Shown here one piece after another: positions 1 to 64,000 of a stretch of 64,000 bases of DNA. Below the pieces are notes generated by a model. That model did not search any database. It was not told where the DNA came from and was given only the letters and a program-made list of their open reading frames with translations. Position 1 is the first letter of the stretch; each line of letters starts with the position of its first letter. This stretch comes from Betaproteobacteria bacterium (lineage in GTDB: Bacteria; Pseudomonadota; Gammaproteobacteria; Burkholderiales; CAIKXV01). Made by a program: the position numbers and the translations under genes. The DNA is taken from positions 1 through 64,000 of the forward strand of contig CANGYF010000011.1 in NCBI GenBank assembly GCA_947458265.1, in the 5' to 3' direction.

Positions 1-1
1 A

Positions 2-625
2 TCGCGGCGCGGGGCTGCAGCAGCCATGGCGGAGTCCGAAGGCGCATCGGGTGCACCGGACGAAGCCGCGCAGGCCGCGGTCCCGGCGCCGGCACCTGAG
101 GTGGCCGACGCGCCGCTCGCCGAGGTTGCAGGCGCAGCGCCGCCGGCCGATGCGCCTGCACCGGCCGCGAAGGCCAGGGCCCGCCGCCCGCGTGCGGGCA
201 GCAAGGCGGCACTGGCGGAGGCCGCACGGCTGGCGGAAGCCGAGGCCGAAGCGCTCGCGCGCGCGGCGGCCGACGCGGCCGCCGCCGAGGCGCGCCTGGC
301 CGCCAGGCCCGGTACCAACCCGGCTGCGATCCATCCCGCCGATCCGGTCGGCAACGACGGCTCGGACAAGGCGCAGCAGGCGATCGACCTGGTGCTCGCC
401 ACCGTGGAGGCGCTGGTCGCCGAACGCGGCGAGGAAGAGCGCATCTGGGGCTCGATGGTCAAGCAGACGCTGAAGCGGCGCAATCCGGGCTTCAACGAGT
501 CGTACTACGGATTCCGCTCCTTCAGCGAACTGCTCGAGGAAGCGCAGGCGCGCGGACTGATGGAACTGACCCGCGACGAGAAGTCGGGCGGCTTCATCCT
601 TCGGCTGACGCACCACGACGACTGA
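2..625 (+). CDS. C-terminal part of a probable NYN/OST-HTH (LabA-like) protein, 5' truncated
   Basis: The reading frame is open to the left edge of the window, so the ATG at 26 is probably internal and the true start lies upstream. What is visible is a low-complexity Ala/Pro/Glu-rich linker (about the first 110 residues). A compact C-terminal domain of about 85 residues follows, running from a DKAQQAIDLV segment to the end, with the pattern of an OST-HTH/LOTUS winged helix (GSMVKQTLKRRNPGFNESYYGF, split by short helices). In bacteria such domains usually follow a NYN/PIN-like nuclease domain in LabA-type proteins and are thought to bind RNA. The nuclease half would be off the window, so that part is inference. 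It ends 21 bp before the next gene on the same strand. Confidence 0.6.
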   Translation, partial: SRRGAAAAMAESEGASGAPDEAAQAAVPAPAPEVADAPLAEVAGAAPPADAPAPAAKARARRPRAGSKAALAEAARLAEAEAEALARAAADAAAAEARLAARPGTNPAAIHPADPVGNDGSDKAQQAIDLVLATVEALVAERGEEERIWGSMVKQTLKRRNPGFNESYYGFRSFSELLEEAQARGLMELTRDEKSGGFILRLTHHDD

Positions 626-646
626 CACGAAGCAGGAGGAGAAGAG

Positions 647-1915
647 ATGGCCCAGGGACAGTCCACGGCGCCGGGCGCCGTCGATGCAGGTGCGGCAGGG
701 CAGGCGTTCCGGCCGTTCGCCGGCCTGCGCGTGATCGACCTCACCCGCGTGCTGGCCGGCCCCTACTGCAGCTACCTGCTGGGCCTGCTCGGTGCCGACG
801 TGATCAAGGTCGAGCCGCCCGGCAAGGGCGAGACCATCCGGCGCCGGACCGGCGGCGACCCGGCGCTGGCCGAGGCCGGCGTGTCGGTGGCCTGGTCGAC
901 CCAGTCGGGCAACAAGCGCTGCATCACGCTCGACCTCGACCGGCCGCGCGGGCAGGAACTGTTCCGCGAGCTGGCCGCCGGTGCCGACGTGGTGGTGCAG
1001 AACCTGCGGACCGGCTCGGCCGAGAAGCGCGGCATCGGCTATGCGCAGCTCTCGGCGCTGAACCCGAAGCTGGTCTACTGCGCGATCACCGCCTACGGCG
1101 GTAATGGCCCGCGCGCCACGCATCCGGCCTACGACAGCGTGATCCAGGCGGTGTCCGGGCTGATGAGCCTCACTGGCCAGCCCGACGGCGATCCGCTGAA
1201 GGTAGGGCCCCCGGTCATCGACTACGTGACCGGCATGAATGCAGCGCTGGCAGTCGTCTGCGCACTGTTCGAACGCACGCAGACCGGTCGCGGGCGCTTC
1301 ATCGACCTGGCGATGCTCGATTCCAATTTTGCGCTGATGACCTCGGCGCTCACCCTGTTCGTGAACACGGGAAAGCAGCCGTCGCGGCCGGGTAACGATG
1401 CGGCCAGCCGTGCGCCCGCGTCGACCACCTACCGCGTGTCCGACGGTCAGTTCGCGATCGCGATCAACGAGGAGCACCAGTACGTGCACCTGTTCCAGTC
1501 GATGGGGCTCGCGCACCTGCTGGACGATCCGCGCTTCGCGACGCTGGCCGACCGGAACCGGAACATCCCGGCGCTGCGGGTCGAACTCCAGCGGGTGTTC
1601 GAGACCAACACGGCGGCGCACTGGGAGACGGTGCTCAACGAGGCCGGCGCCCCGGGCGGGCGTGTGAACTCGCTGGCCGAGGTGACCGCGCATCCGCAGT
1701 TCGCCGCGCGCCGTCTGTTCCAGCAGGTATCGTTGCAGGCCGACGGTTCCGGTGCGCAGATGCAGCTGCCGCTCGCGCCGTTCTCGGTCGACGGCGACCG
1801 CGGATCGATCCGGCTGGCACCGCGTCCGGTCGGTGCGGACACCGATGCCGTCCTGGGCGAACTGGGCGTCGGCGCGGCGGAACTGGCGGCACTGCGGGCC
1901 GACGGGACGATCTGA
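647..1915 (+). CDS. CaiB/BaiF family CoA-transferase (family III)
   Basis: A 422-aa protein of usual length for class III CoA-transferases, which move CoA between organic acids through an aspartyl-CoA thioester. The N-terminal block FAGLRVIDLTRVLAGPYC, the GADVIKVEPP strand and the NLRTGSAEKRGIGY region are family hallmarks. Asp163 in HPAYDSVIQ is in the position of the catalytic aspartate. A strong ribosome site (AGGAGGAG) lies a few bases before the ATG, which supports this start. The CoA acceptor cannot be told from sequence; the many carboxylate receptors nearby fit a role in activating an imported acid. It is convergent with gluQ, with a 9-bp gap. Confidence 0.9.
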   Translation: MAQGQSTAPGAVDAGAAGQAFRPFAGLRVIDLTRVLAGPYCSYLLGLLGADVIKVEPPGKGETIRRRTGGDPALAEAGVSVAWSTQSGNKRCITLDLDRPRGQELFRELAAGADVVVQNLRTGSAEKRGIGYAQLSALNPKLVYCAITAYGGNGPRATHPAYDSVIQAVSGLMSLTGQPDGDPLKVGPPVIDYVTGMNAALAVVCALFERTQTGRGRFIDLAMLDSNFALMTSALTLFVNTGKQPSRPGNDAASRAPASTTYRVSDGQFAIAINEEHQYVHLFQSMGLAHLLDDPRFATLADRNRNIPALRVELQRVFETNTAAHWETVLNEAGAPGGRVNSLAEVTAHPQFAARRLFQQVSLQADGSGAQMQLPLAPFSVDGDRGSIRLAPRPVGADTDAVLGELGVGAAELAALRADGTI

Positions 1916-1924
1916 GCGTCCCGC

Positions 1925-2821
1925 TCAGCCTTCGACGATCGAATCGCGCGCCGGGACGCGTGCGATGGACCAGTGGTGTGTCGCGTACGCAAGCAGTTCG
2001 TCGCGGCCGGCGTCGATCGGTGGCAGCGGCTGGCCAAGGAATGCCAGTGCACGGCGCAACCAGGCAACCGCGTCATCGTCCTGCTGCAGGTCGATCGCTG
2101 CCGCAAGCGTCTGCTTCGACAGTTTCTGCCGCTGTGCATTGAGTGCCAGCGGCAGGTGCGCATGGCGCGGCACCGGCAGGCCGAGCAGTCGCTGCAGCCA
2201 TAGCTGGCGGGGCGTCGAGTCGAGCAGGTCGGCGCCGCGCACCACGTCGGTGACCCGCTGGGCGGCATCGTCCACGACCACCGCGAGCTGGTAGGCAAAG
2301 ATGCCGTCCGCCCGGTGCACCACGAAGTCGCCGACATCGGTCTCGAGATGCTGGGTGATGCGGCCACGGATGCGGTCGTCGAAGCCGATCGCCCGGTCGT
2401 CCACGCGAACGCGCCAGGCGCGCGCGCTGCGGCCGGGCGCCAGTCCGCCACGGCAGGTGCCTGGGTAGACAGGGCCTTCGATGCCGGTGCGCAGTGCGGC
2501 AGCCGCGACTTCGGTGCGGGTGCAACTGCACGGATAGGCCTGGCCGGCGGCGACCAGGGCATCGAGCGCTGCCCGGTAGGCCTCGTGCTGCAGGCTCTGC
2601 ACGCGCACTGCCTCATCCCAGCAGAGGCCGAGCCGCTCCAGGGTGTGGCAGATGGCGTCGACCGCGCCGGGCCGGTTGCGCGGCGTGTCGAGGTCCTCGA
2701 TGCGCAGCAGCCACTGGCCACCGCACGCGCGTGCATCGAGCCAGCCCGCGAGTGCGGCCACCAGCGAGCCGAAGTGGAGCGGGCCGGTCGGCGACGGTGC
2801 GAAACGTCCTCGGTAGGTCAC
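1925..2821 (-). CDS. gluQ: Glutamyl-Q tRNA(Asp) synthetase
   Basis: A 298-aa truncated glutamyl-tRNA synthetase paralogue that lacks the anticodon-binding domain. GluQ (YadB) attaches glutamate to the queuosine base at the wobble position of tRNA-Asp. The N-terminus RFAPSPTGPLHFGSL holds the HIGH-equivalent HFGS (residues 16-19). KLSK at 233-236 is the KMSKS equivalent. Cys98, Cys100, Tyr119 and Cys123 match the zinc-binding set known for the Escherichia coli enzyme (Cys98, Cys100, Tyr121, Cys125). Length and motifs are complete. It is convergent with the CoA-transferase and is followed upstream (on its own strand) by a 73-aa orphan gene. Confidence 0.95.
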   Translation of the reverse strand: MTYRGRFAPSPTGPLHFGSLVAALAGWLDARACGGQWLLRIEDLDTPRNRPGAVDAICHTLERLGLCWDEAVRVQSLQHEAYRAALDALVAAGQAYPCSCTRTEVAAAALRTGIEGPVYPGTCRGGLAPGRSARAWRVRVDDRAIGFDDRIRGRITQHLETDVGDFVVHRADGIFAYQLAVVVDDAAQRVTDVVRGADLLDSTPRQLWLQRLLGLPVPRHAHLPLALNAQRQKLSKQTLAAAIDLQQDDDAVAWLRRALAFLGQPLPPIDAGRDELLAYATHHWSIARVPARDSIVEG

Positions 2822-2884
2822 CTGCGGATTGTGCCGCTGCCGCGGTCGGTGCGCCAGCGCGGGTCGTGTGCTCGCGCGCCTGCA

Positions 2885-3106
2885 TCAGTCCAGCAGCACC
2901 AGGTGGCCGAGGTGTCGCGCAGCCGCGACTTCCTCCAGCGGCAGCAATGCGGACCGTTCTCCCCGGGCCCCCCAGACGACCTCGATCGACTGTCCATCGA
3001 CCGTCTCGACGAGGCAGGGGCCGAGGGGGATCTTCTGCCGGCGTCCGGTCCCTCCCCGGTAGGCGACCGGGCCGACAATACGCGCAGGGTGCGTGGTCAC
3101 TTCCAT
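2885..3106 (-). CDS. Small conserved-looking hypothetical protein, 73 aa
   Basis: The frame is open further upstream, but the ATG at 3106 has a GGAG ribosome site 7 nt before it and gives a compact 73-aa product. The upstream extension is Arg/Ala-rich and looks non-coding. The protein starts MEVTTHPARIVGPVAYRGG and ends in a hydrophobic HLGHLVLLD. It has alternating charged and hydrophobic stretches consistent with a small beta-rich fold. No signal peptide, cysteine pair or known motif is visible. It lies 63 bp upstream of gluQ on the same strand and could share its transcript. I do not recognise a function. Confidence 0.6.
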   Translation of the reverse strand: MEVTTHPARIVGPVAYRGGTGRRQKIPLGPCLVETVDGQSIEVVWGARGERSALLPLEEVAAARHLGHLVLLD

Positions 3107-3306
3107 GGCATCTCCAGTGCGCCGTTTCGTCGGCTCAGGTGCAGGATGGGCGGTCCGTGGCGCCGGGTCTGTGCGTTTACAGACATACCGGATGGGGTTC
3201 CCGGTCAGCGTCGCCGGGCGGAGCAGGCGACGCCGATTGCCGGATAATGCAGCGCTGCCCTGCAGCCGCCATCCGGCGGCGGCCGTGGCACCGTACCCAT
3301 GCACTG

Positions 3307-4716
3307 ATGAACCTGCCGCTGCAGTTCGACATTCCCTATCGCGCGTCTGCCCTGGACCTCTATGCACCAGTGGCCGGCGAACCCTGGGCCATGCTGCTCG
3401 ACAGCCATGCCGGCCGTGCGCATCCGCTCGCGCGCTTCGACATCGTGGTCGCCGATCCGGCCACCACGCTGGTCACGCGCGGCGGCATCACCGAGATCGA
3501 GCGTCATGGCGACCCCTCGCGCGCGTCGGTGCTGGACCTCGCGCAGGGCGACCCCTTCTCGCTGCTGCGCAGGGAGCTCGCCCGCGCCGGGGCCGGTGCA
3601 GCAGCCACCTGCGCCGACCTGCCGTTCGCCGGTGGTGCGCTCGGCTACGTGGGCTACGACCTCGCGCGCCGGATGGAGCGCCTGCCGGCCATCGCCGAGG
3701 ACGATCGGCACTGGCCGGAACTCGCGGTGGGCATCTACCGCTGGGCGGCGCTGACCGACCATGCCGCGCGGCGCAGCGTGCTTGCGGTGGCCGATCCGGA
3801 TGTCTTCGGGGCCGATGCGATCGACCGGCTGCGTGCGCTGTTCTCGCAGCCGGCCACGGACGGGCAGTCGGCCGGGCAGGCGTCCGTGCGCGTCGGTGCC
3901 ATCGGGTCGAACATGACCGAAGCCGGTTACCGCGAGCGGTTCGACCGTGTCGCGCGCTACATCCGCGACGGCCACGTCTACCAGGTGAACCTGGCGCAAC
4001 GCTTCAGCGCCGCCTTCGACGGCGACCCGTTCGCGCTGTACCACCGCCTGCGCGAACGCTCGTCCGGTCCCTGCAGTGCCTTCCTGGACCTGCCGTTCGG
4101 ACAGGTGCTGTCGGTGTCGCCCGAGCGTTTCCTGCAGGTGCGCGAGGGCCGGGTGGAGACGCGGCCGATCAAGGGCACGCGCCCGCGCCATGCCGACCCG
4201 GCCGCCGATGCAGCGGCGATCGCGGAGCTGTCGGCGAGCGGAAAGGACCGCGCCGAGAACGTGATGATCGTCGACCTGCTGCGCAACGACCTCGGCCGCT
4301 GCTGCCGCGTGGGCAGCGTGTCGGTGCCCACGCTGTTCGCGGTGGAGAGCTTCGCCTCGGTGCACCACCTGGTGAGCACCGTGACCGGTGAACTGGACGA
4401 GGCGCGCGACGTGCTCGACCTGCTGCGCGGCGCCTTCCCCGGCGGGTCGATCACCGGTGCGCCGAAGCTGCGCGCGATGCAGATCATCGAGGAACTCGAA
4501 CCGCACCGGCGCGGCGTCTACTGCGGAGCGATCGGCTACATCGGCTTCGACGGTGCGGCCGACCTAAACATCGCGATCCGCACCGCCATGCTGCGCGACG
4601 GGATGATCGATTTCTGGGCCGGTGGAGGCATCGTCGCCGATTCCGATCCGGCCCTCGAATACGCCGAGACGCTGGCCAAGGCAGCCGGCTTCCTGGCCCT
4701 GGCCGAAGACGCCTGA
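3307..4716 (+). CDS. pabB: Aminodeoxychorismate synthase component I (PabB)
   Basis: 469 aa, chorismate-utilising enzyme family. PabB makes 4-amino-4-deoxychorismate from chorismate and ammonia for folate synthesis, working with the PabA glutaminase. The chorismate-binding core is complete: PIKGTRPR (Lys289, the PabB-type PIKGT rather than the PIAGT of anthranilate synthase), KDRAENVMIVDLLRNDLGR, and the GGSITGAPKLRAMQIIEELE block. The ATG at 3307 starts the usual N-terminus. An in-frame ATG at 3247 would add an Arg-rich leader and is less likely. No pabA or pabC is adjacent. A GATAAT hexamer (3243-3248) upstream could be a -10 element. Convergent with the next gene, 15 bp apart. Confidence 0.93.
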   Translation: MNLPLQFDIPYRASALDLYAPVAGEPWAMLLDSHAGRAHPLARFDIVVADPATTLVTRGGITEIERHGDPSRASVLDLAQGDPFSLLRRELARAGAGAAATCADLPFAGGALGYVGYDLARRMERLPAIAEDDRHWPELAVGIYRWAALTDHAARRSVLAVADPDVFGADAIDRLRALFSQPATDGQSAGQASVRVGAIGSNMTEAGYRERFDRVARYIRDGHVYQVNLAQRFSAAFDGDPFALYHRLRERSSGPCSAFLDLPFGQVLSVSPERFLQVREGRVETRPIKGTRPRHADPAADAAAIAELSASGKDRAENVMIVDLLRNDLGRCCRVGSVSVPTLFAVESFASVHHLVSTVTGELDEARDVLDLLRGAFPGGSITGAPKLRAMQIIEELEPHRRGVYCGAIGYIGFDGAADLNIAIRTAMLRDGMIDFWAGGGIVADSDPALEYAETLAKAAGFLALAEDA

Positions 4717-4731
4717 GCGGCGTGCACCGGC

Positions 4732-7700
4732 TCAGGCCGACGCGGCCAGGGGACTGCGGGAAGGACGCGACCGTGCCACCACTGGCATCGGTGCCTGCAC
4801 GCCGTAGCCCTGCGCATAGTCGACGCCGATCTCGCGCAGCTTCTCGATGATGCGGTCGTTCTCGGCATACTCGGCGATGGTACGGATGCCCATCACCTGC
4901 CCGATGCGGTTGATCGCCTCGACCATCGCGCAGTCGATCGGGTCGTCGACCATGTCCTTCACGAAGCTGCCGTCGATCTTCAGGTAGTCGACCTTCAGGT
5001 TCTTCAGATAGGCGAACGACGACATGCCGCTGCCGAAGTCGTCCAGCGCGAAGCTGCAGCCCGACGCATTGAGCTCGGCGATCAAGTGGATCGCCTGGTT
5101 CAGGTTGGCGATGGCCGACGTCTCGGTGATCTCGAAGCACAGCGCCGAGGGCGGCACACCGGTCGAGCGCAGCTGGTCGCGGATGAAGGCCACCAGCGTC
5201 TCGTCCGACAGCGACGTGCCGGACAGGTTGATGCCGCACACCGGTAGTGCCACGTCGGGCATCGTGAGTTCGCCGGCCAGCCATTCGATGGTGCGCCGGA
5301 TGACCCAGCGGTCGATCTGCGGCATCAGGTTGTAGCGTTCGGCGGCCGGGATGAAGGCGCCCGGCGGCGTGAGGTTGCCCTGCTCGTCGACCAGGCGTAC
5401 CAGCATCTCGAGGCGGGGCGCCGCACCGGTCACCCCGGGCTGCAGCGGCATGACGAGCTGCGTATCCAGGCGCAGCCGGTTCTGTTCGATTGCCGCGTTC
5501 AGGCGCGCGACCCACTGCATCTCCCCCTGGCGCTGGGCGAGTTCGGCGTCGTCCGGGTGGTAGGCGTGTACCCGGTTGCGGCCGCGCTCCTTCGCCGCGT
5601 AGCAGGCCGCGTCGGCCGCGGACATGACCGCGGCGGAACTGCCCGATGTATGGTCGACGGTGACCAGCCCGATGCTCACCCCTATGGTGAAGGTCTTGCC
5701 TTCCCAGGTGAACCGGTAGTCGCGCACCGACTGGACGATCGCGTTGGCGATCCGGCGCGCCTGATCGGGCGGGCAGTCCTCGAGCAGCAGCCCGAACTCG
5801 TCGCCGCCCAGGCGTGCCATGGTGTCGCGCTTGCGCATCCACTCGTGCAGGCGCGCGGCGAGCTGGCGCAGCAGCTGGTCCCCGGCCGCATGGCCGCAGG
5901 TGTCGTTGACCACCTTGAACTGGTCGAGGTCGAGGTAGGCCAGCGCATGCGGGCCGGGTTCCTCACCCAGGGTGCCCAGCAGGCGGGTGAGCCGGCGCTC
6001 GAACTCGAAGCGGTTGATCAGGCCGGTCAACGCGTCGTGGGTGGCCTGGTAGGACACCTGCTGGGCGATGCGCCGCTGCTGGGTCACGTCGTGCAGCACC
6101 AGCACCACGCCGGTGATGCTGCCGTCGCTGTCGCGCAACGGGGCGGCCGAAGCGTCGACGAGCAGCTCCGCGCCGTCGATGCGCTCCAGAACGTGCTGGT
6201 CATTGAGATCCACCAGCGCGTCGCGCAGCACGCATTCGCCGACCAGGTCGAGCGGCCGGGTCCGCTGGGCCTCGTGCGTGATGTGGCACAGGTCGCGGAA
6301 CGGGCGTCCGATCACCTGCGTCGACTGCACCCCGAGCAGCGACTCGGCCACCGGGTTCAGGTATTCGACGCGCCCTTCGGCGTCGGCGGTGATCACCGCA
6401 TCGCCGATGGAGGCCAGCGTCACCTCCACCCGGCGCTTCTCGCGCCGCAGCGCCTCCTCGGTACGCTTCAGGTCGGTGATGTCCATGAACGCCGCCACCG
6501 CGCCGGTGGGGCGGCCTTCCTTGTCCACCAGGGGCGTCGCGTTGCCGTAGACGTTGCGCACGCGGCCGTCCTTGAAGACCAGTTGCTGCTCGAAGTCGCG
6601 CACCTCTATGCCCAGGCCGGCGGCCACCTGCATCGGCAGCTCGTACGGGGCGATCTCGACATGGTCCTTGAAAATCCGTGCATCTACCGGGAACAGCTCG
6701 GGCGAATCGAGGTCACCGGTGGCGGCGGCCGCGGCATCCAGCAGTTCGTAGGAGGCGCGGTTGCCGGTGATTCGGGTGCCGTGCGTATCGTGCGCGATCC
6801 ACACCGCGGCAGGCACCGCGTCCAGCACGGCGGCCAGCTCGGCGACCTTCGCACGCTCGCGCTGCTCGCTCTCGACCAGCGCACGCTGCGCGGCATCGAG
6901 GTCGGTGACGTCCTGCATGGTTCCGATCATGCCGCGTGGCTTGCCCGCGTCGTCATGGCGCAGCAGCGCGCGCACGGACATCCGGCGCTCGCGCCCGTCG
7001 GAAAGCACCACCCGGTATTCCATCTGTAACTCGCCACCGTGCTCGAGCATGCGAGCACGCTCGTCCAGCACGCGTTGGCGGTCGTCCGGATGGATGAAGT
7101 GCGGCGACCCCTGCACGGTGGGCGTGAACGACCCCGGCGTCAGCCCGAAGAGCCGGTACAGCTCGTCCGACCACTGGATCGTGCCGCGAACGAAGTCGTG
7201 GTGCCAGCTGCCGACGCGCCCGACGCGCTGCGCGAGCAGCAGGTTGGCCTCGCTCTCGCGCATGCCGGCTTCGGCTTCGCGTCGCTCCAGTTCCCGCCGC
7301 TCGAGCGAACTGGCCATCTGGTCGAAGGCATGCGAGAGCTCCTGCAGTTCGGATGCGCCCGAGCGCAGTTCGCTGCGTGCGTGCAGGTTCCCGCTGCCGA
7401 GCTGGCGTGAGACATCGACGAGACGGTTGAACTGCCGCAGCAGCAGCATGTGCAGGCTGAACCAGGCGGCGAGCATCGACAGCGCGGTGAGCAGGCCGAG
7501 GGTGTACAGGTCGGCGCGGAGGTTCCGGCCCATGTCCTGGATCGGCGCATCTGTGGGCAGGCCCACCACCAGGTAGGCGCCGCGGGAGTTCGCCTGCAGC
7601 GGCAGGCTGGCATAGGCCCTCGCCACCCCGTCTTCGCCATCGGCGACCAGGGTGAGCGGTCCGTGGTCTCTCGTTTCGATGCGCAGCTGGGACGCCAGTG

Positions 7701-8424
7701 GCCAACGCTGCCCGGCGCGCGCCGCGTCCGGATGCATGGCCAGCAGCGTGTCGCTCGCGTCGAACACCGCGATGGTGGCGGACGCCGGCAACCGGCTGTT
7801 CAGCGCAAAATTGCCGAGCAGGCGCGGGTCGGCGAGCGCGTAGATCACCGCCCCGATGCGGCCGTCGGGTTCCACCACCGCATGCGCATAGGTGAGCCCG
7901 CGCACGCTGGAGCCGGGCTGGGCCTCGTACTCGCCGATCACCAGCCGGCGCTCGGCCAGTGCGGTGCGGAACCAGATGCGGTCGTCGACCTGGACGCTGG
8001 ATGGCACGCTGGCCGACACGGCGGCGGTAGCAGCGCTGCACAGCACCCTGCCGTCGCGGTTCGCCACCCCGAACGCCGAATAGGTCTGGTCGCCCTGGAG
8101 CAGCCCGCGCAGGAAGGTGGTGCACGCCTCGGCGCTGCCGAACAGCTGCGGCGTGCTCGCGAGCACGCTCAGCAGCTGGCGCGCGTTATCGGCCTGGATC
8201 TCGTGGTCGCGCAGTGCGAGCGAGAGCACCTGCGCGGCGTCCTGCTGCAGCGCGGCCATCACCTGCTGGCGCTCCTGGGTGTGGGTGTGGAGCATCATCC
8301 AGAGCACCGGCAGCACGGCCAGCAGCAGGATGCCGAGGAAACGCGTCCGGATCGAGCCCGCGCGCAGGCGCCGGAGATCGAACAGGGGGCGCTTCGACGC
8401 GGATTCGCTGCGCGGGTCAGGCAT
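4732..8424 (-). CDS. Membrane-bound diguanylate cyclase/phosphodiesterase (Cache-HAMP-PAS-GGDEF-EAL)
   Basis: A 1230-aa cyclic-di-GMP enzyme. Order: N-terminal membrane helix (about 28-45), periplasmic Cache-type sensor (about 46-290), second helix (about 300-325), HAMP, three PAS-like segments, GGDEF (about 800-965) and EAL (about 980-1225). The cyclase site reads RLGGDEFGLL. An RKRD inhibitory (I-site) motif stands five residues before GGDEF, so both activity and product inhibition look possible. In the EAL half the signature is EMLVRL rather than EALVRW, but FEITET, LDDFGSG, LKIDGSFV and AQGYGVQ are kept, so phosphodiesterase activity is plausible. The N-terminal Cache domain suggests sensing of a small extracellular ligand. 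Monocistronic, convergent with pabB. Confidence 0.92.
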   Translation of the reverse strand: MPDPRSESASKRPLFDLRRLRAGSIRTRFLGILLLAVLPVLWMMLHTHTQERQQVMAALQQDAAQVLSLALRDHEIQADNARQLLSVLASTPQLFGSAEACTTFLRGLLQGDQTYSAFGVANRDGRVLCSAATAAVSASVPSSVQVDDRIWFRTALAERRLVIGEYEAQPGSSVRGLTYAHAVVEPDGRIGAVIYALADPRLLGNFALNSRLPASATIAVFDASDTLLAMHPDAARAGQRWPLASQLRIETRDHGPLTLVADGEDGVARAYASLPLQANSRGAYLVVGLPTDAPIQDMGRNLRADLYTLGLLTALSMLAAWFSLHMLLLRQFNRLVDVSRQLGSGNLHARSELRSGASELQELSHAFDQMASSLERRELERREAEAGMRESEANLLLAQRVGRVGSWHHDFVRGTIQWSDELYRLFGLTPGSFTPTVQGSPHFIHPDDRQRVLDERARMLEHGGELQMEYRVVLSDGRERRMSVRALLRHDDAGKPRGMIGTMQDVTDLDAAQRALVESEQRERAKVAELAAVLDAVPAAVWIAHDTHGTRITGNRASYELLDAAAAATGDLDSPELFPVDARIFKDHVEIAPYELPMQVAAGLGIEVRDFEQQLVFKDGRVRNVYGNATPLVDKEGRPTGAVAAFMDITDLKRTEEALRREKRRVEVTLASIGDAVITADAEGRVEYLNPVAESLLGVQSTQVIGRPFRDLCHITHEAQRTRPLDLVGECVLRDALVDLNDQHVLERIDGAELLVDASAAPLRDSDGSITGVVLVLHDVTQQRRIAQQVSYQATHDALTGLINRFEFERRLTRLLGTLGEEPGPHALAYLDLDQFKVVNDTCGHAAGDQLLRQLAARLHEWMRKRDTMARLGGDEFGLLLEDCPPDQARRIANAIVQSVRDYRFTWEGKTFTIGVSIGLVTVDHTSGSSAAVMSAADAACYAAKERGRNRVHAYHPDDAELAQRQGEMQWVARLNAAIEQNRLRLDTQLVMPLQPGVTGAAPRLEMLVRLVDEQGNLTPPGAFIPAAERYNLMPQIDRWVIRRTIEWLAGELTMPDVALPVCGINLSGTSLSDETLVAFIRDQLRSTGVPPSALCFEITETSAIANLNQAIHLIAELNASGCSFALDDFGSGMSSFAYLKNLKVDYLKIDGSFVKDMVDDPIDCAMVEAINRIGQVMGIRTIAEYAENDRIIEKLREIGVDYAQGYGVQAPMPVVARSRPSRSPLAASA

Positions 8425-8628
8425 GGACTGGAGGCGGACAGGGCATTCAGCATTAACGGCGCGCGCAGGCGGATCTGAAGGCCGCGACAGGCTTGAGTGG
8501 GCTTGGGAAAGTCCCTTCGAATCAGGTGTTTGATCATGCTCCGTCGACCTGGGGCCGAGCCATCGCGTGGTACTCTCGGTTTGCGCCTGCCGGATCGTTC
8601 AGCGGGTACCGACGAGGAGGAATACCCG
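8425..8628. other. Divergent intergenic region between the GGDEF-EAL gene and thioredoxin
   Basis: About 200 bp that must hold the promoters of both divergent genes. I see no convincing -35/-10 pair by eye. Frames entering it from the thioredoxin gene are open, but their residues look unrelated to the thioredoxin fold. The only clear signal is the GAGGAGG ribosome site at 8614-8620, before the thioredoxin ATG. Confidence 0.3.
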
Positions 8629-9015
8629 ATGGCCACGGTGGAGCTCACCGACGCGAACTTCGAACAGATCATCACCGGCAACGAGCGGGTGATCATCGAC
8701 TTCTGGGCACCGTGGTGCGGCCCGTGCCGGCAGTTCGCCCCGGTGTTCGAGGCCGCTTCAGAGAAGCATCCCGACTTCGTGTTCGCCAAGGTCAATTCGG
8801 ACGAGGAACAGGCGCTGGCCGGCCAGTTCGGCATCCGGTCGATCCCGACGCTGATGGTGTTCCGCGAGCAGGTGATCCTGTTCAGCGAGGCGGGGGCGCT
8901 GCCGGCACCGCAACTCGATGCACTGCTAGAGCAGGCACGCACGCTCGACATGGCCGAGGTGCATCGCGAGATCGCGGAACGCGAAGGTGGCGGTCCGGAC
9001 GCTGGCACGGCCTGA
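8629..9015 (+). CDS. Thioredoxin family protein
   Basis: 128 aa, cytoplasmic (no signal peptide). The active site FWAPWCGPC has the redox cysteines at 30 and 33. The cis-proline loop RSIPTLMVF is present, and the order of strands and helices is that of a classical thioredoxin. It is about 20 residues longer than the standard 108, with an acidic C-terminal extension after the fold. Start chosen for the GAGGAGG ribosome site 8 nt upstream; the longer open frame upstream is Arg-rich and unsupported. The DoxX-like gene follows 26 bp downstream, so the pair may act together in redox balance. It is probably an accessory rather than the main thioredoxin. Confidence 0.93.
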   Translation: MATVELTDANFEQIITGNERVIIDFWAPWCGPCRQFAPVFEAASEKHPDFVFAKVNSDEEQALAGQFGIRSIPTLMVFREQVILFSEAGALPAPQLDALLEQARTLDMAEVHREIAEREGGGPDAGTA

Positions 9016-9041
9016 CCGTAGGTTCATCACAGGAAGACACG

Positions 9042-9494
9042 GTGAAACCGGACAACGGCCTGGAACCCCGCAGCGGATTCCTCGCCCGCTACGGCACGCT
9101 GATCGCGCGGCTGCTGTTCGCACCGCTCCTGCTCGGCTATGCGGTGATGAAGGTGCGCGCGCTGATGGGCAGCGTGCAGGCCGATGCGCTGCAGTCGTTC
9201 CCGGTGGCGCAGGTTGCGTTGTACCTCACCATCTTCGTCGAGTTCGCCGGCGGGATGATGCTGGTGCTCGGCTACCGTACCCGGCTCGCGGCGGCGGCGC
9301 TGATCGTGCTGTTCATCGGCGTGACCGGACTGATGCTGCCGATGATCGGCGCACCCGGTGGCATGGGCATGGCCTATGTCGACCAGATCGTGAAGAACCT
9401 CGCGTTCATCGGCGGGCTGGTGATGCTCGCGGTGCATGGGGCCGGGCCGGTCAGCCTGGATGCGCGGCGCGAGCGCAGGGTAGCCACGCGCTGA
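9042..9494 (+). CDS. DoxX family membrane protein
   Basis: 150 aa with a GTG start and an AGGAAG ribosome site 6 nt upstream. It shows four hydrophobic helices and the DoxX features: a first helix with ARLLFAPLLLGYAVMK, a second with FVEFAGGMMLVLGYRTRLAA, and a C-terminal helix NLAFIGGLVML. DoxX proteins are small inner-membrane proteins linked to thiosulfate or sulfide oxidation and oxidative-stress complexes in some bacteria; the exact role here is not known. Position directly after a thioredoxin and 4 bp before an aldehyde dehydrogenase suggests one transcript. Confidence 0.85.
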   Translation: MKPDNGLEPRSGFLARYGTLIARLLFAPLLLGYAVMKVRALMGSVQADALQSFPVAQVALYLTIFVEFAGGMMLVLGYRTRLAAAALIVLFIGVTGLMLPMIGAPGGMGMAYVDQIVKNLAFIGGLVMLAVHGAGPVSLDARRERRVATR

Positions 9495-9498
9495 GCGG

Positions 9499-11076
9499 AT
9501 GCTGGAGGGCTTCGAGATGGCAGGCAGCGGCGGCGTGCAGGCTGCGATGACTCCGGCGCAGGAGGCAGACGCGATGCTCGCGACGCTCGGCATGCCGGTA
9601 TCGGTGTTCGATGTCGATGCATCGCACCCGGAGCGCCTCGTCTCGCGTTCGCCGATCGACGGCCTGCCGATCGGCGCCGTACCTGCGGTCGATACGGTTG
9701 GCACCGCGGCGGCTGTCGGCCACGCGGTCGAAGCGGCCCGTGCCTGGCGCAGCGTGCCACCGCCGCTGCGCGGCGAACTCGTGCGCCGCTTCGGCATGAA
9801 GCTGCGCGAGTCAAAGGACGACCTCGGACGGCTGGTCACGCTGGAGAGCGGCAAGATCCTGCAGGAAGGCCTGGGCGAAGTGCAGGAGATGATCGACATC
9901 TGCGACTTCGCGGTCGGACTGTCGCGGCAACTGCATGGACTGACCATCGCCTCCGAGCGCCCGGGCCACCGGATGATGGAGACCTGGCATCCGCTGGGCG
10001 TGGTCGGCGTGATCTCGGCGTTCAACTTCCCGGTCGCGGTCTGGGCATGGAACGCGGCGCTTGCGTGGGTGTGCGGCAACGCGGTGGTGTGGAAGCCGTC
10101 CGAGAAGACACCGCTCACCGCGCTCGCCTGCCAGCGGCTGTTTGAAGCCGCTTGCGAAGGGTTCGATGCAGCGCCGTCGGCCCTGTCGACCGTGCTGCCG
10201 GGCGATGCCTCGATCGGACAGGCACTGGCCGCCGACCCGCGGGTCGCACTGGTGTCGGCCACCGGCAGCACGCGCATGGGCCGCGCGGTGGCACCGGTGG
10301 TCGCGGCGCGGTTCGGCCGCGTGCTGCTGGAACTGGGTGGCAACAACGCGATGGTGGTCGCACCGTCGGCCGACCTCGACCTCGCGCTGCGCGCGATCGT
10401 GTTCTCGGCGGTGGGCACGGCAGGGCAGCGCTGCACCACGCTGCGGCGATTGATCGTGCATGAAGCGATTGCTGATCGGCTGCTGCCGCGATTGCGTGCG
10501 TTGTGGCCCACGCTGGCGGTCGGCGATCCGCGCGAGTCCGGTACGCTGGTCGGACCGCTGATCGATGCGGCGGCTGGCGAAGCGATGCAGCGCGCGCTCG
10601 ACGCGGCGGCGGCCGAAGGCGGCACCGTGCTCGGCGGCGAGCCGCGCCTGCGCGACACGCATCCGCACGCCTGCTATCGCGCACCGGCGCTGGTCGAGAT
10701 GCCTGCCCAGTCATCGATCGTGCAGCAGGAGACCTTCGCGCCGATCCTGTACGTGCTGCGCTATCGCACGCTCGAAGAGGCGATCGCATTGAACAACGCT
10801 GTCGCCCAGGGCCTGGCCTCGAGCATCTTCACCACCGACCTGCGCGAAGCCGAACGCTTCCTGTCCGCCGCGGGCAGCGACTGCGGCATCGTCAACGTCA
10901 ACATCGGCCCGTCGGGCGCGGAGATCGGCGGCGCGTTCGGCGGCGAGAAGGAGACCGGCGGCGGGCGGGAGTCGGGCAGCGATGCCTGGAAGGCCTACAT
11001 GCGGCGTGCGACCAACACGATCAACTACTCGGATGAACTGCCGCTGGCGCAGGGGATACGGTTCGAGGTCGGTTGA
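9499..11076 (+). CDS. Aldehyde dehydrogenase, ALDH7 (piperideine-6-carboxylate/aminoadipate semialdehyde) type
   Basis: 525 aa, NAD(P)-dependent aldehyde dehydrogenase. Catalytic Cys312 in GTAGQRCTTLRR, general base Glu278 in LLELGGNNAM, and Asn176 in SAFNFPVAVW are all present. The GGNNA rather than GGKSP sequence and the C-terminal GGAFGGEKETGGGRESGSDAW block are typical of the antiquitin/ALDH7 group, which oxidises alpha-aminoadipate semialdehyde in lysine catabolism. The N-terminal 15-20 residues may be untranslated, since ATGs at 9517 and 9547 are alternative starts. It starts 4 bp after the DoxX gene. No other lysine-degradation gene is visible, so the substrate is inferred from subfamily only. 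Confidence 0.88.
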   Translation: MLEGFEMAGSGGVQAAMTPAQEADAMLATLGMPVSVFDVDASHPERLVSRSPIDGLPIGAVPAVDTVGTAAAVGHAVEAARAWRSVPPPLRGELVRRFGMKLRESKDDLGRLVTLESGKILQEGLGEVQEMIDICDFAVGLSRQLHGLTIASERPGHRMMETWHPLGVVGVISAFNFPVAVWAWNAALAWVCGNAVVWKPSEKTPLTALACQRLFEAACEGFDAAPSALSTVLPGDASIGQALAADPRVALVSATGSTRMGRAVAPVVAARFGRVLLELGGNNAMVVAPSADLDLALRAIVFSAVGTAGQRCTTLRRLIVHEAIADRLLPRLRALWPTLAVGDPRESGTLVGPLIDAAAGEAMQRALDAAAAEGGTVLGGEPRLRDTHPHACYRAPALVEMPAQSSIVQQETFAPILYVLRYRTLEEAIALNNAVAQGLASSIFTTDLREAERFLSAAGSDCGIVNVNIGPSGAEIGGAFGGEKETGGGRESGSDAWKAYMRRATNTINYSDELPLAQGIRFEVG

Positions 11077-11109
11077 TCCGGCGGGTGGCCGTTGCCGACC
11101 GCCTGTGCA

Positions 11110-11622
11110 TCAGCCCGGGTGCAGTTCGAACTCCCCATTGATCTCCACCGCGATCCCGCGCGGCAGCGACACATGCCCGACCGCCGAGCGTGCATGGCAG
11201 CCCGCCTCCGGTCCGAACAGTTCGAAGAACAGGTCCGAGGCGCCATCGATCACCTGCGGTGGCTGGTGGAAGTCGGGCGTGCAGTTGACCATGCCGAACA
11301 GGCGCAGCACTCGCTTTACATGGTCGAGCGAGCCGCAGTGCGCCTTGATCGTCGCGAGCATGGTCAGGGCCACCGCGCGGGCGGTCGCATAGCCTTCGTC
11401 GACCGTGATGTCGACGCCGAACTTGCCGGCCTGTCGTACGCCGGGTAGCTTGGGAAGGTCGAGGCCGTGGCCGGACAGATACAGGATGTTGCCGGCCTGG
11501 GTGCAGCCGGTGCGGTTGTTCTTCGGGAACACGAAGGGCGGTGGCAGGGTGTAGCCCATCGCGGCGAGGCGGGCCTCGATGCTGTCGTTGCCGGTTGCTG
11601 CGGCCAGGTTGTCGTTGCTCAC
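11110..11622 (-). CDS. RidA/YjgF/YER057c family protein, single domain
   Basis: 170 aa, somewhat longer than the 128-aa RidA. RidA proteins hydrolyse reactive enamines/imines and protect PLP enzymes. The segment HARSAVGH with Arg145, followed by VEING with Glu160, aligns with the Arg105 and Glu120 that mark deaminase-competent RidA. The core YLSGHGLDLP strand is typical of the fold. The N-terminal extension (about 35 residues) includes PFVFPKNNRTG. Transcribed divergently from the triple-RidA gene, 86 bp apart, so shared regulation is likely. Unlike its neighbour it keeps the catalytic-type arginine. Confidence 0.85.
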   Translation of the reverse strand: MSNDNLAAATGNDSIEARLAAMGYTLPPPFVFPKNNRTGCTQAGNILYLSGHGLDLPKLPGVRQAGKFGVDITVDEGYATARAVALTMLATIKAHCGSLDHVKRVLRLFGMVNCTPDFHQPPQVIDGASDLFFELFGPEAGCHARSAVGHVSLPRGIAVEINGEFELHPG

Positions 11623-11675
11623 GGTCGTTCCTCACGTGCATGTTCGGGAATGCGGTCCGTCGGGCTGACGACCGC

Positions 11676-11681
11676 TACAAT
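11676..11681 (+). promoter_or_regulatory. Candidate -10 box in the RidA divergent region
   Basis: TACAAT lies 28 bp before the ATG of the triple-RidA gene. No good -35 is visible at normal spacing (CGGTCC), so this is weak and rests on the -10 alone. Confidence 0.3.
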
Positions 11682-11708
11682 CGTACATCGATCACCAACG
11701 GACCCTCC

Positions 11709-13037
11709 ATGGCTACCCGAAAGACCCCTGCCAGCGTCCCGCAGGGCGCGGTCACCGCGCTGCTGCCGGTCGAGATCCAGCCCGGTAATGTGCGCTACGC
11801 CCCCGGCATCCGCGCCGGCCGCTGGGTGTTCGCCACCGGCCACAAGGGCACGGCCGACTTCGTGAGCGGCATGGCGCCCGAGGTGGTCGATGCCGAGGCG
11901 CCACGCCATTCCGTGCCGAAGTACAAGAAGGAGGCGCGCCAGGTGTTCGCCAACTTCGCCAAGGTGCTCAAGGCCGGCGGCAGCGACCGCGCGCATGTGG
12001 TGCGCGTGGACCAGTACTACACCGGCGGCCATGTGGTCGATGCTTACCACGAGGTGCGGCGCGAGTTCTTCCGCGGCCATGTACCGCCGAGCACGTCCAA
12101 CCTGCACCAGAAGTTCCTGCTCGACGGGCAGGCCATGGAAGTGCAGTTGATGGCGGTGGCCACCGACAGCGGCTTCGCGCCGACCCAGCATCGTCCGGCC
12201 AACCTGCCAGTGCATGCCACCTCGGGCTACAGCCCGGTGCTCACCTGCGGCGACCATGTGTTCATCGCCGGCCAGACGTCCGAGGCGCTCAAGACCGAGG
12301 AAGGTCCGCTCGACCCGGCAGCGCGCATGCCTGCGGGGCATCTCTGGAAGGGCACGCCGATCAAGCTCGAGGCGGGCTTCGCCATCGAGCGCAAGCTCAA
12401 GCCCGCGCTGGCGGTGGTCGGCAACACGCTGGCCGACGTGGTGAAGGCACAGGTCTACCTGCGCGACATGGACGACGTGCCGGCGTTCAACGAGGTGTGG
12501 GCCGAGCAGTTCGACGGCGACATCCCGGCGACCACGATCATCACGACGTCCAACCCGGGCTTCATCTGCGAGACCGGGCGCATCGAGATCAACACCATCA
12601 GCCTGAAGAACGGCGGGCGCACAAAGAAGAAGGTCATCGATGCCGGCGTGCCGACCGCGTTCGCCGGTCATCCGCAGGCGGTGCGTGCCGGCGACCTGCT
12701 GTTCCTGTCCGGCCTGATGGCGGTGGATGCGCGCGGTGCACTCGCGCCGGAGGTGCGCATCGATCCGCGCCAGCCGTGGTTCGGCACGCCGGCCGAACTT
12801 CAGATGAACCGCATCCTCGAGCAGGCCGAGGCGATCTGCCGCAAGGCAGGCACCTCGCTCGCCAATACGGTGCGCGCGCAGCAGTTCCATACCGATCTCT
12901 CCGGCTTCCACCCGGCCTGGCGGGCGTGGCAGAAGCACCTGCCCGGGCACTACCTGCCGTTCTCGGCGATCGAGGTGCCGGCGCTGGCGGTGCCGGGTGC
13001 GGTCGTGATGCTGGACCTGTGGGTGTACGTGCCGTGA
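11709..13037 (+). CDS. Triple RidA-domain fusion protein
   Basis: 442 aa made of three consecutive RidA-like domains: about 12-155 (strand VFATGHKGTAD), 170-310 (VFIAGQTSEAL) and 318-442 (LFLSGLMAVDA). RidA folds normally form trimers of single-domain subunits, so one chain with three domains may fold as a pseudo-trimer; that is inference. At the position of RidA Arg105 the three domains carry Ser, Thr and Phe (after PPS, PAT and LPF), so none has the imine-deaminase arginine. Domains 1 and 2 keep the Glu120 equivalent (MEV, IEI) and domain 3 does not. The function is therefore probably not classical deamination. A Bug receptor follows 62 bp downstream on the same strand. Confidence 0.85.
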   Translation: MATRKTPASVPQGAVTALLPVEIQPGNVRYAPGIRAGRWVFATGHKGTADFVSGMAPEVVDAEAPRHSVPKYKKEARQVFANFAKVLKAGGSDRAHVVRVDQYYTGGHVVDAYHEVRREFFRGHVPPSTSNLHQKFLLDGQAMEVQLMAVATDSGFAPTQHRPANLPVHATSGYSPVLTCGDHVFIAGQTSEALKTEEGPLDPAARMPAGHLWKGTPIKLEAGFAIERKLKPALAVVGNTLADVVKAQVYLRDMDDVPAFNEVWAEQFDGDIPATTIITTSNPGFICETGRIEINTISLKNGGRTKKKVIDAGVPTAFAGHPQAVRAGDLLFLSGLMAVDARGALAPEVRIDPRQPWFGTPAELQMNRILEQAEAICRKAGTSLANTVRAQQFHTDLSGFHPAWRAWQKHLPGHYLPFSAIEVPALAVPGAVVMLDLWVYVP

Positions 13038-13099
13038 CAAACCGCAGTTACCGGCACCCTTCTTGCTCTAACCCGGACACTTCAACGGAGAGGATCGCC

Positions 13100-14122
13100 A
13101 TGAACCGTCATTCACCGTCCCGTCCTTCGAACCTGCCGCGCCGCACGCTGGTCGCCGGCGTGGCTTCTGCACTGCTGGCCGGTCCGGGCCTTGCGCTTGC
13201 ACAGCCGGCCGACCCGGCTGTGGGGTACCCGTCGCAGCCGATCCGCTTCATCATCCCGGCGACCGCCGGTGGTGGCACCGACGTGGTCACCCGGGTGATC
13301 GCCAAGTACATGACCGAAGCCTGGAACTCGCCGGTGCTGGTGGAGAACCGGGCCGGCGCGGGCGGCGTGATCGCCGCGCAGTACGTGGCCACGCAGAAGC
13401 CCGATGGCTACACCTTCCTGGCGATTCCCAGTGCGTTCGGGGTGCGCTCGGCAATCGATCCGAAGCTGCCCTACGATCCGCTGAAGGCCTTCGTCGGTGT
13501 CGGTCAGACGGCGCGTTCGCCGAGCTTCATGGTCGTGTCGCCGGCCCGCGGCTTCAAGACGCTGAAGGACCTGGTCGCCTTTGCGAAGGCGCAGCCGCAG
13601 GGCGTGGTCTATGGCTCTGCCGGCGTCGGCAGCACGGCGCACCTGCATGCCGCGGCGACCGCGCACCTGGCCGGCTTCAAGGCGGACCATGTCGCCTACA
13701 AGGGCACGCCGGAAGCGGTGAACGATGCCATGAACGGCCGCGTGCTCTACGCGTTCGCGCCCGGGCCCAACGCCTTGCCGCTGGCACGCGAAGGCAAGCT
13801 GCAGATTCTGGTCAGCAGTTCGCTCGCGGGCACGAAGTACATGCCCGGCCTGCAGTCGCTGGCGCAGGCCGGCGTGCCCGGCTACGAGAGCGAGGACTGG
13901 TTCGGCGTGCTCGCGCCGGCCGGCACGCCGCTGGCGATCCGCGAGCGGGTATCGAAGGAGATGGCACGCATCCTGGCGCTGCCCGAGGTACTCGAGCGGT
14001 TCAGTGCGTTCGGCGCCGAACCGGTATCTTCGACGCCGCAGGTGTTCGATGCCTTCGTGCGTGACTACATCATCCGCACCCGCAAGCTCGCCGAGCAGAT
14101 CGGCATGAAGCCGGAAGGCTGA
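13100..14122 (+). CDS. Bug-family tripartite tricarboxylate transport receptor (1 of 9)
   Basis: 340 aa periplasmic binding protein. It has a twin-arginine-like start (RRTLVAGVASALLAGPG) and a cleavage region at ALAQP. The Bug hallmarks follow: YPSQPIRFIIPATAGGGTD, VENRAGAGGVIAAQYVA, DGYTFL, VVYGSAGVGSTAHL and HVAYKGTPEAVNDAM. These receptors bind carboxylates, amino acids or aromatic acids and often lack a dedicated membrane component. Start taken at 13100 because the signal peptide begins there and GGAGAGG precedes it. It follows the triple-RidA gene on the same strand by 62 bp, hinting at linked use of a nitrogenous or keto-acid substrate. Ligand unknown. Confidence 0.92.
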   Translation: MNRHSPSRPSNLPRRTLVAGVASALLAGPGLALAQPADPAVGYPSQPIRFIIPATAGGGTDVVTRVIAKYMTEAWNSPVLVENRAGAGGVIAAQYVATQKPDGYTFLAIPSAFGVRSAIDPKLPYDPLKAFVGVGQTARSPSFMVVSPARGFKTLKDLVAFAKAQPQGVVYGSAGVGSTAHLHAAATAHLAGFKADHVAYKGTPEAVNDAMNGRVLYAFAPGPNALPLAREGKLQILVSSSLAGTKYMPGLQSLAQAGVPGYESEDWFGVLAPAGTPLAIRERVSKEMARILALPEVLERFSAFGAEPVSSTPQVFDAFVRDYIIRTRKLAEQIGMKPEG

Positions 14123-14226
14123 GATCCGGCAGGGCACGATGAGCCATTGAAGGCAGGGCTGTCTCTTGCGTGCGATCCTCCGTGCAAACGGTCGCGCCGC
14201 GGCAGAATTTGCGCAAGGAGGCTGCA

Positions 14227-14673
14227 ATGAAGGCACGTATTCGATGGATCTCAGCGGCGACGCTGGTGGTTGCACTGGCTGCCGCAGGCACCTCGGCACA
14301 ATCGCAGGTGAGCCTGCAGCAGGGCAAGTCTGGACAGGTGTCCTGGGTGGCCGGTGGAACGAGTACCGCCGAGGTGGATGCGCTGGCCGCGCTGGAGAAG
14401 GGCCACGCGCTGAAGATGATCTTCACGCTGACCGCCGGCAACTATCTCGCTGGCGTGAACGTGAAGGTGCGTGACGCGAAGGGCGTGGTCGTGCTCGACC
14501 AGGCCGATACCGGGCCGGTGCTGCTGGCGAAGCTGCCACCCGGCGCCTACACCGTATCCGCGACCTCGGAAGGCCGGGAGCAGGTGCGCAAGGTGCAGAT
14601 CGGCACTGGCATGCGTACCGAGTACCTGCGCTGGCCGGCGACGGACAAGGACTTCGCCCTCCCCGCGCAATGA
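14227..14673 (+). CDS. Secreted small protein with a carboxypeptidase-regulatory-like fold
   Basis: 148 aa. An AAGGAGG ribosome site ends 4 nt before the ATG. A signal peptide (about residues 1-24, hydrophobic ATLVVALAAAGTSAQ) precedes a beta-rich domain. That domain has VNVKVRDAKGVVVLDQADTG, LLAKLPPGAYTVSA and a REQVRKVQIGTG ending, the pattern of transthyretin-like or carboxypeptidase-regulatory-like domains of bacterial envelope proteins. No catalytic residues are seen. It stands alone between a Bug gene and a convergent M81 peptidase gene. Function not known; periplasmic location is well supported. Confidence 0.75.
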   Translation: MKARIRWISAATLVVALAAAGTSAQSQVSLQQGKSGQVSWVAGGTSTAEVDALAALEKGHALKMIFTLTAGNYLAGVNVKVRDAKGVVVLDQADTGPVLLAKLPPGAYTVSATSEGREQVRKVQIGTGMRTEYLRWPATDKDFALPAQ

Positions 14674-14714
14674 CCTGAGGGGTCGGGGTCAGGCCCCAGG
14701 GTCAGACCCCGGGG
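14674..14714. repeat. GGGTCAG/CTGACCC palindromic repeat between convergent genes
   Basis: A 41-bp spacer made almost wholly of interleaved GGGGTC, GGGTCAG and GACCCC units. It contains GGGGTCAGGCCCC and GGGTCAGACCCC, which can fold into several alternative hairpins. It fills the gap between two convergent stop codons and probably acts as a bidirectional terminator or REP-like element. It shares the GGGTCAG core with elements at about 20.6, 38.6 and 43.0 kb. Confidence 0.6.
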
Positions 14715-16238
14715 TCAGTCGGTGTTCACCGGCAGCGGTACGAAGCCCGGCCCGAGCGGGAACAGGCGCACGCCGGCGCGCAGCCGGCGGAACGCGTACT
14801 GCGTCGTGTCGACGATGTGGCCGCCAGGGGCGAGGGCTACCAGTACGGTCTCTGCGATCGGCTGGAAGTCGGCGCGGAAATGTACGGTGCTCTTGAGGGC
14901 GAGGATCTTCTGCTCTGACGGTTCGATGCCCAGGTGCCGGAACGGTGCCTGGTCGTGCGCCTGCATCCGCTTCGTGGTGACCACGATGCCGACGCCTTCG
15001 GGCCCGCCGATGCGCAGCAGGGCCATCGGGCCGAGGTCGACCTGGCGGCCGCCGACCGAGGGGCCCGTGGTGGTGAACCTGCCATCACCCAGGCGCTCGA
15101 CATGGAAGGTCGCCTGGTAGGGATCGCTGCCCTCCGGACCGAAGCGTCCGCCCAGCGCGAGCGTCACGTCGGCACCCTGGCCTGCCGCATGCGCTGCCGC
15201 GGCGGACTGCGGATCGAAGAAGAACCCGAGCACCGCCTTGCGCGCATGGTTGCGCACCAGCGCGGCGAGCAGTCCGGTGGTGTCGCCGGTGCCGCCGGCG
15301 CCCGGGTTGTCCTGCGTGTCGGCGATCACCACCGGCCGCGTCGCGGTCTCGGCGATGCGCATCGCCTGCTGCACGGCTTCGTCTGGCTGCAGCAGCGGTT
15401 GGGCGAACTCGGCCTCGCGCGCTTCGATGTCCTGCAGCAGCGCATCGGCGGCGGCATCGGCGGCGGCCTGGGTCCAGGCATACACCACCACCGATGGGCC
15501 GCAGTCGTGCAGGTCGGCCGGCGGGAAACCGGCGAGGTAGGCGACGCTCAGCACATCGCCCTGCTCCAGCCGCGCCGAGTGCTCGATGATCGCCTTCGAC
15601 GGATCGATCATCGTGCACTGGGAGTTCAGCGGCAGCAGGAACGCCGGCTTGCGCAGCGCGCGGCCCGCCGGGCGCCCGCGCTCGAGCACCTGCTTCAGCA
15701 CCCTGGCTGCCCGCTCGCCGGTGTCGACCCGGTCGACATGCGGATAGGTACGGTAGGCCTCGACGCCATCTGCATGCATCACCATCTCCGGCGTGACGTT
15801 CGCATGGTAGTCGAGGCTGTAGACCACCGGCACAACCTCGCCGACCGAGGCGCGGATACGCCGCAGCAGTTCGCCCTCGCAATCCTCGAAGTCCTCGCAC
15901 ACCGCCGCGCCGTGCAGGTCGAGGTAGATCGCGTCGACCGGCATTGCCTGCGACAGCATGCCGACCATCTCGCCGGCGATGCGTTCGAACGCATCCCGCG
16001 TCACGTAGCCGCCGGCGCCGCCACTGGTCCAGATCAGCGGCGCATAGTCGTGCGCAGGTCCCATCTCCTTCAGGAAGCCGGACAGCGCGAAGCTGGTGTC
16101 GGACAGCCACTCCAGCACCGCCGGGCCGCGCACCAGCGGCGGCCGGTCGCGGTGCGCGGCGAAGTAGGCGAAGTCGGTGCGGGTGGGGACGAAGCAGTTG
16201 GTCTCGTGCTGGAAACCGCCGATTGCGATGCGTGCCAT
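14715..16238 (-). CDS. M81 family metallopeptidase (MlrC/microcystinase C-like)
   Basis: 507 aa. The start MARIAIGGFQHETNCFVPTRT is the family N-terminus. The frame is open further upstream, but that part overlaps the Bug gene. Metal-ligand motifs YLDLHGAAV and YSLDYHANVT are present, matching the Asp/His set of the zinc enzyme MlrC, which cleaves linearised microcystin. Most family members are in bacteria that never meet microcystin and act on unknown short peptides or amides. The C-terminal half has DTQDNPGAGGTGDTT and GPEGVGIVVTTKR. It sits 5 bp after a Bug receptor on the same strand, which suggests import of a compound then hydrolysed by this enzyme. Confidence 0.9.
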   Translation of the reverse strand: MARIAIGGFQHETNCFVPTRTDFAYFAAHRDRPPLVRGPAVLEWLSDTSFALSGFLKEMGPAHDYAPLIWTSGGAGGYVTRDAFERIAGEMVGMLSQAMPVDAIYLDLHGAAVCEDFEDCEGELLRRIRASVGEVVPVVYSLDYHANVTPEMVMHADGVEAYRTYPHVDRVDTGERAARVLKQVLERGRPAGRALRKPAFLLPLNSQCTMIDPSKAIIEHSARLEQGDVLSVAYLAGFPPADLHDCGPSVVVYAWTQAAADAAADALLQDIEAREAEFAQPLLQPDEAVQQAMRIAETATRPVVIADTQDNPGAGGTGDTTGLLAALVRNHARKAVLGFFFDPQSAAAAHAAGQGADVTLALGGRFGPEGSDPYQATFHVERLGDGRFTTTGPSVGGRQVDLGPMALLRIGGPEGVGIVVTTKRMQAHDQAPFRHLGIEPSEQKILALKSTVHFRADFQPIAETVLVALAPGGHIVDTTQYAFRRLRAGVRLFPLGPGFVPLPVNTD

Positions 16239-16243
16239 GGTGT

Positions 16244-17230
16244 TCAGTCGCCTCCCTTGATGCCCGATGCCTTGACGATACGGTCGATCTGCCCGGCGGC
16301 ATGCTTCGCCAGCGCGAGCATCTGCTCGGGCGTGTTCGCGCCCGGTTCGGTGCCGGCCAGCAGCAGGCCGTCGCGGAGCTCGGGCACGTTCAGTGCCTTG
16401 CCGATCGCCGCCGAGAGCTGCTGCACGATCGGCCCAGGCGTCTGGCCCTGGGTCACGATCGCGTAGAACGGCGTGAACTCGAAGCCGGGCAGGCCGGCGG
16501 CCTCGGCCACGGTGGGTACGTCGGGCAGCTGCGGCGAGCGGGTCGCCGAGGTTACGCCCAGCGCACGCAGCTTGCCTGCGCGGACGAACGAGATCGTGCC
16601 GCCCAGCACCGAGGTGCCCATCTCGACGCGGCCGGCCATGACGTCGATGTAGAGCTGGCTGGAGCCCTTGAACGGCACATGGTTGATGTCGATCTTCGCT
16701 GCGCCCCGGAAGTACTCGGCCGCCAGGTGCGGCGTCGCGCCCACGCCCGAGGAACCGTAGTTGAGCTCGCCCGGCCGCTTGCGTGCGAGCGCGATCAGCT
16801 CCTTCAGGGTCTTCGCCGGCAGGGCATTGTTCACGTAGAACACCAGCGGAAAGGTGCCGACCTTCGATACCCAGGCGAAGTCCTTCCACGGGTCGACCGG
16901 CATCTCGGGACGCAGGCTGCGGATGCCGGCGAGGCCGGAGGCCGCGAGCAGCAACGTGTAGCCGTCCGGAGGCGCCTTGGCGGTGAACTCCCAGGCAACC
17001 AGCCCACCCGCGCCGGGACGGTACTCGACGATCACCTGCTGGTTGAGCATCTTGCCCAGCGGACCGGCGAGCAGACGGGCATGCAGGTCATCGCCGCCGC
17101 CGGGCGGGGCGCGCACGATCAGGCGCAGCGGCTTGACCGGGAAGGATTGCGCGATGGCGGGTACGGCGAACGCCAGCAGCAGGGCACAGGCCACTGCCGA
17201 GCGCATCGGCGGGTGCAACGAAGCTCGCAT
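16244..17230 (-). CDS. Bug-family receptor (2 of 9), operon with M81 peptidase
   Basis: 328 aa. The start at 17230 is chosen for a GGAG ribosome site 6 nt upstream and a clean signal peptide (AVACALLLAFAVPAIAQS); ATGs at 17242 and 17305 are possible. The mature part begins FPVKPLRLIVRAPPGGGDD and keeps VEYRPGAGG, DGYTLLL, LNYGSSGVGATPHL and HVPFKGSSQ. The GGGDD replaces the more common GGXTD. It is the first gene of a two-gene operon with the M81 peptidase (5-bp gap), divergent from the amidohydrolase gene. Ligand unknown. Confidence 0.92.
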   Translation of the reverse strand: MRASLHPPMRSAVACALLLAFAVPAIAQSFPVKPLRLIVRAPPGGGDDLHARLLAGPLGKMLNQQVIVEYRPGAGGLVAWEFTAKAPPDGYTLLLAASGLAGIRSLRPEMPVDPWKDFAWVSKVGTFPLVFYVNNALPAKTLKELIALARKRPGELNYGSSGVGATPHLAAEYFRGAAKIDINHVPFKGSSQLYIDVMAGRVEMGTSVLGGTISFVRAGKLRALGVTSATRSPQLPDVPTVAEAAGLPGFEFTPFYAIVTQGQTPGPIVQQLSAAIGKALNVPELRDGLLLAGTEPGANTPEQMLALAKHAAGQIDRIVKASGIKGGD

Positions 17231-17282
17231 CGGCGACTCCATCGTCGGGCATCGGGAATGGCACACAGGATATCGCCCCTTG

Positions 17283-17299
17283 CCGCGCAGCGTGCGCGG
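17283..17299. promoter_or_regulatory. Perfect 7-bp inverted repeat in divergent promoter region
   Basis: CCGCGCA-GCG-TGCGCGG lies between the divergent Bug/M81 operon and the amidohydrolase gene, 53 bp from the Bug start and 89 bp from the amidohydrolase start. It could be an operator for a dimeric regulator or simply an RNA hairpin. No regulator gene is adjacent. Confidence 0.35.
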
Positions 17300-17388
17300 A
17301 AGCAATCGGCTACGCTACGAGGCGCCGCTGCTCGTCCGCTGCGCGGTAGACCAGAAGAAACGAGACAACTCATTCACGGGGGAGCTGC

Positions 17389-18846
17389 ATGGACGCCGAT
17401 CGAGACCGCATGAACCGCAACGCAGTTCAACCCGACGTTTCGCGTCGCCGCCTGCTTGGTGGCACGGCCGCGCTCGGCGCGCTGTCGGTGGCCGGCTGCG
17501 CGACGACATCCACCACGGGCGGCGGCCTGCCCTCGCGTGGCGAATGGCTGGTGCGTGGCGGCCATGTGATGACCATGGACCGCAAGGCGGGCGACCTGCC
17601 CGGTGCTGACGTGCATGTGCGCGACGGTGCGATCGTCGCGGTGGGCCATGGGCTGCAGGCGCCCGGCGCGCAGGTGATCGATGCGCGGAGCATGATCGTC
17701 ATGCCGGGCATGGTCGAGACCCACTGGCACATCTGGAACACCATCCTGCGCAGCATGTCGGGTTCCGAGAAGAAGTACGGCTACTTCCCGACCGCGCTCG
17801 GCATCGGCCGGGTGTACGAGGCCTCGGACATGTACCACAGCGCGCGCCTTGCCAGCACCGAGGCGGTGTTCTCCGGCATCACCTTCGTGCACGACTGGTG
17901 CCACAACATCCGCACGCCGCAGCATGCGCGCGAGGCGCTGCGCGGGCTGCAGCAGTCTGGCCTGCGCGGGCGCTTCTCGTACGGGACGATGCAGGGGCAT
18001 CCGGTCGACCGGCCGATGGACATCGCCGACCTCGAGCGGCTGCGCGCCGACTGGTCGCAGCACGCTAACGGCGGTCTGCTGTCGCTGGGCGTGGCCTGGC
18101 GCGGGGTCTCCACCGGCGGCACCGGCCTGATCAAGGCCGAGGCCACGCGCGAGGACGTCGCCGCCGCGCGCCGGCTCGGGCTGCCGGTGTCGGTGCACCT
18201 GAACAATTCGCGCGCCCGGGCCGGCGGCATCGCGCAACTGGCGAAGGACGGGCTGCTCGGCGCCGACCTGCAGGCGATCCATGCGGTGTGGGTGACGCCC
18301 GAGGAAGTGAAGGCGCTGGCTGCATCCGGTGCATCGGTGAGCATCTCGCCGTTCAGCGAACTGCGCATCGGCTTCGGCGTACCGCCGACCAGCCGATTCC
18401 TCGAGGCGGGCATCCCGATGGGGCTGTCGGTCGATACCACCGCGCTGTCGGGCAATGCCGACATGTTCGGCATCATGAAGGTGACCCAGAACGCGGAGAA
18501 CGCGCGCACCGAGAACGAGTTCCAGTTGCCGGCGCGGCGAGTGCTCGAACTGGCGACGATCGAAGGCGCGCGCTCGATGGGCATGGCCGACCGCATCGGT
18601 TCGCTGGTGCCGGGCAAGCGCGCGGACCTGATCATGGTCGATACCCGTGCGATCAACATCGGCGTGTTCACCGATCCGGCGCACCTGCTGGTCGAGGCTG
18701 CGCAGCCGTCCAACGTCGACACGGTGATGGTCGACGGTCGCATCCTCAAGCGTGGCGGACGACTGGTCGGCGTGGATGCAGGGCAGGTGGTGGACGAGGC
18801 GCGTATCGCGCTTGCCGGGTTGCGCAAGCGCGCAAACTGGTGGTGA
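17389..18846 (+). CDS. Exported amidohydrolase (cytosine/atrazine deaminase-like), Tat lipoprotein
   Basis: 485 aa, metal-dependent amidohydrolase superfamily. The N-terminus has VSRRRLLGG (twin arginine, residues 18-25) followed by a hydrophobic stretch and VAGC with Cys37, together a likely Tat-exported lipoprotein signal. The metal motif THWHIWN gives His112 and His114. SVHLNNS, AIHAVWV and SVDTTAL supply the remaining ligands and catalytic acid. The C-terminus has GSLVPGKRADLIMVD, as in the S-adenosylhomocysteine/atrazine chlorohydrolase group. A GGGGGAG ribosome site precedes the ATG. The family 5 solute-binding protein begins 21 bp after its stop. An exported location is unusual for this family. 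Confidence 0.87.
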   Translation: MDADRDRMNRNAVQPDVSRRRLLGGTAALGALSVAGCATTSTTGGGLPSRGEWLVRGGHVMTMDRKAGDLPGADVHVRDGAIVAVGHGLQAPGAQVIDARSMIVMPGMVETHWHIWNTILRSMSGSEKKYGYFPTALGIGRVYEASDMYHSARLASTEAVFSGITFVHDWCHNIRTPQHAREALRGLQQSGLRGRFSYGTMQGHPVDRPMDIADLERLRADWSQHANGGLLSLGVAWRGVSTGGTGLIKAEATREDVAAARRLGLPVSVHLNNSRARAGGIAQLAKDGLLGADLQAIHAVWVTPEEVKALAASGASVSISPFSELRIGFGVPPTSRFLEAGIPMGLSVDTTALSGNADMFGIMKVTQNAENARTENEFQLPARRVLELATIEGARSMGMADRIGSLVPGKRADLIMVDTRAINIGVFTDPAHLLVEAAQPSNVDTVMVDGRILKRGGRLVGVDAGQVVDEARIALAGLRKRANWW

Positions 18847-18867
18847 TGAAACCCTGATGGATCGACG

Positions 18868-20556
18868 ATGACCGCAATGCTTCTGTCCCAGCACCTTCCG
18901 GCGAGCGGATTTTCGCTGCGGCGGCTCCACAGCCGCTCCCGGTGCAGCGTCGCGCTGGCCGCCGCCGGCGAGCGCACGGGAACGCGCGCGCTGATGGTGC
19001 TGCTGCTGGCCGCGATGACCGTACTCATGCTTTCCGCATGGTCGTCGCCGGCGGCCGGCGCCGCTGCGCTGCGCCTGGCGCTGTCCGGCGATGTCACGTC
19101 GCTCGATCCGCATTTCCTGAATGCAGCACCGAACAACACGGTCGCGCGGCATGTATTCGAGTCCCTGGTACAGGTCGATGCCGACGGCCAGTTGCAGCCG
19201 GCGCTGGCTGAATCCTGGCGTGCGGTCGATCCGACCACCTGGGAGTTCCGGCTGCGCCGCGGCGTGCGTTTCCACAACGGGCAGGAGATGACTGCCGAGG
19301 ACGTGATGTTCTCGCTCGAGCGGCCATCGCTGCTGGTGAAGAGCCCCGGTCCGTTCACGGCGTTCACGCGTCCGGTGGTGGGCAAGGAGATCGTCGACCC
19401 GTACACCATCCGGCTGCGTACCGCGACGCCGTATGGTCCGCTGCCGCTCGACCTGTCGAACGTGTTCATCGTGTCGCGCAAGGTCGCCGAGTCGGCCTCT
19501 ACCGACGACTTCAATACCGGCAAGGCCGTGATCGGCACCGGGCCGTGGCGCTTCTCGAGCTGGCGCCGGGGCGATGCCGTCGAACTGTTGCGCAACGACC
19601 AGCACTGGGGGCTTAAGCCCGCGTTCGAGCGGGTGACGCTGCGCATCATCACCAGCGATCCGACCCGGATGGCGGCGCTGCTGTCGGGCGACGTCGATGC
19701 GATCGAGACCGTACCCACCGCGGACATCGCGAAGCTGCGCGGCAATCCGAAGTTCCACGTCGAGCAGCGTGCGTCGTGGCGCACGCTGTTCTTCCATCCC
19801 GACCATTCGCGCGACAAGTCGCCGTTCGTGTACGACAAGTCGGGCCGTCCGCTGGAGAAGAACCCGCTGCGCGATGCACGGGTGCGGCAGGCGATCTCGA
19901 TGGCCATCGACCGGCGGGCCCTGGTCGAGAAGACCATGGAAGGGCTGGCTACGCCGGCCAGCAACATCGTCGCGCCGGGCATCCTCGGCAACAACCCGAC
20001 GCTCAAGCCGGATGCCTACGACCCGGTGGCCGCGCGCAAGCTGCTGGCCGAAGCCGGCTGGCCGGATGGTTTCGGCATGACCCTGCACGGCCCGAACGAC
20101 CGTTACATCAACGACGAGCAGGTGGTGCAGACGGTCGCGCAGATGCTCTCGCGCATCGGCATCGCGGTGAAGGTCGAGACGCAGCCGGTGGCGGTCTACT
20201 TCGCCCGCGCGCGCAAGCACGACTTCAGCTTCGCGCTGCTGGGCTGGGGTTCCAACGCCGGCGACTTCGCGCTGCGCACGCTGGTCGGCACGCCCAATGC
20301 GGAGACCGGCTGGGGCACCTGGAACTGGGGTCGCTACAGCAACCCGAAGGTCGACGCCCTGGTGCAGTCATCGCTCACCAACGTCGACCCGAAGAAGCGC
20401 GACGCGATCGCACGCGAAGCGATGGCGATCGCCATGCGCGACCACGCAGTGATCCCGCTGCACCACCAGTTCGCATCCTGGGCGATGCGCCGCGGCGTGC
20501 GCTACACCGCCCGCCTCGACGAGTTCACCTACGCCCACCAGTTCCGCCTCGAGTAA
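18868..20556 (+). CDS. ABC transporter substrate-binding protein, family 5 (peptide/nickel/dipeptide type)
   Basis: 562 aa. The N-terminal 40 residues are unusual, and an ATG at 18993 would place the signal sequence (MVLLLAAMTVLMLSAW) at the start, so the true protein may be about 520 aa. The mature region has LRLALSGDVTSLDPHF, ESLVQVDADGQLQPALAES, WEFRLRRGVRFHNGQEMTAE and VRQAISMAIDRRALVEKTM, all typical of DppA/OppA-like proteins. No permease or ATPase genes follow, so it must use a transporter encoded elsewhere. It probably shares a transcript with the exported amidohydrolase. Its stop codon is embedded in the palindromic repeat at 20555. Confidence 0.9.
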   Translation: MTAMLLSQHLPASGFSLRRLHSRSRCSVALAAAGERTGTRALMVLLLAAMTVLMLSAWSSPAAGAAALRLALSGDVTSLDPHFLNAAPNNTVARHVFESLVQVDADGQLQPALAESWRAVDPTTWEFRLRRGVRFHNGQEMTAEDVMFSLERPSLLVKSPGPFTAFTRPVVGKEIVDPYTIRLRTATPYGPLPLDLSNVFIVSRKVAESASTDDFNTGKAVIGTGPWRFSSWRRGDAVELLRNDQHWGLKPAFERVTLRIITSDPTRMAALLSGDVDAIETVPTADIAKLRGNPKFHVEQRASWRTLFFHPDHSRDKSPFVYDKSGRPLEKNPLRDARVRQAISMAIDRRALVEKTMEGLATPASNIVAPGILGNNPTLKPDAYDPVAARKLLAEAGWPDGFGMTLHGPNDRYINDEQVVQTVAQMLSRIGIAVKVETQPVAVYFARARKHDFSFALLGWGSNAGDFALRTLVGTPNAETGWGTWNWGRYSNPKVDALVQSSLTNVDPKKRDAIAREAMAIAMRDHAVIPLHHQFASWAMRRGVRYTARLDEFTYAHQFRLE

Positions 20557-20675
20557 ATCCGGGTCAGACACCACTTTCAAGCGCCTCGACACCCCGAGTC
20601 CGACCCGGGAGCCGAAAAAGCGTGTCTGACCCGGATTTCTGCCCGGGCGTCGAAAAAGCGTGTCTGACCCGGATT
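20555..20675. repeat. REP-like inverted and direct repeat filling a convergent gene gap
   Basis: The left arm (20555-20578, AAATCCGGGTCAGACACC...) pairs imperfectly with a right arm at 20614-20638 ending GTGTCTGACCCGGATTT. A second copy of the right arm (GAAAAAGCGTGTCTGACCCG plus GATT) is at 20652-20675. The element begins inside the stop codon of the solute-binding protein and ends inside that of the LeuD-like gene. The paired arms would make a strong hairpin on either strand. Same core as the element at 43011-43093. Confidence 0.8.
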
Positions 20676-21282
20676 ATCGGAACATCCAGGGGTGGGTGGT
20701 GCGGTGGCGGGCTTCGAAGGCTTCGATGGCGGGGCGGTATTCCTGGGTGCGTGAGATGTCGTCGTAGCCGTTGAGCAGGCAGCGCTTGCGGATCGGGGAG
20801 ATGTCGAATCGGTGTACGTCGCCCTGGCCGTCGGTGACGGTCTGGGCTTCGAGGTCGATCGCGAAGGTCATGCCGGGCGAGGCATGGAGCATCGCGCGCA
20901 GCGATGCACAGGTGGCGATCGGCAGCGCTACGGTGAGCAGTCCGTTCTTCGCGCAGTTGGCGTCGAAGATGTCGCCGAAGCTCGGTGCGATCACGCAGCG
21001 GATGCCGAACTCGTACAGCGCATAGACCGCGGTCTCGCGCGACGAGCCGCAGCCGAAGTTGCTGTCGCCGACGATCAGCTGCGACTGGTCGTACGGGGGA
21101 CGATTCAGCAGGAAATCCGTGCGCTTGCCGTCGGTATCGTTGCGCTGGTCGTAGAACAGGATCTCGGCATACTTCGGCCCGCGCGGCACCTTGTTGAAGC
21201 GGGTCGGGCAGAGCTGGTTGGTGTCGACGTTGGCTTCGTCGATCGGGGCGGCGACGCCCGCAAGCGTGGTGAAGGGTTGCAT
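20674..21282 (-). CDS. leuD: 3-isopropylmalate dehydratase small subunit-like (LeuD)
   Basis: 202 aa, usual length for LeuD. The start MQPFTTLAGVAAPIDEANVDTNQLCPTRF and the swivel-domain GDSNFGCGSSRETAVYAL loop are diagnostic of aconitase-superfamily small subunits. With LeuC it forms a [4Fe-4S] hydro-lyase. LeuCD isomerises 2- and 3-isopropylmalate in leucine synthesis, but no leuB or leuA is near. The pair ends a catabolic-looking operon, so it may be a paralogue acting on another hydroxy-dicarboxylate. The stop codon lies within the repeat element. The leuC stop is 10 bp upstream. Confidence 0.88.
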   Translation of the reverse strand: MQPFTTLAGVAAPIDEANVDTNQLCPTRFNKVPRGPKYAEILFYDQRNDTDGKRTDFLLNRPPYDQSQLIVGDSNFGCGSSRETAVYALYEFGIRCVIAPSFGDIFDANCAKNGLLTVALPIATCASLRAMLHASPGMTFAIDLEAQTVTDGQGDVHRFDISPIRKRCLLNGYDDISRTQEYRPAIEAFEARHRTTHPWMFR

Positions 21283-21292
21283 CTGTCTGTCC

Positions 21293-22714
21293 TCAGCCGA
21301 TCAGGGTGCGCACGTCGACCAGCCGCCCGTTGATCGCGGCGGCTGCGGCCATCGCAGGGCTGGCAAGATGGGTACGCCCGCCCGGGCCCTGGCGGTTGCG
21401 GAAGTTGCGGTTGGAGGTCGACACGCAGCGCTCGCCCGGCTCGAGCTGGTCGCCGTTGATCGCGGTGCACAGCGAGCAGCCCGGGTCGCGCCATTCGAAG
21501 CCGGCGTCGATGAAGACGCGATCCAGCCCCTCGGCTTCGGCCTGCCGGCGCACCGTCTGCGAGCCGGGGACGACCCAGGTCGGCACCTGGGCCTTGCCCA
21601 GCCGCGCGACCTCGGCTGCCGCGCGCAGGTCTTCGATGCGCGCGTTGGTGCAGGAGCCGATGAACACCCGGTCGACCCGGATGTCCGACAGCGCCATGCC
21701 GGCCTGCAGGCCCATGTATTCGATCGCGCTCGCCCACTCGCCGCGCTGCTTGTCGTTGCCCGCCTGCGAAGGATCGGGCACCGCGGTGTCGATCGGCAGC
21801 GCATGCGCGGGCGACACGCCCCAGGTGACCGTCGGCGCGATCAGCGATGCGTCTAGGACGACCTCACGGTCGAACGTGGCCCCCGTATCGCTGGGCAACG
21901 TACGCCAGAAATCGAGCGCCCGCTCCCAGGCCGCACCCTTTGGCGAGCACTCGCGCCCATCGAGGTAGGCGAAGGTGGTGTCATCGGGCGCGACCATGCC
22001 GGCACGGCCACCGGCCTCGATCGACATGTTGCACACCGTCATGCGTGCTTCCATCGACAGCGCCTGGATCGCGCTGCCCGCATACTCGATCGCATGGTCG
22101 GTCGCGCCGTCGGCTCCGATGGTGGAGATGATCGCGAGGATCAGGTCCTTCGCCGACACGCCGAAGCCGAGCCGGCCGTCGACCCGGATGCGCAGCGTCG
22201 ATGGCAGCGTCTGCCACAGCGTCTGCGTCGCCATCACGTGCGCGAACTCCGACGCCCCGACCCCATAGGCCAGGCAGCCGAACGCGCCATGCGTCGAGGT
22301 GTGCGAGTCATTGCCGATCAGTGCCAGCCCCGGCTGCACGATGCCCAGCTCGGGCGGCACGATGTGCATGATGCCCTGCTGCGAATGGTCGATGCCGTAC
22401 AGGTTGATGCCGTACTTGCGCGCGAAGTCCTGCAGTTGCACCACCATGTTGCGGATCTCGGCGACCGGGATGCCGGCCAGCCCCTTCGCCCGTCCGGTGG
22501 TCGGCACGTAGTGATCGGTGAACGCGTAGATCTGCTCCGGGCGCATCACCTGCCGCCCCTGCGCCTCGAGCGCGACGAAGGCGTGGTAGGTGTTCTCCTG
22601 AGCCAGCGCGCGGTCGATGTAGAGCAGCGACTCGCCCTCGTCGGTCACCACATGGTGGTTGTCCCAGAGCTTGCGGAACAGGGTGCGCGGCGCGGCTGCC
22701 GGTGCGTTGCTCAT
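21293..22714 (-). CDS. leuC: 3-isopropylmalate dehydratase large subunit-like (LeuC)
   Basis: 473 aa. The [4Fe-4S] cysteines are present: Cys355 in FIGSCTNARIEDLRAAAE, and Cys413 and Cys416 in PGCSLCTAIN. NDSHTSTHGAFG and STSNRNFRNRQG are also standard. Compared with the Escherichia coli enzyme as I recall it, the substrate region differs (DHSQQGIMHIVPPE against NHPYQGIVHV; CSLCTAINGD against CSMCLAMNND). That fits a paralogue of the isopropylmalate/citramalate/dimethylmalate hydro-lyase group rather than the biosynthetic LeuC. It follows a Bug receptor by 16 bp and precedes leuD by 10 bp. Confidence 0.88.
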   Translation of the reverse strand: MSNAPAAAPRTLFRKLWDNHHVVTDEGESLLYIDRALAQENTYHAFVALEAQGRQVMRPEQIYAFTDHYVPTTGRAKGLAGIPVAEIRNMVVQLQDFARKYGINLYGIDHSQQGIMHIVPPELGIVQPGLALIGNDSHTSTHGAFGCLAYGVGASEFAHVMATQTLWQTLPSTLRIRVDGRLGFGVSAKDLILAIISTIGADGATDHAIEYAGSAIQALSMEARMTVCNMSIEAGGRAGMVAPDDTTFAYLDGRECSPKGAAWERALDFWRTLPSDTGATFDREVVLDASLIAPTVTWGVSPAHALPIDTAVPDPSQAGNDKQRGEWASAIEYMGLQAGMALSDIRVDRVFIGSCTNARIEDLRAAAEVARLGKAQVPTWVVPGSQTVRRQAEAEGLDRVFIDAGFEWRDPGCSLCTAINGDQLEPGERCVSTSNRNFRNRQGPGGRTHLASPAMAAAAAINGRLVDVRTLIG

Positions 22715-22730
22715 CGTTCAGTGCCTCGGT

Positions 22731-23732
22731 TCATTGCTCTGCCTTGATGCCGTTCTGACGGACCAGCTGGCCCCAGCGGGCGTACTCCGACCGCACGAAG
22801 GCGGCGAATTCGTCGGGCGTGCTGCCGACCGTATCGGCGCCCTGGATCAGCAGCTTTTCGCGGAAGCCAGGCGCACGCAGCACCTTCGCGGTCTCGTCGG
22901 CGAAGCGCGCCGCGATCTCGCGCGGCGTGCCGATCGGCGCGAAGATGCCGCTCCAGCCGCTGAACGAATAGCCCGCGATGCCGGCCTCGACCATCGTGGG
23001 TACTTCCGGCACGCTCGGGAAGCGCTTCGTGCCGGTCACCGCCAGCGCGCGCAGCCGGCCAGCCGCGACATGCGAGGTGACCGACGGCAGTGTCGAGAAC
23101 ATGGTCGGCACATGCCCGCCGAGCAGGTCTGCCACCGCCGGCCCGCCGCCCTTGTAGGCGATGTGGATCATGTCGACTTTCGCCAGCTGCTTGAACAGCT
23201 CGCCGGAAAGATGGGTGCCGGAGCCGTAACCGGACGAGGCGAAGCTCAGCTCGCCCCGCCGCTTGGTGGCCAGCGCGACCAGCTCCTTCACCGAGCGCAC
23301 CGGCATCGACGGTGTCACCACCAGGATGTTCGGCGCATCGACCACCTGGGTGACAGCCATCACGTCGCGCAGCGGATCGCTCGGTGGGTTCGACGTCAGG
23401 TGCGGCCCGACGGTGAACGTGACCGTATGCGCGAGCAGGGTATGTCCGTCCGGTGCCGACTTGGCGACCACCTCGGTGCCGATCGCACCGGCCGCGCCGC
23501 CACGGTTCTCGACAACGACCGTCTGCCTGAACGCTTCGGTCAGCCCGGGCGCGATCGCCCGTGCGGCGAAGTCGGAGATGCCCCCGGGCGGAAAGGCCAC
23601 GACGATGCGCACCGGCTTGGCAGGCCAGGCCTGCGCGTTTGCCGGCTTGGTGGCGATGCCGCCGGACAGGGCGGCGACGGCGGCTGCGACACCCGCCACG
23701 CGCATCGCGCGGCATCGGCCCATCTTCTGCAT
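22731..23732 (-). CDS. Bug-family receptor (3 of 9), in catabolic operon
   Basis: 333 aa. An AGGAGGAG ribosome site 4 nt upstream supports the ATG at 23732. The signal peptide runs to ANAQA. The mature part has WPAKPVRIVVAFPPGGISD, VENRGGAAGAIGTEVVA, DGHTLL, LSFASSGYGSGTHL and HIAYKGGGPAVADLL. FPPGGISD replaces the usual GGXTD ligand-loop threonine by serine. It lies between an enolase-superfamily gene (24-bp gap) and leuC (16-bp gap). That arrangement argues that it captures a substrate or intermediate analogue for these enzymes. Confidence 0.93.
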   Translation of the reverse strand: MQKMGRCRAMRVAGVAAAVAALSGGIATKPANAQAWPAKPVRIVVAFPPGGISDFAARAIAPGLTEAFRQTVVVENRGGAAGAIGTEVVAKSAPDGHTLLAHTVTFTVGPHLTSNPPSDPLRDVMAVTQVVDAPNILVVTPSMPVRSVKELVALATKRRGELSFASSGYGSGTHLSGELFKQLAKVDMIHIAYKGGGPAVADLLGGHVPTMFSTLPSVTSHVAAGRLRALAVTGTKRFPSVPEVPTMVEAGIAGYSFSGWSGIFAPIGTPREIAARFADETAKVLRAPGFREKLLIQGADTVGSTPDEFAAFVRSEYARWGQLVRQNGIKAEQ

Positions 23733-23756
23733 GCTGCTCCTCCTGGATGAGCCCGT

Positions 23757-24881
23757 TCAGCCTATCGAGGCCGAATCGAGCCGGTAACGTTCGAGTCTCG
23801 CTGGATCCATGTCCACGCCCAGTCCGGGCGCCTCGCTGACCGGCAGTACGCCGCGCGAGAGGTCGAGCTTGTCCACCACGATGTCGTCGCGCGTCTTCAG
23901 CGGTCCGACGCATTCCACGCCTTCGATCACGTTGAGCGAGGTCGAGGCGACGATGATCTCGGCCATGGTGTTGATGCCCAGCCCGAAGCCGTGGCCGATC
24001 ACGCAGCGTACACCGGCTGCCTCTGCGGTGGCGATCATCCGGCGGGTGCCGAGCAGGCCGCCTTGCTTCATCACCTTCACCTTGACGATGTCGGCCGCCT
24101 CGGCGCGCAGGATGCCGATCAGGCTCGCATGGTCGAGCACCGATTCGTCCGCCATCAGCGGCACGCCCGCGCCCTGCGCATGGCGTCGGATGCGGGTCAT
24201 CGCCGGCAGGTCGTCCCAGGCCACCGGCTGTTCCACCAGTTGCAGGCGCGCGCGCGCGGTGCCGCTGATGAAGGTGATGGCGTCGGCTTCCGAGAAGCCC
24301 TCGTTTGCATCCGCGCGGATCGCGAAATCCGCCCCGACCGCCTCGCGTACCGCGAGCACGCGGTCGATGTCGGTCTTCACGTCGCCGCCGACCTTGACCT
24401 TGCACGAGCGGAAGCCCTTCGCCTGCCAGCTGGCAGCCTGGCGCGCGGCTTCGTCCGGGGCCAGCATGCCGACCCAGGCGTTGAAGCGGATCTCGCGCAC
24501 CACCGCGCCGCCGAGCAGCGTCGCCATGCTGATGCCCGCGCGGCGTGCGGTGAGGTCGAGGCAGGCCATCTCGAGCGCGGCCTTGGCGTCGAAGAACGCC
24601 GGGTCGATGGCGTCGAGCGTGGCCATCATCGCGTGGATGTTGCCGGCCGGTGCACCAATGATCGCCGGCGCGAAATGGTCGCGCAGCATCCGGAAGTGGT
24701 CGGCCACCGACTCCTTCGAATAGCCGGGCGACGGATCGATGTTGCCGATGCCGGTTGCGCCATCGGCATCGCGCACCACGACCACGACGCTGCGCTGGAT
24801 GTCCTTCACGCTGTGCGCGGTCTTGAATGCCTCGATCAGCGGCACGCCGACCAGGTTGATCTCGATGGACTGGATGCTCAT
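23757..24881 (-). CDS. Enolase-superfamily enzyme, muconate cycloisomerase subgroup
   Basis: 374 aa. Metal ligands: Asp191 (RADANEGF), Glu217 (LVEQPV) and the Asp245/Glu246 pair (MADESV). Acid/base lysines Lys161-Val-Lys163 and Lys267/Lys269 are on opposite faces, the signature of the muconate lactonising/dipeptide epimerase/o-succinylbenzoate synthase subgroup. Such enzymes abstract the alpha-proton of a carboxylate. The substrate cannot be inferred from motifs alone; cycloisomerisation, epimerisation or racemisation are all possible. Lies 16 bp after one Bug gene and 24 bp before another on the same strand. Confidence 0.9.
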   Translation of the reverse strand: MSIQSIEINLVGVPLIEAFKTAHSVKDIQRSVVVVVRDADGATGIGNIDPSPGYSKESVADHFRMLRDHFAPAIIGAPAGNIHAMMATLDAIDPAFFDAKAALEMACLDLTARRAGISMATLLGGAVVREIRFNAWVGMLAPDEAARQAASWQAKGFRSCKVKVGGDVKTDIDRVLAVREAVGADFAIRADANEGFSEADAITFISGTARARLQLVEQPVAWDDLPAMTRIRRHAQGAGVPLMADESVLDHASLIGILRAEAADIVKVKVMKQGGLLGTRRMIATAEAAGVRCVIGHGFGLGINTMAEIIVASTSLNVIEGVECVGPLKTRDDIVVDKLDLSRGVLPVSEAPGLGVDMDPARLERYRLDSASIG

Positions 24882-24897
24882 GGTTCGCTCCGCGTTA

Positions 24898-25881
24898 TCA
24901 CTGGGCCTGCAGGCCGATCGATTTGACGAGCGCCGCGTAGCGCTCGAAGTCCTTGCGCATGCGCCCAGCGAGTTCCTCCGGTCCGCCGACCCAGGGTGCG
25001 ACGCCCTGCGACTCGAGGGCGCGGCGCACCTCCGGGTCCTTCACCGCGCGCATGAGTTCCGTGGCCAACCGGTCGACGATCGGGCGCGGCATGTTCGCAG
25101 GCCCGAGCATCGCGATCCATGGATTCATCTCGAAGCCCGGCAGGCCGGCCGATTCGGCCAGCGGCGGCACGTCGGGCATCGTCGACTGGCGGGTGAGGGT
25201 AGAGACGCCCAGCGCCTTCAGCCGGTTCGCCTTCACCTGCCCGATCGCATTGGGCAGCGTCGCGGTCGAGGCGAAGGTTTCGCCGCCGAGCAGCGAAGCC
25301 ATCGACTGTGGGCCGCCCCGGTAGGGCACATGCATCAGCCGGATCTTCGCCGCGGTAGCGAACGCCTCCATGCCGAAGTGCGGAGAACTGCCGTTGCCCG
25401 AAGAGGCATAGCTGATCTGTCCCGGCTGCGAGCGGGCGAGCGTGATGAAGTCGCGCGCGGTCTTCACCGGCAGCGAAGGATGTACCACCAGCACCCACGG
25501 CTGGCCCGACACGAAGCCGATCGGCGTGAAGTCCTCGAACGTGCGGTAGGACAGCGTCTTGTAGGTGCTGGCGTTCGACACATGGGTGGCCGAATGCACC
25601 ATCAGGGTATGGCCATCGGCCGGGGCACGCGCCACCACTTCTGCGCCGATGGTCCCGGCGGCACCGGCGCGGTTCTCGACCACGAACGGCACGCCGAGCG
25701 CCTCGCTCATCTTCTGCACCACCGGGCGCGCTGCGGCATCGTTCGAGCCACCGCCAGGCCAGGGCACGATCACCCGGATCGGCTTCGCCGGCCAGGACTG
25801 GGCGACGGCGGGCAGGGGTTGCAGCGACAGGCCGGCGAGCGCCGCGAGCGCGGCGGCGGAGACGATTGTCTGGTTCTTCAT
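24898..25881 (-). CDS. Bug-family receptor (4 of 9), in catabolic operon
   Basis: 327 aa. The signal peptide is SAAALAALAGLSLQPLPAVA, cleaved before QSW. Hallmarks are WPAKPIRVIVPWPGGGSND, VENRAGAAGTIGAEVVA, DGHTLMV, ISYASSGNGSSPHFG and HVPYRGGPQSMASLL. Its ATG overlaps the stop of the preceding enolase-superfamily gene (ATGA, 25878-25881), evidence for translational coupling and thus a shared pathway. Two different Bug receptors in one operon suggest two related ligands. Confidence 0.93.
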   Translation of the reverse strand: MKNQTIVSAAALAALAGLSLQPLPAVAQSWPAKPIRVIVPWPGGGSNDAAARPVVQKMSEALGVPFVVENRAGAAGTIGAEVVARAPADGHTLMVHSATHVSNASTYKTLSYRTFEDFTPIGFVSGQPWVLVVHPSLPVKTARDFITLARSQPGQISYASSGNGSSPHFGMEAFATAAKIRLMHVPYRGGPQSMASLLGGETFASTATLPNAIGQVKANRLKALGVSTLTRQSTMPDVPPLAESAGLPGFEMNPWIAMLGPANMPRPIVDRLATELMRAVKDPEVRRALESQGVAPWVGGPEELAGRMRKDFERYAALVKSIGLQAQ

Positions 25882-27029
25882 GCGCGGTGCTTCCCGACGA
25901 AGTCCCAGTCGACCTCCGAGCCCCAGCCTGGGCCCTGCGGGATTTCCACCATGCCGTCGCGCATCTGCATGCGCTCCTGGTACAGCCCGTAGGACAGCGG
26001 GTTGCGGTCCGAGCCGCCCATCGTCTCGACGCCGAACGCCGCGGTGCGGAACGCCGCGACCAGGTGCGAATGGATCTCCGGTGCCAGGTGCGGCGCGATC
26101 GACACGCCATGCTGTTCGGCCAGGTGGGCGATTCGCACCGCTTCGGTCATGCCGCCGGCGCGGGTGGCGTCGAACTGCACGTAGCGGATGCCGCCCTGCT
26201 CGATGAAGTCGCGCACCGTGTGCCGGGTGAGCTCGCGCTCGCCATGGCCGATCGGGATATGCGTTGAGCGCGCCAGCACGGCGAAGTCGGTCGGGCTAAG
26301 GTGCCAGTGCAGCGGCTCCTCCAGCCAGAAGATGTCGAACGGTTCCACCTCATGGGCGAAGCGGATGCAGTCGTCCAGCGAGAACGCCGCGTTCATGTCG
26401 AGCATCAACAGCACGTCCGGGCCGATCGCCGCGCGCGTGGCGCGGATGCGTTCCACTTCTTCGGCGATCGTCAGGCCACCGGTCTTCAGCTTCACCGCGC
26501 GATAGCCGGCCTCGACATAACCGGCGAGCTCATGCGCGCAGGCATCGAGCGGCGCACCTTCGCGATAGAAGCCGCCGGTGGCATAGCTGCGCACCGGCGC
26601 ACCGCTGCCGCCGAGCAGGCGCCACACCGGAAGGCCAGCCGCCTTGCCGCGGATGTCCCACAGTGCCAGGTCGATGCCGCCGATGGCCGCCATCACGTTG
26701 GCGCGCGACGAGCGGCCGAGCGGGGCCGGCAGGCCGTCCTTCGCGAACATGCCGCCGGGACGCGGCGAGGTCAGCGAGAACAGGAACTCCCAGTTGTCGG
26801 TGGTGGCGAGCGCATCGCGGCCCTTGAGCAGTTCGGCGAAGCGGCCGACCCAGTCGCAGACCGCCGGCATCGGCGTCGCATGGATCTCGGCGGTGCCGAC
26901 CAGCCCGTCGTCGGTGCGCACCTCGACGACGATCAGATGTGCCTTCTGGTGGCACTCGTGCGCGGTGTACAGGGTTTCCGCCAGCGGCACCGACAACGGG
27001 TGCGTGCGGATCTCGGCGATACGCGTCAA
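25878..27029 (-). CDS. Enolase-superfamily enzyme, mandelate racemase/acid-sugar dehydratase subgroup
   Basis: 383 aa. Lys180-Leu-Lys182, metal ligands Asp211 (LDMNAAF), Glu237 (WLEEP) and Glu264 (GHGE), then a His-Asp dyad Asp287 (QFDATRAGG) and His314 (APHLAPEIH). This is the catalytic set of the mandelate racemase subgroup, which includes many acid-sugar dehydratases. Complete length, no signal peptide. It is overlapped at its 3' end by a Bug gene. It is separated from the TauD-like gene by 100 bp, so either gene could start its own transcript. Substrate unknown; a 2-hydroxy acid is likely from the chemistry. Confidence 0.9.
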   Translation of the reverse strand: MTRIAEIRTHPLSVPLAETLYTAHECHQKAHLIVVEVRTDDGLVGTAEIHATPMPAVCDWVGRFAELLKGRDALATTDNWEFLFSLTSPRPGGMFAKDGLPAPLGRSSRANVMAAIGGIDLALWDIRGKAAGLPVWRLLGGSGAPVRSYATGGFYREGAPLDACAHELAGYVEAGYRAVKLKTGGLTIAEEVERIRATRAAIGPDVLLMLDMNAAFSLDDCIRFAHEVEPFDIFWLEEPLHWHLSPTDFAVLARSTHIPIGHGERELTRHTVRDFIEQGGIRYVQFDATRAGGMTEAVRIAHLAEQHGVSIAPHLAPEIHSHLVAAFRTAAFGVETMGGSDRNPLSYGLYQERMQMRDGMVEIPQGPGWGSEVDWDFVGKHRA

Positions 27030-27129
27030 ATGAAGCTCCTCGACTGTTGCGCGTCTTCAAATAAGACCGGGCGCGGCCTCCATGCCCTGCAGTCGCCCCC
27101 GAAGCCCTCCCGCAGGCCCGTCCGTCGCC

Positions 27130-28044
27130 TCAGGCAGACGGACGCTCGGCCTTGATCGTCGTGCGCAGCAGCAGGCGGCGCTCGTTCGCATCGAACGCGT
27201 TGCGCTTGTGCATCGTGCAGCGGTTGTCCCACATCACCAGGTCGCCGAGCTGCCACTCCTGGAACCAGCAGTACGGCACCTGGACCGCATGCGCCCACAG
27301 GCGGTCGAGCAGCGCTTCGCTGTCTTCGAGCGACATCCCCATCACGTAGCCGTTCGGCCGGCGACCGAGGAACAGCGCGCGGCGGCCGGTCTCGGGATGG
27401 CGGATGACGATCGGATGGAGCGCACCCGGTGCTTCGCGCGGATCGGTGACCTTCTGGAAGCCCTTGCGCAGTTCGCCGGCGCTGTTGTGGCTGGCGTCGT
27501 GCTTGATCTGCCGGCCTTCGATCGCGGCCTTCAGGTCGGCGGGCAGCGTCTCGTAGGCTGCGTACATGTCGATGAAGCCGGTCTCGCCACCCTTGGCCGG
27601 CAGTTCGACCGAGTACAGCAGTGCGGCCGACGGGGTGATCTCCTGGTACGACATGTCGGTGTGCCACACGGCCTCGCCGTAGCCGAGGCTGCCGATCACT
27701 TCACCGGCGACCTTGATGTTCGACATCACCGCCAGTTCCGGATAGCCCTCGATCCAGTTCTTGCCGCGGATGTTGATCGGCGCCTTGTCGAGCGTGCCGA
27801 AGCGGCGGCTGAACGCGAGCAGGTCGTCCTTGGTCAGGTCCTGGCCGCGGAAGCGCAGCACCTTGTGCTCGAGCCAGGCGTCGCGGATGGCTGTGACCGT
27901 GGCGTCGGACAGTGCGCAGGAGAGGTCCGGCCCGACGATGTCGGCGCCGATGCCCTTGCCGGTGGGCACGACCTGTACGGGCACATCGGGGATGAGGCCG
28001 CCGGCGGTCGGCGTCGCGGTCTGCAGCGTGGCACTCGTGGTCAT
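27130..28044 (-). CDS. TauD/TfdA family Fe(II)/2-oxoglutarate dioxygenase
   Basis: 304 aa. The start at 28044 has GGAGG 8 nt upstream; the open frame before it is shadow sequence. Iron ligands are His-Thr-Asp in AVWHTDMSY and the distal His in WDNRCTMHKRNAF, with the 2-oxoglutarate-binding Arg in RRLLLRTTI. Members hydroxylate and cleave substrates such as taurine or phenoxyacetates, releasing succinate and CO2. First gene of the minus-strand cluster and divergent from a GntR regulator, so likely its main target. It could open the pathway by removing a sulfo, ether or amino group, which is inference. Confidence 0.92.
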   Translation of the reverse strand: MTTSATLQTATPTAGGLIPDVPVQVVPTGKGIGADIVGPDLSCALSDATVTAIRDAWLEHKVLRFRGQDLTKDDLLAFSRRFGTLDKAPINIRGKNWIEGYPELAVMSNIKVAGEVIGSLGYGEAVWHTDMSYQEITPSAALLYSVELPAKGGETGFIDMYAAYETLPADLKAAIEGRQIKHDASHNSAGELRKGFQKVTDPREAPGALHPIVIRHPETGRRALFLGRRPNGYVMGMSLEDSEALLDRLWAHAVQVPYCWFQEWQLGDLVMWDNRCTMHKRNAFDANERRLLLRTTIKAERPSA

Positions 28045-28089
28045 GGCGGCATCCTCCTTGGGTATCGGTATGCAGGCATTGTATTGTCG

Positions 28090-28101
28090 ATTATCAATAA
28101 T
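28090..28101. promoter_or_regulatory. Candidate GntR operator in the TauD/GntR divergent region
   Basis: ATTAT-CA-ATAAT is an inverted repeat in an AT-rich island of an otherwise GC-rich region, 46 bp from both divergent starts. FadR-type GntR proteins bind short AT-rich palindromes between divergent genes, so this is the natural candidate site. A TAGAAT at 28134-28139 might be a -10 for gntR but is very close to the ATG. Confidence 0.45.
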
Positions 28102-28146
28102 CTGCAAGGTCGTCGTCCCTACCGGAGCCCGGCTAGAATAGGCAGC

Positions 28147-28884
28147 ATGGCAGCCCGAACGAACCTGCAGCACGCGTCCGCCGACCCGGCCGCCGGCCTC
28201 GGTTCGACCATGCCGGAGCGCATCGCACGGGTGCTGGCCGCCCGCATCATCGAGGGCGTTCTGTCGCCCGGGCAGCGGCTGGTCGAGGCGAGCATCGCAG
28301 CCGAGTTCGGCGTCAGCCACGGGCCGGTGCGCGATGCCTTGCGCGCGCTGGAGCGGCAGGGGCTGGCGACCATCGCGCCCTATCGCGGCGCGGTGGTGCG
28401 CGAAGTCTCGGTGCGCGAGGTGACCGAGCTCTACCAGGTGCGTGCGGCGCTGGTCGGCCTGCGCGCGCGCTGGATTGCCGAGGACGGCGGACACACGCAG
28501 TTCGCGCAGGCACTCAAGCCGACGGTCGCGCAGCTGCGCGCGATGGTTCGCGGCAAGGCCCCGGCAGACGGCTATGTCGACGCTGCGCTGGCGGTCAACG
28601 CAGCCTTTACCGCCTCGGTGGCCAACCCGTGGCTGCGCACGATGCTCGAGTCGCTGTCTATGCAGACCGCGCGCTACACCCGGCTCGGCCTGCAGGACGC
28701 GAAGCGGCGCCGCGATTCTGCGGCCGCGTGGCACGGCCTGATCCAGGCGATCGAGGCCGGCGACGGCGATGCCGCCGAGCGCATCGCACGCGAGAACTCG
28801 CTCGCCCTGCGCGATGCCGCGATCAGGGCGCTGGAGGAACGCGCGGCCGTGCCCGGGAAGAAGGCCGCGCCGCGCGCTCGCTGA
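28147..28884 (+). CDS. GntR family (FadR/FCD) transcriptional regulator
   Basis: 245 aa. The N-terminal winged helix (about 20-90) shows PERIARVLAARIIEGVLSPG, then EASIAAEFGVSHGPVRDALR with the recognition helix and LATIAPYRGAVV as the wing. The C-terminal helical FCD-like effector domain (about 100-235) includes YQVRAALVGLRARW and a His at AAWHGLIQAI. These regulators usually repress a neighbouring catabolic operon until a carboxylate ligand binds. Divergent from the TauD-led cluster (102 bp), which is the probable regulon. Its TGA directly abuts the TCA of the convergent Bug gene (28882-28887). Confidence 0.92.
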   Translation: MAARTNLQHASADPAAGLGSTMPERIARVLAARIIEGVLSPGQRLVEASIAAEFGVSHGPVRDALRALERQGLATIAPYRGAVVREVSVREVTELYQVRAALVGLRARWIAEDGGHTQFAQALKPTVAQLRAMVRGKAPADGYVDAALAVNAAFTASVANPWLRTMLESLSMQTARYTRLGLQDAKRRRDSAAAWHGLIQAIEAGDGDAAERIARENSLALRDAAIRALEERAAVPGKKAAPRAR

Positions 28885-29874
28885 TCACTCCGGCTGGATA
28901 CCCGCCGCGCGGATCGTCTTGCCCATCCGCTCGAAACCCTGGCGGGTCGCGCGGCGCAGTTCCTCCGGCGTCGAACCGACTGGCTCCAGGCCGAGCGCGG
29001 TCAGCTTATCGCGGATGTCCGCGTCGGCCATCGCCTTCGCAGCCTCGGCGTGCAGCCGGTCGATCACCGCCTTCGGCGTACCGCGTGGCATGTACAGCCC
29101 TGCCCAGGTCACGAACTCGAACCCGGGCAGGCCAGACTCGGACACCGTGGGTACGTTCGGCACCTGCGGGAAGCGCTTCGCGCCGCCCACCGCCAGCGCG
29201 CGCACCTTGCCCGCCTGGATCTGCGACAGCACGATGGACAGGGCGGTGAACATCACTGGCACGTGGCCGCTGACCACGTCCGAGGCCGCCTGCGTCGCGC
29301 CCTTGTAAGGTACGTGGTTGAGCTTCACCCCGGCCTGCGACGAGAACAGTTCCATCGCGATGTGCTGCGGGCTGCCGACCCCGCCAGATGCGTAGTCCAT
29401 CTTGCCCGGGTTGGCCTTCGCCAGCGCGATGAGGTCCTTCACGGACTTCGCCGGCAGGCTCGGGTTGGCGATCAGCACCCAGGTGATGTTGGCGAGCAGG
29501 CTGACCGGCTCGAAGCTCTCCAGCGTGTCGTAGTTCACCTTCTTGCGCAGGTGCGGCGTCATGTTCAGCGTGCCGTCGTTCGCGCCGAAGATCGTGTAGC
29601 CGTCGGCCGGGGCGCGCGCGGCACGTTCCGCACCGATCACGCCGGCTGCGCCGGGCAGGTTCTCGAGCACGATGGGCTGCTTCAGGTTGTCGCTCATGCG
29701 CTGCGCGACGATGCGCAGGATGGCGTCGGCACCGCTGCCGGCCTGCACCGGCACGATCATGGAAATGGGGCGGGTGGGGTAGGCCTGGGCCTGCACGTCG
29801 GCCGCGAACGGCAGCGATGCGAGGGTGGCTGCGAGCAGCGCTCCGCCGGCGCGAGGCGTGGACACGGACGACAT
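28885..29874 (-). CDS. Bug-family receptor (5 of 9)
   Basis: 329 aa from the ATG at 29874, preceded by GAGGAG; a longer open frame to 29961 has no signal peptide logic. The signal peptide ends ADVQAQA. Hallmarks are YPTRPISMIVPVQAGSGAD, LENLPGAAGVIGAERAA, DGYTIFG, DYASGGVGSPQHI and HVPYKGATQAASDVV. The ligand-loop reads AGSGAD rather than GGXTD. Monocistronic, convergent with gntR with no intergenic base, and divergent from the hydroxyisobutyrate-dehydrogenase-like gene. Confidence 0.92.
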   Translation of the reverse strand: MSSVSTPRAGGALLAATLASLPFAADVQAQAYPTRPISMIVPVQAGSGADAILRIVAQRMSDNLKQPIVLENLPGAAGVIGAERAARAPADGYTIFGANDGTLNMTPHLRKKVNYDTLESFEPVSLLANITWVLIANPSLPAKSVKDLIALAKANPGKMDYASGGVGSPQHIAMELFSSQAGVKLNHVPYKGATQAASDVVSGHVPVMFTALSIVLSQIQAGKVRALAVGGAKRFPQVPNVPTVSESGLPGFEFVTWAGLYMPRGTPKAVIDRLHAEAAKAMADADIRDKLTALGLEPVGSTPEELRRATRQGFERMGKTIRAAGIQPE

Positions 29875-30026
29875 GGGATGGAACTCCTCTCGGTGGCTGG
29901 CCGGCCTGTCCGAAGTCGACGACTGTCGGTGGGCGGGTGGACATCGTTTGCCGGCGGACATGTTCTTGCGACACGTTCACGCGGCGGCCGGCGATCCTAG
30001 CCAATCGGGCTGCTGGCGGCAACGCC

Positions 30027-30032
30027 TATAAT
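30027..30032 (+). promoter_or_regulatory. Consensus -10 box (TATAAT) upstream of the dehydrogenase gene
   Basis: An exact TATAAT, 42 bp before the ATG at 30075, in a GC-rich setting where it is rare by chance. The -35 region is poor, so activation by a regulator is possible. Confidence 0.45.
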
Positions 30033-30074
30033 CCGCGCTCCTCGCGAATGCCGCGATCCGCCGTCGGAGCAGAC

Positions 30075-30998
30075 ATGAAACCACCGCGCATCACGACGCC
30101 TCCGGGCAGCACGATCGGCGTGATCGGCCTCGGCCTGATGGGCTCGGCCGCCGCCGCGCGCCTGACTTCCGCCGGCTTTACCGTAGTCGGCTACGACGTG
30201 GACGCGGGCGCCGCCGACCGCCTCGGCCTGCCCGCCGACCAGCGCGCGCGCTCGATCGCCGAGATCGCCGAGCGCTGCGACTGCTGCGTGGTGGCGGTGT
30301 TCAACACCCAGCAGGTCGAGCAGGTACTGGAAGGCGAACAGGGCCTGGCCGCGTCGCGCGATACCGGTCCGGAACGCGAGCGCCCGCCGCTGGCGGTGGT
30401 CTGCATCAGCACCTGCGACCCGGATGCGATCTCGGCGCTGGCCGAGCGCCTGCCGCGCGAGCGCATCGCCTTCGTCGAAGTGCCAGTGTCTGGCACCAGC
30501 CAGCAGTTCGTACGCGGCGATGGCCTCGGACTGGTCGCCGGCGGCGATGCCGATGTCGCACGAGTCGCGCCGGTGCTCGACGCGATGGTGCCGAAGCGGC
30601 ATCGCGTCGGGAAGCCCGGCGACGGCGGCCGCGCGAAGCTCGCGATCAACCTGATGCTCGGCGTGAACCGCGCGGCACTCGCCGAAGGCCTGGTGTTCGC
30701 CGAACGCATGGGCCTCGACCCGACCGCCTTCCTCGCGGTCGCTCGCGACTCGGCTGCCTACTCGCAGATCATGGACGTCAAGGGCGCGAAGATGATCGCT
30801 GCCGACTTCACGCCGCACGGCAAGGTCAACCAGTCGCTGAAGGACTTCTCGCTGATGCTGGAGCAGGCGAAGCGGCTGGGGCAGCGGCTGCCGCTGGGCG
30901 AGACCTATGCCGGGCTGATGCAGGGCTGCATCGACAATGGCGAGGCGGAACTGGACAACGGGGCGGTGATCCGGGAGATACGGCGGCGGGTGGAGTAA
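30075..30998 (+). CDS. NAD(P)-dependent 3-hydroxyisobutyrate dehydrogenase family oxidoreductase
   Basis: 307 aa. The Rossmann motif IGVIGLGLMGSAAAARL is at the N-terminus. The family substrate loop appears as VEVPVSGTSQQF and the catalytic lysine region as GGRAKLAINLMLGVN. DFTPHGKVNQSLKDFSLMLEQA is the C-terminal helical domain signature. These enzymes oxidise beta-hydroxy acids or reduce tartronate semialdehyde. A GGAGC ribosome site lies 4 nt before the ATG. Divergent from Bug 5; the two may serve the same beta-hydroxy acid. Confidence 0.88.
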   Translation: MKPPRITTPPGSTIGVIGLGLMGSAAAARLTSAGFTVVGYDVDAGAADRLGLPADQRARSIAEIAERCDCCVVAVFNTQQVEQVLEGEQGLAASRDTGPERERPPLAVVCISTCDPDAISALAERLPRERIAFVEVPVSGTSQQFVRGDGLGLVAGGDADVARVAPVLDAMVPKRHRVGKPGDGGRAKLAINLMLGVNRAALAEGLVFAERMGLDPTAFLAVARDSAAYSQIMDVKGAKMIAADFTPHGKVNQSLKDFSLMLEQAKRLGQRLPLGETYAGLMQGCIDNGEAELDNGAVIREIRRRVE

Positions 30999-31206
30999 AA
31001 GCTGCGAATGCTCTGGAGCGAGATTCGCGAAGTTCTGTCGCAGCTCCGTACGGTCTGTTCGATCGAGCCGATTTCGATCGAGACCCATGCCCGGCCCCCA
31101 GCGCGGCGGCTCGCCGCCCTGTCGTTGGTCGCCCTGTCGTGCGCCGCCCCTCCGCCCGGACCGTCCCGGGCTTAAACTGGGCACAAACCCATGATCTGGA
31201 GTTCGA
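30999..31206. promoter_or_regulatory. Intergenic region with paired direct repeats before the PhnD-like gene
   Basis: 208 bp. It holds two copies of TTCGATCGAG (31058-31067 and 31073-31082, 15 bp apart), a GGCGGC-TC-GCCGCC hairpin (31104-31117) and a repeated CGCCCTGTCGT. The direct repeats could be regulator sites for the sensor cassette that follows. No strong sigma70 promoter is evident. Confidence 0.3.
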
Positions 31207-32085
31207 ATGCAGAATCGTTTCAATGCCCGGCGGCTGCACCTGCGCTTGCAGGCGGCCCTCGTCGCCCTTGCCGGCATGTCGGCATCGCCCGTGGTTCTGG
31301 CCCAGGCTTCGGCGGGAACGCCGTTCACCATCGGCGTGCTGCCCAATGTCAGCGCCCGCGTGCTTTTCGCGAGCTATCAGCCCATGCGCGAGTACTTCGA
31401 GCGCGAACTGGGCCAGAGGGTCGAGGTGGCTACCGCCCCGGATTTCCGGGCCTTCAGCGAACGGCTCCTGAAGGGCGAGTTCCAGATGGTCGTGACCGCA
31501 CCCAATCTCGGGCGGGTCGCCCAGCTCGATGCGGGCTGGGATCTCATGGCGGTCTATGAGCCACGCATTCCGGCACTGGCGGTCGCAGCCGCCGAGAACG
31601 CCGACCAGAGTCCGGCGCAGGTGCGCGGCAGGGCGCTGGCGCTGGCCAATCCTCAATCGCTGGTCGCCCTCGTGGCCCTCGACTGGCTCAGGAACCAGGG
31701 GTTGCAGGCGGGCACCGACTTCAAGGTGGTAGTCACGGCCAACGACGACAGCCTTGGGGCGGTCCTGCGCAGCGGCGAGGCACCGATCGCCATCATGAGC
31801 CGGGGTGAATTGCGGGCCAAGCCGCCCGAGATGCAGGCCCGGCTCAGGGTGATGCATGAGATTGCCCAGGTACCCGGCTTCTTCGTGATGGCCAATCCCC
31901 GGCTCGATCCTGCGGCCCGCCGGCGCCTCAGGTCCCTGGTGCTGGGCTTTCCCGCGACCGAGGAGGGCAAACGCTTTTTCGGCCTGTCGGGCTTCACCAA
32001 CATTCGTGAGCCGAGCGAGGCGGACCTGCGGTTTCTCGAACCCTTCAACGACATCACGCGCCGGGCACTCGGGCTCAAGCCCTGA
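31207..32085 (+). CDS. PhnD-like periplasmic phosphate/phosphonate-type binding protein
   Basis: 292 aa. A signal peptide (to VVLAQA) is followed by FTIGVLPNVSARVLFASYQPMREYFEREL, typical of the PhnD/SsuA/TauA-like binding proteins, then VTAPNLGRVAQLDAGWDLM and a C-terminal FFVMANPRLDPAARRRLRSLVLG. No permease or ATPase is encoded nearby. Instead a hybrid histidine kinase starts 5 bp downstream, so this protein probably presents a ligand to the kinase's periplasmic domain rather than to a transporter. Ligand unknown. GGAG precedes the ATG. Confidence 0.85.
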   Translation: MQNRFNARRLHLRLQAALVALAGMSASPVVLAQASAGTPFTIGVLPNVSARVLFASYQPMREYFERELGQRVEVATAPDFRAFSERLLKGEFQMVVTAPNLGRVAQLDAGWDLMAVYEPRIPALAVAAAENADQSPAQVRGRALALANPQSLVALVALDWLRNQGLQAGTDFKVVVTANDDSLGAVLRSGEAPIAIMSRGELRAKPPEMQARLRVMHEIAQVPGFFVMANPRLDPAARRRLRSLVLGFPATEEGKRFFGLSGFTNIREPSEADLRFLEPFNDITRRALGLKP

Positions 32086-32090
32086 CCAGG

Positions 32091-34085
32091 ATGCTGCGCG
32101 CGGCGATCCAGTCCGTCGGCAACCGGGTGGCGCATCTGCGCTTTCGAACCCGCTTGCTGATCGCCGGACTGCTCCTGCAGGTGCTGGCGCTGGGGTTGAT
32201 GGGAGGCGTCGGCGTCGCGCTGTTCGAGCGGCATCTCGAGCGCGAGTTCGAGCAGCGCGTCCGACAGTTCGGTCCCCTCATGAACGCGGCACTGGCGACG
32301 CCGATGGCGCAGCGTGACTACGCATCGGTCGCGGCCATCCTCGCCGAAAGTCGCAAGGAACGGGGTTTTGTCTATCTCGAGGTCAGGGATCCTGCCGGTC
32401 GCATCATCGCGCGAGACGGCGAGCGCCCCATGGCCGAGTTGCTGGACGGTCTGTTGCGCGAGGGCGTGGTCGCCCTCGATCTGTCCGGGCAGCGTCTGGG
32501 GCAGGTCGCCTGGGGAGTCTCCATCGAACCCGTCCTGCAGACACAGGCTCAGGCGGCGGCCGCCATCGCCGGCGCCGGCCTGCTGATCCTGCTGTTGTGC
32601 CTGGCGGTCCTGTTGTGGCTCGATCGCAGCCTGACCCGTCCGCTTCGCCAGCTCGAGCGGGCCGCAGGCGAAATCCACGCGGGCAACTACGCGATCTCGC
32701 TCGCGGTCGATCGCCAGGATGATCTGGGCGTGTTGATGCGGGCTTTCGATCGCATGCGCCTGGAGATCGATCGCAAGGTGACGGAACTGACCCTCAGCGA
32801 GGCCTTGCAGCGGCGCTACCTTGCCGAGACCTCGGACCAGAAGGCGCTCGTCGAGGTGGCCCTTCGTGCGGCCGAGCAGGCCAACGTGGCCAAGGCGGAG
32901 TTCATCGCCAACATGAGCCATGAGATCCGAACGCCCATGAACGCGATCATCGGCCTGACCGATCTCGTACTCGACACCCGACTCGATCCCGCGCAGCGCG
33001 AGCACCTCTGCCTGGTACGCTCCTCGGCCGACAACCTGCTCGCCATCATCAACGACATTCTGGATTTTTCGAAGATCGATGCCGGGCGCATCGAGCTGGA
33101 TCCGCAGCCTTTTTCGGTCAGGGCGCTGGCCGAGAACATCGTGGCGCTGCATGCCTCCGCGGCCCGGCTCAAGAGCCTTGGCCTGCAGGTGCAGTTCAGT
33201 CCGAAGGTGCCGAACGCGCTGCTTGGTGATTCCCTTCGGATCGGCCAGGTGCTCAACAACCTGATCTCGAATGCGATCAAGTTTACCGAGCGTGGACAGG
33301 TCGAAGTCCAGGTACATGCAGACGCGCTTCAGGACGCAGGCGCGGTGGGGGCGGCTCGATGGCAGGTCGAGTTCGTGGTGCGGGACTCCGGCATCGGCAT
33401 TACGGCCGACCAGCTCGAACAGGTCTTCGAGCCCTTCTCGCAGGCGGACAACTCGATTACGCGCCGATTCGGTGGAACCGGCCTGGGGCTGACCATTTCG
33501 CGCAGGCTGGCCCGCGCGATGCAGGGTGACCTGACGGTGAACAGCGCGCTCGGCATCGGCAGCGTGTTCTGCCTGCGGGTGCCGCTGGCGCAGGCGAGCG
33601 AGCAGGATCTGCCGGGCATGGTTGCGGGCCCGGTGCCCGGCCGCGCCCGGGTTTCCCGACCCTTGCGCCTGCTGCTGGTCGAGGACAATCCCATCAACCA
33701 GCTGGTGGCCTGTGCACTGCTCGAGCAGGCGGGCCATGAGGTGCAGAAGGCCGCAGACGGTCGTGAAGGCTTGCGGTGCTGGCAGCTGGGTGGCTTCGAT
33801 GCCGTGCTGATGGACGTACAGATGCCCGTGCTCGATGGCCTGAGCGCTACCCGGGAACTGCGCGAGATCGAGCGCAGGCAGGGACTGCGCCGAACGCCGG
33901 TGATCGCCATTACCGCCAGCGCCATGACGGAGGACCGGGAGCGCTGCCTGGCCGCTGGCATGGACGACTACATCTCCAAGCCGTTCGTCCGCGAAGACCT
34001 GCGCGCTGCGCTGTCGCGCATCCAGCCGGCCGACCTGGCGCAGGTTCAATCGCCCGGCCAGGCGCCCGACCGGCCTGCGCGCTGA
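32091..34085 (+). CDS. Hybrid sensor histidine kinase/response regulator
   Basis: 664 aa. Membrane helix about 21-45, a short periplasmic domain (46-158), second helix (159-178), HAMP (179-235) and HisKA with His277 in FIANMSHEIRTPMN. The HATPase_c domain has NLISNAIKFTERG, DSGIGI and GGTGLGLTIS. The C-terminal receiver has RLLLVEDNPINQ and the phosphoacceptor Asp575 (VLMDVQMP) with Lys in YISKPF. The periplasmic part is too small to be a typical ligand domain, which fits a partner binding protein (the PhnD-like gene 5 bp upstream). No separate output regulator follows, so phosphate probably passes to an Hpt or regulator elsewhere. Confidence 0.93.
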   Translation: MLRAAIQSVGNRVAHLRFRTRLLIAGLLLQVLALGLMGGVGVALFERHLEREFEQRVRQFGPLMNAALATPMAQRDYASVAAILAESRKERGFVYLEVRDPAGRIIARDGERPMAELLDGLLREGVVALDLSGQRLGQVAWGVSIEPVLQTQAQAAAAIAGAGLLILLLCLAVLLWLDRSLTRPLRQLERAAGEIHAGNYAISLAVDRQDDLGVLMRAFDRMRLEIDRKVTELTLSEALQRRYLAETSDQKALVEVALRAAEQANVAKAEFIANMSHEIRTPMNAIIGLTDLVLDTRLDPAQREHLCLVRSSADNLLAIINDILDFSKIDAGRIELDPQPFSVRALAENIVALHASAARLKSLGLQVQFSPKVPNALLGDSLRIGQVLNNLISNAIKFTERGQVEVQVHADALQDAGAVGAARWQVEFVVRDSGIGITADQLEQVFEPFSQADNSITRRFGGTGLGLTISRRLARAMQGDLTVNSALGIGSVFCLRVPLAQASEQDLPGMVAGPVPGRARVSRPLRLLLVEDNPINQLVACALLEQAGHEVQKAADGREGLRCWQLGGFDAVLMDVQMPVLDGLSATRELREIERRQGLRRTPVIAITASAMTEDRERCLAAGMDDYISKPFVREDLRAALSRIQPADLAQVQSPGQAPDRPAR

Positions 34086-34870
34086 TGCAGGTTTCCCGAT
34101 CGAGCCTGAATGACGAAGCGCGGCAGCCGCGGGCCGCATCGCCGCAGGTGCAGCTATGGCGCAATCCACCGCGTTTCGCGGCCCTGCACATCGTGGCGGT
34201 GATCGTCGGTGGACTGGCTCTGGACAGCGCACTCGGCTGGACCGGACAGCACCTGGCCACGGCATGGGCCTGCGCGGTCTGGGGCTGGCTGTACCGGGCG
34301 GGCGGGGCGGCCGAGCGCCGCTCGCTGCTGCTGTGCATGCTGATCGCCGGCTTCGGCGAGGCAGTGCTGTCGCTCGTCTGGGGGATCTACGACTACCAGT
34401 TCGGCAACCTGCCGGTGTTCGTGCCGCCGGGTCATGCGCTGCTGATGACGCTCGGCGTGCTGGTGGCCGCGCGCCTGCCGGTGCGTACGACGGTGCTGGC
34501 GGTGCTGCTGCCCGCTGCGGCGTGGGCTGCGTACGCATGGGCCGGCGACGTCGACCGCTTCGGCACGCTGCTGTTCCTGCTGTTCGCCGGCTGCCTCGCG
34601 TTCGGCCGCGACCGGGTGCTGTATTCGGTGATGTTCGTGCTGGCGCTGGCGATGGAACTGTACGGCACGGCGCTCGGCAACTGGACCTGGCGTGCGGCCG
34701 TGCCGGGGCTGGGCATCGGTGCGGCCAACCCGCCGTTCGCCGCCGGCGCCTTCTATGCGCTGCTCGACCTGCTGGTGCTGGCGGCCGTGTCGGCGTTCGG
34801 GCGATCGGTCGCCGACCCTGGCGTGCGGCCGGTCGAGCAGTCTCTGGCGGCACAGGCGCGCTCGGAGTAG
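34085..34870 (+). CDS. Polytopic membrane protein of unknown function
   Basis: 261 aa with about seven hydrophobic helices. The ATG overlaps the kinase stop by one base (TGATG), so it is likely translated from the same mRNA. Notable intramembrane polar motifs are WGIYDYQFGNLPVFVPPGHALLM and GNWTWRAAVPGLGIGAANPPF (each spread over loop and helix). The conserved-looking aromatic and PPGH residues suggest a binding pocket. I do not recognise the family. It could be part of the signalling cassette or simply a neighbour. Confidence 0.7.
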   Translation: MQVSRSSLNDEARQPRAASPQVQLWRNPPRFAALHIVAVIVGGLALDSALGWTGQHLATAWACAVWGWLYRAGGAAERRSLLLCMLIAGFGEAVLSLVWGIYDYQFGNLPVFVPPGHALLMTLGVLVAARLPVRTTVLAVLLPAAAWAAYAWAGDVDRFGTLLFLLFAGCLAFGRDRVLYSVMFVLALAMELYGTALGNWTWRAAVPGLGIGAANPPFAAGAFYALLDLLVLAAVSAFGRSVADPGVRPVEQSLAAQARSE

Positions 34871-34907
34871 ATTCGCGGCACATACCGATTCCAGCAGGAG
34901 AGCCGCC

Positions 34908-36638
34908 ATGCAGTCGATGCGCCCCCCGATCATGGGTACCCGCCACATGGTGTCCGCCGGGCACTACCTCGCCTCCCACGCCGCGTTCCAGATCCTCGAG
35001 GCCGGCGGAAACGCGATCGATGCCGGCGTGGCCGCGGGCATCGCGATCGGCGTGACCCAGCCCGACAAGGTGAGCTTCGGTGGCGTGGCACCGATCATCA
35101 TCTTCAAGGCAGACACCGGCAAGCTGATCTCCATCGATGGCCTCGGCGTCTGGCCACGCAGGATCACGCCCGACTACTTCATGAAGCACCACGGCGGGAA
35201 GATCCCGGCCACCTCGATCCGCTCGATCGTGCCGGCCGCGCCCGATGCCTGGCTGACCGCGCTCGAGCTGCACGGCACGATGAGCTTCGGCGAGGTGGCG
35301 GCGGCGGCGACCCGGCTCGCCCGCGACGGCTTCCCGATGCACGAGCTGATGTCCGAGTTCCTGAAGGAGAACGAGGACTCGTACAAGCGCTACCCGACCA
35401 GCTACCCGGTGTTCTTCCCGAACGGTCGTGCACCCGAGCCGGGCGAAGTCTGGCGCCAGCCCGACCTCGCGCGCACCCTTCAGTACCTGGCCGACGAGGA
35501 GCGGGCCGCAGCATCGAAGGGCGGCCCTGACGCGCGTCGGGCAGGCCTGCAGGCGGCGCGCGATGCGTTCTACAAGGGCGACATCGCGCGCGCGATCGTG
35601 AAGTTCCACGCCGAGAGTGGTGGCCTGATGACCGCCGAAGACCTCGCCGACTTCCGGGTGCGGCTGGAGCCGACCGTGTCCACCACCTTCGCCGGCATCG
35701 AGATGCATGCCTGCGGTGCCTGGTGCCAGGGGCCGGTGGTGCCGATGACGCTGAACCTGCTCAAGGGCGATGACCTCAAGTCCTACGGCCACAACTCGAC
35801 ACGCTACATCCATGTGCTGACCGAGGCGCTGAAGCTCGCGTTCTCCGACCGCCACCATTTCTTCGGCGACCCGCGCTTCGTCGACGTGCCGATCGACGAC
35901 CTGATGTCGCAGGCCTATGCCGACCAGCGTGCCGCGCTGATCCGTGCCGACCGCGCCTGGCCCGAGATGCCGCCGCCCGGCGATCCGCGCAACCAGGGCG
36001 ATGCCCGCCTGGCGCCGCTGCCGATCCCAGAGCCTGCGGACAAGTCGCCGCTCGGCGATACATCCTATGCCTGCGTGATCGACCGCCACGGCAATGCGTT
36101 CTCCGTCACCCCGTCCGACGGCTCCAACAACTCGCCGCTGGTGCCCGGCATCGGCATCGTCTGTTCCGGCCGCGGCACGCAGTCGTGGGCTGATCCGCGC
36201 TACCGGTCGTCGGTGGCCCCGGGCGTGCGGCCGCGCCTCACGCCCAACCCTTCGCTCGCGCTGAAGGACGGCAAGGCCTTCATGACGCTGGGCACGCCCG
36301 GCGGCGACGTTCAGTGCCAGGCGATGGTGCAGGTGTTCCTGAACGTGGTGCTGTTCGGCATGGACCCGCAGGCTGCGATCGAGGCGCCGCGCTTCTCCAG
36401 CTACAGCTTCCCCGGTTCGTTCGAGCCGCATGCGTACTTCCCCGGCCAGCTCGCGCTGGAAGGACGCATCGAAGACGAGGTGGAAGCGGAGCTCGCCGCG
36501 CTCGGCCACAACACGTTCTGGTGGGACGACTACACCTGGCTCGCCGGGGCGCCCTGCGCGATCGTCGTCGATCCGGTCACCGGCGTGCTGAGCGGCGGTG
36601 CCGATCCACGGCGGCCGGCATACGCGCTCGGCTGGTAG
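34908..36638 (+). CDS. Gamma-glutamyltransferase family protein (Ntn hydrolase)
   Basis: 576 aa, no signal peptide. The N-terminal block ASHAAFQILEAGGNAIDAGVAAGIAIGV is the family entry. The autoprocessing site and catalytic nucleophile is Thr385 in GDTSYACVIDRHGNAFSVTPS. CQGPVVPMTLNLL and SRGTQSW-like segments complete the pocket. Family members transfer or hydrolyse gamma-glutamyl groups; cytoplasmic, unsignalled versions often act on other amides in degradation pathways. Start set at 34908 with a CAGGAGAG ribosome site. An Ldh2-type dehydrogenase follows 67 bp downstream. Confidence 0.9.
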   Translation: MQSMRPPIMGTRHMVSAGHYLASHAAFQILEAGGNAIDAGVAAGIAIGVTQPDKVSFGGVAPIIIFKADTGKLISIDGLGVWPRRITPDYFMKHHGGKIPATSIRSIVPAAPDAWLTALELHGTMSFGEVAAAATRLARDGFPMHELMSEFLKENEDSYKRYPTSYPVFFPNGRAPEPGEVWRQPDLARTLQYLADEERAAASKGGPDARRAGLQAARDAFYKGDIARAIVKFHAESGGLMTAEDLADFRVRLEPTVSTTFAGIEMHACGAWCQGPVVPMTLNLLKGDDLKSYGHNSTRYIHVLTEALKLAFSDRHHFFGDPRFVDVPIDDLMSQAYADQRAALIRADRAWPEMPPPGDPRNQGDARLAPLPIPEPADKSPLGDTSYACVIDRHGNAFSVTPSDGSNNSPLVPGIGIVCSGRGTQSWADPRYRSSVAPGVRPRLTPNPSLALKDGKAFMTLGTPGGDVQCQAMVQVFLNVVLFGMDPQAAIEAPRFSSYSFPGSFEPHAYFPGQLALEGRIEDEVEAELAALGHNTFWWDDYTWLAGAPCAIVVDPVTGVLSGGADPRRPAYALGW

Positions 36639-36705
36639 CCGCCTGCCATTCACGAACGCCGGCGCAGTCCGGCGCGCTGTCCCGCAACAACGGAGGAGTG
36701 TCACC

Positions 36706-37776
36706 ATGCTGTTCATCCCGGCCGATCGCATCCGGCAACAGAGCTTCAACATCCTGCGCGCCTGGGGCCAGAGCGAGGCCCATGCCAACATCACCGCCGA
36801 CATCCTGACCGAGACCGACCTGCGCGGCATCGACTCGCACGGACTGTCGATGCTGCCGGTGTACGAAGAGCAGCTCGCCACCAAGCTGAACATGAAGCCG
36901 GACATCAAGGTGGTGCGCGAGACGCCGGTGTCCGCGCTGATCGATGCCGATAACGGCCTGGGCCATGTGCCCGGCCACATGGGCATGTCGATGGCGATCG
37001 CCAAGGCGAAGGTGATCGGCATGGCGATGGTCACCGTGCGTCGCTCCGGCCATTACGGCGCGGCCGGCTACTACACCGACATGGCCGCACGCGAAGGATT
37101 GATCGGCATCTCGATGACCTCCTCGCGCGGGCTGGCGATGGTGCCGACCTTCGGTGCCGAGCCGGTGTTCGGCACCAACCCGATCTCGGTCGCCGCGCCG
37201 GCGAAACGCAACAAGCCCTTCAACCTCGACATGGCGACCACCACGGTCGCCGTCGGCAAGCTCAAGCTCAAGTGGCTCAACCACAAGCCGCTGCCGGTCG
37301 GCTGGGCGGTGGACGAGCAGGGCCAGCCGCTGACCGATTCCGCGCGCGCGTTCAAGCTGAAGAACATCACGCCGCTGGGCGGTACGCGCGAGCTGGGCAG
37401 CCACAAGGGCTATGGGCTGGCGGCGGTGGTGAACATGCTGTCGGCGACGCTCTCCGGTGCCGCGTTCCAGCCGCTGCGGCTGCAGCGCGAGGACCCGGCC
37501 GCGCCGGACAACATCGGGCATTTCTTCATGGCGTTCGATCCGAAGCTGTTCCGCGACGAGGGCGAGTTCGAGCACGACATGGACGAGATGCTCGACTACC
37601 TGCGCACGGTCAAGCCCACGGACCCGGCCCGGCCGGTGATGGTGCCTGGCGACCCGGAGTACCAGGAGCGCGAGCAGCGGCTGCGCGACGGCGTGCCGGT
37701 GCCGGAGATGCTCGACGAGCTGGTGCGCAAGGTGTGCACGAAGTCTGGCGCGGCGTACGTGCTGGTTCATGACTGA
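36706..37776 (+). CDS. Ldh2/MDH2-type malate/lactate (sulfolactate/ureidoglycolate) dehydrogenase family
   Basis: 356 aa. ETDLRGIDSHGLSMLPVY, VRRSGHYGAAGYYTDMAA and PVFGTNPISVAAP are family signatures, with the catalytic His in the SGHYG loop. The C-terminus has GSHKGYGLAAVVNMLSATLSG. These NAD(P)-dependent enzymes oxidise 2-hydroxy acids and are not related to classical lactate dehydrogenases. GGAGGAG lies a few bases before the ATG. It overlaps the next gene by 8 nt. With the upstream GGT-like enzyme it may form a short catabolic pathway; the substrate is unknown. Confidence 0.9.
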   Translation: MLFIPADRIRQQSFNILRAWGQSEAHANITADILTETDLRGIDSHGLSMLPVYEEQLATKLNMKPDIKVVRETPVSALIDADNGLGHVPGHMGMSMAIAKAKVIGMAMVTVRRSGHYGAAGYYTDMAAREGLIGISMTSSRGLAMVPTFGAEPVFGTNPISVAAPAKRNKPFNLDMATTTVAVGKLKLKWLNHKPLPVGWAVDEQGQPLTDSARAFKLKNITPLGGTRELGSHKGYGLAAVVNMLSATLSGAAFQPLRLQREDPAAPDNIGHFFMAFDPKLFRDEGEFEHDMDEMLDYLRTVKPTDPARPVMVPGDPEYQEREQRLRDGVPVPEMLDELVRKVCTKSGAAYVLVHD

Positions 37777-38623
37777 GACTGGCCACGCCGGCCTGCCTTC
37801 GGTGCCCGGGGTCGGCGCACCGGCGGCCGGTGATGGTCCGGTCACGCCGCCCCCGGCGCCGCTCGCCTCGCCAGGGGCGGTGCGCCGCTGGCTGTGGCTG
37901 GGCCTGCGCGACTTCGCCGCAATGCCTGCGGCCAGCCTGTTCTATGGCTTCATGTTCGTGGCGATGGCCTTCGTGCTCGAGGCGTTCATCCACGATGGCG
38001 CCTGGATGCTGGCGTTCGTGACCGGCTTCGCGCTGGTGGCGCCGTTCCTGGCACTTGGCCTGTACGCGTTGTCGCGTGACCGTACCTCGGCGGTCCCGGT
38101 GCCGCTGCTTGCTTCGTTCATCGCTTCGCTCACCGCCTGGCGCATCAACCTCGGGCAGGTGGCGATCTACGGCGTGATCCTGACCCTGCTGCTTGCCGCC
38201 TGGGTGCGGGTGTCGGTGGTGCTGGTGGCGCTGTTCTTCGACCAGCCGGCGAACAGCCTGTCGGCGCTTGCGGCCGGCCTTGCGCAGGATCCGGAAGGCT
38301 TCGTGTTCTTTGCGGTGTACTTCGTCGTCGGCGGCGGCTTCGCATGGCTGGTGTTCGCCACCGGCGTGGTGTCTCTGCCGATGATGCTCGACCGGCCGGT
38401 GGACGTGCTTTCGGCGATGATCTGGAGCGTACAGGCCGCGCTGACCAACGGCGCGACCATGCTGCGCTGGGCGGCGGCGATCGCGGCTCTGCTCGGCCTG
38501 GGCATGCTCGGCCGGTTCCTGCCGCTGGCGCTGATCGTGCCGGTGATCGGCCATGCGAGCTGGCACGTGTACCGGGAACTGGCCGGCGCGGCCGGGCCGG
38601 CGGACGGTGTGACCGCGCGGTAG
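37769..38623 (+). CDS. DUF2189-type membrane protein
   Basis: 284 aa with a Pro/Ala-rich N-terminal tail, then about six membrane helices. WLWLGLRDFAAMPAASLFYGFMF is the DUF2189 entry motif. FALVAPFLALGLYALSR and the FATGVVSLPMMLDRPVD region are also typical. Function of the family is unknown. The start overlaps the stop of the dehydrogenase gene by 8 nt, so it is co-translated with it. It ends 26 bp before a convergent Bug gene. Confidence 0.8.
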   Translation: MTETGHAGLPSVPGVGAPAAGDGPVTPPPAPLASPGAVRRWLWLGLRDFAAMPAASLFYGFMFVAMAFVLEAFIHDGAWMLAFVTGFALVAPFLALGLYALSRDRTSAVPVPLLASFIASLTAWRINLGQVAIYGVILTLLLAAWVRVSVVLVALFFDQPANSLSALAAGLAQDPEGFVFFAVYFVVGGGFAWLVFATGVVSLPMMLDRPVDVLSAMIWSVQAALTNGATMLRWAAAIAALLGLGMLGRFLPLALIVPVIGHASWHVYRELAGAAGPADGVTAR

Positions 38624-38635
38624 TTCGGCCGCTGC

Positions 38636-38653
38636 CTGACCGATCCGGGTCAG
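38636..38653. repeat. CTGACC-GATCCG-GGTCAG hairpin at convergent gene ends
   Basis: A 6-bp stem hairpin that overlaps the stop codon of the minus-strand Bug gene (38650-38652). It shares the ATCCGGGTCAG core with the larger repeats at 20555 and 43011 and may be a reduced copy that serves as terminator. Confidence 0.5.
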
Positions 38654-39654
38654 TCTGCCTTCAGCCCAAGCGTACGCACGATCTTGCCGGCGCGGTCGGT
38701 CTCGACGCGCAGGAAGGTTTCGAACTCGGCCGGCGACATACCACCTGTTGTCAGGCCGAGCTTCGCGAAGGTCTCGACCACCTCAGGCAACTTCAGCGCA
38801 CGCAGCAGCTCTGCGTTCAGGCGGTCGACGATCGGCTTCGGTACGCCGGAGCGTGTGACCGCGCCGAACCAGTTGGTGGCGTCGAAGCCGGGGTAACCCG
38901 ACTCGGCGATGGTCGGCACCTGCTTCAGCGATTCGGCACGTTGCAGCGAGGTGACCGCGATCGGCCGCATGCGTCCGTTGGCGACATAGGGCGAGCAGTC
39001 GAGGACGTTTCCGATCAGCATGCTGGTGTGGCCGCCGAGCACCGAGCTGGTGGCTGGTGCACCGCCGCCATAGGCAACGTTGGTCATGCGGATCTTCGCG
39101 GTCATCGAGAACAGCTCGCCGGCGATGCGGCCGCCGCCGAGCGCGCTGGACACGCCCCAGGTCAGCTCGTCCGGGCGCTTCTGCGCCAGCGCGACCAGTT
39201 CCTTCACCGTCTTGACCGGCAGTGCCGGGTTGGTGCAGATGATCAGCGGGTTGTGCACCAGCCGGGTGAGGCCGGCGAAATCCTTCGCCGAATCGTAGGG
39301 CAGCTTGGAGTACACCGCCGGGTTCACGGTGAAGCTGGTGGCGATGATGTTGAACGTGTGGCCGTCGGCCGGGGCGCGCGCGAGCAGTTCGGTTGCGATC
39401 ACGGTGTTCGCGCCGGTGCGGTTCTCGACCACCACCTGCTGGCCCAGTGCCTTCGAAAGCGGCTGCGCGATCACGCGGCCGACCGTGTCGCCGGTGCCGC
39501 CGGGGGGGAAGGGCACCAGGAAGCGGATCGGCTTCGACGGGTAGTCCTGCGCCAGCACCGCAGGTGCGAAGGGCGCGGCCAGCGCGGCGATCGCGAGGGC
39601 TGCGGCCGTGGCTGCCGGTCGCGGCAGGTCGATGGTGCGTGTGCGAGCGTGCAT
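38650..39654 (-). CDS. Bug-family receptor (6 of 9)
   Basis: 334 aa. Signal peptide to APAVLAQ, then YPSKPIRFLVPFPPGGTGD, VENRTGANTVIATELLA, DGHTFNI and LTWGVSSALGGGRIAG. The last replaces the usual YGSAGNGS loop and suggests a different ligand pocket. VAYGGGAPATSSVL is the VPYKG equivalent. Divergent from Bug 7 with a 151-bp shared promoter region. Confidence 0.92.
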   Translation of the reverse strand: MHARTRTIDLPRPAATAAALAIAALAAPFAPAVLAQDYPSKPIRFLVPFPPGGTGDTVGRVIAQPLSKALGQQVVVENRTGANTVIATELLARAPADGHTFNIIATSFTVNPAVYSKLPYDSAKDFAGLTRLVHNPLIICTNPALPVKTVKELVALAQKRPDELTWGVSSALGGGRIAGELFSMTAKIRMTNVAYGGGAPATSSVLGGHTSMLIGNVLDCSPYVANGRMRPIAVTSLQRAESLKQVPTIAESGYPGFDATNWFGAVTRSGVPKPIVDRLNAELLRALKLPEVVETFAKLGLTTGGMSPAEFETFLRVETDRAGKIVRTLGLKAD

Positions 39655-39730
39655 GGTCTTCCCCGGAGTTTTCGATTGTTCTTGGTCTGATGGTGTTGCG
39701 CTGTCATTGTAGTCAAACTGTGCCGCGGCG

Positions 39731-39758
39731 TTGATGCGCTCGGCGCATCGACTATCCT
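39731..39758 (+). promoter_or_regulatory. Candidate sigma70 promoter for Bug 7 and enolase-superfamily gene
   Basis: TTGATG (39731-39736), 16-bp spacer, TATCCT (39753-39758), about 48 bp before the ATG at 39806. The spacer contains the palindrome GCGCTCGGCGC, a possible operator. Confidence 0.4.
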
Positions 39759-39805
39759 AGACGGCACGACCGGCTGAGTCCGGCACCCCGTGCAGGAGGC
39801 GTTCG

Positions 39806-40804
39806 ATGCATCCAGTCCCCGGAACCAGGCTGACGGCAGGCCTCGCGGCCGCCGTTGCAGGCAGCGCCATGTTCGCGCTGGCCGCGCCGTTGCAGGCACA
39901 GTCGGATACGAAGATCACCCGCCCGATCCGGATGATCGTCCCCTACGTCCCCGGCGGCGGCACCGACACGCTGGCACGCATCGTCGCGCCGTTCATCGCC
40001 GAGGCGTTCGGGCAGACGGTGCTGGTCGACAACCGGCCGGGTGCGAGCAGCACGCTGGGCACCCAGATCGTCGCGCAGGCGGTGCCCGACGGTCATACGA
40101 TCGGCATGATCGACGCGGCCTTCCTGATCAACCCGAGCCTGCTCGGCAAGCTGCCCTACGACACGGTGAAGGATTTCTCGCCGATCGTGTTGGTGGCGAC
40201 CTCGCCGCTGGTGCTGCTGGTGCATCCGGCGGTGCGCGCGGCCAGCGTGAAGGAACTGGTGGCGCTGGCCCGGGCACAGCCGGGCAAGCTCACCTTCGGT
40301 TCGGCCGGCAATGGCACTGCAGTGCACCTGGCAGGGGAACAACTGCGCTCGGTGGCCGGCATCGACCTGCAGCACATCGCCTACAAGGGTGCCGGCCAGT
40401 CGATCGGCGAGGTGCTGGGCGGCCAGATCACGATGGTGTTCACCACGCCCAGCGGCGGCCGGCAGCATGCGGCGAGCGGCAAGCTGCGCGCGCTGGGCAT
40501 CACCTCGGCGAAGCGGTTCGGCGGCATGCCCGACGTGCCGACCTTCGGCGAGAGCGGCTACCCCGGCGTGGACGCGGCGACGATCAACGGACTGGTCGGC
40601 CCGGCACGCCTGCCGCGCGACTACGTGCAGCGCGTGAACGAGGCGGTGATGCGCGGCATGCAGCGGCGCGAGACCCAGGACCGGCTGCAGGAACTCGGCT
40701 TCGACGCGGCGGGCGGCACGCCGGCGCAGTTCGGTGCATGGATCGTTGCCGAGACCGCGAAGTGGGCGAAGGTGGTGAAGGACTCCGGCGCGAAGCCGGA
40801 GTAA
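39806..40804 (+). CDS. Bug-family receptor (7 of 9)
   Basis: 332 aa with CAGGAGG 8 nt before the ATG. The signal peptide runs to ALAAPLQAQS. Hallmarks are ITRPIRMIVPYVPGGGTD, VDNRPGASSTLGTQIVA, DGHTIGM, LTFGSAGNGTAVHL and HIAYKGAGQSIGEVL. First of three plus-strand genes with an enolase-superfamily enzyme and Bug 8, so it probably supplies that enzyme's substrate. Confidence 0.93.
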   Translation: MHPVPGTRLTAGLAAAVAGSAMFALAAPLQAQSDTKITRPIRMIVPYVPGGGTDTLARIVAPFIAEAFGQTVLVDNRPGASSTLGTQIVAQAVPDGHTIGMIDAAFLINPSLLGKLPYDTVKDFSPIVLVATSPLVLLVHPAVRAASVKELVALARAQPGKLTFGSAGNGTAVHLAGEQLRSVAGIDLQHIAYKGAGQSIGEVLGGQITMVFTTPSGGRQHAASGKLRALGITSAKRFGGMPDVPTFGESGYPGVDAATINGLVGPARLPRDYVQRVNEAVMRGMQRRETQDRLQELGFDAAGGTPAQFGAWIVAETAKWAKVVKDSGAKPE

Positions 40805-40840
40805 GCCGGGACAGCACGGGACAGCGCGGGAGAACAGAAG

Positions 40841-41962
40841 ATGACGATCCGATCGGTCGATACCGTGGCCGTGACACTGCCCTTCGAGATGGGTGGTCCT
40901 AAGCCGATGTTCAGCGGCAAGCCGCGGCAGATGGAGATGCTGCTGGTGCGCGTGGAGACCGAGGACGGGCTTGTCGGCTGGGGCGAGGCATTCGGCTTCG
41001 CGGTATGGCCGTCTACCCGCACCGCGCTGCACACGCTGGTCGCGCCGCTCGCGGTGGGGCGCGACGAGGCGGATATCGCCGGCATCCGCAACGATCTCGT
41101 GCGCAAACTGCACCTGCTCGGGCGCACCGGGCCGGTGATGTTCGCCCTGTCGGGGCTCGACATCGCCCTTTGGGACATCGCCGGCAAGCGCGCCGGCCTG
41201 CCGCTGTGGAAGCTGCTCGCGGCGCTGCCGTCCGGGCGCGGGGCGGCGGCAGGCGAGGGCGTGCGGATGCCCGCTTATGCCAGTCTGTTGCGCTATGGCG
41301 ATGCGAAGCTGGTGTCTGCCAACACCGCGCGCGCGGTCGCGGCGGGCTACCGGCAGGTCAAGCTGCACGAGATCACCGTCGAGGCGGTCGCGGCTGCGCG
41401 GGCCGCCGCGGGTCCGGACGTCGCGCTGATGATGGATTGCAACTGTCCATGGACCGGCGACGAGGCACTGGCGATCGCCCAGGGCGTTCGGCCGCACGGC
41501 CTGGCCTGGTTCGAGGAGCCGGTGTGGCCGCCGGAGGATTTTCCGACGCTGGCGCGCGTGCGTCGCACGTGCGGCATGCCGGTGTCGGCCGGGGAGAACG
41601 CGATGAGCGCCGGCGACTTCGAGCGGATGTTCGAGGCAGGCGCGGTCGACATCGCGCAGCCGAGCGTGACCAAGATCGGCGGCGTCAGCGGCTTCGTCGA
41701 GGTGGTCGAGGCGGCGCGGCGGCATGGCGTGCGGGTGGTCGCGCACTCGCCGTACTTCGGTCCCGGGCTGCTGGCGACGCTGCACCTGACCCATGCGCTG
41801 CTCGAACCAGGTACGCCGATCGAGTACTCGTTCGTCGATCTGGGCGAGAATCCGCTGCGCCGCGCAACGACGGTCGAGGGTGGCACAATCGCGGTGCCGG
41901 GCCAGCCGGGCCTGGGAGCCGATCCCGATCCCGCGACGCTCGAGCGCTGCACGATCGACTGA
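40841..41962 (+). CDS. Enolase-superfamily enzyme, mandelate racemase-like, atypical dyad
   Basis: 373 aa. The second-strand base is Lys-x-His (VKLHE). Metal ligands are in MMDCNCP, WFEEPV and SAGENAM. A His in VVAHSPYFGPG matches the mandelate racemase general base, but its partner Asp is replaced by Ser in IAQPSVTKIGG. That departs from the canonical His-Asp dyad and implies different chemistry or a different proton relay. Length is normal. Between two Bug genes (36-bp and 37-bp gaps) on the same strand. Confidence 0.88.
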   Translation: MTIRSVDTVAVTLPFEMGGPKPMFSGKPRQMEMLLVRVETEDGLVGWGEAFGFAVWPSTRTALHTLVAPLAVGRDEADIAGIRNDLVRKLHLLGRTGPVMFALSGLDIALWDIAGKRAGLPLWKLLAALPSGRGAAAGEGVRMPAYASLLRYGDAKLVSANTARAVAAGYRQVKLHEITVEAVAAARAAAGPDVALMMDCNCPWTGDEALAIAQGVRPHGLAWFEEPVWPPEDFPTLARVRRTCGMPVSAGENAMSAGDFERMFEAGAVDIAQPSVTKIGGVSGFVEVVEAARRHGVRVVAHSPYFGPGLLATLHLTHALLEPGTPIEYSFVDLGENPLRRATTVEGGTIAVPGQPGLGADPDPATLERCTID

Positions 41963-41999
41963 TCGCGCAGCGGCGCTGGATGATCGGGATCGAACGACG

Positions 42000-42998
42000 A
42001 TGTTAGCGACCACTGTTCGCGGCCACCTGCGATTGCCTGCAGTTGCGCTTGCTACCCTTGCCATCGGCCTGCTGTCACCCGTGGATCCCGTGTCCGCCCA
42101 GGAATGGCCGGCGAAGCCGATCCGGCTGCTGGTCGGCTTCCCCGTGGGCGGCGCGGCCGACATCCTCGCGCGGCTGCATGCGGCCCGCCTGCAGGATGCG
42201 ATCGGCCAGACGATCGTGGTCGACAACCGGGGCGGGGCCGGCGGCGTGATCGCGACCGAGCTGGCGGCGCGAGCGGCCGGCGACGGCTACACGCTGCTGT
42301 TCACCTCGCTGCCGCATGTCATCAACCCGCCGCTGTATGGCAAGGTCGCCTACCACCCGGTCAGGGATTTCCAGCCGGTCACGCTGCTGGTGAACGTGCC
42401 GCTGCTGATGGCGGTGCCGGCGTCCCAGCCGATGAAGACCGTGAAGGACGTGATCACGCTGGCGAAGGCGAATCCGGGCAAGGTGAACTATGGCTCCGCC
42501 GGCAACGGCAGCAGCAGCCACCTGGCGGTGGAGATGTTCAAGTCGATGGCCGGCGTGGATATCCAGCACATCCCGTACAAGGGCACCGGGCCGCTGATCA
42601 CCGACCTGCTGAGCGGGCAGGTCAGCATGACGATCGCCAGCATCGTGCCGCTGATCCCGCAGGTCCGGGCCGGCAAGCTGCGCCCGGTCGCGGTCACCGG
42701 CGTGCGTCGTTCCGGCACGCTGCCCGAGGTGCCGACCATCGCCGAGGCCGGCGTGCCGGGATACGACATGACCAACTGGTTCGGCATCCTGGCCCCGGCC
42801 GGGCTGCCAGCGCCGATCCTCGCCCGTCTGGACACCCTGCTCAGGAAGATCGTCGCCGCCCCGGACGTGCGCGAGGTCTACGCCCAGCAGGGCGCCGATC
42901 CGGTCGGCGCCGGCCCCGAGGCCTTCGCCAAGGTCATCGCCGCCGACATCCCCAAGTGGGAGAAGGTCGTCCGCCAGTCCGGCGCCCGCGTCGACTGA
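42000..42998 (+). CDS. Bug-family receptor (8 of 9)
   Basis: 332 aa. Signal peptide to DPVSAQ. Hallmarks are WPAKPIRLLVGFPVGGAAD, VDNRGGAGGVIATELAA, DGYTLLF, VNYGSAGNGSSSHL and HIPYKGTGPLITDLL. No strong ribosome site is seen, so coupling to the upstream enolase-superfamily gene (37 bp away) is likely. Its stop codon is followed by a 13-bp tandem duplication (42992-43004 and 43005-43017) that runs into the palindromic repeat. Confidence 0.92.
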   Translation: MLATTVRGHLRLPAVALATLAIGLLSPVDPVSAQEWPAKPIRLLVGFPVGGAADILARLHAARLQDAIGQTIVVDNRGGAGGVIATELAARAAGDGYTLLFTSLPHVINPPLYGKVAYHPVRDFQPVTLLVNVPLLMAVPASQPMKTVKDVITLAKANPGKVNYGSAGNGSSSHLAVEMFKSMAGVDIQHIPYKGTGPLITDLLSGQVSMTIASIVPLIPQVRAGKLRPVAVTGVRRSGTLPEVPTIAEAGVPGYDMTNWFGILAPAGLPAPILARLDTLLRKIVAAPDVREVYAQQGADPVGAGPEAFAKVIAADIPKWEKVVRQSGARVD

Positions 42999-43010
42999 AA
43001 TCCGCGACTG

Positions 43011-43093
43011 AAATCCGGGTCAGAGACGATTTTCCCAGAGGTGTCTGGCTGATTCCCTGTCCCGGCTGGGAAAATCGTCTCTGACCCGGATTT
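43011..43093. repeat. Perfect 27-bp inverted repeat (REP-like element), probable terminator
   Basis: The left arm 43011-43037 and right arm 43067-43093 are exact reverse complements over 27 bp, with a 29-bp loop. Outer sequence AAATCCGGGTCAGAGACGAT, with the arm ending TTTTCCCA. It lies between Bug 8 and the rpsU promoter, so it can insulate the macromolecular synthesis operon from read-through. The core CCGGGTCAG matches the elements at 20555 and 38636. Confidence 0.85.
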
Positions 43094-43115
43094 CAGTGCG
43101 GGCGGGGTTCGGGGG

Positions 43116-43144
43116 TTGCCAAACGGGATCTTCGCGCCTATGAT
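43116..43144 (+). promoter_or_regulatory. Strong sigma70 promoter of the rpsU-yqeY-dnaG-rpoD operon
   Basis: TTGCCA (43116-43121), exactly 17-bp spacer, TATGAT (43139-43144), 36 bp upstream of the rpsU ATG. Both hexamers are one or two bases from consensus, the best promoter I see in the window. Confidence 0.75.
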
Positions 43145-43179
43145 TCGCGGTTCACTCAACCGACCCGACGCCAAACCGC

Positions 43180-43392
43180 ATGCCAAGTGTCCGCGTAAAA
43201 GAAAACGAGCCCTTCGAAGTTGCGCTTCGCCGCTTCAAGCGGACGATCGAGAAGACTGGCCTCCTGACCGAACTGCGTGCGCGCGAGTTCTACGAGAAGC
43301 CCACCTCCGAGCGCAAGCGCAAGCTGGCGGCGGCGGTCAAGCGCCACTACAAGCGCGTGCGGGGGCAACTGCTCCCGCCCCGGATGTACTGA
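43180..43392 (+). CDS. rpsU: 30S ribosomal protein S21
   Basis: 70 aa, complete: [19 protein letters not shown], then [20 protein letters not shown] and a basic C-terminal tail [19 protein letters not shown]21 helps the 30S subunit in initiation. First gene of the macromolecular synthesis operon, the classic position in proteobacteria. Confidence 0.97.
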
Positions 43393-43509
43393 TCGCCCAG
43401 CAGTTGCGCCTGCCGCTAGCCGGCCGGCGTCTCTGACGGCGGCTGCGGCCGCCGTTTTGCATTCCGGGCTTCGTTGAAACCGCGCCACCCCCACCCGAAC
43501 TTCAACGCC

Positions 43510-43965
43510 ATGACCCTACGTGCCACGATCCAGGAAGACATGAAGGCCGCGATGCGCAGCCGTGAGGCGGAGCGGCTCGCCGCGATTCGCCTGCTCTGGT
43601 CGGCGGTGAAGCAGCGCGAGGTCGACGAGCGCAAGGAACTCGGGGATGCCGAGGTCACCGCGGTCATCGACCGGATGATCAAGCAGCGGCGCGATTCGAT
43701 CGCGCAGTTCGAGCAGGGCGGCCGTGCCGACCTCGCCGCCAAGGAGCAACAGGAGCTCGCGGTGCTGCAGGCCTACATGCCGCAGGCGCTCACGCAGGCC
43801 GAGGTCGATGCCGCCGTCGAAGCCGCGATCGCCTCGACCGGGGCCGCGTCTGCCGCCGACATGGGCAAGGTGATGGCGCTGCTCAAGCCGCAGCTCGCAG
43901 GACGGACCGACCTCGCCAAGGTGTCGGCCACGGTGAAGGCACGCCTCGCGCAGCCCGCCGCTTGA
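43510..43965 (+). CDS. yqeY: GatB/YqeY domain protein
   Basis: 151 aa. MTLRATIQEDMKAAMRSREA, LRLLWSAVKQREVDERKEL-like helices, IDRMIKQRRDSIAQFEQGGR and YMPQALTQAEV are the family pattern, a stand-alone version of the tail domain of GatB amidotransferase thought to bind tRNA. Commonly located between rpsU and dnaG in betaproteobacteria. It overlaps dnaG by 4 nt. Confidence 0.92.
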   Translation: MTLRATIQEDMKAAMRSREAERLAAIRLLWSAVKQREVDERKELGDAEVTAVIDRMIKQRRDSIAQFEQGGRADLAAKEQQELAVLQAYMPQALTQAEVDAAVEAAIASTGAASAADMGKVMALLKPQLAGRTDLAKVSATVKARLAQPAA

Positions 43966-45914
43966 TTCCCCAGTCCTTCATTCAGGACCTGCTCGCGCGC
44001 GCCGACATCGTCGAAGTCGTCGAGCGCTACCTGCCGCTGAAGCGCGAGGGTTCCAACCACGTCGCCTGCTGTCCGTTCCACAACGAGAAGTCGCCTTCGT
44101 TCAAGGTCAGCCAGCCCAAGCAGATCTACAAGTGCTTCGGCTGCGGTGCGAGCGGCAACGCGATCGGCTTCCTGATGGCCTACAACGGGCTGGAGTTCGT
44201 CGAGGCGATCCGCTCGCTCGCCGAGCAGATGGGCATCCCGGTGCCGGAGGAGCCCTGGCGCGGCGGCGCGCGCGGACCGGGCGGCGGTGGCAGCAGTGCC
44301 AGCGAGGATGCCGCGGCGATGGAGGCCACCGCCCGGCTGTACGAGCACATGCGCGAGGCGACCCGCTTCTACCGCGAGCAGCTCAAGCACCATCCTAAGG
44401 CGATCGAATACCTGAAGCAGCGCGGGCTCACCGGCGATGTCGCCTCGCGCTTCGCCATCGGCTTTGCGCCGCCCGGCTGGCAGAACCTCGAGCAGGTGTT
44501 CGCCAACTACACCTCGCCCGAGCTCGATCAGGTCGGGCTGGTGGTGAACGGCGAATCGGGCCGGCGCTTCGATTTCTTCCGCAACCGGATCATGTTCCCG
44601 ATCCTCAACCAGCGCGGCATGATCGTCGGCTTCGGCGCGCGCGTGATCGATCCGGAAGACCAGCCGAAGTACCTCAATTCGCGCGAAACGCCGCTGTTCG
44701 ACAAGGGGCGCGAGCTCTACAACCTGTTCGCCGCGCGGCGCGCGATCCGCGAGGCAGGGCGGGTGCTGGTGGTCGAGGGCTACATGGACGTCGTCGGCCT
44801 GGCCCAGCATGGTGTCGACTACGCGGTCGCCGCGCTGGGCACGGCGACCACCCCTTTCCATGTCCAGAAGCTGCTGCGCCAGACCGACAACATCGTGTTC
44901 TCCTTTGACGGCGACGCGGCCGGCCGGCGTGCCGCCTGGCGCGCGCTCGAGAACAGCCTGGCGCAACTGGTCGACGGCAAGAACCTGTCGTTCCTGTTCC
45001 TGCCCCAGGGCGATGATCCGGACAGCTTCATCCGGCGCGAGGGGCGCGAGGCCTTCGAGGGCCTGCTCGCCGGCGCGATGCCGATGTCTGCCTTTCTGGT
45101 GCGCGAACTCACCCGCGAGAACGACCTCGCCAGCGAGGAGGGACGGGCCCGGCTGCTGCGTGACGCGAAACCGCTGGTCACCCAGCTGCAGCAGGCGCCG
45201 ATGCTCGGCCGCATGCTGCGCAGGCGGCTGGCGGAACTCGCCGGCATCGCCCCGGCGGAACTCGACAGCCACTGGGGCATCCCCGCCGACATCCCGGCAC
45301 CGGCGCGGGCTCGCGATGAGCGCGCCGGCCCGGGCGGCAGCCGAGGATCCGGCGATGGCCGGGCGCGAACGGGCGGGGGCGGCCGTTCCGAGGGCAACTG
45401 GGCGGGGCGCGGCGACCGCGGGCCGGGCGGCAGCGGCTTTGGCAGCGCCGGCCGCGCCGGCCCGGGTGGAGGCGGCGGCAGCCGCCGGCCGCGTCCGGCA
45501 CCGTCGCTCGCGCGAACCATGTTGCAGGCACTGTTGTCAAAGCCGGAACTGGTGAGCCGCGTCGACCTGCCTGAGGTGATGGATCCGCACCCCGAGCTGC
45601 GCACGCTGAAGGTGCTGGTCGAATTCCTGCGTGGCCAGCCGGAGACGGCTCTGGCAGGCATGCGCGCCGCCGGGGTGCTGCAGGCGTTCGCTGGCAGCGA
45701 TTTCGAGGACATGCTGCGCGAGGTCGAGGCGGATGCGCCGGAATGGGCGGAAACCGAGGAAGTGCAGGCCGAGCTCGACGGCGCGATGGAGCGGCTGCGC
45801 GAGCAGGTGCGGCGCGCGGAAGCGACGAAGATGGCGGGTTCCGCCTCCCTGGCCGGTCTGACGCCCGAGATGCGCGATGCGCTGCGCGGGCTGCTGCGGC
45901 GGCCGGGTGCATGA
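43962..45914 (+). CDS. dnaG: DNA primase
   Basis: 650 aa. TTG start inside a TTGA overlap with the yqeY stop (43962-43965), so translation is coupled. The N-terminal CHC2-type zinc finger is CCPFHNEKSPSF with YKCFGCGASG (residues about 36-68). The catalytic core YLNSRETPLFDKGRELYNL leads to TOPRIM (VLVVEGYMDVVGLAQHG, about 268-284, then FSFDGDAAG). The C-terminal DnaB-interacting helical domain is complete. A Gly/Arg/Ser low-complexity linker at about 446-514 separates core and helicase-binding domain and is longer than usual. Confidence 0.97.
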   Translation: MIPQSFIQDLLARADIVEVVERYLPLKREGSNHVACCPFHNEKSPSFKVSQPKQIYKCFGCGASGNAIGFLMAYNGLEFVEAIRSLAEQMGIPVPEEPWRGGARGPGGGGSSASEDAAAMEATARLYEHMREATRFYREQLKHHPKAIEYLKQRGLTGDVASRFAIGFAPPGWQNLEQVFANYTSPELDQVGLVVNGESGRRFDFFRNRIMFPILNQRGMIVGFGARVIDPEDQPKYLNSRETPLFDKGRELYNLFAARRAIREAGRVLVVEGYMDVVGLAQHGVDYAVAALGTATTPFHVQKLLRQTDNIVFSFDGDAAGRRAAWRALENSLAQLVDGKNLSFLFLPQGDDPDSFIRREGREAFEGLLAGAMPMSAFLVRELTRENDLASEEGRARLLRDAKPLVTQLQQAPMLGRMLRRRLAELAGIAPAELDSHWGIPADIPAPARARDERAGPGGSRGSGDGRARTGGGGRSEGNWAGRGDRGPGGSGFGSAGRAGPGGGGGSRRPRPAPSLARTMLQALLSKPELVSRVDLPEVMDPHPELRTLKVLVEFLRGQPETALAGMRAAGVLQAFAGSDFEDMLREVEADAPEWAETEEVQAELDGAMERLREQVRRAEATKMAGSASLAGLTPEMRDALRGLLRRPGA

Positions 45915-46055
45915 CCGCATGACCGGATGAAGCGACACGCGTCCCACCGTGCAGGCGCCCCGACGGGCCGGTAATTGCACACGGCAGGGTTTTTTTGGCA
46001 GGCACCAGCCCCACATTCAATTAAACTACCGGGTTTTTCCGAGCGGACGATACCG
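45915..46055. other. dnaG-rpoD intergenic region
   Basis: 141 bp. A TTGGCA at 45995-46000 with AT-rich CAATTA 17 bp downstream could be an internal rpoD promoter, but the -10 is weak. A run of seven T (45990-45996) follows a GGCAGGG segment without a clear stem. Confidence 0.3.
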
Positions 46056-48779
<2,724 letters not shown>

Positions 48780-48816
48780 TCCGGGAGCCCGTCAAGGGCG
48801 CGCGATTCGTGCCGAT

Positions 48817-48848
48817 AAGGGACTGCACGCCGCAGTCCCTTTTTTTTG
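48817..48848 (+). terminator. Rho-independent terminator of the rpoD operon
   Basis: AAGGGACTGC - ACGCC - GCAGTCCCTT is a perfect 10-bp stem with a 5-nt loop, followed directly by an eight-T run (48840-48847). It lies 37 bp after the rpoD stop. Confidence 0.95.
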
Positions 48849-48914
48849 GTCCTTTTTCCGGCTGTCTTCCGGCTCCGTCCTGTCACCGGTCCCGTCATCG
48901 TCCCGTTTCCGCCC

Positions 48915-49595
48915 ATGCACCGATTGCCGCACCCGGCTGCCCTTGCGCGGCCCGACAGCCTCCCGTTCCGCCGGATTCGTGCGGCCTGCCTGCGATTCCT
49001 GGCCGGCTGCCTCGCCGCGGCTGCCACCGGGCCGCTGGCCGCGGCCACCCTGTCGGTCACCGTCAACGACGCAGCTGGCGCGGCAGTGCCCGAGGCGGTG
49101 GTATTCGTGATGCCGGCGTCGGGACGCGTACCGGCCGGGCCGCCGCGCCCGGCGGTGGTGGAGCAGATCAACCGCGAGTTCGTGCCGTTCGTCTTGCCGG
49201 TGCAGGTGGGTGCCTCGGTGACCTTCCCGAACCGTGACAGCGTCCGCCACCATGTCTATTCGTTCTCGCCAGCGAGGGTATTCGACATCAAGCTCTACAC
49301 CGGAGTCCCGGCCAACCCGGTGGTGTTCGACAAGCCCGGTCCGGTTGTGCTCGGTTGCAACATCCACGACTGGATGGTGGGCTTCGTCTATGCGGTGGAA
49401 ACGCCGTGGTTCGGTCGAACGGCGGCCAACGGTGCCACCTCGATCGAACTGCCGGCCGGCGACTACGAAGTGCGTGTCTGGCATCCCTGGCAGCGCGGTG
49501 ACATCGCCCGCGAACGCGTGAAGGTCGACGCGGCCGCTACCCGGGCCACGCTGCGCATCGACCTCGCGCCGCCAGCCTCGGCGCAACGCCGCTGA
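48915..49595 (+). CDS. Exported cupredoxin-like protein (methylamine utilisation/plastocyanin type)
   Basis: 226 aa from the ATG at 48915. A long basic leader and hydrophobic segment (CLRFLAGCLAAAATGPLAA) form a signal peptide. The domain has VTFPNRDSVRHHVYSFS and VVLGCNIHDWMVGFVYAV, which supply His, Cys, His and Met in cupredoxin order for a type-1 copper site, and ends with a Pro/Ala tail. Similar proteins are often labelled methylamine utilisation protein without evidence. The GGDEF-EAL gene starts 2 bp after its stop, so the copper protein may feed the sensor of that enzyme. Confidence 0.8.
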   Translation: MHRLPHPAALARPDSLPFRRIRAACLRFLAGCLAAAATGPLAAATLSVTVNDAAGAAVPEAVVFVMPASGRVPAGPPRPAVVEQINREFVPFVLPVQVGASVTFPNRDSVRHHVYSFSPARVFDIKLYTGVPANPVVFDKPGPVVLGCNIHDWMVGFVYAVETPWFGRTAANGATSIELPAGDYEVRVWHPWQRGDIARERVKVDAAATRATLRIDLAPPASAQRR

Positions 49596-49597
49596 GG

Positions 49598-52054
49598 ATG
49601 GATACGCCGCCGACGACGAAGGCTTCCCCGGGCAGGCGAGCCGCGGTGCACAGTCTGCAGGCGCGCATCGTGCTTTTCTTCGTGATCCTGCTGGTGACGG
49701 TGCAGGGCGCGCTGATGTTCCTGGTGAGCGTGAGCGGCGAGCGGATCGCGCGCAGCCGTATCGACCAGGAACTGGCGGTCGGTGAGCGGGTGTTTCGCAA
49801 CCTGATCGAGCAGAACGCCCGCCAGCTCACAGATGCGGCGCGGGTGCTCGCAGCCGACTTCGGCTTCCGCACCGCGATCGCCACGCGCGACCTGGAGACC
49901 ATCGTCTCCGTGCTCGGCAACCATGGCCGGCGCATCGATGCGAGCGTCCTGATGCTGGCGGGCCTCGATGGCACCCTGCTGGCCGACACCCTGCACGGGA
50001 CAGACCCTCCGGCTGCCTTCCCGTTCCCGGAACTGATCGAGGCGGCACAGCGCGACCGCCGCGCCAGCCGCATCGTGGTGATCGACGACAAGCCTTACCA
50101 GCTGGTCGTGGTGCCCGTGCTGGCGCCAGTGCCCATCGCCTGGGTAGCCATCGGTTTCGTGATCGACGATCGTGTCGCCGCCGACCTGAAGGCGGTGACC
50201 TCGCTGCAGCTGTCGTTCGCATCGCTGGGCACCGACGGCAGGTGGAGCGTCCATGCATCGACGCTCGAGGCACCGGCGCGCGATGCACTGACCGCATGGC
50301 TCGCGGCCCAGGTGGACAGGGCCGGTGCCGTCGGCGACCGGTCCGGGCAGGCTGCGGCGCGGGCAGCGTCCATGCCGGCCTCGCTGTCGCTAGAAGGGGA
50401 GCGCTACGGGCTGCTTGCACCGGTGATCGGCAGCGGCCCCGAAGGCGCGGTGGTGGCCCTGCTGCAGCGCTCGGTGCGCGAGGGGCTGGAACCGTTCGTG
50501 CGCCTGCGCAATGTGCTGCTCGGCCTGGCACTCGCGAGCATCGTGCTGTCGATCGGGGGCAGCTTCGTGATCGCCCGTACCGTGAGCCGCCCGGTGAACC
50601 GGCTGACCGAGATCGCGCGCCGGGTGAGCGATGGCGACTACAGCCAGCGGGTGGAGGTCCCCGGCCATGACGAGATCGGCGATCTCGGACGCGGCTTCAA
50701 CCACATGCTGGACGGCATCTCCCAGCGCGAGGCGGAGATCCTGCGCCTGGCCTTCGAGGACACGCTGACCGGCCTGCCCAACCGCGCGATGTTCATCGAC
50801 CGGCTGCAGCAGGTCCTGCGCCAGGCCCGGCGCAGCTCGGATCCGGTGACCGTGATGTTGCTCGACCTCGACCGCTTCAAGCTGATCAACGACAGCCTGG
50901 GCCATCCTGCCGGCGACCAGGTGCTGCGCGACGTGGCCAGCAGGCTGCGCGACGTGCTGCGCGAATCCGATACCGTCGCACGACTGGGCGGCGACGAGTT
51001 CGCGCTGCTGCTGCCGGGCAGCCTGCCCGAGCACGTGAACCGGGTCGTCGAGCGGGTGCTGCGCGTGCTCGAGGCACCGATCCTGCTCGACCAGCAGCCG
51101 GTGGACGTCGGTGCCAGCATCGGCATCGCGACCTGGCCGGAGGACGGCGACGACGCCGATACGCTGCTGCGCCATGCCGACGTGGCGATGTACGTAGCCA
51201 AGCGCGCTGGCTCCGGCCACGCCCGCTACGACCAGAGCAAAGAATCCGCTCCGCATGGGCAGCTGTCGCTGCTGGGCGAACTGCGCCGGGCGGTCGAGCA
51301 GGACGAACTGCTGCTGCACTACCAGCCCAAGGTATCGCTCGCAGATGGCAGGGTGCACCGGGCCGAGGCGCTGGTGCGCTGGCAGCATCCCGAGCGGGGC
51401 ATGGTGCCGCCGGGCGATTTCATTCCGTTCGCCGAACAGACCGGCTACATACGCCAGATTTCGCGCTGGGTGCTCGGCGAGGGTATCCGGCAGGCCGCGC
51501 AGTGGCATCGGCAGGGGCTCGATATCGCGGTTTCGATCAACATCGCGTCGCGCGACCTGATGAGCAGCGACCTCCTGGCCTACGTGTCGGACATGCTGGA
51601 CCGCCATGGTGTGCCCGCATCCCAGGTGTGCCTGGAGATCACCGAGAGCGGCGTGATGGAAGACCCGGCGCGGGCGCTGGACACGCTGGCACGCCTGCAC
51701 ACGAAGGGGCTGCGCCTGTCGATCGACGACTTCGGCACCGGCTACTCGTCGCTGGCCTACCTCAAGAAGCTGCCGGTGAAGGAACTGAAGATCGACCGCT
51801 CGTTCGTGATGCATCTGGTCGATGACGCAGACGATGCCGCGATCGTGCGCTCGACGATCGAACTGGGGCACAACATGGGCCTCGAGGTGGTGGCCGAAGG
51901 CGTCGAACGACAGGCCGAAGTCGACCTGCTGGCCCGGCTCGGCTGCGACGAGGCGCAGGGCTATTTCTTCAGCAGGCCGCTGCCGGCGGCGGCCTTCGAG
52001 GAATGGCTGCATGCCAGGCGGGCATCGGCGGGGCAGCAGCAGGCGCCCGCCTAG
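49598..52054 (+). CDS. Membrane-bound diguanylate cyclase/phosphodiesterase (sensor-HAMP-GGDEF-EAL)
   Basis: 818 aa. Helix about 20-45, periplasmic Cache-like sensor (46-300), second helix (about 308-328), HAMP (329-385), GGDEF (about 390-555) and EAL (about 560-810). The cyclase site is ARLGGDEFALLL with an RESD I-site five residues upstream. The EAL site is fully canonical (AEALVRWQHPERG, EITESG, IDDFGTGYSS, KIDRSFV, VAEGVE). Both activities look intact. Translationally linked to the cupredoxin gene 2 bp upstream, suggesting that redox state or copper controls cyclic-di-GMP through the periplasmic domain (inference). Confidence 0.93.
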   Translation: MDTPPTTKASPGRRAAVHSLQARIVLFFVILLVTVQGALMFLVSVSGERIARSRIDQELAVGERVFRNLIEQNARQLTDAARVLAADFGFRTAIATRDLETIVSVLGNHGRRIDASVLMLAGLDGTLLADTLHGTDPPAAFPFPELIEAAQRDRRASRIVVIDDKPYQLVVVPVLAPVPIAWVAIGFVIDDRVAADLKAVTSLQLSFASLGTDGRWSVHASTLEAPARDALTAWLAAQVDRAGAVGDRSGQAAARAASMPASLSLEGERYGLLAPVIGSGPEGAVVALLQRSVREGLEPFVRLRNVLLGLALASIVLSIGGSFVIARTVSRPVNRLTEIARRVSDGDYSQRVEVPGHDEIGDLGRGFNHMLDGISQREAEILRLAFEDTLTGLPNRAMFIDRLQQVLRQARRSSDPVTVMLLDLDRFKLINDSLGHPAGDQVLRDVASRLRDVLRESDTVARLGGDEFALLLPGSLPEHVNRVVERVLRVLEAPILLDQQPVDVGASIGIATWPEDGDDADTLLRHADVAMYVAKRAGSGHARYDQSKESAPHGQLSLLGELRRAVEQDELLLHYQPKVSLADGRVHRAEALVRWQHPERGMVPPGDFIPFAEQTGYIRQISRWVLGEGIRQAAQWHRQGLDIAVSINIASRDLMSSDLLAYVSDMLDRHGVPASQVCLEITESGVMEDPARALDTLARLHTKGLRLSIDDFGTGYSSLAYLKKLPVKELKIDRSFVMHLVDDADDAAIVRSTIELGHNMGLEVVAEGVERQAEVDLLARLGCDEAQGYFFSRPLPAAAFEEWLHARRASAGQQQAPA

Positions 52055-52099
52055 CCTAGAATACCGGCTCGTGCATCGAACCACCGAGGAGGGCGAGCG

Positions 52100-52639
52100 A
52101 TGGTTGCCAAGGTTTACCTGATTTCCCCGGAAGCCCCCGTGCAGCAGGGCGAGGCGGCGGGCGCACAGCGTGAGGCGGCCAGCGGCGGCCTTCGCATCGG
52201 CGTGCTCGACAATTCCAAGAGCAACGCAGACCACCTGCTGAAGATGATCATCGAAGGCGTGGGCAAGCACATGCCGGTCGCATCCGTGGTCAGCCTGCGC
52301 AAGCCCAACCCGAGCACGCCGGCAACGAAGGCCATGCTCGACCAGATCGAGGCGGAGGCAGACTTCGTCGTCAGTGCGATGGCGGACTGAGGGTCCTGCA
52401 CGTCGTGGAGTGTCCACGACATGGCGCAGCTCCGGAAGCGTGGCCTGGTGACCGCGGTCATCTACTCCGGCCCGTTCCGCAAGCTTGGCGAGACCCAGGC
52501 GCGCATTTTCGGCGTGCCGGAACTGCCGCTGATCGAGATCCCGCATCCGCTGGGCGGCGTGTCGATCGATGAAGTGCGCGAGCGGGCCGACGTGGCCGTG
52601 CCCGTGTTCGTCGACCTGATCCGGAAGCACCAGAAATGA
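52100..52639 (+). CDS. UGSC-type selenoprotein (in-frame TGA at 52388 read as selenocysteine)
   Basis: 180 codons including one in-frame TGA. The two halves (residues 1-96 and 98-179) are in exactly the same frame with no indel. At the junction the protein reads AMAD-U97-GSCTSWSVHDMAQL, a U-G-S-C motif after a beta strand (ADFVVSAMAD) as in a redox-active loop; Cys100 is the partner. The N-terminal half has GLRIGVLDNSKSNADHLLKM and the C-terminal half RKRGLVTAVIYSGPFRKLG, together a Rossmann-like fold. UGSC is a name I recall for an annotated (seleno)protein family whose non-selenium members have CGSC. A hairpin begins 12 nt after the TGA (see separate entry). GGAGGGCGAGCG precedes the ATG. 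Its end overlaps the partner gene by 4 nt. A pseudogene with a nonsense mutation is the main alternative. Confidence 0.85.
52388..52420 (+). promoter_or_regulatory. Candidate bacterial SECIS element after the UGA codon
   Basis: TGA (52388-52390), 11-nt spacer, then GTCGTGGA - GTG - TCCACGAC (52402-52420), a perfect 8-bp stem. The 11-nt distance equals that in Escherichia coli fdhF, where SelB binds a hairpin just after the UGA. The loop contains GU, though not the exact GGUCU loop of fdhF. All positions are also coding. Confidence 0.7.
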
Positions 52640-53757
52640 TCGCGACCGAACGACTGCTCGAGATCCCCGGCGCGGCGCTGGAGGTCGACGACGACTACGA
52701 AGGCATCGACGCATTCGTGCGTGGCAAGAACTGGACCGACGGCCTGCCGGTGGTACCGCCAACGGCCGAGCGCGTGCGCGCGATGCTCGCCTACTGCGAT
52801 CGCCCGATCGACGAGGCGGTGGCGAAGATCCCGCCGCGCTTCGGCGAGGCGACGCCGGTTCGCCTGGCGGCCAATGCCGTGATGGCCGGCTGCCTGCCGC
52901 AGTACTTCCCGCTGGTGCTGCTCGCGATCGAGGCACTGTGCGAGGAGAAGTTCAACCTTTACGGCATCCAGGCGACCACGCATCCGTGCTCGACGCTGCT
53001 GGTGGTCAACGGCCCGGTCGCGCGCGAGATCGGCATGAACGGTGGCCACAATGCGTTCGGCCCGGGCAACCGCGCCAACGCGACGATCGGCCGTGCGGTG
53101 CGGCTGGCGATGTGGAACATCGGCGGCGCCATCCCCGCGAGCGGCGACATGTCGACCCATGGCGCTCCGTCGAAGTACACCTACTGCGTCGCCGAGAACG
53201 AGGCGGCGAACCCGTGGGAGCCGCTCAACGTCGAGATGGGCTTTACCGCAGAGACCTCGACGGTCACCGTGTACGGCGCCGAGCCGCCGCACAACGTGAA
53301 CGACCACGAGAGCCTGGACGGCGAAGGGCTGCTGAAGATGATCGCCGGCACCATCGCCCAGACCGGCGCGAACAACATCTACTACGCCGGCGAGCCGCTG
53401 GTGGTGATCGGGCCTGAACATGCGGCGTCGATCGCGAAGAGCGGCTTCTCGAAGCGCGACGTCAAGAACTTCCTGTTCGAGCATGCGCGCGTGCCGCTGG
53501 GTAACCTGTCCGATGACAACATCGTGCGCCGGCTGAACCAGTTCGTGCCGTACCTGCCTGGCCTCACCGCCGAGCAGCGCGACCGGCCGGTGCCGATCAT
53601 CAAGGGCGAGGAAGCCGTGCACGTGATCGTGGTGGGTGGTGCAGGCAAGCACTCGGTGTACATCCCGACCTTCGGGCCGACGCGGCCGGTGACGTTGCCG
53701 CTGAAGCTGAAGGACGGCACGCTGGCGACTTCGGTGGAGCAGTTCCGGCAGGCCTGA
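52636..53757 (+). CDS. Partner protein of the UGSC selenoprotein, function unknown
   Basis: 373 aa, cytoplasmic. The ATG overlaps the selenoprotein stop (ATGA, 52636-52639). Distinct blocks are KNWTDGLPVVPPTAERVRAM, GIQATTHPCSTLLVVNGPV, MNGGHNAFGPGNRANATIG, GDMSTHGAPSKYTYCVAENE and a C-terminal VHVIVVGGAGKHSVYIP. The Cys in TTHPCSTLLV and several conserved-looking His/Asn/Gly residues could form an active site that works with Sec97 of the partner. I recall this protein type regularly next to, or fused with, UGSC proteins, but no reaction is established to my knowledge. A 14-bp hairpin follows the stop. Confidence 0.8.
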   Translation: MIATERLLEIPGAALEVDDDYEGIDAFVRGKNWTDGLPVVPPTAERVRAMLAYCDRPIDEAVAKIPPRFGEATPVRLAANAVMAGCLPQYFPLVLLAIEALCEEKFNLYGIQATTHPCSTLLVVNGPVAREIGMNGGHNAFGPGNRANATIGRAVRLAMWNIGGAIPASGDMSTHGAPSKYTYCVAENEAANPWEPLNVEMGFTAETSTVTVYGAEPPHNVNDHESLDGEGLLKMIAGTIAQTGANNIYYAGEPLVVIGPEHAASIAKSGFSKRDVKNFLFEHARVPLGNLSDDNIVRRLNQFVPYLPGLTAEQRDRPVPIIKGEEAVHVIVVGGAGKHSVYIPTFGPTRPVTLPLKLKDGTLATSVEQFRQA

Positions 53758-53769
53758 CCGTGCTGCGCC

Positions 53770-53806
53770 CGCTGTCGCGATCGGCACTGCGTCGATTGCG
53801 ACAGCG
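53770..53806 (+). terminator. Strong hairpin after the selenoprotein operon
   Basis: A 14-bp stem with one G-T pair: 53770-53783 (CGCTGTCGCGATCG) pairs with 53793-53806 (CGATTGCGACAGCG) around a 9-nt loop. No T-run follows, so it is either a Rho-dependent end, an mRNA 3' stabiliser or an insulator before the tRNA promoter. Confidence 0.5.
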
Positions 53807-53814
53807 TGTGCCGG

Positions 53815-53820
53815 TACAAT
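53815..53820 (+). promoter_or_regulatory. -10 box of the tRNA promoter
   Basis: TACAAT followed by a GC-rich discriminator (AGCGCCCGGCG), as in stable-RNA promoters under stringent control, 22 bp before the tRNA. The -35 is not clear and may overlap the preceding hairpin. Confidence 0.45.
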
Positions 53821-53842
53821 AGCGCCCGGCGACAGGGAAAAC

Positions 53843-53916
53843 GGGCCTGTAGCTCAGTCGGTTAGAGCAGAGGACTCATAATCCTTTGGTCCTGGGTTCG
53901 AGTCCCAGCGGGCCCA
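53843..53916 (+). tRNA. tRNA with CAT anticodon, most likely tRNA-Ile2 (lysidine type)
   Basis: Cloverleaf: acceptor GGGCCTG/CGGGCCC, D arm GCTC...GAGC, anticodon stem GAGGA/TCCTT with loop CTCATAA, T arm CTGGG-TTCGAGT-CCCAG, discriminator A. Anticodon CAT serves Met or, after TilS conversion to lysidine, Ile (AUA). C4-G69 and C5-G68 in the acceptor, a G-T first anticodon-stem pair and TGGTC after that stem match Escherichia coli tRNA-Ile2 better than elongator tRNA-Met. The gene encodes ACC then G, so the terminal CCA is not fully encoded. Confidence 0.9.
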
Positions 53917-54163
53917 CCGTTTCTGCTTGAACTGCGCGAAAGCGGCCACTTGCGGAAATCGGCAGATCCATTACGTCTTCTGCAATTTCGCGCACGGTCG
54001 GGCGCGGCAGGCTGGGACGCATCGCTTCGCGACATGGGAATAAAGTACGCAGATCCCTGCCGCGAATCGGCCCGAGGATTGCGGTGAACCAGACATGAGG
54101 TTGATATCGGTCCGCATGCACTCGCAATCTGCAGGATGAAGTTCGACTGAAACAGGATCGATC

Positions 54164-54364
54164 ATGGAAGACACACGCTGCTGCGGCACGGGGGCCTGCA
54201 TCATCGACGCCCAAGGTCACTGCTGGTGCGGCCAGAAGTGGGACGGCACGCGCATGCGCGGCCGGGTGCGTGATGAGCCAATCGCCAGCGAAGCCACCCA
54301 GTCCAGTCAGGAGAAGCCCGCCATGGGCTCGACGCCTTCGGCTGCTCCCTCGACGGATCACTGA
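54164..54364 (+). CDS. Cysteine-rich small protein, 66 aa
   Basis: The first 35 residues form a tight Cys motif: RCCGTGACIIDAQGHCWCGQ (five Cys at about 6, 7, 12, 20 and 22), followed by KWDGTRM. This could bind a metal ion or a cluster. I recall short proteobacterial proteins with a CCGTGPC...CWCGQQWDG pattern, so the N-terminal half looks like a real conserved family. The Ser/Thr-rich tail (residues 40-66) may be non-conserved. No known function. It lies alone between the tRNA and a lower-G+C stretch. Confidence 0.6.
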   Translation: MEDTRCCGTGACIIDAQGHCWCGQKWDGTRMRGRVRDEPIASEATQSSQEKPAMGSTPSAAPSTDH

Positions 54365-55016
54365 CCGACTTTCCTTGGCGCGCGGGGCTTTGCTGGTGGA
54401 GGGTCCGATTGAGCGAAGGGTCAGCGAAGCAATCAGCCCGCTGCCGCGAATCGCGCCGAGGAAATGCCGTGTGGTCGGGCTGTGGCAAGGTGGAATGGGG
54501 TACCGAAGAGGACCGATCTGGCAATGGTGCGCACTGCCCGCCGGTTAACGTAGTCATGGGTGACGTCATCGACCTTGGTGAATCAGCAGGGCAGTCTGCA
54601 TTTATCGCGCTGTGATATGTCCTCGGCAAGGACAATATCCGAAAGACTGGATTTTCACGCTCGTCAGCGTGTGCCACCTACCAATTGCTGCCTCACCCAT
54701 TTGGTTATAGCCAAATCGCTTCTGTTTAATGTTTGTCTCCCGTGTTCGTCGATGTCGTCTCGCTATGGATGCTTGATGAATGACTGGTCCGATAGTTATG
54801 CGCTTGGCTTGATTAATGCCCGAAGGGCCGCTCCATTATGCGAGTTCGGGCGGTAATCACCCCGCTAAACTGCAGGATTCAGAGACAGCATTATTTCGCC
54901 CGCATCGGTTTCGGCGGCACGGTATACTCGACCAAAGTCGGAATCCATCGTGCTTCAGTTTGCGCACAGTATTTCAGACCATTTATATTCATGGCACCAG
55001 AACGGAACATAAAATA
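54365..55016. other. Gene-poor, lower-G+C stretch upstream of the H-NS gene
   Basis: 652 bp with clearly fewer G+C from about 54600 on, unlike the rest of the window. Short open frames here have no recognisable motifs. It contains an ATTTGG-TTATAG-CCAAAT hairpin (54699-54716), a TATACT hexamer (54923-54928) without a good -35, and an A/T-rich run just before the H-NS ATG. An imperfect repeat links CTGCCGCGAATCGGCCCGAG (about 54057) and a similar sequence at about 54440. It may be a decayed gene or AT-rich regulatory DNA bound by H-NS itself. Confidence 0.4.
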
Positions 55017-55352
55017 ATGGCAAAGTTGACCCTCGCGACTGTCGAAAAGCGCATCGCGGCGCTGCAGAAAACAGCGGAAAAACTGAAGACCAAAGACAAA
55101 GGGCCGGCAATCAAGGCGATTCTGGCCATGATGGCCAAGCACGACATCAGCGTCAGCGACCTGCGGGTCGGGGGCAAGGTCGTTGCGAAGACGAAGCGCA
55201 GCAACCGCAAGCCCGTGGCTGCCAAGTACGAGGATCCGAAGTCGGGCAAGACCTGGACGGGTCGAGGACGAACGCCCCTCTGGCTCTCCGAGGCAGAGGC
55301 TGCCGGCACTTCACGCGACCAGTTCCTGATCAAGCAGCCCGCAGGCAATTGA
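55017..55352 (+). CDS. H-NS family nucleoid protein
   Basis: 111 aa. The N-terminal coiled-coil/oligomerisation part has LATVEKRIAALQKTAEKLKT. The C-terminal DNA-binding motif reads KYEDPKSGKTWTGRGRTPLW, the H-NS signature that grips AT-rich minor groove. A Lys-rich linker (KVVAKTKRSNRKPV) joins them. H-NS proteins silence AT-rich and transferred DNA and often repress their own gene. The AT-rich upstream region fits autoregulation. Could be an accessory paralogue; betaproteobacteria often have several. Confidence 0.88.
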   Translation: MAKLTLATVEKRIAALQKTAEKLKTKDKGPAIKAILAMMAKHDISVSDLRVGGKVVAKTKRSNRKPVAAKYEDPKSGKTWTGRGRTPLWLSEAEAAGTSRDQFLIKQPAGN

Positions 55353-55557
55353 CGGAGCGGGGTTCCAGCCCCGGGGGAATGTCGCTAGGCAAGCGCGTGC
55401 CTGTCGAGGCCGCAGGGCCGATTTGTTAAGATGAAAATCGTGTCAGGCTCCGGGCAATGGAGGTGGTCCGTCATGGGATCGCCCTCCGTCCGCATGCCTG
55501 AGCAAACCGGCCTCGCGCCCTTCCCCTGTTGGTCCGCCCCTTGAACTCTCGACGTAC
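55353..55557. other. Intergenic region before the glycan cluster
   Basis: 205 bp. CGGGG-TTCCAG-CCCCG (after the H-NS stop) could end its transcript, but no T-run follows. TAAGAT at 55427-55432 is a possible -10 for the wbqC-led cluster with no clear -35. Confidence 0.3.
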
Positions 55558-56247
55558 ATGAAGCGCCTGGCAGTCCTTCAGTCGAACTACATCCCCTGGA
55601 AAGGCTACTTCGATCTGATCGCGTCGGTGGATGAGTTCGTGTTCTACGATGAAGTGCAGTACACGAAGAACGACTGGCGCAACCGCAACCGGATCAAGAC
55701 ACCCCAGGGCGTGCAGTGGTTGAGCATCCCGGTGGGCATCTCGTTGCGCCGGCAGATTCGTGACGTGTGCATCAACGATTCCGGCTGCGGGCCCGCGCAC
55801 TGGCAGCGCCTGGGTGCGAACTATGCACGGGCCCGGCATTTCCAGCAGATCGCGGATTGGCTCGAGCCGTTGTTTCGCGGGCGCCCCTGGATCAACCTGG
55901 CCGAAGTCAACCATTCGCTGATCGCGGCCATCTGCCGTTTCCTGGGCATCGACACTCGTCTGGCACATTCCACCGATTACCCCTCCGACGGCGACCGCAA
56001 CGAGCGCCTGGTGGGCCTGTGCGAGAAGGCCGGCGCGGATGTCTATGTGTCTGGGCCCAGTGCACGCAGTTATCTCGACGAGGCGGCGTTCGCCCGCGCA
56101 GGCATCCAGGTCGAGTGGTTCGAATACGGGCCGTACCCGGCGTACCCGCAGCTGTGGGGCGATTTCGTGCACGAGGTGAGCATCATCGACCTGCTGTTCA
56201 ACTGCGGCGACCAGGCCGCGCAGTACATGACGCACGTACGTCGATGA
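55558..56247 (+). CDS. wbqC: WbqC family protein
   Basis: 229 aa. LAVLQSNYIPWKGYFDLIAS, FVFYDEVQYTKNDWRNRNRI and VYVSGPSARSYLD are WbqC family blocks. WbqC-like proteins are encoded in O-antigen and capsule loci and are thought to act in sugar N-acylation or transfer; the reaction is not firmly established. No signal peptide. The stop overlaps the start of the GT2 gene (ATGA, 56244-56247). Confidence 0.88.
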   Translation: MKRLAVLQSNYIPWKGYFDLIASVDEFVFYDEVQYTKNDWRNRNRIKTPQGVQWLSIPVGISLRRQIRDVCINDSGCGPAHWQRLGANYARARHFQQIADWLEPLFRGRPWINLAEVNHSLIAAICRFLGIDTRLAHSTDYPSDGDRNERLVGLCEKAGADVYVSGPSARSYLDEAAFARAGIQVEWFEYGPYPAYPQLWGDFVHEVSIIDLLFNCGDQAAQYMTHVRR

Positions 56248-57173
56248 AGCTCTCGATCGTCACCACGCTGTACCAGTCGGCCGACTACGTCGAGGAGTTC
56301 CACCGGCGGGCGAGTGCCGTTGCCGCGCATCACGCAGCCGACAGTTATGAACTGGTGTTCGTCAACGACGGGTCGCCCGACGACAGCCTCGAGCGGGCGG
56401 TCGCGCTGAGCCGCTCCGACCCGCATGTCGTGGTCGTCGACCTGTCGCGCAACTTCGGCCATCACAAGGCGATGATGACCGGCCTTGCCTACGCGCGCGG
56501 GGAACGCGTCTACCTGATCGACAGCGACCTCGAGGAAGAGCCCGAGTGGTTCGACGCCTTCCTCGCACGTCTCGAGGACGAGCGCTGCGATGTCGTGTAC
56601 GGCGTGCAGCGAAACCGCAAGGGGGGGCGATTCGAGCGCTGGTCGGGTCGGATGTTCTACCGCCTGATGAACGCGATCAGCGGCTTCGAGATGCCGACGG
56701 ACATGGTCACCGCGCGGCTGATGAGCCGTCGCTACGTCGACGCGCTGCTCCGTCACGAAGAGCGCGAACTGGACATCGGCGGCCTGTGGGTGATCACCGG
56801 CTTTGCGCAGAGCGCCTGCCTCGTCGACAAGCACCACACGAGTGCCACCACCTATTCGCTGAGGCGGCGGGTCGCCCTGCTCATCGATTCGGTGACCTCG
56901 TTCAGCAGCGTTCCCCTGGTCGCGACCTTCTACATCGGCGTGGCGATCTTCATCATCGCCGCGTTGTTTGCTGCTGGCATCGTCCTCCAATGGGCGCTGC
57001 TCGACCGGCCCGTCAGCGGCTGGGCTTCGCTGATCGTCTCGATCTGGATGATCGGCGCAATGATCATCTCCTTCATCGGCATCCTGGGCATCTACCTGGG
57101 CAAGATGTTCGTCGAGGTAAAGCAGCGTCCCTATACAATCGTCCGAGAGGTGCATGGCCGTGGATCCCACTGA
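56244..57173 (+). CDS. Family 2 glycosyltransferase, membrane anchored (polyprenyl-phosphate type)
   Basis: 309 aa. GT-A fold with LSIVTTLYQSADYVEEFH, LVFVNDGSPDDS, DLSRNFGHHKAMMTGLAYA and the DXD-type YLIDSDLEEEPEW. Two C-terminal helices (about 225-250 and 260-290) end in YLGKMFVEVKQRP, as in dolichol/undecaprenyl-phosphate sugar transferases such as GtrB/ArnC. It probably loads a sugar onto undecaprenyl phosphate for transfer across the membrane by the GT-C-like protein downstream. Start overlaps wbqC by 4 nt; its own end overlaps the methyltransferase gene by 20 nt. Confidence 0.9.
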   Translation: MKLSIVTTLYQSADYVEEFHRRASAVAAHHAADSYELVFVNDGSPDDSLERAVALSRSDPHVVVVDLSRNFGHHKAMMTGLAYARGERVYLIDSDLEEEPEWFDAFLARLEDERCDVVYGVQRNRKGGRFERWSGRMFYRLMNAISGFEMPTDMVTARLMSRRYVDALLRHEERELDIGGLWVITGFAQSACLVDKHHTSATTYSLRRRVALLIDSVTSFSSVPLVATFYIGVAIFIIAALFAAGIVLQWALLDRPVSGWASLIVSIWMIGAMIISFIGILGIYLGKMFVEVKQRPYTIVREVHGRGSH

Positions 57174-57798
57174 ATTCGCGCGGCGGACCCGCCTGCATTA
57201 CCGCGACAGCTTCGAGCGTCACGGACCGACTCCACAAGGGGTCGACTGGAACGGCGAAGCGAGCCAGCGCAGGCAGTTCGATGAACTGATGCGCATCCTG
57301 CCCGCAGCGGGCCCGTTCTCGGTGAACGACTTCGGTTGCGGGTACGGCGCGCTGGCGGATGTGCTCCTCGCGCGCGGGCCGGGCATCACCTACTCGGGGG
57401 TCGACCTGAACGAGGAAATGATCGCCGCGGCGCGTGTGCGTTTCGCGTCGAATCCCGCCGTGACCTTCGAGGTGGCCGACCGACCGCTGACCGAGGCCGA
57501 CTTCGGCGTAGCCAGCGGCACGTTCACGCTTCGCCTCGGGCGCAGCGACGAGCAGTGCCTCGCCAGCATGACCGAGGCCCTGGACGCGATCGACAGCACC
57601 AGCCGCGCCGGCTTCGCATTCAACTGCCTGACCTCGTATTCCGACGCACCGAAGATGCGGGATTATCTGTACTACCCCGATCCGTGCGTCGTGTTCGACC
57701 TCTGCAAGCGGCGCTGGTCGCGCAACGTCGCGCTGCTGCACGACTACGGCCTGTATGCGTTCACGATGCTGGTGCGCAAGGCGGACCCTGCCTCATGA
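57154..57798 (+). CDS. SAM-dependent class I methyltransferase
   Basis: 214 aa. Motif I is SVNDFGCGYGALADVLL (about residue 55-70), with acidic D in YSGVDLNEEMIAAAR. The rest is compact and lacks membrane segments. The substrate is probably a nucleotide sugar or glycan of this cluster, judged from position only. Overlaps the GT2 gene by 20 nt and the SMR-like gene by 4 nt. Confidence 0.85.
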   Translation: MAVDPTEFARRTRLHYRDSFERHGPTPQGVDWNGEASQRRQFDELMRILPAAGPFSVNDFGCGYGALADVLLARGPGITYSGVDLNEEMIAAARVRFASNPAVTFEVADRPLTEADFGVASGTFTLRLGRSDEQCLASMTEALDAIDSTSRAGFAFNCLTSYSDAPKMRDYLYYPDPCVVFDLCKRRWSRNVALLHDYGLYAFTMLVRKADPAS

Positions 57799-58184
57799 TG
57801 CCTGTCCAGCGCTGGCTCGACTATTCGTTCATCCTCGGCATGATCCTGCTGACCGTGTACGGCCAGCTCATCCTCAAGTGGCGCATGGACCAGATCGGGC
57901 CGATGCCGGCCGGCTTCCTGCCGGGGTTGCGGCACCTGCTGATGCTGCTGTTCGATCCGTTCGTCGTGTCCAGCTTCGCCGCCGCGTTCGTTGCCAGCCT
58001 GGCGTGGATGGCGGCGATGACCCGTTTCGAACTGAGCTATGCCTATCCCTTCACCAGCCTGAACTTCGTGCTCGTGCTGGCCATGAGCGTATGGCTGCTC
58101 GATGAGCAACTGAACCTGTACAAGGTGGCAGGCGTTGCACTGATCGTGCTGGGCACGGTCGTCGCGGCCGCCGGGTCGCGATGA
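57795..58184 (+). CDS. Small EamA/SMR-type membrane protein (ArnE/ArnF-like)
   Basis: 129 aa, four membrane helices. The C-terminal pattern FELSYAYPFTSLNFVLVLAM followed by LLDEQLNLYKVAGVALIVLG is the half-EamA/SMR signature. In ArnE/ArnF such proteins flip undecaprenyl-phosphate-linked sugar. Placed between a polyprenyl-phosphate GT2 and a GT-C-like protein, a lipid-linked sugar flippase role is reasonable. ATGA overlaps at both ends. Confidence 0.85.
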   Translation: MMPVQRWLDYSFILGMILLTVYGQLILKWRMDQIGPMPAGFLPGLRHLLMLLFDPFVVSSFAAAFVASLAWMAAMTRFELSYAYPFTSLNFVLVLAMSVWLLDEQLNLYKVAGVALIVLGTVVAAAGSR

Positions 58185-59830
58185 GCGGCACTGCCGGCCG
58201 AGCCGGGGTGCTGCCTCGTGCGTTGATGGCGGGTGCGGCAGTCCGTGCGTGGGCGGTCGCGATCGCCCTGGCGCTGCCGCTGGTCACATTCTGGTTCATC
58301 GGCCATCACGGGCTGAACCTTCAGGACGAGGGCTTCCTCTGGTACGGCGCGCAGCGTGTGCTGGTCGGTGAACTGCCGTTGCGCGACTTCCAGTCGTACG
58401 ACGTGGGCCGCTACTTCTGGTCGGCCGGGTGGATGTGGCTGTTCGACAACGACGGCATCCTGGCGATGCGCGCGGGTAATGCCGTCCTGGCTTCGATAAC
58501 CCTCGCCATGGCCGCCGTGCTGGTGGGCATGCAGCCGGCTCCCGCATGGCGGATCCTGCTCGCGGTGCCTGCGTTTGCCGTCTGGATGGTGCCGGACTTC
58601 AAGGTCGCGGACAGCTTCGCCGTGATATTGATGGTCGCTGGGCTGGCCGGGGCGCTGGCGCGCGTCGATGCGCGCTCATGCGCATGGCTGGGCATCTGTC
58701 TCGGGGTGGTTTCGGCCATCGGCATCAACCACGCGCTGTACGGATCGATTGCGGTGGCCCTCGCGCTGGGCCTGCGGTATCGGCAGGTGCGTGTGCTTCC
58801 GACGGGCAGCATGCTGGTTGCATTCGTCGCTGGCGGGGTCGTCGGGTATTCCCCTGTGATCGCCTGTCATCTGTTCGCATCCGGATTCACCGCGGCGTTC
58901 ATCGATTCGATCCGCATGCTGTTCGAGGCGGGGACGACCAACCTGCCGTTGCCGCTGCCCCGGATCCAGGCCTTGCTGCAGCCGTCGGCCGGGCAGGACG
59001 GCGCCAGTGCGCTGCGCGAGTCGCTGCTTGCACTGGCAGGGCTCGCTGGCGGCGTGGTGCTGGTTCTCGCAATGCGCCGCGTGTGGAAGGATTGGAGAGC
59101 GTCGAATGTCGGCGCTACGGCCAGCGATGCGGCCAGCGATGCAGCAGCCCGTTCGGCAGGTGATGCGGTATTCGCGGCCGCCGTTCTGGTGTCGATTCCC
59201 TACGCACACTATACGGTGTCGCGTTTCGACGTCTTCCATGTCGCATTGAGCATTCTCCCGATTCTCGTCGCTGCCTGGACATGGCCGGGACGCAAGCGCA
59301 CGGGCTTGGGTGACCTCGTGCTGGTGGCGGCGGTCGTGGCTGGTACCGTCCTCTCGCTGTTCGAGCAGCGTGCGTATCCGATGCTGCGTGGCTGGACGGC
59401 GGAGCGCGTGCAGGTGCTCGGGGACACCCTCTACGTCGAACCGCATGCAGCCGATGTGCTTTCGCTGCTGCGTGCGCAGGTCGACGCCCATGCGCGTGAC
59501 GGCCAGTCATTCCTTGCGGCACCCTACTGGCCTGGCGCCTACGCGGTCGAGCGCCGTCGCTCGCCGGTGTGGGAGATCTATCAACTGTTCCCTGCCACGG
59601 AAGAGCGCCAGCGTCGAGAGATCGCACGCCTGCGCGAGGCAGACATCGGCTTTTCGATGTTCTCGCTTTTCCGCGCCGACGCCCGGCCCGACCTCGGCTT
59701 CGTGAGCACCCACCCCCTGATCGTCGCCTACCTCGACCGCTGCATGAAGCTGCTGCCACCCAGTCCCTCCACCGAGGGACGGGACATCCGGATCCACGTG
59801 GCCGGCGACCCCGGCTGCACCATTGATTGA
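58181..59830 (+). CDS. Polytopic GT-C-like glycosyltransferase
   Basis: 549 aa with about 11-12 helices. The first periplasmic loop reads GLNLQDEGFLWYGAQRVLVG, followed by ELPLRDFQSYDVGRYFW. This is the acidic loop of GT-C enzymes (ArnT/PMT-like) that use polyprenyl-phosphate sugars. The C-terminal about 150 residues are soluble and presumably periplasmic. Likely final acceptor-modifying enzyme of the cluster. Overlaps the SMR-like gene by 4 nt. Confidence 0.75.
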   Translation: MSGTAGRAGVLPRALMAGAAVRAWAVAIALALPLVTFWFIGHHGLNLQDEGFLWYGAQRVLVGELPLRDFQSYDVGRYFWSAGWMWLFDNDGILAMRAGNAVLASITLAMAAVLVGMQPAPAWRILLAVPAFAVWMVPDFKVADSFAVILMVAGLAGALARVDARSCAWLGICLGVVSAIGINHALYGSIAVALALGLRYRQVRVLPTGSMLVAFVAGGVVGYSPVIACHLFASGFTAAFIDSIRMLFEAGTTNLPLPLPRIQALLQPSAGQDGASALRESLLALAGLAGGVVLVLAMRRVWKDWRASNVGATASDAASDAAARSAGDAVFAAAVLVSIPYAHYTVSRFDVFHVALSILPILVAAWTWPGRKRTGLGDLVLVAAVVAGTVLSLFEQRAYPMLRGWTAERVQVLGDTLYVEPHAADVLSLLRAQVDAHARDGQSFLAAPYWPGAYAVERRRSPVWEIYQLFPATEERQRREIARLREADIGFSMFSLFRADARPDLGFVSTHPLIVAYLDRCMKLLPPSPSTEGRDIRIHVAGDPGCTID

Positions 59831-59837
59831 CATTGCC

Positions 59838-61028
59838 ATGACGACATCGAACTCTCCCGACGTACTCGAGCGCAAGGCATCCGGGGCTGCAGTGCAGACC
59901 ATCCCGTTCAATCGACCGTTCATGGTCGGGACCGAACTCGATCACGTACGCGAAGCCAATCGCCGTCTGCAGCTGGCGGGCGATGGGCATTTCACTTCGC
60001 TGTGCAGCGAATGGCTCGAGCGCCGCACCGGCAGCCGAACCGCGCTGCTGACCCATTCGTGCACCGCGGCGCTCGAGATGGCAGCCATCCTTGCCGACAT
60101 CGGGCCGGGCGACGAGATCGTGATGCCGTCCTACACGTTCGTGTCCACCGCCAATGCATTCGTGCTGCGCGGTGGTTTGCCGGTATTCGTCGACATCCGG
60201 CCGGACACGCTGAACATCGACGAAACGAAGATCGAAGCCGCAATCACCGAGCGCACCCGCGCGATCGTCGTCGTCCACTATGCCGGTGTGGCCTGCGAAA
60301 TGGACACGGTGATGGCGATCGCCGCGCGCCACGGGCTGCTGGTCATCGAGGATGCGGCGCAGGGCGCGATGGCGTCCTACCGCGGCCGTGCGCTGGGCAG
60401 CATCGGCCAGATGGGCACGCTGAGCTTCCACGAAACGAAGAACATCATGTCGGGCGAGGGCGGGGCGCTGCTGGTGAACGACCCGACGCTGGCACACCGT
60501 GCCCGGTTGATTCGCGAGAAAGGGACCAACCGCACCGATTTCCTGCAGGGGAAGGTCGACAAGTACACCTGGGTCGACATCGGTTCATCCTACCTGCCCG
60601 GAGAGATGACCGCGGCTTTCCTGTGGGGCCAGATGCAGGCTGCCGACGAGATCACTTCCCGGCGGCTGGCGTTGTGGAACGTCTATCACGACGCGTTTCA
60701 AGGGCTGGAGGCGTCCGGCCATCTGCGCCGCCCCACGGTTCCGGCGGAATGCACCGCCAACGCGCACATGTACTACATCCTGCTGCCGGACCGCGCCGCT
60801 CGGCCGGGCTTCATCGACCAGCTCGCCCGGCGAGGCATCAACGCGGTGTCGCATTACGTGCCGCTGCACAGTTCCCCGGGCGGAATGCGCTTCTCCCGCG
60901 CTGCGGCTGAATTGCCGGTGACTGCTGATCTTGCTGACCGGCTGGTGCGACTGCCACTGTGGATCGGGCTCGAGGACCAGCAGTCGCGCGTGATCGAAGC
61001 GGTACACGAGATCCTTCGGCAGAATTGA
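59838..61028 (+). CDS. rffA: dTDP-4-amino-4,6-dideoxygalactose transaminase-like (RffA/WecE)
   Basis: 396 aa, DegT/DnrJ/EryC1 aminotransferase family. The PLP lysine is Lys201 in SFHETKNIMSGEGG. THSCTAALEMAA, VMPSYTFVSTANAFVLRG and IEDAAQGAMASYRG are close to RffA/WecE, which makes dTDP-4-amino-4,6-dideoxy-D-galactose (Fuc4N precursor). A TTG at 59823 would add five residues. The product could be the sugar that WbqC-type acylation and the GT2 enzyme then use. Last gene of the cluster. Confidence 0.9.
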   Translation: MTTSNSPDVLERKASGAAVQTIPFNRPFMVGTELDHVREANRRLQLAGDGHFTSLCSEWLERRTGSRTALLTHSCTAALEMAAILADIGPGDEIVMPSYTFVSTANAFVLRGGLPVFVDIRPDTLNIDETKIEAAITERTRAIVVVHYAGVACEMDTVMAIAARHGLLVIEDAAQGAMASYRGRALGSIGQMGTLSFHETKNIMSGEGGALLVNDPTLAHRARLIREKGTNRTDFLQGKVDKYTWVDIGSSYLPGEMTAAFLWGQMQAADEITSRRLALWNVYHDAFQGLEASGHLRRPTVPAECTANAHMYYILLPDRAARPGFIDQLARRGINAVSHYVPLHSSPGGMRFSRAAAELPVTADLADRLVRLPLWIGLEDQQSRVIEAVHEILRQN

Positions 61029-61239
61029 CTGCTGGCGCTGCGGCACCCTAAACTGCAGACAGAAGCATCTGTACTTTCCGAGACCGCGCACAAGAACGAG
61101 CGGCCGGAATGAAGGAGGAGGCGCGGGTGCACTATCCCGCTTGCCGTGCCCGAAAGGGCGATCGTGCGCTGTTGCCGCTCGCGGGCCATGCCTGCGCGCG
61201 GATTCGCGTACACCCGGCACCAACAGGAGCAACAGGAAC
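61029..61239. other. Intergenic region before the CocE/NonD gene
   Basis: 211 bp. It holds an ACAGA-AGCA-TCTGT hairpin near the rffA end, an AAGGAGGAGG stretch (61112-61121) with no open frame that I trust after it, and a CAACAGGA direct repeat just before the hydrolase ATG. No clear promoter. Confidence 0.3.
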
Positions 61240-62982
61240 ATGACCGCGTTCAGATCAGAGACCCGCGATGGCATGCGCATCGACTGGGATGTGCCCATCA
61301 CCATGGACGACGGCCTGGTGCTGCGTGCCGACATCTTCCGGCCGATCGCCGAGGGCCGCTACCCGGTGCTGATGACCTACGGGCCGTACGGCAAGGGCCT
61401 GTCCTTCCAGGAAGGCTACAAGACCGCCTGGGACATCATGGCGCGCGAGAATCCGGACGCGCTCGCCGGCTCGACCAACCAGTACCAGAACTGGGAGGTG
61501 GTCGATCCCGAGAAATGGGTGCCCGATGGCTACGTCTGCATCCGCGTCGACTCGCGCGGTGCGGGCCGCTCGCCGGGATACCTCGCGCACAACAATGCGC
61601 GCGAGACGCGTGACTTCCACCTTTGCATCGAGTGGGCTGCAGTGCAGTCCTGGTGCAACGGCAAGGTCGGACTCAACGGCATTTCCTACTACGCGAGCAA
61701 CCAGTGGCGTGTCGCTGCGTCCCAGCCACCGCACCTGGCCGCGATCTGCGCCTGGGAGGGCTGGAACGACGCCTATCGCGAATCGCACCGGCATGGCGGC
61801 ATTGCCTGCACCTTCCGCAAGAACTGGCAGGAAATGCAGGTCAAGACGGTGCAGCATGGCGTCGGTGAGCGCGGCCGGAAGCATCCGGTCACCGGCGAAC
61901 TCGCCTGCGGCCCCGAGACGCTGAGCGAGGCCGAGCTGGAGAACAACCGCGAAGACATGTGGCGCGCGGTGCTCGAGCGCGAGACCGATACCGAGTGGTA
62001 TCGCGAACGCAGCGCCGACCTGTCGCGCGTCACGGTGCCGGTGCTGTCGGCGGCGAACTGGGGCGGGCAGGGGCTGCACCCCCGGGGCAATTTCGAGGGC
62101 TATGCTGGCGCGGCTTCGAAGCAGAAGTGGCTGGAAGTGCACGGCGGCTCGCACTGGGCGCCGTTCTACACCGACTACGGCGTCGGTCTGCAGAAGCGCT
62201 TCTTTGACCATTTCCTCAAGGGCGCCGACAACGGCTGGAACCGGCAACCTGCGGTGCTGCTGCAGGTGCGGCATCCGGGCGAGACGTTCGTCGAGCGCGC
62301 CGAGCGCGAATGGCCGCTCGCGCGTACCCGGTGGACCCGCTTCCACCTCGACCCCGACGGCATGCGCCTGTCGGACAAGCCGCCGGCTTCCGACGCGGTG
62401 CACACCTACGAGGCCATGGGCGACGGTGCCACCTTTTCCACCGGCGCACTCGAGCATGACACCGAAATCACCGGTCCGATCGCGCTCAAGCTGTTCGTGT
62501 CTTCCTCGACCGTGGATGCGGACATCTTCGCGGTGCTGCGGGTGTTCGATCCGGCCGGCAAGGAAGTCGTGTTCCAGGGGGCGCTCGATCCGCACACGCC
62601 CATCGCGCAGGGCTGGCTTCGTGCCTCCCACCGCGAGCTCGATGCGGCGCGCTCGCTGCCCTGGCGGCCGTATCACACGCACCGCGAAAAGCAGCTGCTG
62701 GTCCCGGGCGAGGTCTACGAGCTCGACGTCGAGATCTGGCCGACCTGCATCGTGGTGCCCAGGGGCTACAGCATCGCGCTCAGCATCCGCGGCAAGGACT
62801 ACGAGTACGACGGTGACGCGGCAGTGCTGTCGAACATGAAGAACCCGATGAAGGGCTGCGGGCCCTTCGTCCATGATGACGAGACCGATCGTCCGCCGGC
62901 CATCTTCGGCGGCAAGGTGACGCTGCACGCCGGGCCGAAGCATCAGGCCGCGGTTCTGCTGCCTGTCATCCCGGCTGCATAG
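61240..62982 (+). CDS. CocE/NonD family hydrolase
   Basis: 580 aa. The alpha/beta hydrolase core shows VLMTYGPYGKG, VRVDSRGAGRSPGYL-type oxyanion region and the nucleophile in VGLNGISYYASNQW (Ser in G-x-S-Y). The acid/base part includes EVHGGSHWAPFY (His). The C-terminal jelly-roll domain typical of CocE and X-prolyl dipeptidyl acylaminopeptidases starts at about residue 370. Family members hydrolyse cocaine esters, beta-lactam esters or peptides; no signal peptide here. A Bug receptor follows 95 bp downstream. Confidence 0.9.
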   Translation: MTAFRSETRDGMRIDWDVPITMDDGLVLRADIFRPIAEGRYPVLMTYGPYGKGLSFQEGYKTAWDIMARENPDALAGSTNQYQNWEVVDPEKWVPDGYVCIRVDSRGAGRSPGYLAHNNARETRDFHLCIEWAAVQSWCNGKVGLNGISYYASNQWRVAASQPPHLAAICAWEGWNDAYRESHRHGGIACTFRKNWQEMQVKTVQHGVGERGRKHPVTGELACGPETLSEAELENNREDMWRAVLERETDTEWYRERSADLSRVTVPVLSAANWGGQGLHPRGNFEGYAGAASKQKWLEVHGGSHWAPFYTDYGVGLQKRFFDHFLKGADNGWNRQPAVLLQVRHPGETFVERAEREWPLARTRWTRFHLDPDGMRLSDKPPASDAVHTYEAMGDGATFSTGALEHDTEITGPIALKLFVSSSTVDADIFAVLRVFDPAGKEVVFQGALDPHTPIAQGWLRASHRELDAARSLPWRPYHTHREKQLLVPGEVYELDVEIWPTCIVVPRGYSIALSIRGKDYEYDGDAAVLSNMKNPMKGCGPFVHDDETDRPPAIFGGKVTLHAGPKHQAAVLLPVIPAA

Positions 62983-63077
62983 CAGCGCATCGCTGGAAGG
63001 TGCCGGAGGCCCCGGTGCCGCACCCGATACCAAGGTGGCCTGGTCTACAGGCCTGTTTGCCCAAGGAGGGGTTGTCC

Positions 63078-64000
63078 GTGAAGACGAAGTCCGTTCTTTC
63101 GATGTTCGCCGCGGCTGCGGCATTGGTGGTCAGCATGGGTGTGCAGGCGCAGGCGCAGGCCTGGCCGAACAAGCCGATCCGGCTCGTCATCCCCTTCCCG
63201 CCGGGCAACACGACCGACATCATGGCGCGGCTGATGGCGCCCAGGATGGCCGAACGACTCGGCCAGCCGGTGATCGTCGAGAACCGGCCGGGCGCCAGCG
63301 GCATGCTGGGCCTCGACTTCGTCGCCCGGGCCACGCCTGATGGCTACACCTTCGCCGCAGGGCAGGGCGGTAACCTCGCGGTGCTGCCGCATACCAGCAA
63401 GAGCGTTCCTTACGACGCACTGAAGGACTTCACGCCGATCGCGGTTTCCACCGCCAATTACCTGGTGGTCGTCGGCGCTACCAACGCCCCGTTCAAGAAC
63501 CTGGTCGAGATGATCGCCTGGGCCAAGGCGAACCCGGGCAAGCTGACCGTGGCGAGCAATGGCGAGGGCGGATTTCCCCATCTCATCTTCGAGCAGTTGC
63601 GCATGATGGCCGGCTTCTCGTTCAACCATATTCCGTACAAGGGCTCGTCGCAGATCGCCACCGAGCTGATGGGCGGGCAGGTGATGGCGGGGGTCGATGG
63701 CGTCACCGGACTCACGCCGCACATCAAGTCGGGCCGAATCAACCTGCTGGCAGTCACCAGCAAGGCGCGTACGCCGCAGTGGCCCGATGCTCCGGCCGCC
63801 GCCGAGGCCGTGCCCGGCTACGAGTCGGGCGGCTGGTTCGGCTGGGTAGGCCCGGCGGGCATGCCGCGCGATATCGTCATGCGCCTCAATGAAGAGATCA
63901 ACCGCGCGATGAGGCACCCTGACATCGTCGAGAAGCTCACGGCGACTGGCCTGAGCATGATCTACGAGTCGCCCGATTACTTCGCCGAGCTGATCCGCAG
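63078..64000 (+). CDS. Bug-family receptor (9 of 9), 3' truncated by window end
   Basis: At least 307 residues, still open at the right edge. GTG start with a strong AAGGAGGGG ribosome site. The signal peptide runs to SMGVQAQAQA. Hallmarks are WPNKPIRLVIPFPPGNTTD, VENRPGASGMLGLDFVA, DGYTFAA, LTVASNGEGGFPHL and HIPYKGSSQIATELM. PPGNTTD in the ligand loop differs from the usual GGXTD. Follows the CocE/NonD hydrolase by 95 bp on the same strand. Confidence 0.92.
   Translation, partial: MKTKSVLSMFAAAAALVVSMGVQAQAQAWPNKPIRLVIPFPPGNTTDIMARLMAPRMAERLGQPVIVENRPGASGMLGLDFVARATPDGYTFAAGQGGNLAVLPHTSKSVPYDALKDFTPIAVSTANYLVVVGATNAPFKNLVEMIAWAKANPGKLTVASNGEGGFPHLIFEQLRMMAGFSFNHIPYKGSSQIATELMGGQVMAGVDGVTGLTPHIKSGRINLLAVTSKARTPQWPDAPAAAEAVPGYESGGWFGWVGPAGMPRDIVMRLNEEINRAMRHPDIVEKLTATGLSMIYESPDYFAELIR

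Follow-up and report, generated by a model that had tools for sequence, protein, structure and literature searches.

UGSC and its near-constant partner protein as a candidate selenoenzyme with remote similarity to the GrdB and PrdB subunits

In this work, we analyzed a 64,000-nt stretch of DNA (the window) containing a gene of the selenoprotein family UGSC, and our results favored a reading in which UGSC and the protein encoded next to it act together as a selenoenzyme that draws on NADPH/thiols to reduce a small organic acid. We give this reading a probability of roughly 60%; within it, we infer the substrate, the catalysis and the role of the partner. Selenium-dependent reductive chemistry is known mainly from amino-acid fermenters, and, if the reading is true, it would extend to bacteria whose gene neighbors suggest organic-acid and CoA-ester catabolism. 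Taken alone, the window gene is an unremarkable member of an already described family. What is new is the proposed link to GrdB and PrdB, together with a partner that is nearly always present and a possible electron donor; these make UGSC a testable enzyme proposal. The earlier note on this DNA had dealt with the selenoprotein gene; what goes beyond it is the SECIS hairpin, the two paralogues, the GrdB/PrdB kinship and the inclusion of the partner in the system. The family was already reported in 2008 in a survey of Global Ocean Sampling data, in which it ranked as the fifth most numerous selenoprotein family with 255 sequences (PMC2398784, available to us in part).

Results

A UGSC gene with an in-frame TGA

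The following features of the window are referred to below:

52086..52092, + strand: GAGGAGG, likely ribosome-binding site, 7 nt before the ATG at 52100 (by eye from the sequence)
52100..52639, + strand: UGSC-family selenoprotein gene, 179 aa with Sec97 (reading of the frame, Pfam and NCBIfam matches, TGA-bearing paralogues)
52388..52390, + strand: in-frame TGA read as selenocysteine, Sec97 (Sec in 93 and Cys in 6 of 101 aligned copies)
52402..52420, + strand: SECIS hairpin, 8-bp stem 52402-52409/52413-52420, loop GTG at 52410-52412, 19 nt after the TGA (sequence, folding, stem conservation and the bacterial SECIS model in the available part of PMC13188914)
52636..53757, + strand: partner protein, 373 aa, overlapping the UGSC stop by 4 nt (ORF call; fused to UGSC in many relatives)

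The earlier note had proposed that two short open frames at this locus are one gene split by a TGA. This was borne out: a single frame runs from the ATG at 52100 to 52639, interrupted only by the TGA at 52388-52390, and its next in-frame stop is the TGA at 52637-52639. The first short frame has the 96 aa given in that note, whereas the second has 72 aa by ORF calling rather than 73 aa. The 30 bases at 52391-52420 do translate as GSCTSWSVHD, and the joined 179-aa protein carries the redox motif U/C-G-S-C as Sec97-Gly-Ser-Cys100, as had been read. The 4-nt overlap with the downstream gene was also found, its ATG at 52636 lying inside an ATGA shared with the UGSC stop. The proposed UGSC identity held as well: the joined protein scored above both family cut-offs (146.5 bits versus 25 for PF24696 and 130 bits versus 125 for NF041046), and the two matches (residues 8-174 and 30-174, respectively) run across the TGA. 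Thus, the window protein has the whole domain and the motif of the family; its gene stands separately, whereas in many relatives UGSC forms a fusion with the partner.

Position 97, for which a homologue search had been suggested, was compared in 101 aligned copies, 17 from the loci of a first genome search and 84 from loci fetched with the partner (best 80 of 582). The Sec column contained Sec in 93 copies, Cys in 6 and Gly in 1, with 1 missing, and the second Cys of the motif was kept in 97 of the 101. In the 84 partner-fetched copies (best 80 of 582 loci), the corresponding numbers were 77 Sec, 5 Cys, 1 Gly and 1 missing. Cys forms occurred, among others, in the haloarchaea Natrialba and Natronomonas. 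In plasmid-borne fusions of Sporomusa termitida (L140, 7353-9077) and Vibrio europaeus (L142, 7374-9059), MGTS replaces UGSC, and aconitase X and DUF126 genes lie about 2 kb or less away; these fusions form a branch without the redox residues. Since MGTS is found in two fused relatives and Gly in one further copy, Sec or Cys is not needed everywhere.

That the window protein is a genuine UGSC member with a decoded Sec is, in our view, practically certain. A sequencing error, a pseudogene or two separate short genes would fit the two frames of automated calling, and the UGSC annotation in a Paracoccus ferrooxidans plasmid record is split likewise, but this explanation is extremely improbable because each of three paralogues in the genome has one in-frame TGA and 77 of 84 copies from other genomes (best 80 of 582 loci) have Sec in the aligned column, which in practice excludes an error or a decaying gene; the conserved hairpin and the Sec machinery also stand against it.

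SECIS hairpin

In the bacterial SECIS model, as far as described in the part of PMC13188914 available, the loop lies 16-37 nt past the UGA, has 3-9 nt with a G within its first two positions, and closes a stem of 4-16 bp. The window hairpin fits this model, with the loop GTG at 19 nt and 8 of 8 pairs formed in an 8-bp stem. Its folding energy was unremarkable relative to dinucleotide shuffles (z = -1.52; 16 of 200 as good), and an Rfam scan of 51900-53000, with the SECIS model included, gave no match at E up to 1. In 91 Sec copies, pairing extended to 87.8% of stem cells, and six slid versions reached 20-52%. At least seven of the eight pairs were formed in 67 of these copies and fewer than six in 15; most of the latter are divergent fusions, for which a different register would be needed. 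When compared with codon-shuffled versions, the segment around the hairpin had a mean z of -1.26 (n = 91), and three control segments had -0.19 to -0.31 (n = 90-91).

The third base of codon 103 pairs with the third base of a Val codon. In 57 copies with this Val codon opposite, GTC was found with G in 47 of 47 cases and GTG with C in 8 of 8, the other 2 being unpaired A-G; copies with Cys103 (TGC) had the compensating G in all of 10 cases. These counts come from related copies and not from independent events. In UGSC genes overall, GTG and GTC are about equally common (671 and 650, respectively). The synonymous Val codon co-varies in a way that keeps the hairpin paired. On the other hand, 4 of 6 Cys-type copies keep 6 or 7 of the 8 pairs, so the stem may in part reflect coding constraint or a relic. 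The four genes (L065, L075, L089 and L090) are possibly relics of a Sec ancestor.

Selenocysteine machinery and UGSC copies

The window lies on contig C11 of a 4.0-Mb genome in 33 contigs. The earlier note had suggested looking for the Sec machinery in this genome, and all of it was detected: selA (550.9 bits), selB (431.8 bits) and tRNA-Sec (72.9 bits, also called by ARAGORN) are next to one another on contig C18; selD was located on contig C4 (C4:104922-105860). The selD gene has an in-frame TGA within its GGGUGCK motif, and selenophosphate synthetase is therefore probably a selenoprotein itself. Besides the window copy, UGSC genes were found at C5:159859 and C4:191335, each of the three with one in-frame TGA; none is adjacent to the sel genes. 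Taken together, the sequence, the machinery and a codon choice that preserves the structure indicate clearly that the window gene yields a selenoprotein through SelB/SECIS-directed UGA recoding.

Within the class, UGSC was found in 6 of 369 genomes, five with the TGA form and one with the Cys form. A full-length SelA (>500 bits) was present in four of the five TGA-form genomes, and the Cys-form genome (G337, 75% complete) had no SelA match. One genome (G135, contig C55) combined a TGA-type UGSC with only a 21-bit SelA match, perhaps by misbinning or because selA was missed. Another (G332) contained nine UGSC copies and 16 partner matches.

Partner protein

We collected partner loci by searching an alignment of 11 partners against GTDB species genomes and taking the best 80 of 582 confirmed relatives, which share the bias of this query. 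UGSC was located in them with a profile built from 15 seeds, genes in unannotated loci were greedy ORF picks, fusions were counted from open-frame length, and distances were measured from the ends of profile matches. Although the loci were fetched by the partner alone, 75 of the 80 (best 80 of 582) contained UGSC. Among the 84 UGSC copies in them, 28 were fused to the partner, 40 preceded and 12 followed it within 400 nt, and 4 lay farther away. Five loci were free of UGSC: the partner is cut at a contig edge in L052, L067 and L078, the contig ends soon after it in L050, and L109 (6028-7032) has a partner with no UGSC match within 6 kb. The window's genome also has a partner gene with no UGSC match nearby (C3:28482-29483).

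The partner had no Pfam match and no NCBIfam match that was above cut-off or convincing. PDB sequence searches, those with the partner among them, also yielded nothing convincing (best E 0.019), and phage records gave no match. Five polar residues of the partner are invariant (D35, N148, R153, N161 and E187). Across the 11 partners of the broad set, no Cys position is fully conserved; in 68 closer partners, C86 is invariant.

In the 2008 survey, the available text describes UGSC fused to a conserved unknown domain (UGSC/Unknown_1), as here; Unknown_1 is probably the same partner, judging from that text and not from its Figure S1 (PMC2398784). A natural fusion of 543 aa (L059) was modeled with a pLDDT of 95.5 and a pTM of 0.94, so the UGSC and partner halves are confidently placed relative to each other in the prediction. 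Foldseek searches covered UGSC and this fused model; the hits of the latter were weak, were listed with no aligned ranges and largely resembled those of UGSC by itself, so the partner may still have a fold match. Adjacency, gene fusion and the confident joint fold suggest that UGSC and the partner may form one enzyme.

Predicted fold of UGSC

The Rossmann-like fold anticipated in the earlier note agrees with the AlphaFold2 model of UGSC (Sec modeled as Cys; pLDDT 95.3), which is a five-stranded parallel alpha/beta protein with residue 97 after strand 3, just before helix 98-113. The best Foldseek match in the PDB, a weak one, was an FMN azoreductase (E 1.3e-5, TM 0.48); other weak matches included flavodiiron and flavodoxin proteins and many Rossmann-like folds. 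No thioredoxin was among the 50 PDB matches listed. The available text of the 2008 survey proposed that UGSC has a 'likely Trx-like fold' (PMC2398784); in contrast, the predicted fold is flavodoxin-like or Rossmann-like, and on this prediction we ruled out a thioredoxin fold.

Relationship to GrdB and PrdB

An NCBIfam scan of 72 UGSC proteins revealed matches to selenoprotein B subunits. More than half (39 of 72) matched GrdB (TIGR01917; best E 5.1e-6), followed by GrdF (16), TIGR01918 (13), betaine GrdH (10) and PrdB (TIGR04483; 8, best E 4.4e-5), and each of the other non-UGSC families matched at most 4 of the 72. When ten UGSC proteins were scanned singly, eight had a GrdB match (E 0.0003 to 0.06) and the other two had none. 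By an ungapped count from the match start, the Sec/Cys fell at GrdB profile position 346-349 of 431 in all eight matching proteins; by the same kind of count, it fell near PrdB profile position 148 of 238 in both PrdB-matching proteins. In Clostridium sticklandii, Sec is at position 350 of 436 in GrdB and 152 of 242 in PrdB, according to the part of PMC3091704 available. The GrdB motif is given as UxxCxxC in the text seen of PMC13188914; UGSC shares UxxC, and 10 of 89 Sec copies have the complete motif, the window copy having Trp at the third position.

These matches are far below family level: 12-20 bits for GrdB versus a TIGR01917 cut-off of 602 (602.2), and 12-13 bits for PrdB versus 300. 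For the window protein itself, the NCBIfam scan reported only UGSC and no GrdB-type match. The Pfam scan of the 72 UGSC proteins matched 30 families, and the 25 listed do not include GRDB (PF07355). PF07355 had a distant match in 3 of 249 genomes of the phylum and none in the window's genome; a profile comparison of UGSC with the three matching proteins gave a probability of 39% (E 3e-4), with Cys over the Sec column, and the same comparison of the partner gave nothing. Because the GrdB matches are weak, the window protein has none and Pfam GRDB is not among the families listed, UGSC looks like a remote homologue, and not a member, of the GrdB/GrdF/GrdH/PrdB B subunits, with Sec at what would be the same site, as judged from profile matches.

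In comparison with the known systems, GrdB, GrdF and GrdH (TIGR01917, TIGR01918, PF07355) are like UGSC around Sec, in profile position and in working with a second subunit, as we propose for UGSC and the partner. However, GrdB-type proteins have about 435 aa and UGSC about 180 aa, and the GrdB-type partner GrdE is a pyruvoyl protein, whereas the UGSC partner has neither a grd/prd match nor an indicated pyruvoyl site. D-proline reductase shows the same mixture, with weak PrdB matches and a corresponding Sec position on the UGSC side but no PrdA-like protein on the partner side. A pyruvoyl partner of the GrdE/PrdA type with an internal Cys was not supported: none of 68 partners matched any grd/prd family and the 11 broad-set partners share no common Cys, so pyruvoyl chemistry is not indicated.

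Electron supply and selenium islands

We scanned 101 stretches, two of which (L127 and L128) are not UGSC loci, for TrxB. A TrxB-like flavoprotein with CxxC was near UGSC in 7 of the 101: L114, L126 of the window's own genome, two stretches of G332 (L134 and L135), and plasmids of Arthrobacter, Variovorax and Roseovarius. Only one of the main loci had TrxB within 6 kb (L114; 1 of the best 80 of 582), and no TrxB-family match was found on contig C11. The six UGSC genomes of the class have five TrxB-like proteins above 100 bits, which are below the TrxB cut-off, and four of these five are encoded within 2.2 kb of UGSC or the partner: on C4 of the window's genome, on G332 C13 (55 nt), on G332 C2 (opposite strand) and on G135 C55 (77 nt). 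The order on the Arthrobacter plasmid is trxB-trxA-partner-UGSC. On C4, genes for MmgE/PrpD, the TrxB-like protein (CADC), a glutathione-transferase-like protein, a TctC-like protein (by eye), two partners and UGSC follow one another on one strand.

The TrxB-like protein of the window's genome matched 479 plasmid records, and the best-ranked four (three Paracoccus and one Neorhizobium) all carry the partner, which is present in 24 plasmid records. The two genes are only 80 bp apart in Neorhizobium; in Paracoccus, about 5.3 kb separate them in two plasmids and 15 kb in the remaining one. We opened 16 of the 24 records, nine for their neighborhoods, four chosen in knowledge of the TrxB result and three later; 4 of the 16 stretches were without annotation. 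The P. ferrooxidans plasmid (L147, CP038202.1 1310000-1335000) has a selenocysteine island of about 21 kb with tRNA-Sec, a TrxB-like gene, trxB, selA, UGSC (with TGA and hairpin), the partner and the start of an annotated selB. The stretch read in Paracoccus versutus (L146) contains tRNA-Sec, a TrxB-like gene, UGSC and the partner. In G332, about 10 kb of contig C2 (141765-151898; L134) hold a TrxB-like gene, selB, UGSC-partner, selA, a second UGSC-partner and tRNA-Sec, both UGSC-partner pairs being fused. Two Neorhizobium plasmids carry consecutive genes for a Cys-type UGSC, the partner and a TrxB-like protein, and tRNA-Sec is missing from the stretch.

From this gene order, seen in a minority of loci, we infer an NADPH/TrxB electron path for UGSC. 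Thioredoxin reductase and thioredoxin are described as serving glycine reductase in the available part of PMC3091704.

Metabolic setting

Among the plasmid stretches, 12 are annotated (L137-L145, L147, L150 and L152); a CoA transferase gene was present in 6 of them and a transporter gene of an organic-acid type, TctC or TRAP, in 8; genes for CoA-ester lyase, isocitrate-lyase-family, DUF6282 and acyl-CoA dehydrogenase proteins were further neighbors. These plasmid neighbors, counted without a matched control, suggest small-acid catabolism. DUF6282 genes recur beside UGSC or the partner on haloarchaeal plasmids (L137, L138, L150 and L152).

An ORF of a TctC cluster occurred in about 27 of the 80 loci (best 80 of 582; ORF clustering, with one member, L044, confirmed as TctC). 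The 4-Mb genome of the window has at least 150 TctC (PF03401) solute-binding protein genes, so TctC beside UGSC means little, and an enrichment of TctC near UGSC was rejected as unproven. The gene upstream of the window UGSC is of EAL/GGDEF type (by eye), and the immediate neighbor of this copy therefore gives no hint of small acids.

Discussion

The earlier note had called the function of UGSC unsettled, and this agrees with the literature found, which falls short of most subscription papers and whose UGSC passages, as far as available, assign none. In the mechanism we favor, the selenolate of Sec97 would attack or directly reduce a substrate that the partner holds, either a small organic acid or a compound of a CoA pathway; Cys100 would then resolve Sec97 to a selenenylsulfide, and electrons from NADPH would return Sec97 to the selenol through thioredoxin reductase and thioredoxin or through the TrxB-like flavoprotein. 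A comparable step has been put forward for PrdB, whose selenocysteine is proposed to attack the alpha-carbon of proline (PMC3091704, part available). The substrate, a covalent intermediate and the role of the partner are thus presumed features of the scheme.

An alternative that we consider unlikely, yet the strongest competitor, is that UGSC serves in redox defense as a general thiol/selenol oxidoreductase, with the partner as a dedicated client or scaffold. The UxxC motif and the TrxB neighbors would suit such a role, and earlier authors, in the text available, grouped UGSC with redox proteins (PMC2398784). However, a general oxidoreductase would hardly be expected to have its partner fused or within 400 nt in 80 of 84 copies (best 80 of 582 loci) or to occur nine times in one genome, and the predicted non-thioredoxin fold, the similarity to GrdB/PrdB and plasmid neighbors that are often organic-acid transporters and CoA enzymes also argue against it.

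Slightly less probable still is that catalysis is carried out by the partner (e.g., as a lyase, hydrolase or isomerase), with UGSC, lost in some lineages, serving as a redox switch or an inlet for electrons. Partners without UGSC nearby, the MGTS-bearing fusions and the invariant polar residues of the partner speak for this explanation. The retention of costly Sec in 93 of 101 copies, on the other hand, is easier to reconcile with catalysis than with regulation, and the mapping of the Sec site onto that of GrdB/PrdB also stands against this explanation.

A bolder version of the selenoenzyme reading, which we put forward tentatively and hold to be rather more doubtful than the reading itself, is that UGSC and the partner represent a widespread second branch of GrdB/PrdB selenoenzymes. 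Such a branch would be a pyruvoyl-free, NADPH/TrxB-driven reductase, mainly non-clostridial in the present data, with paralogues specific for many different substrates (one genome has nine copies) and a selenolate nucleophile that cleaves an unreactive bond in small carboxylic acids; sometimes it would travel as a cassette with trxB-like, selA, selB and selC genes, including on a plasmid.

Multiplication of paralogues within a genome, as seen for UGSC, is also described for FarB/FarE in the part of PMC10838667 available. Some of the UGSC copies of G332 have N-termini that, by eye, resemble signal peptides.
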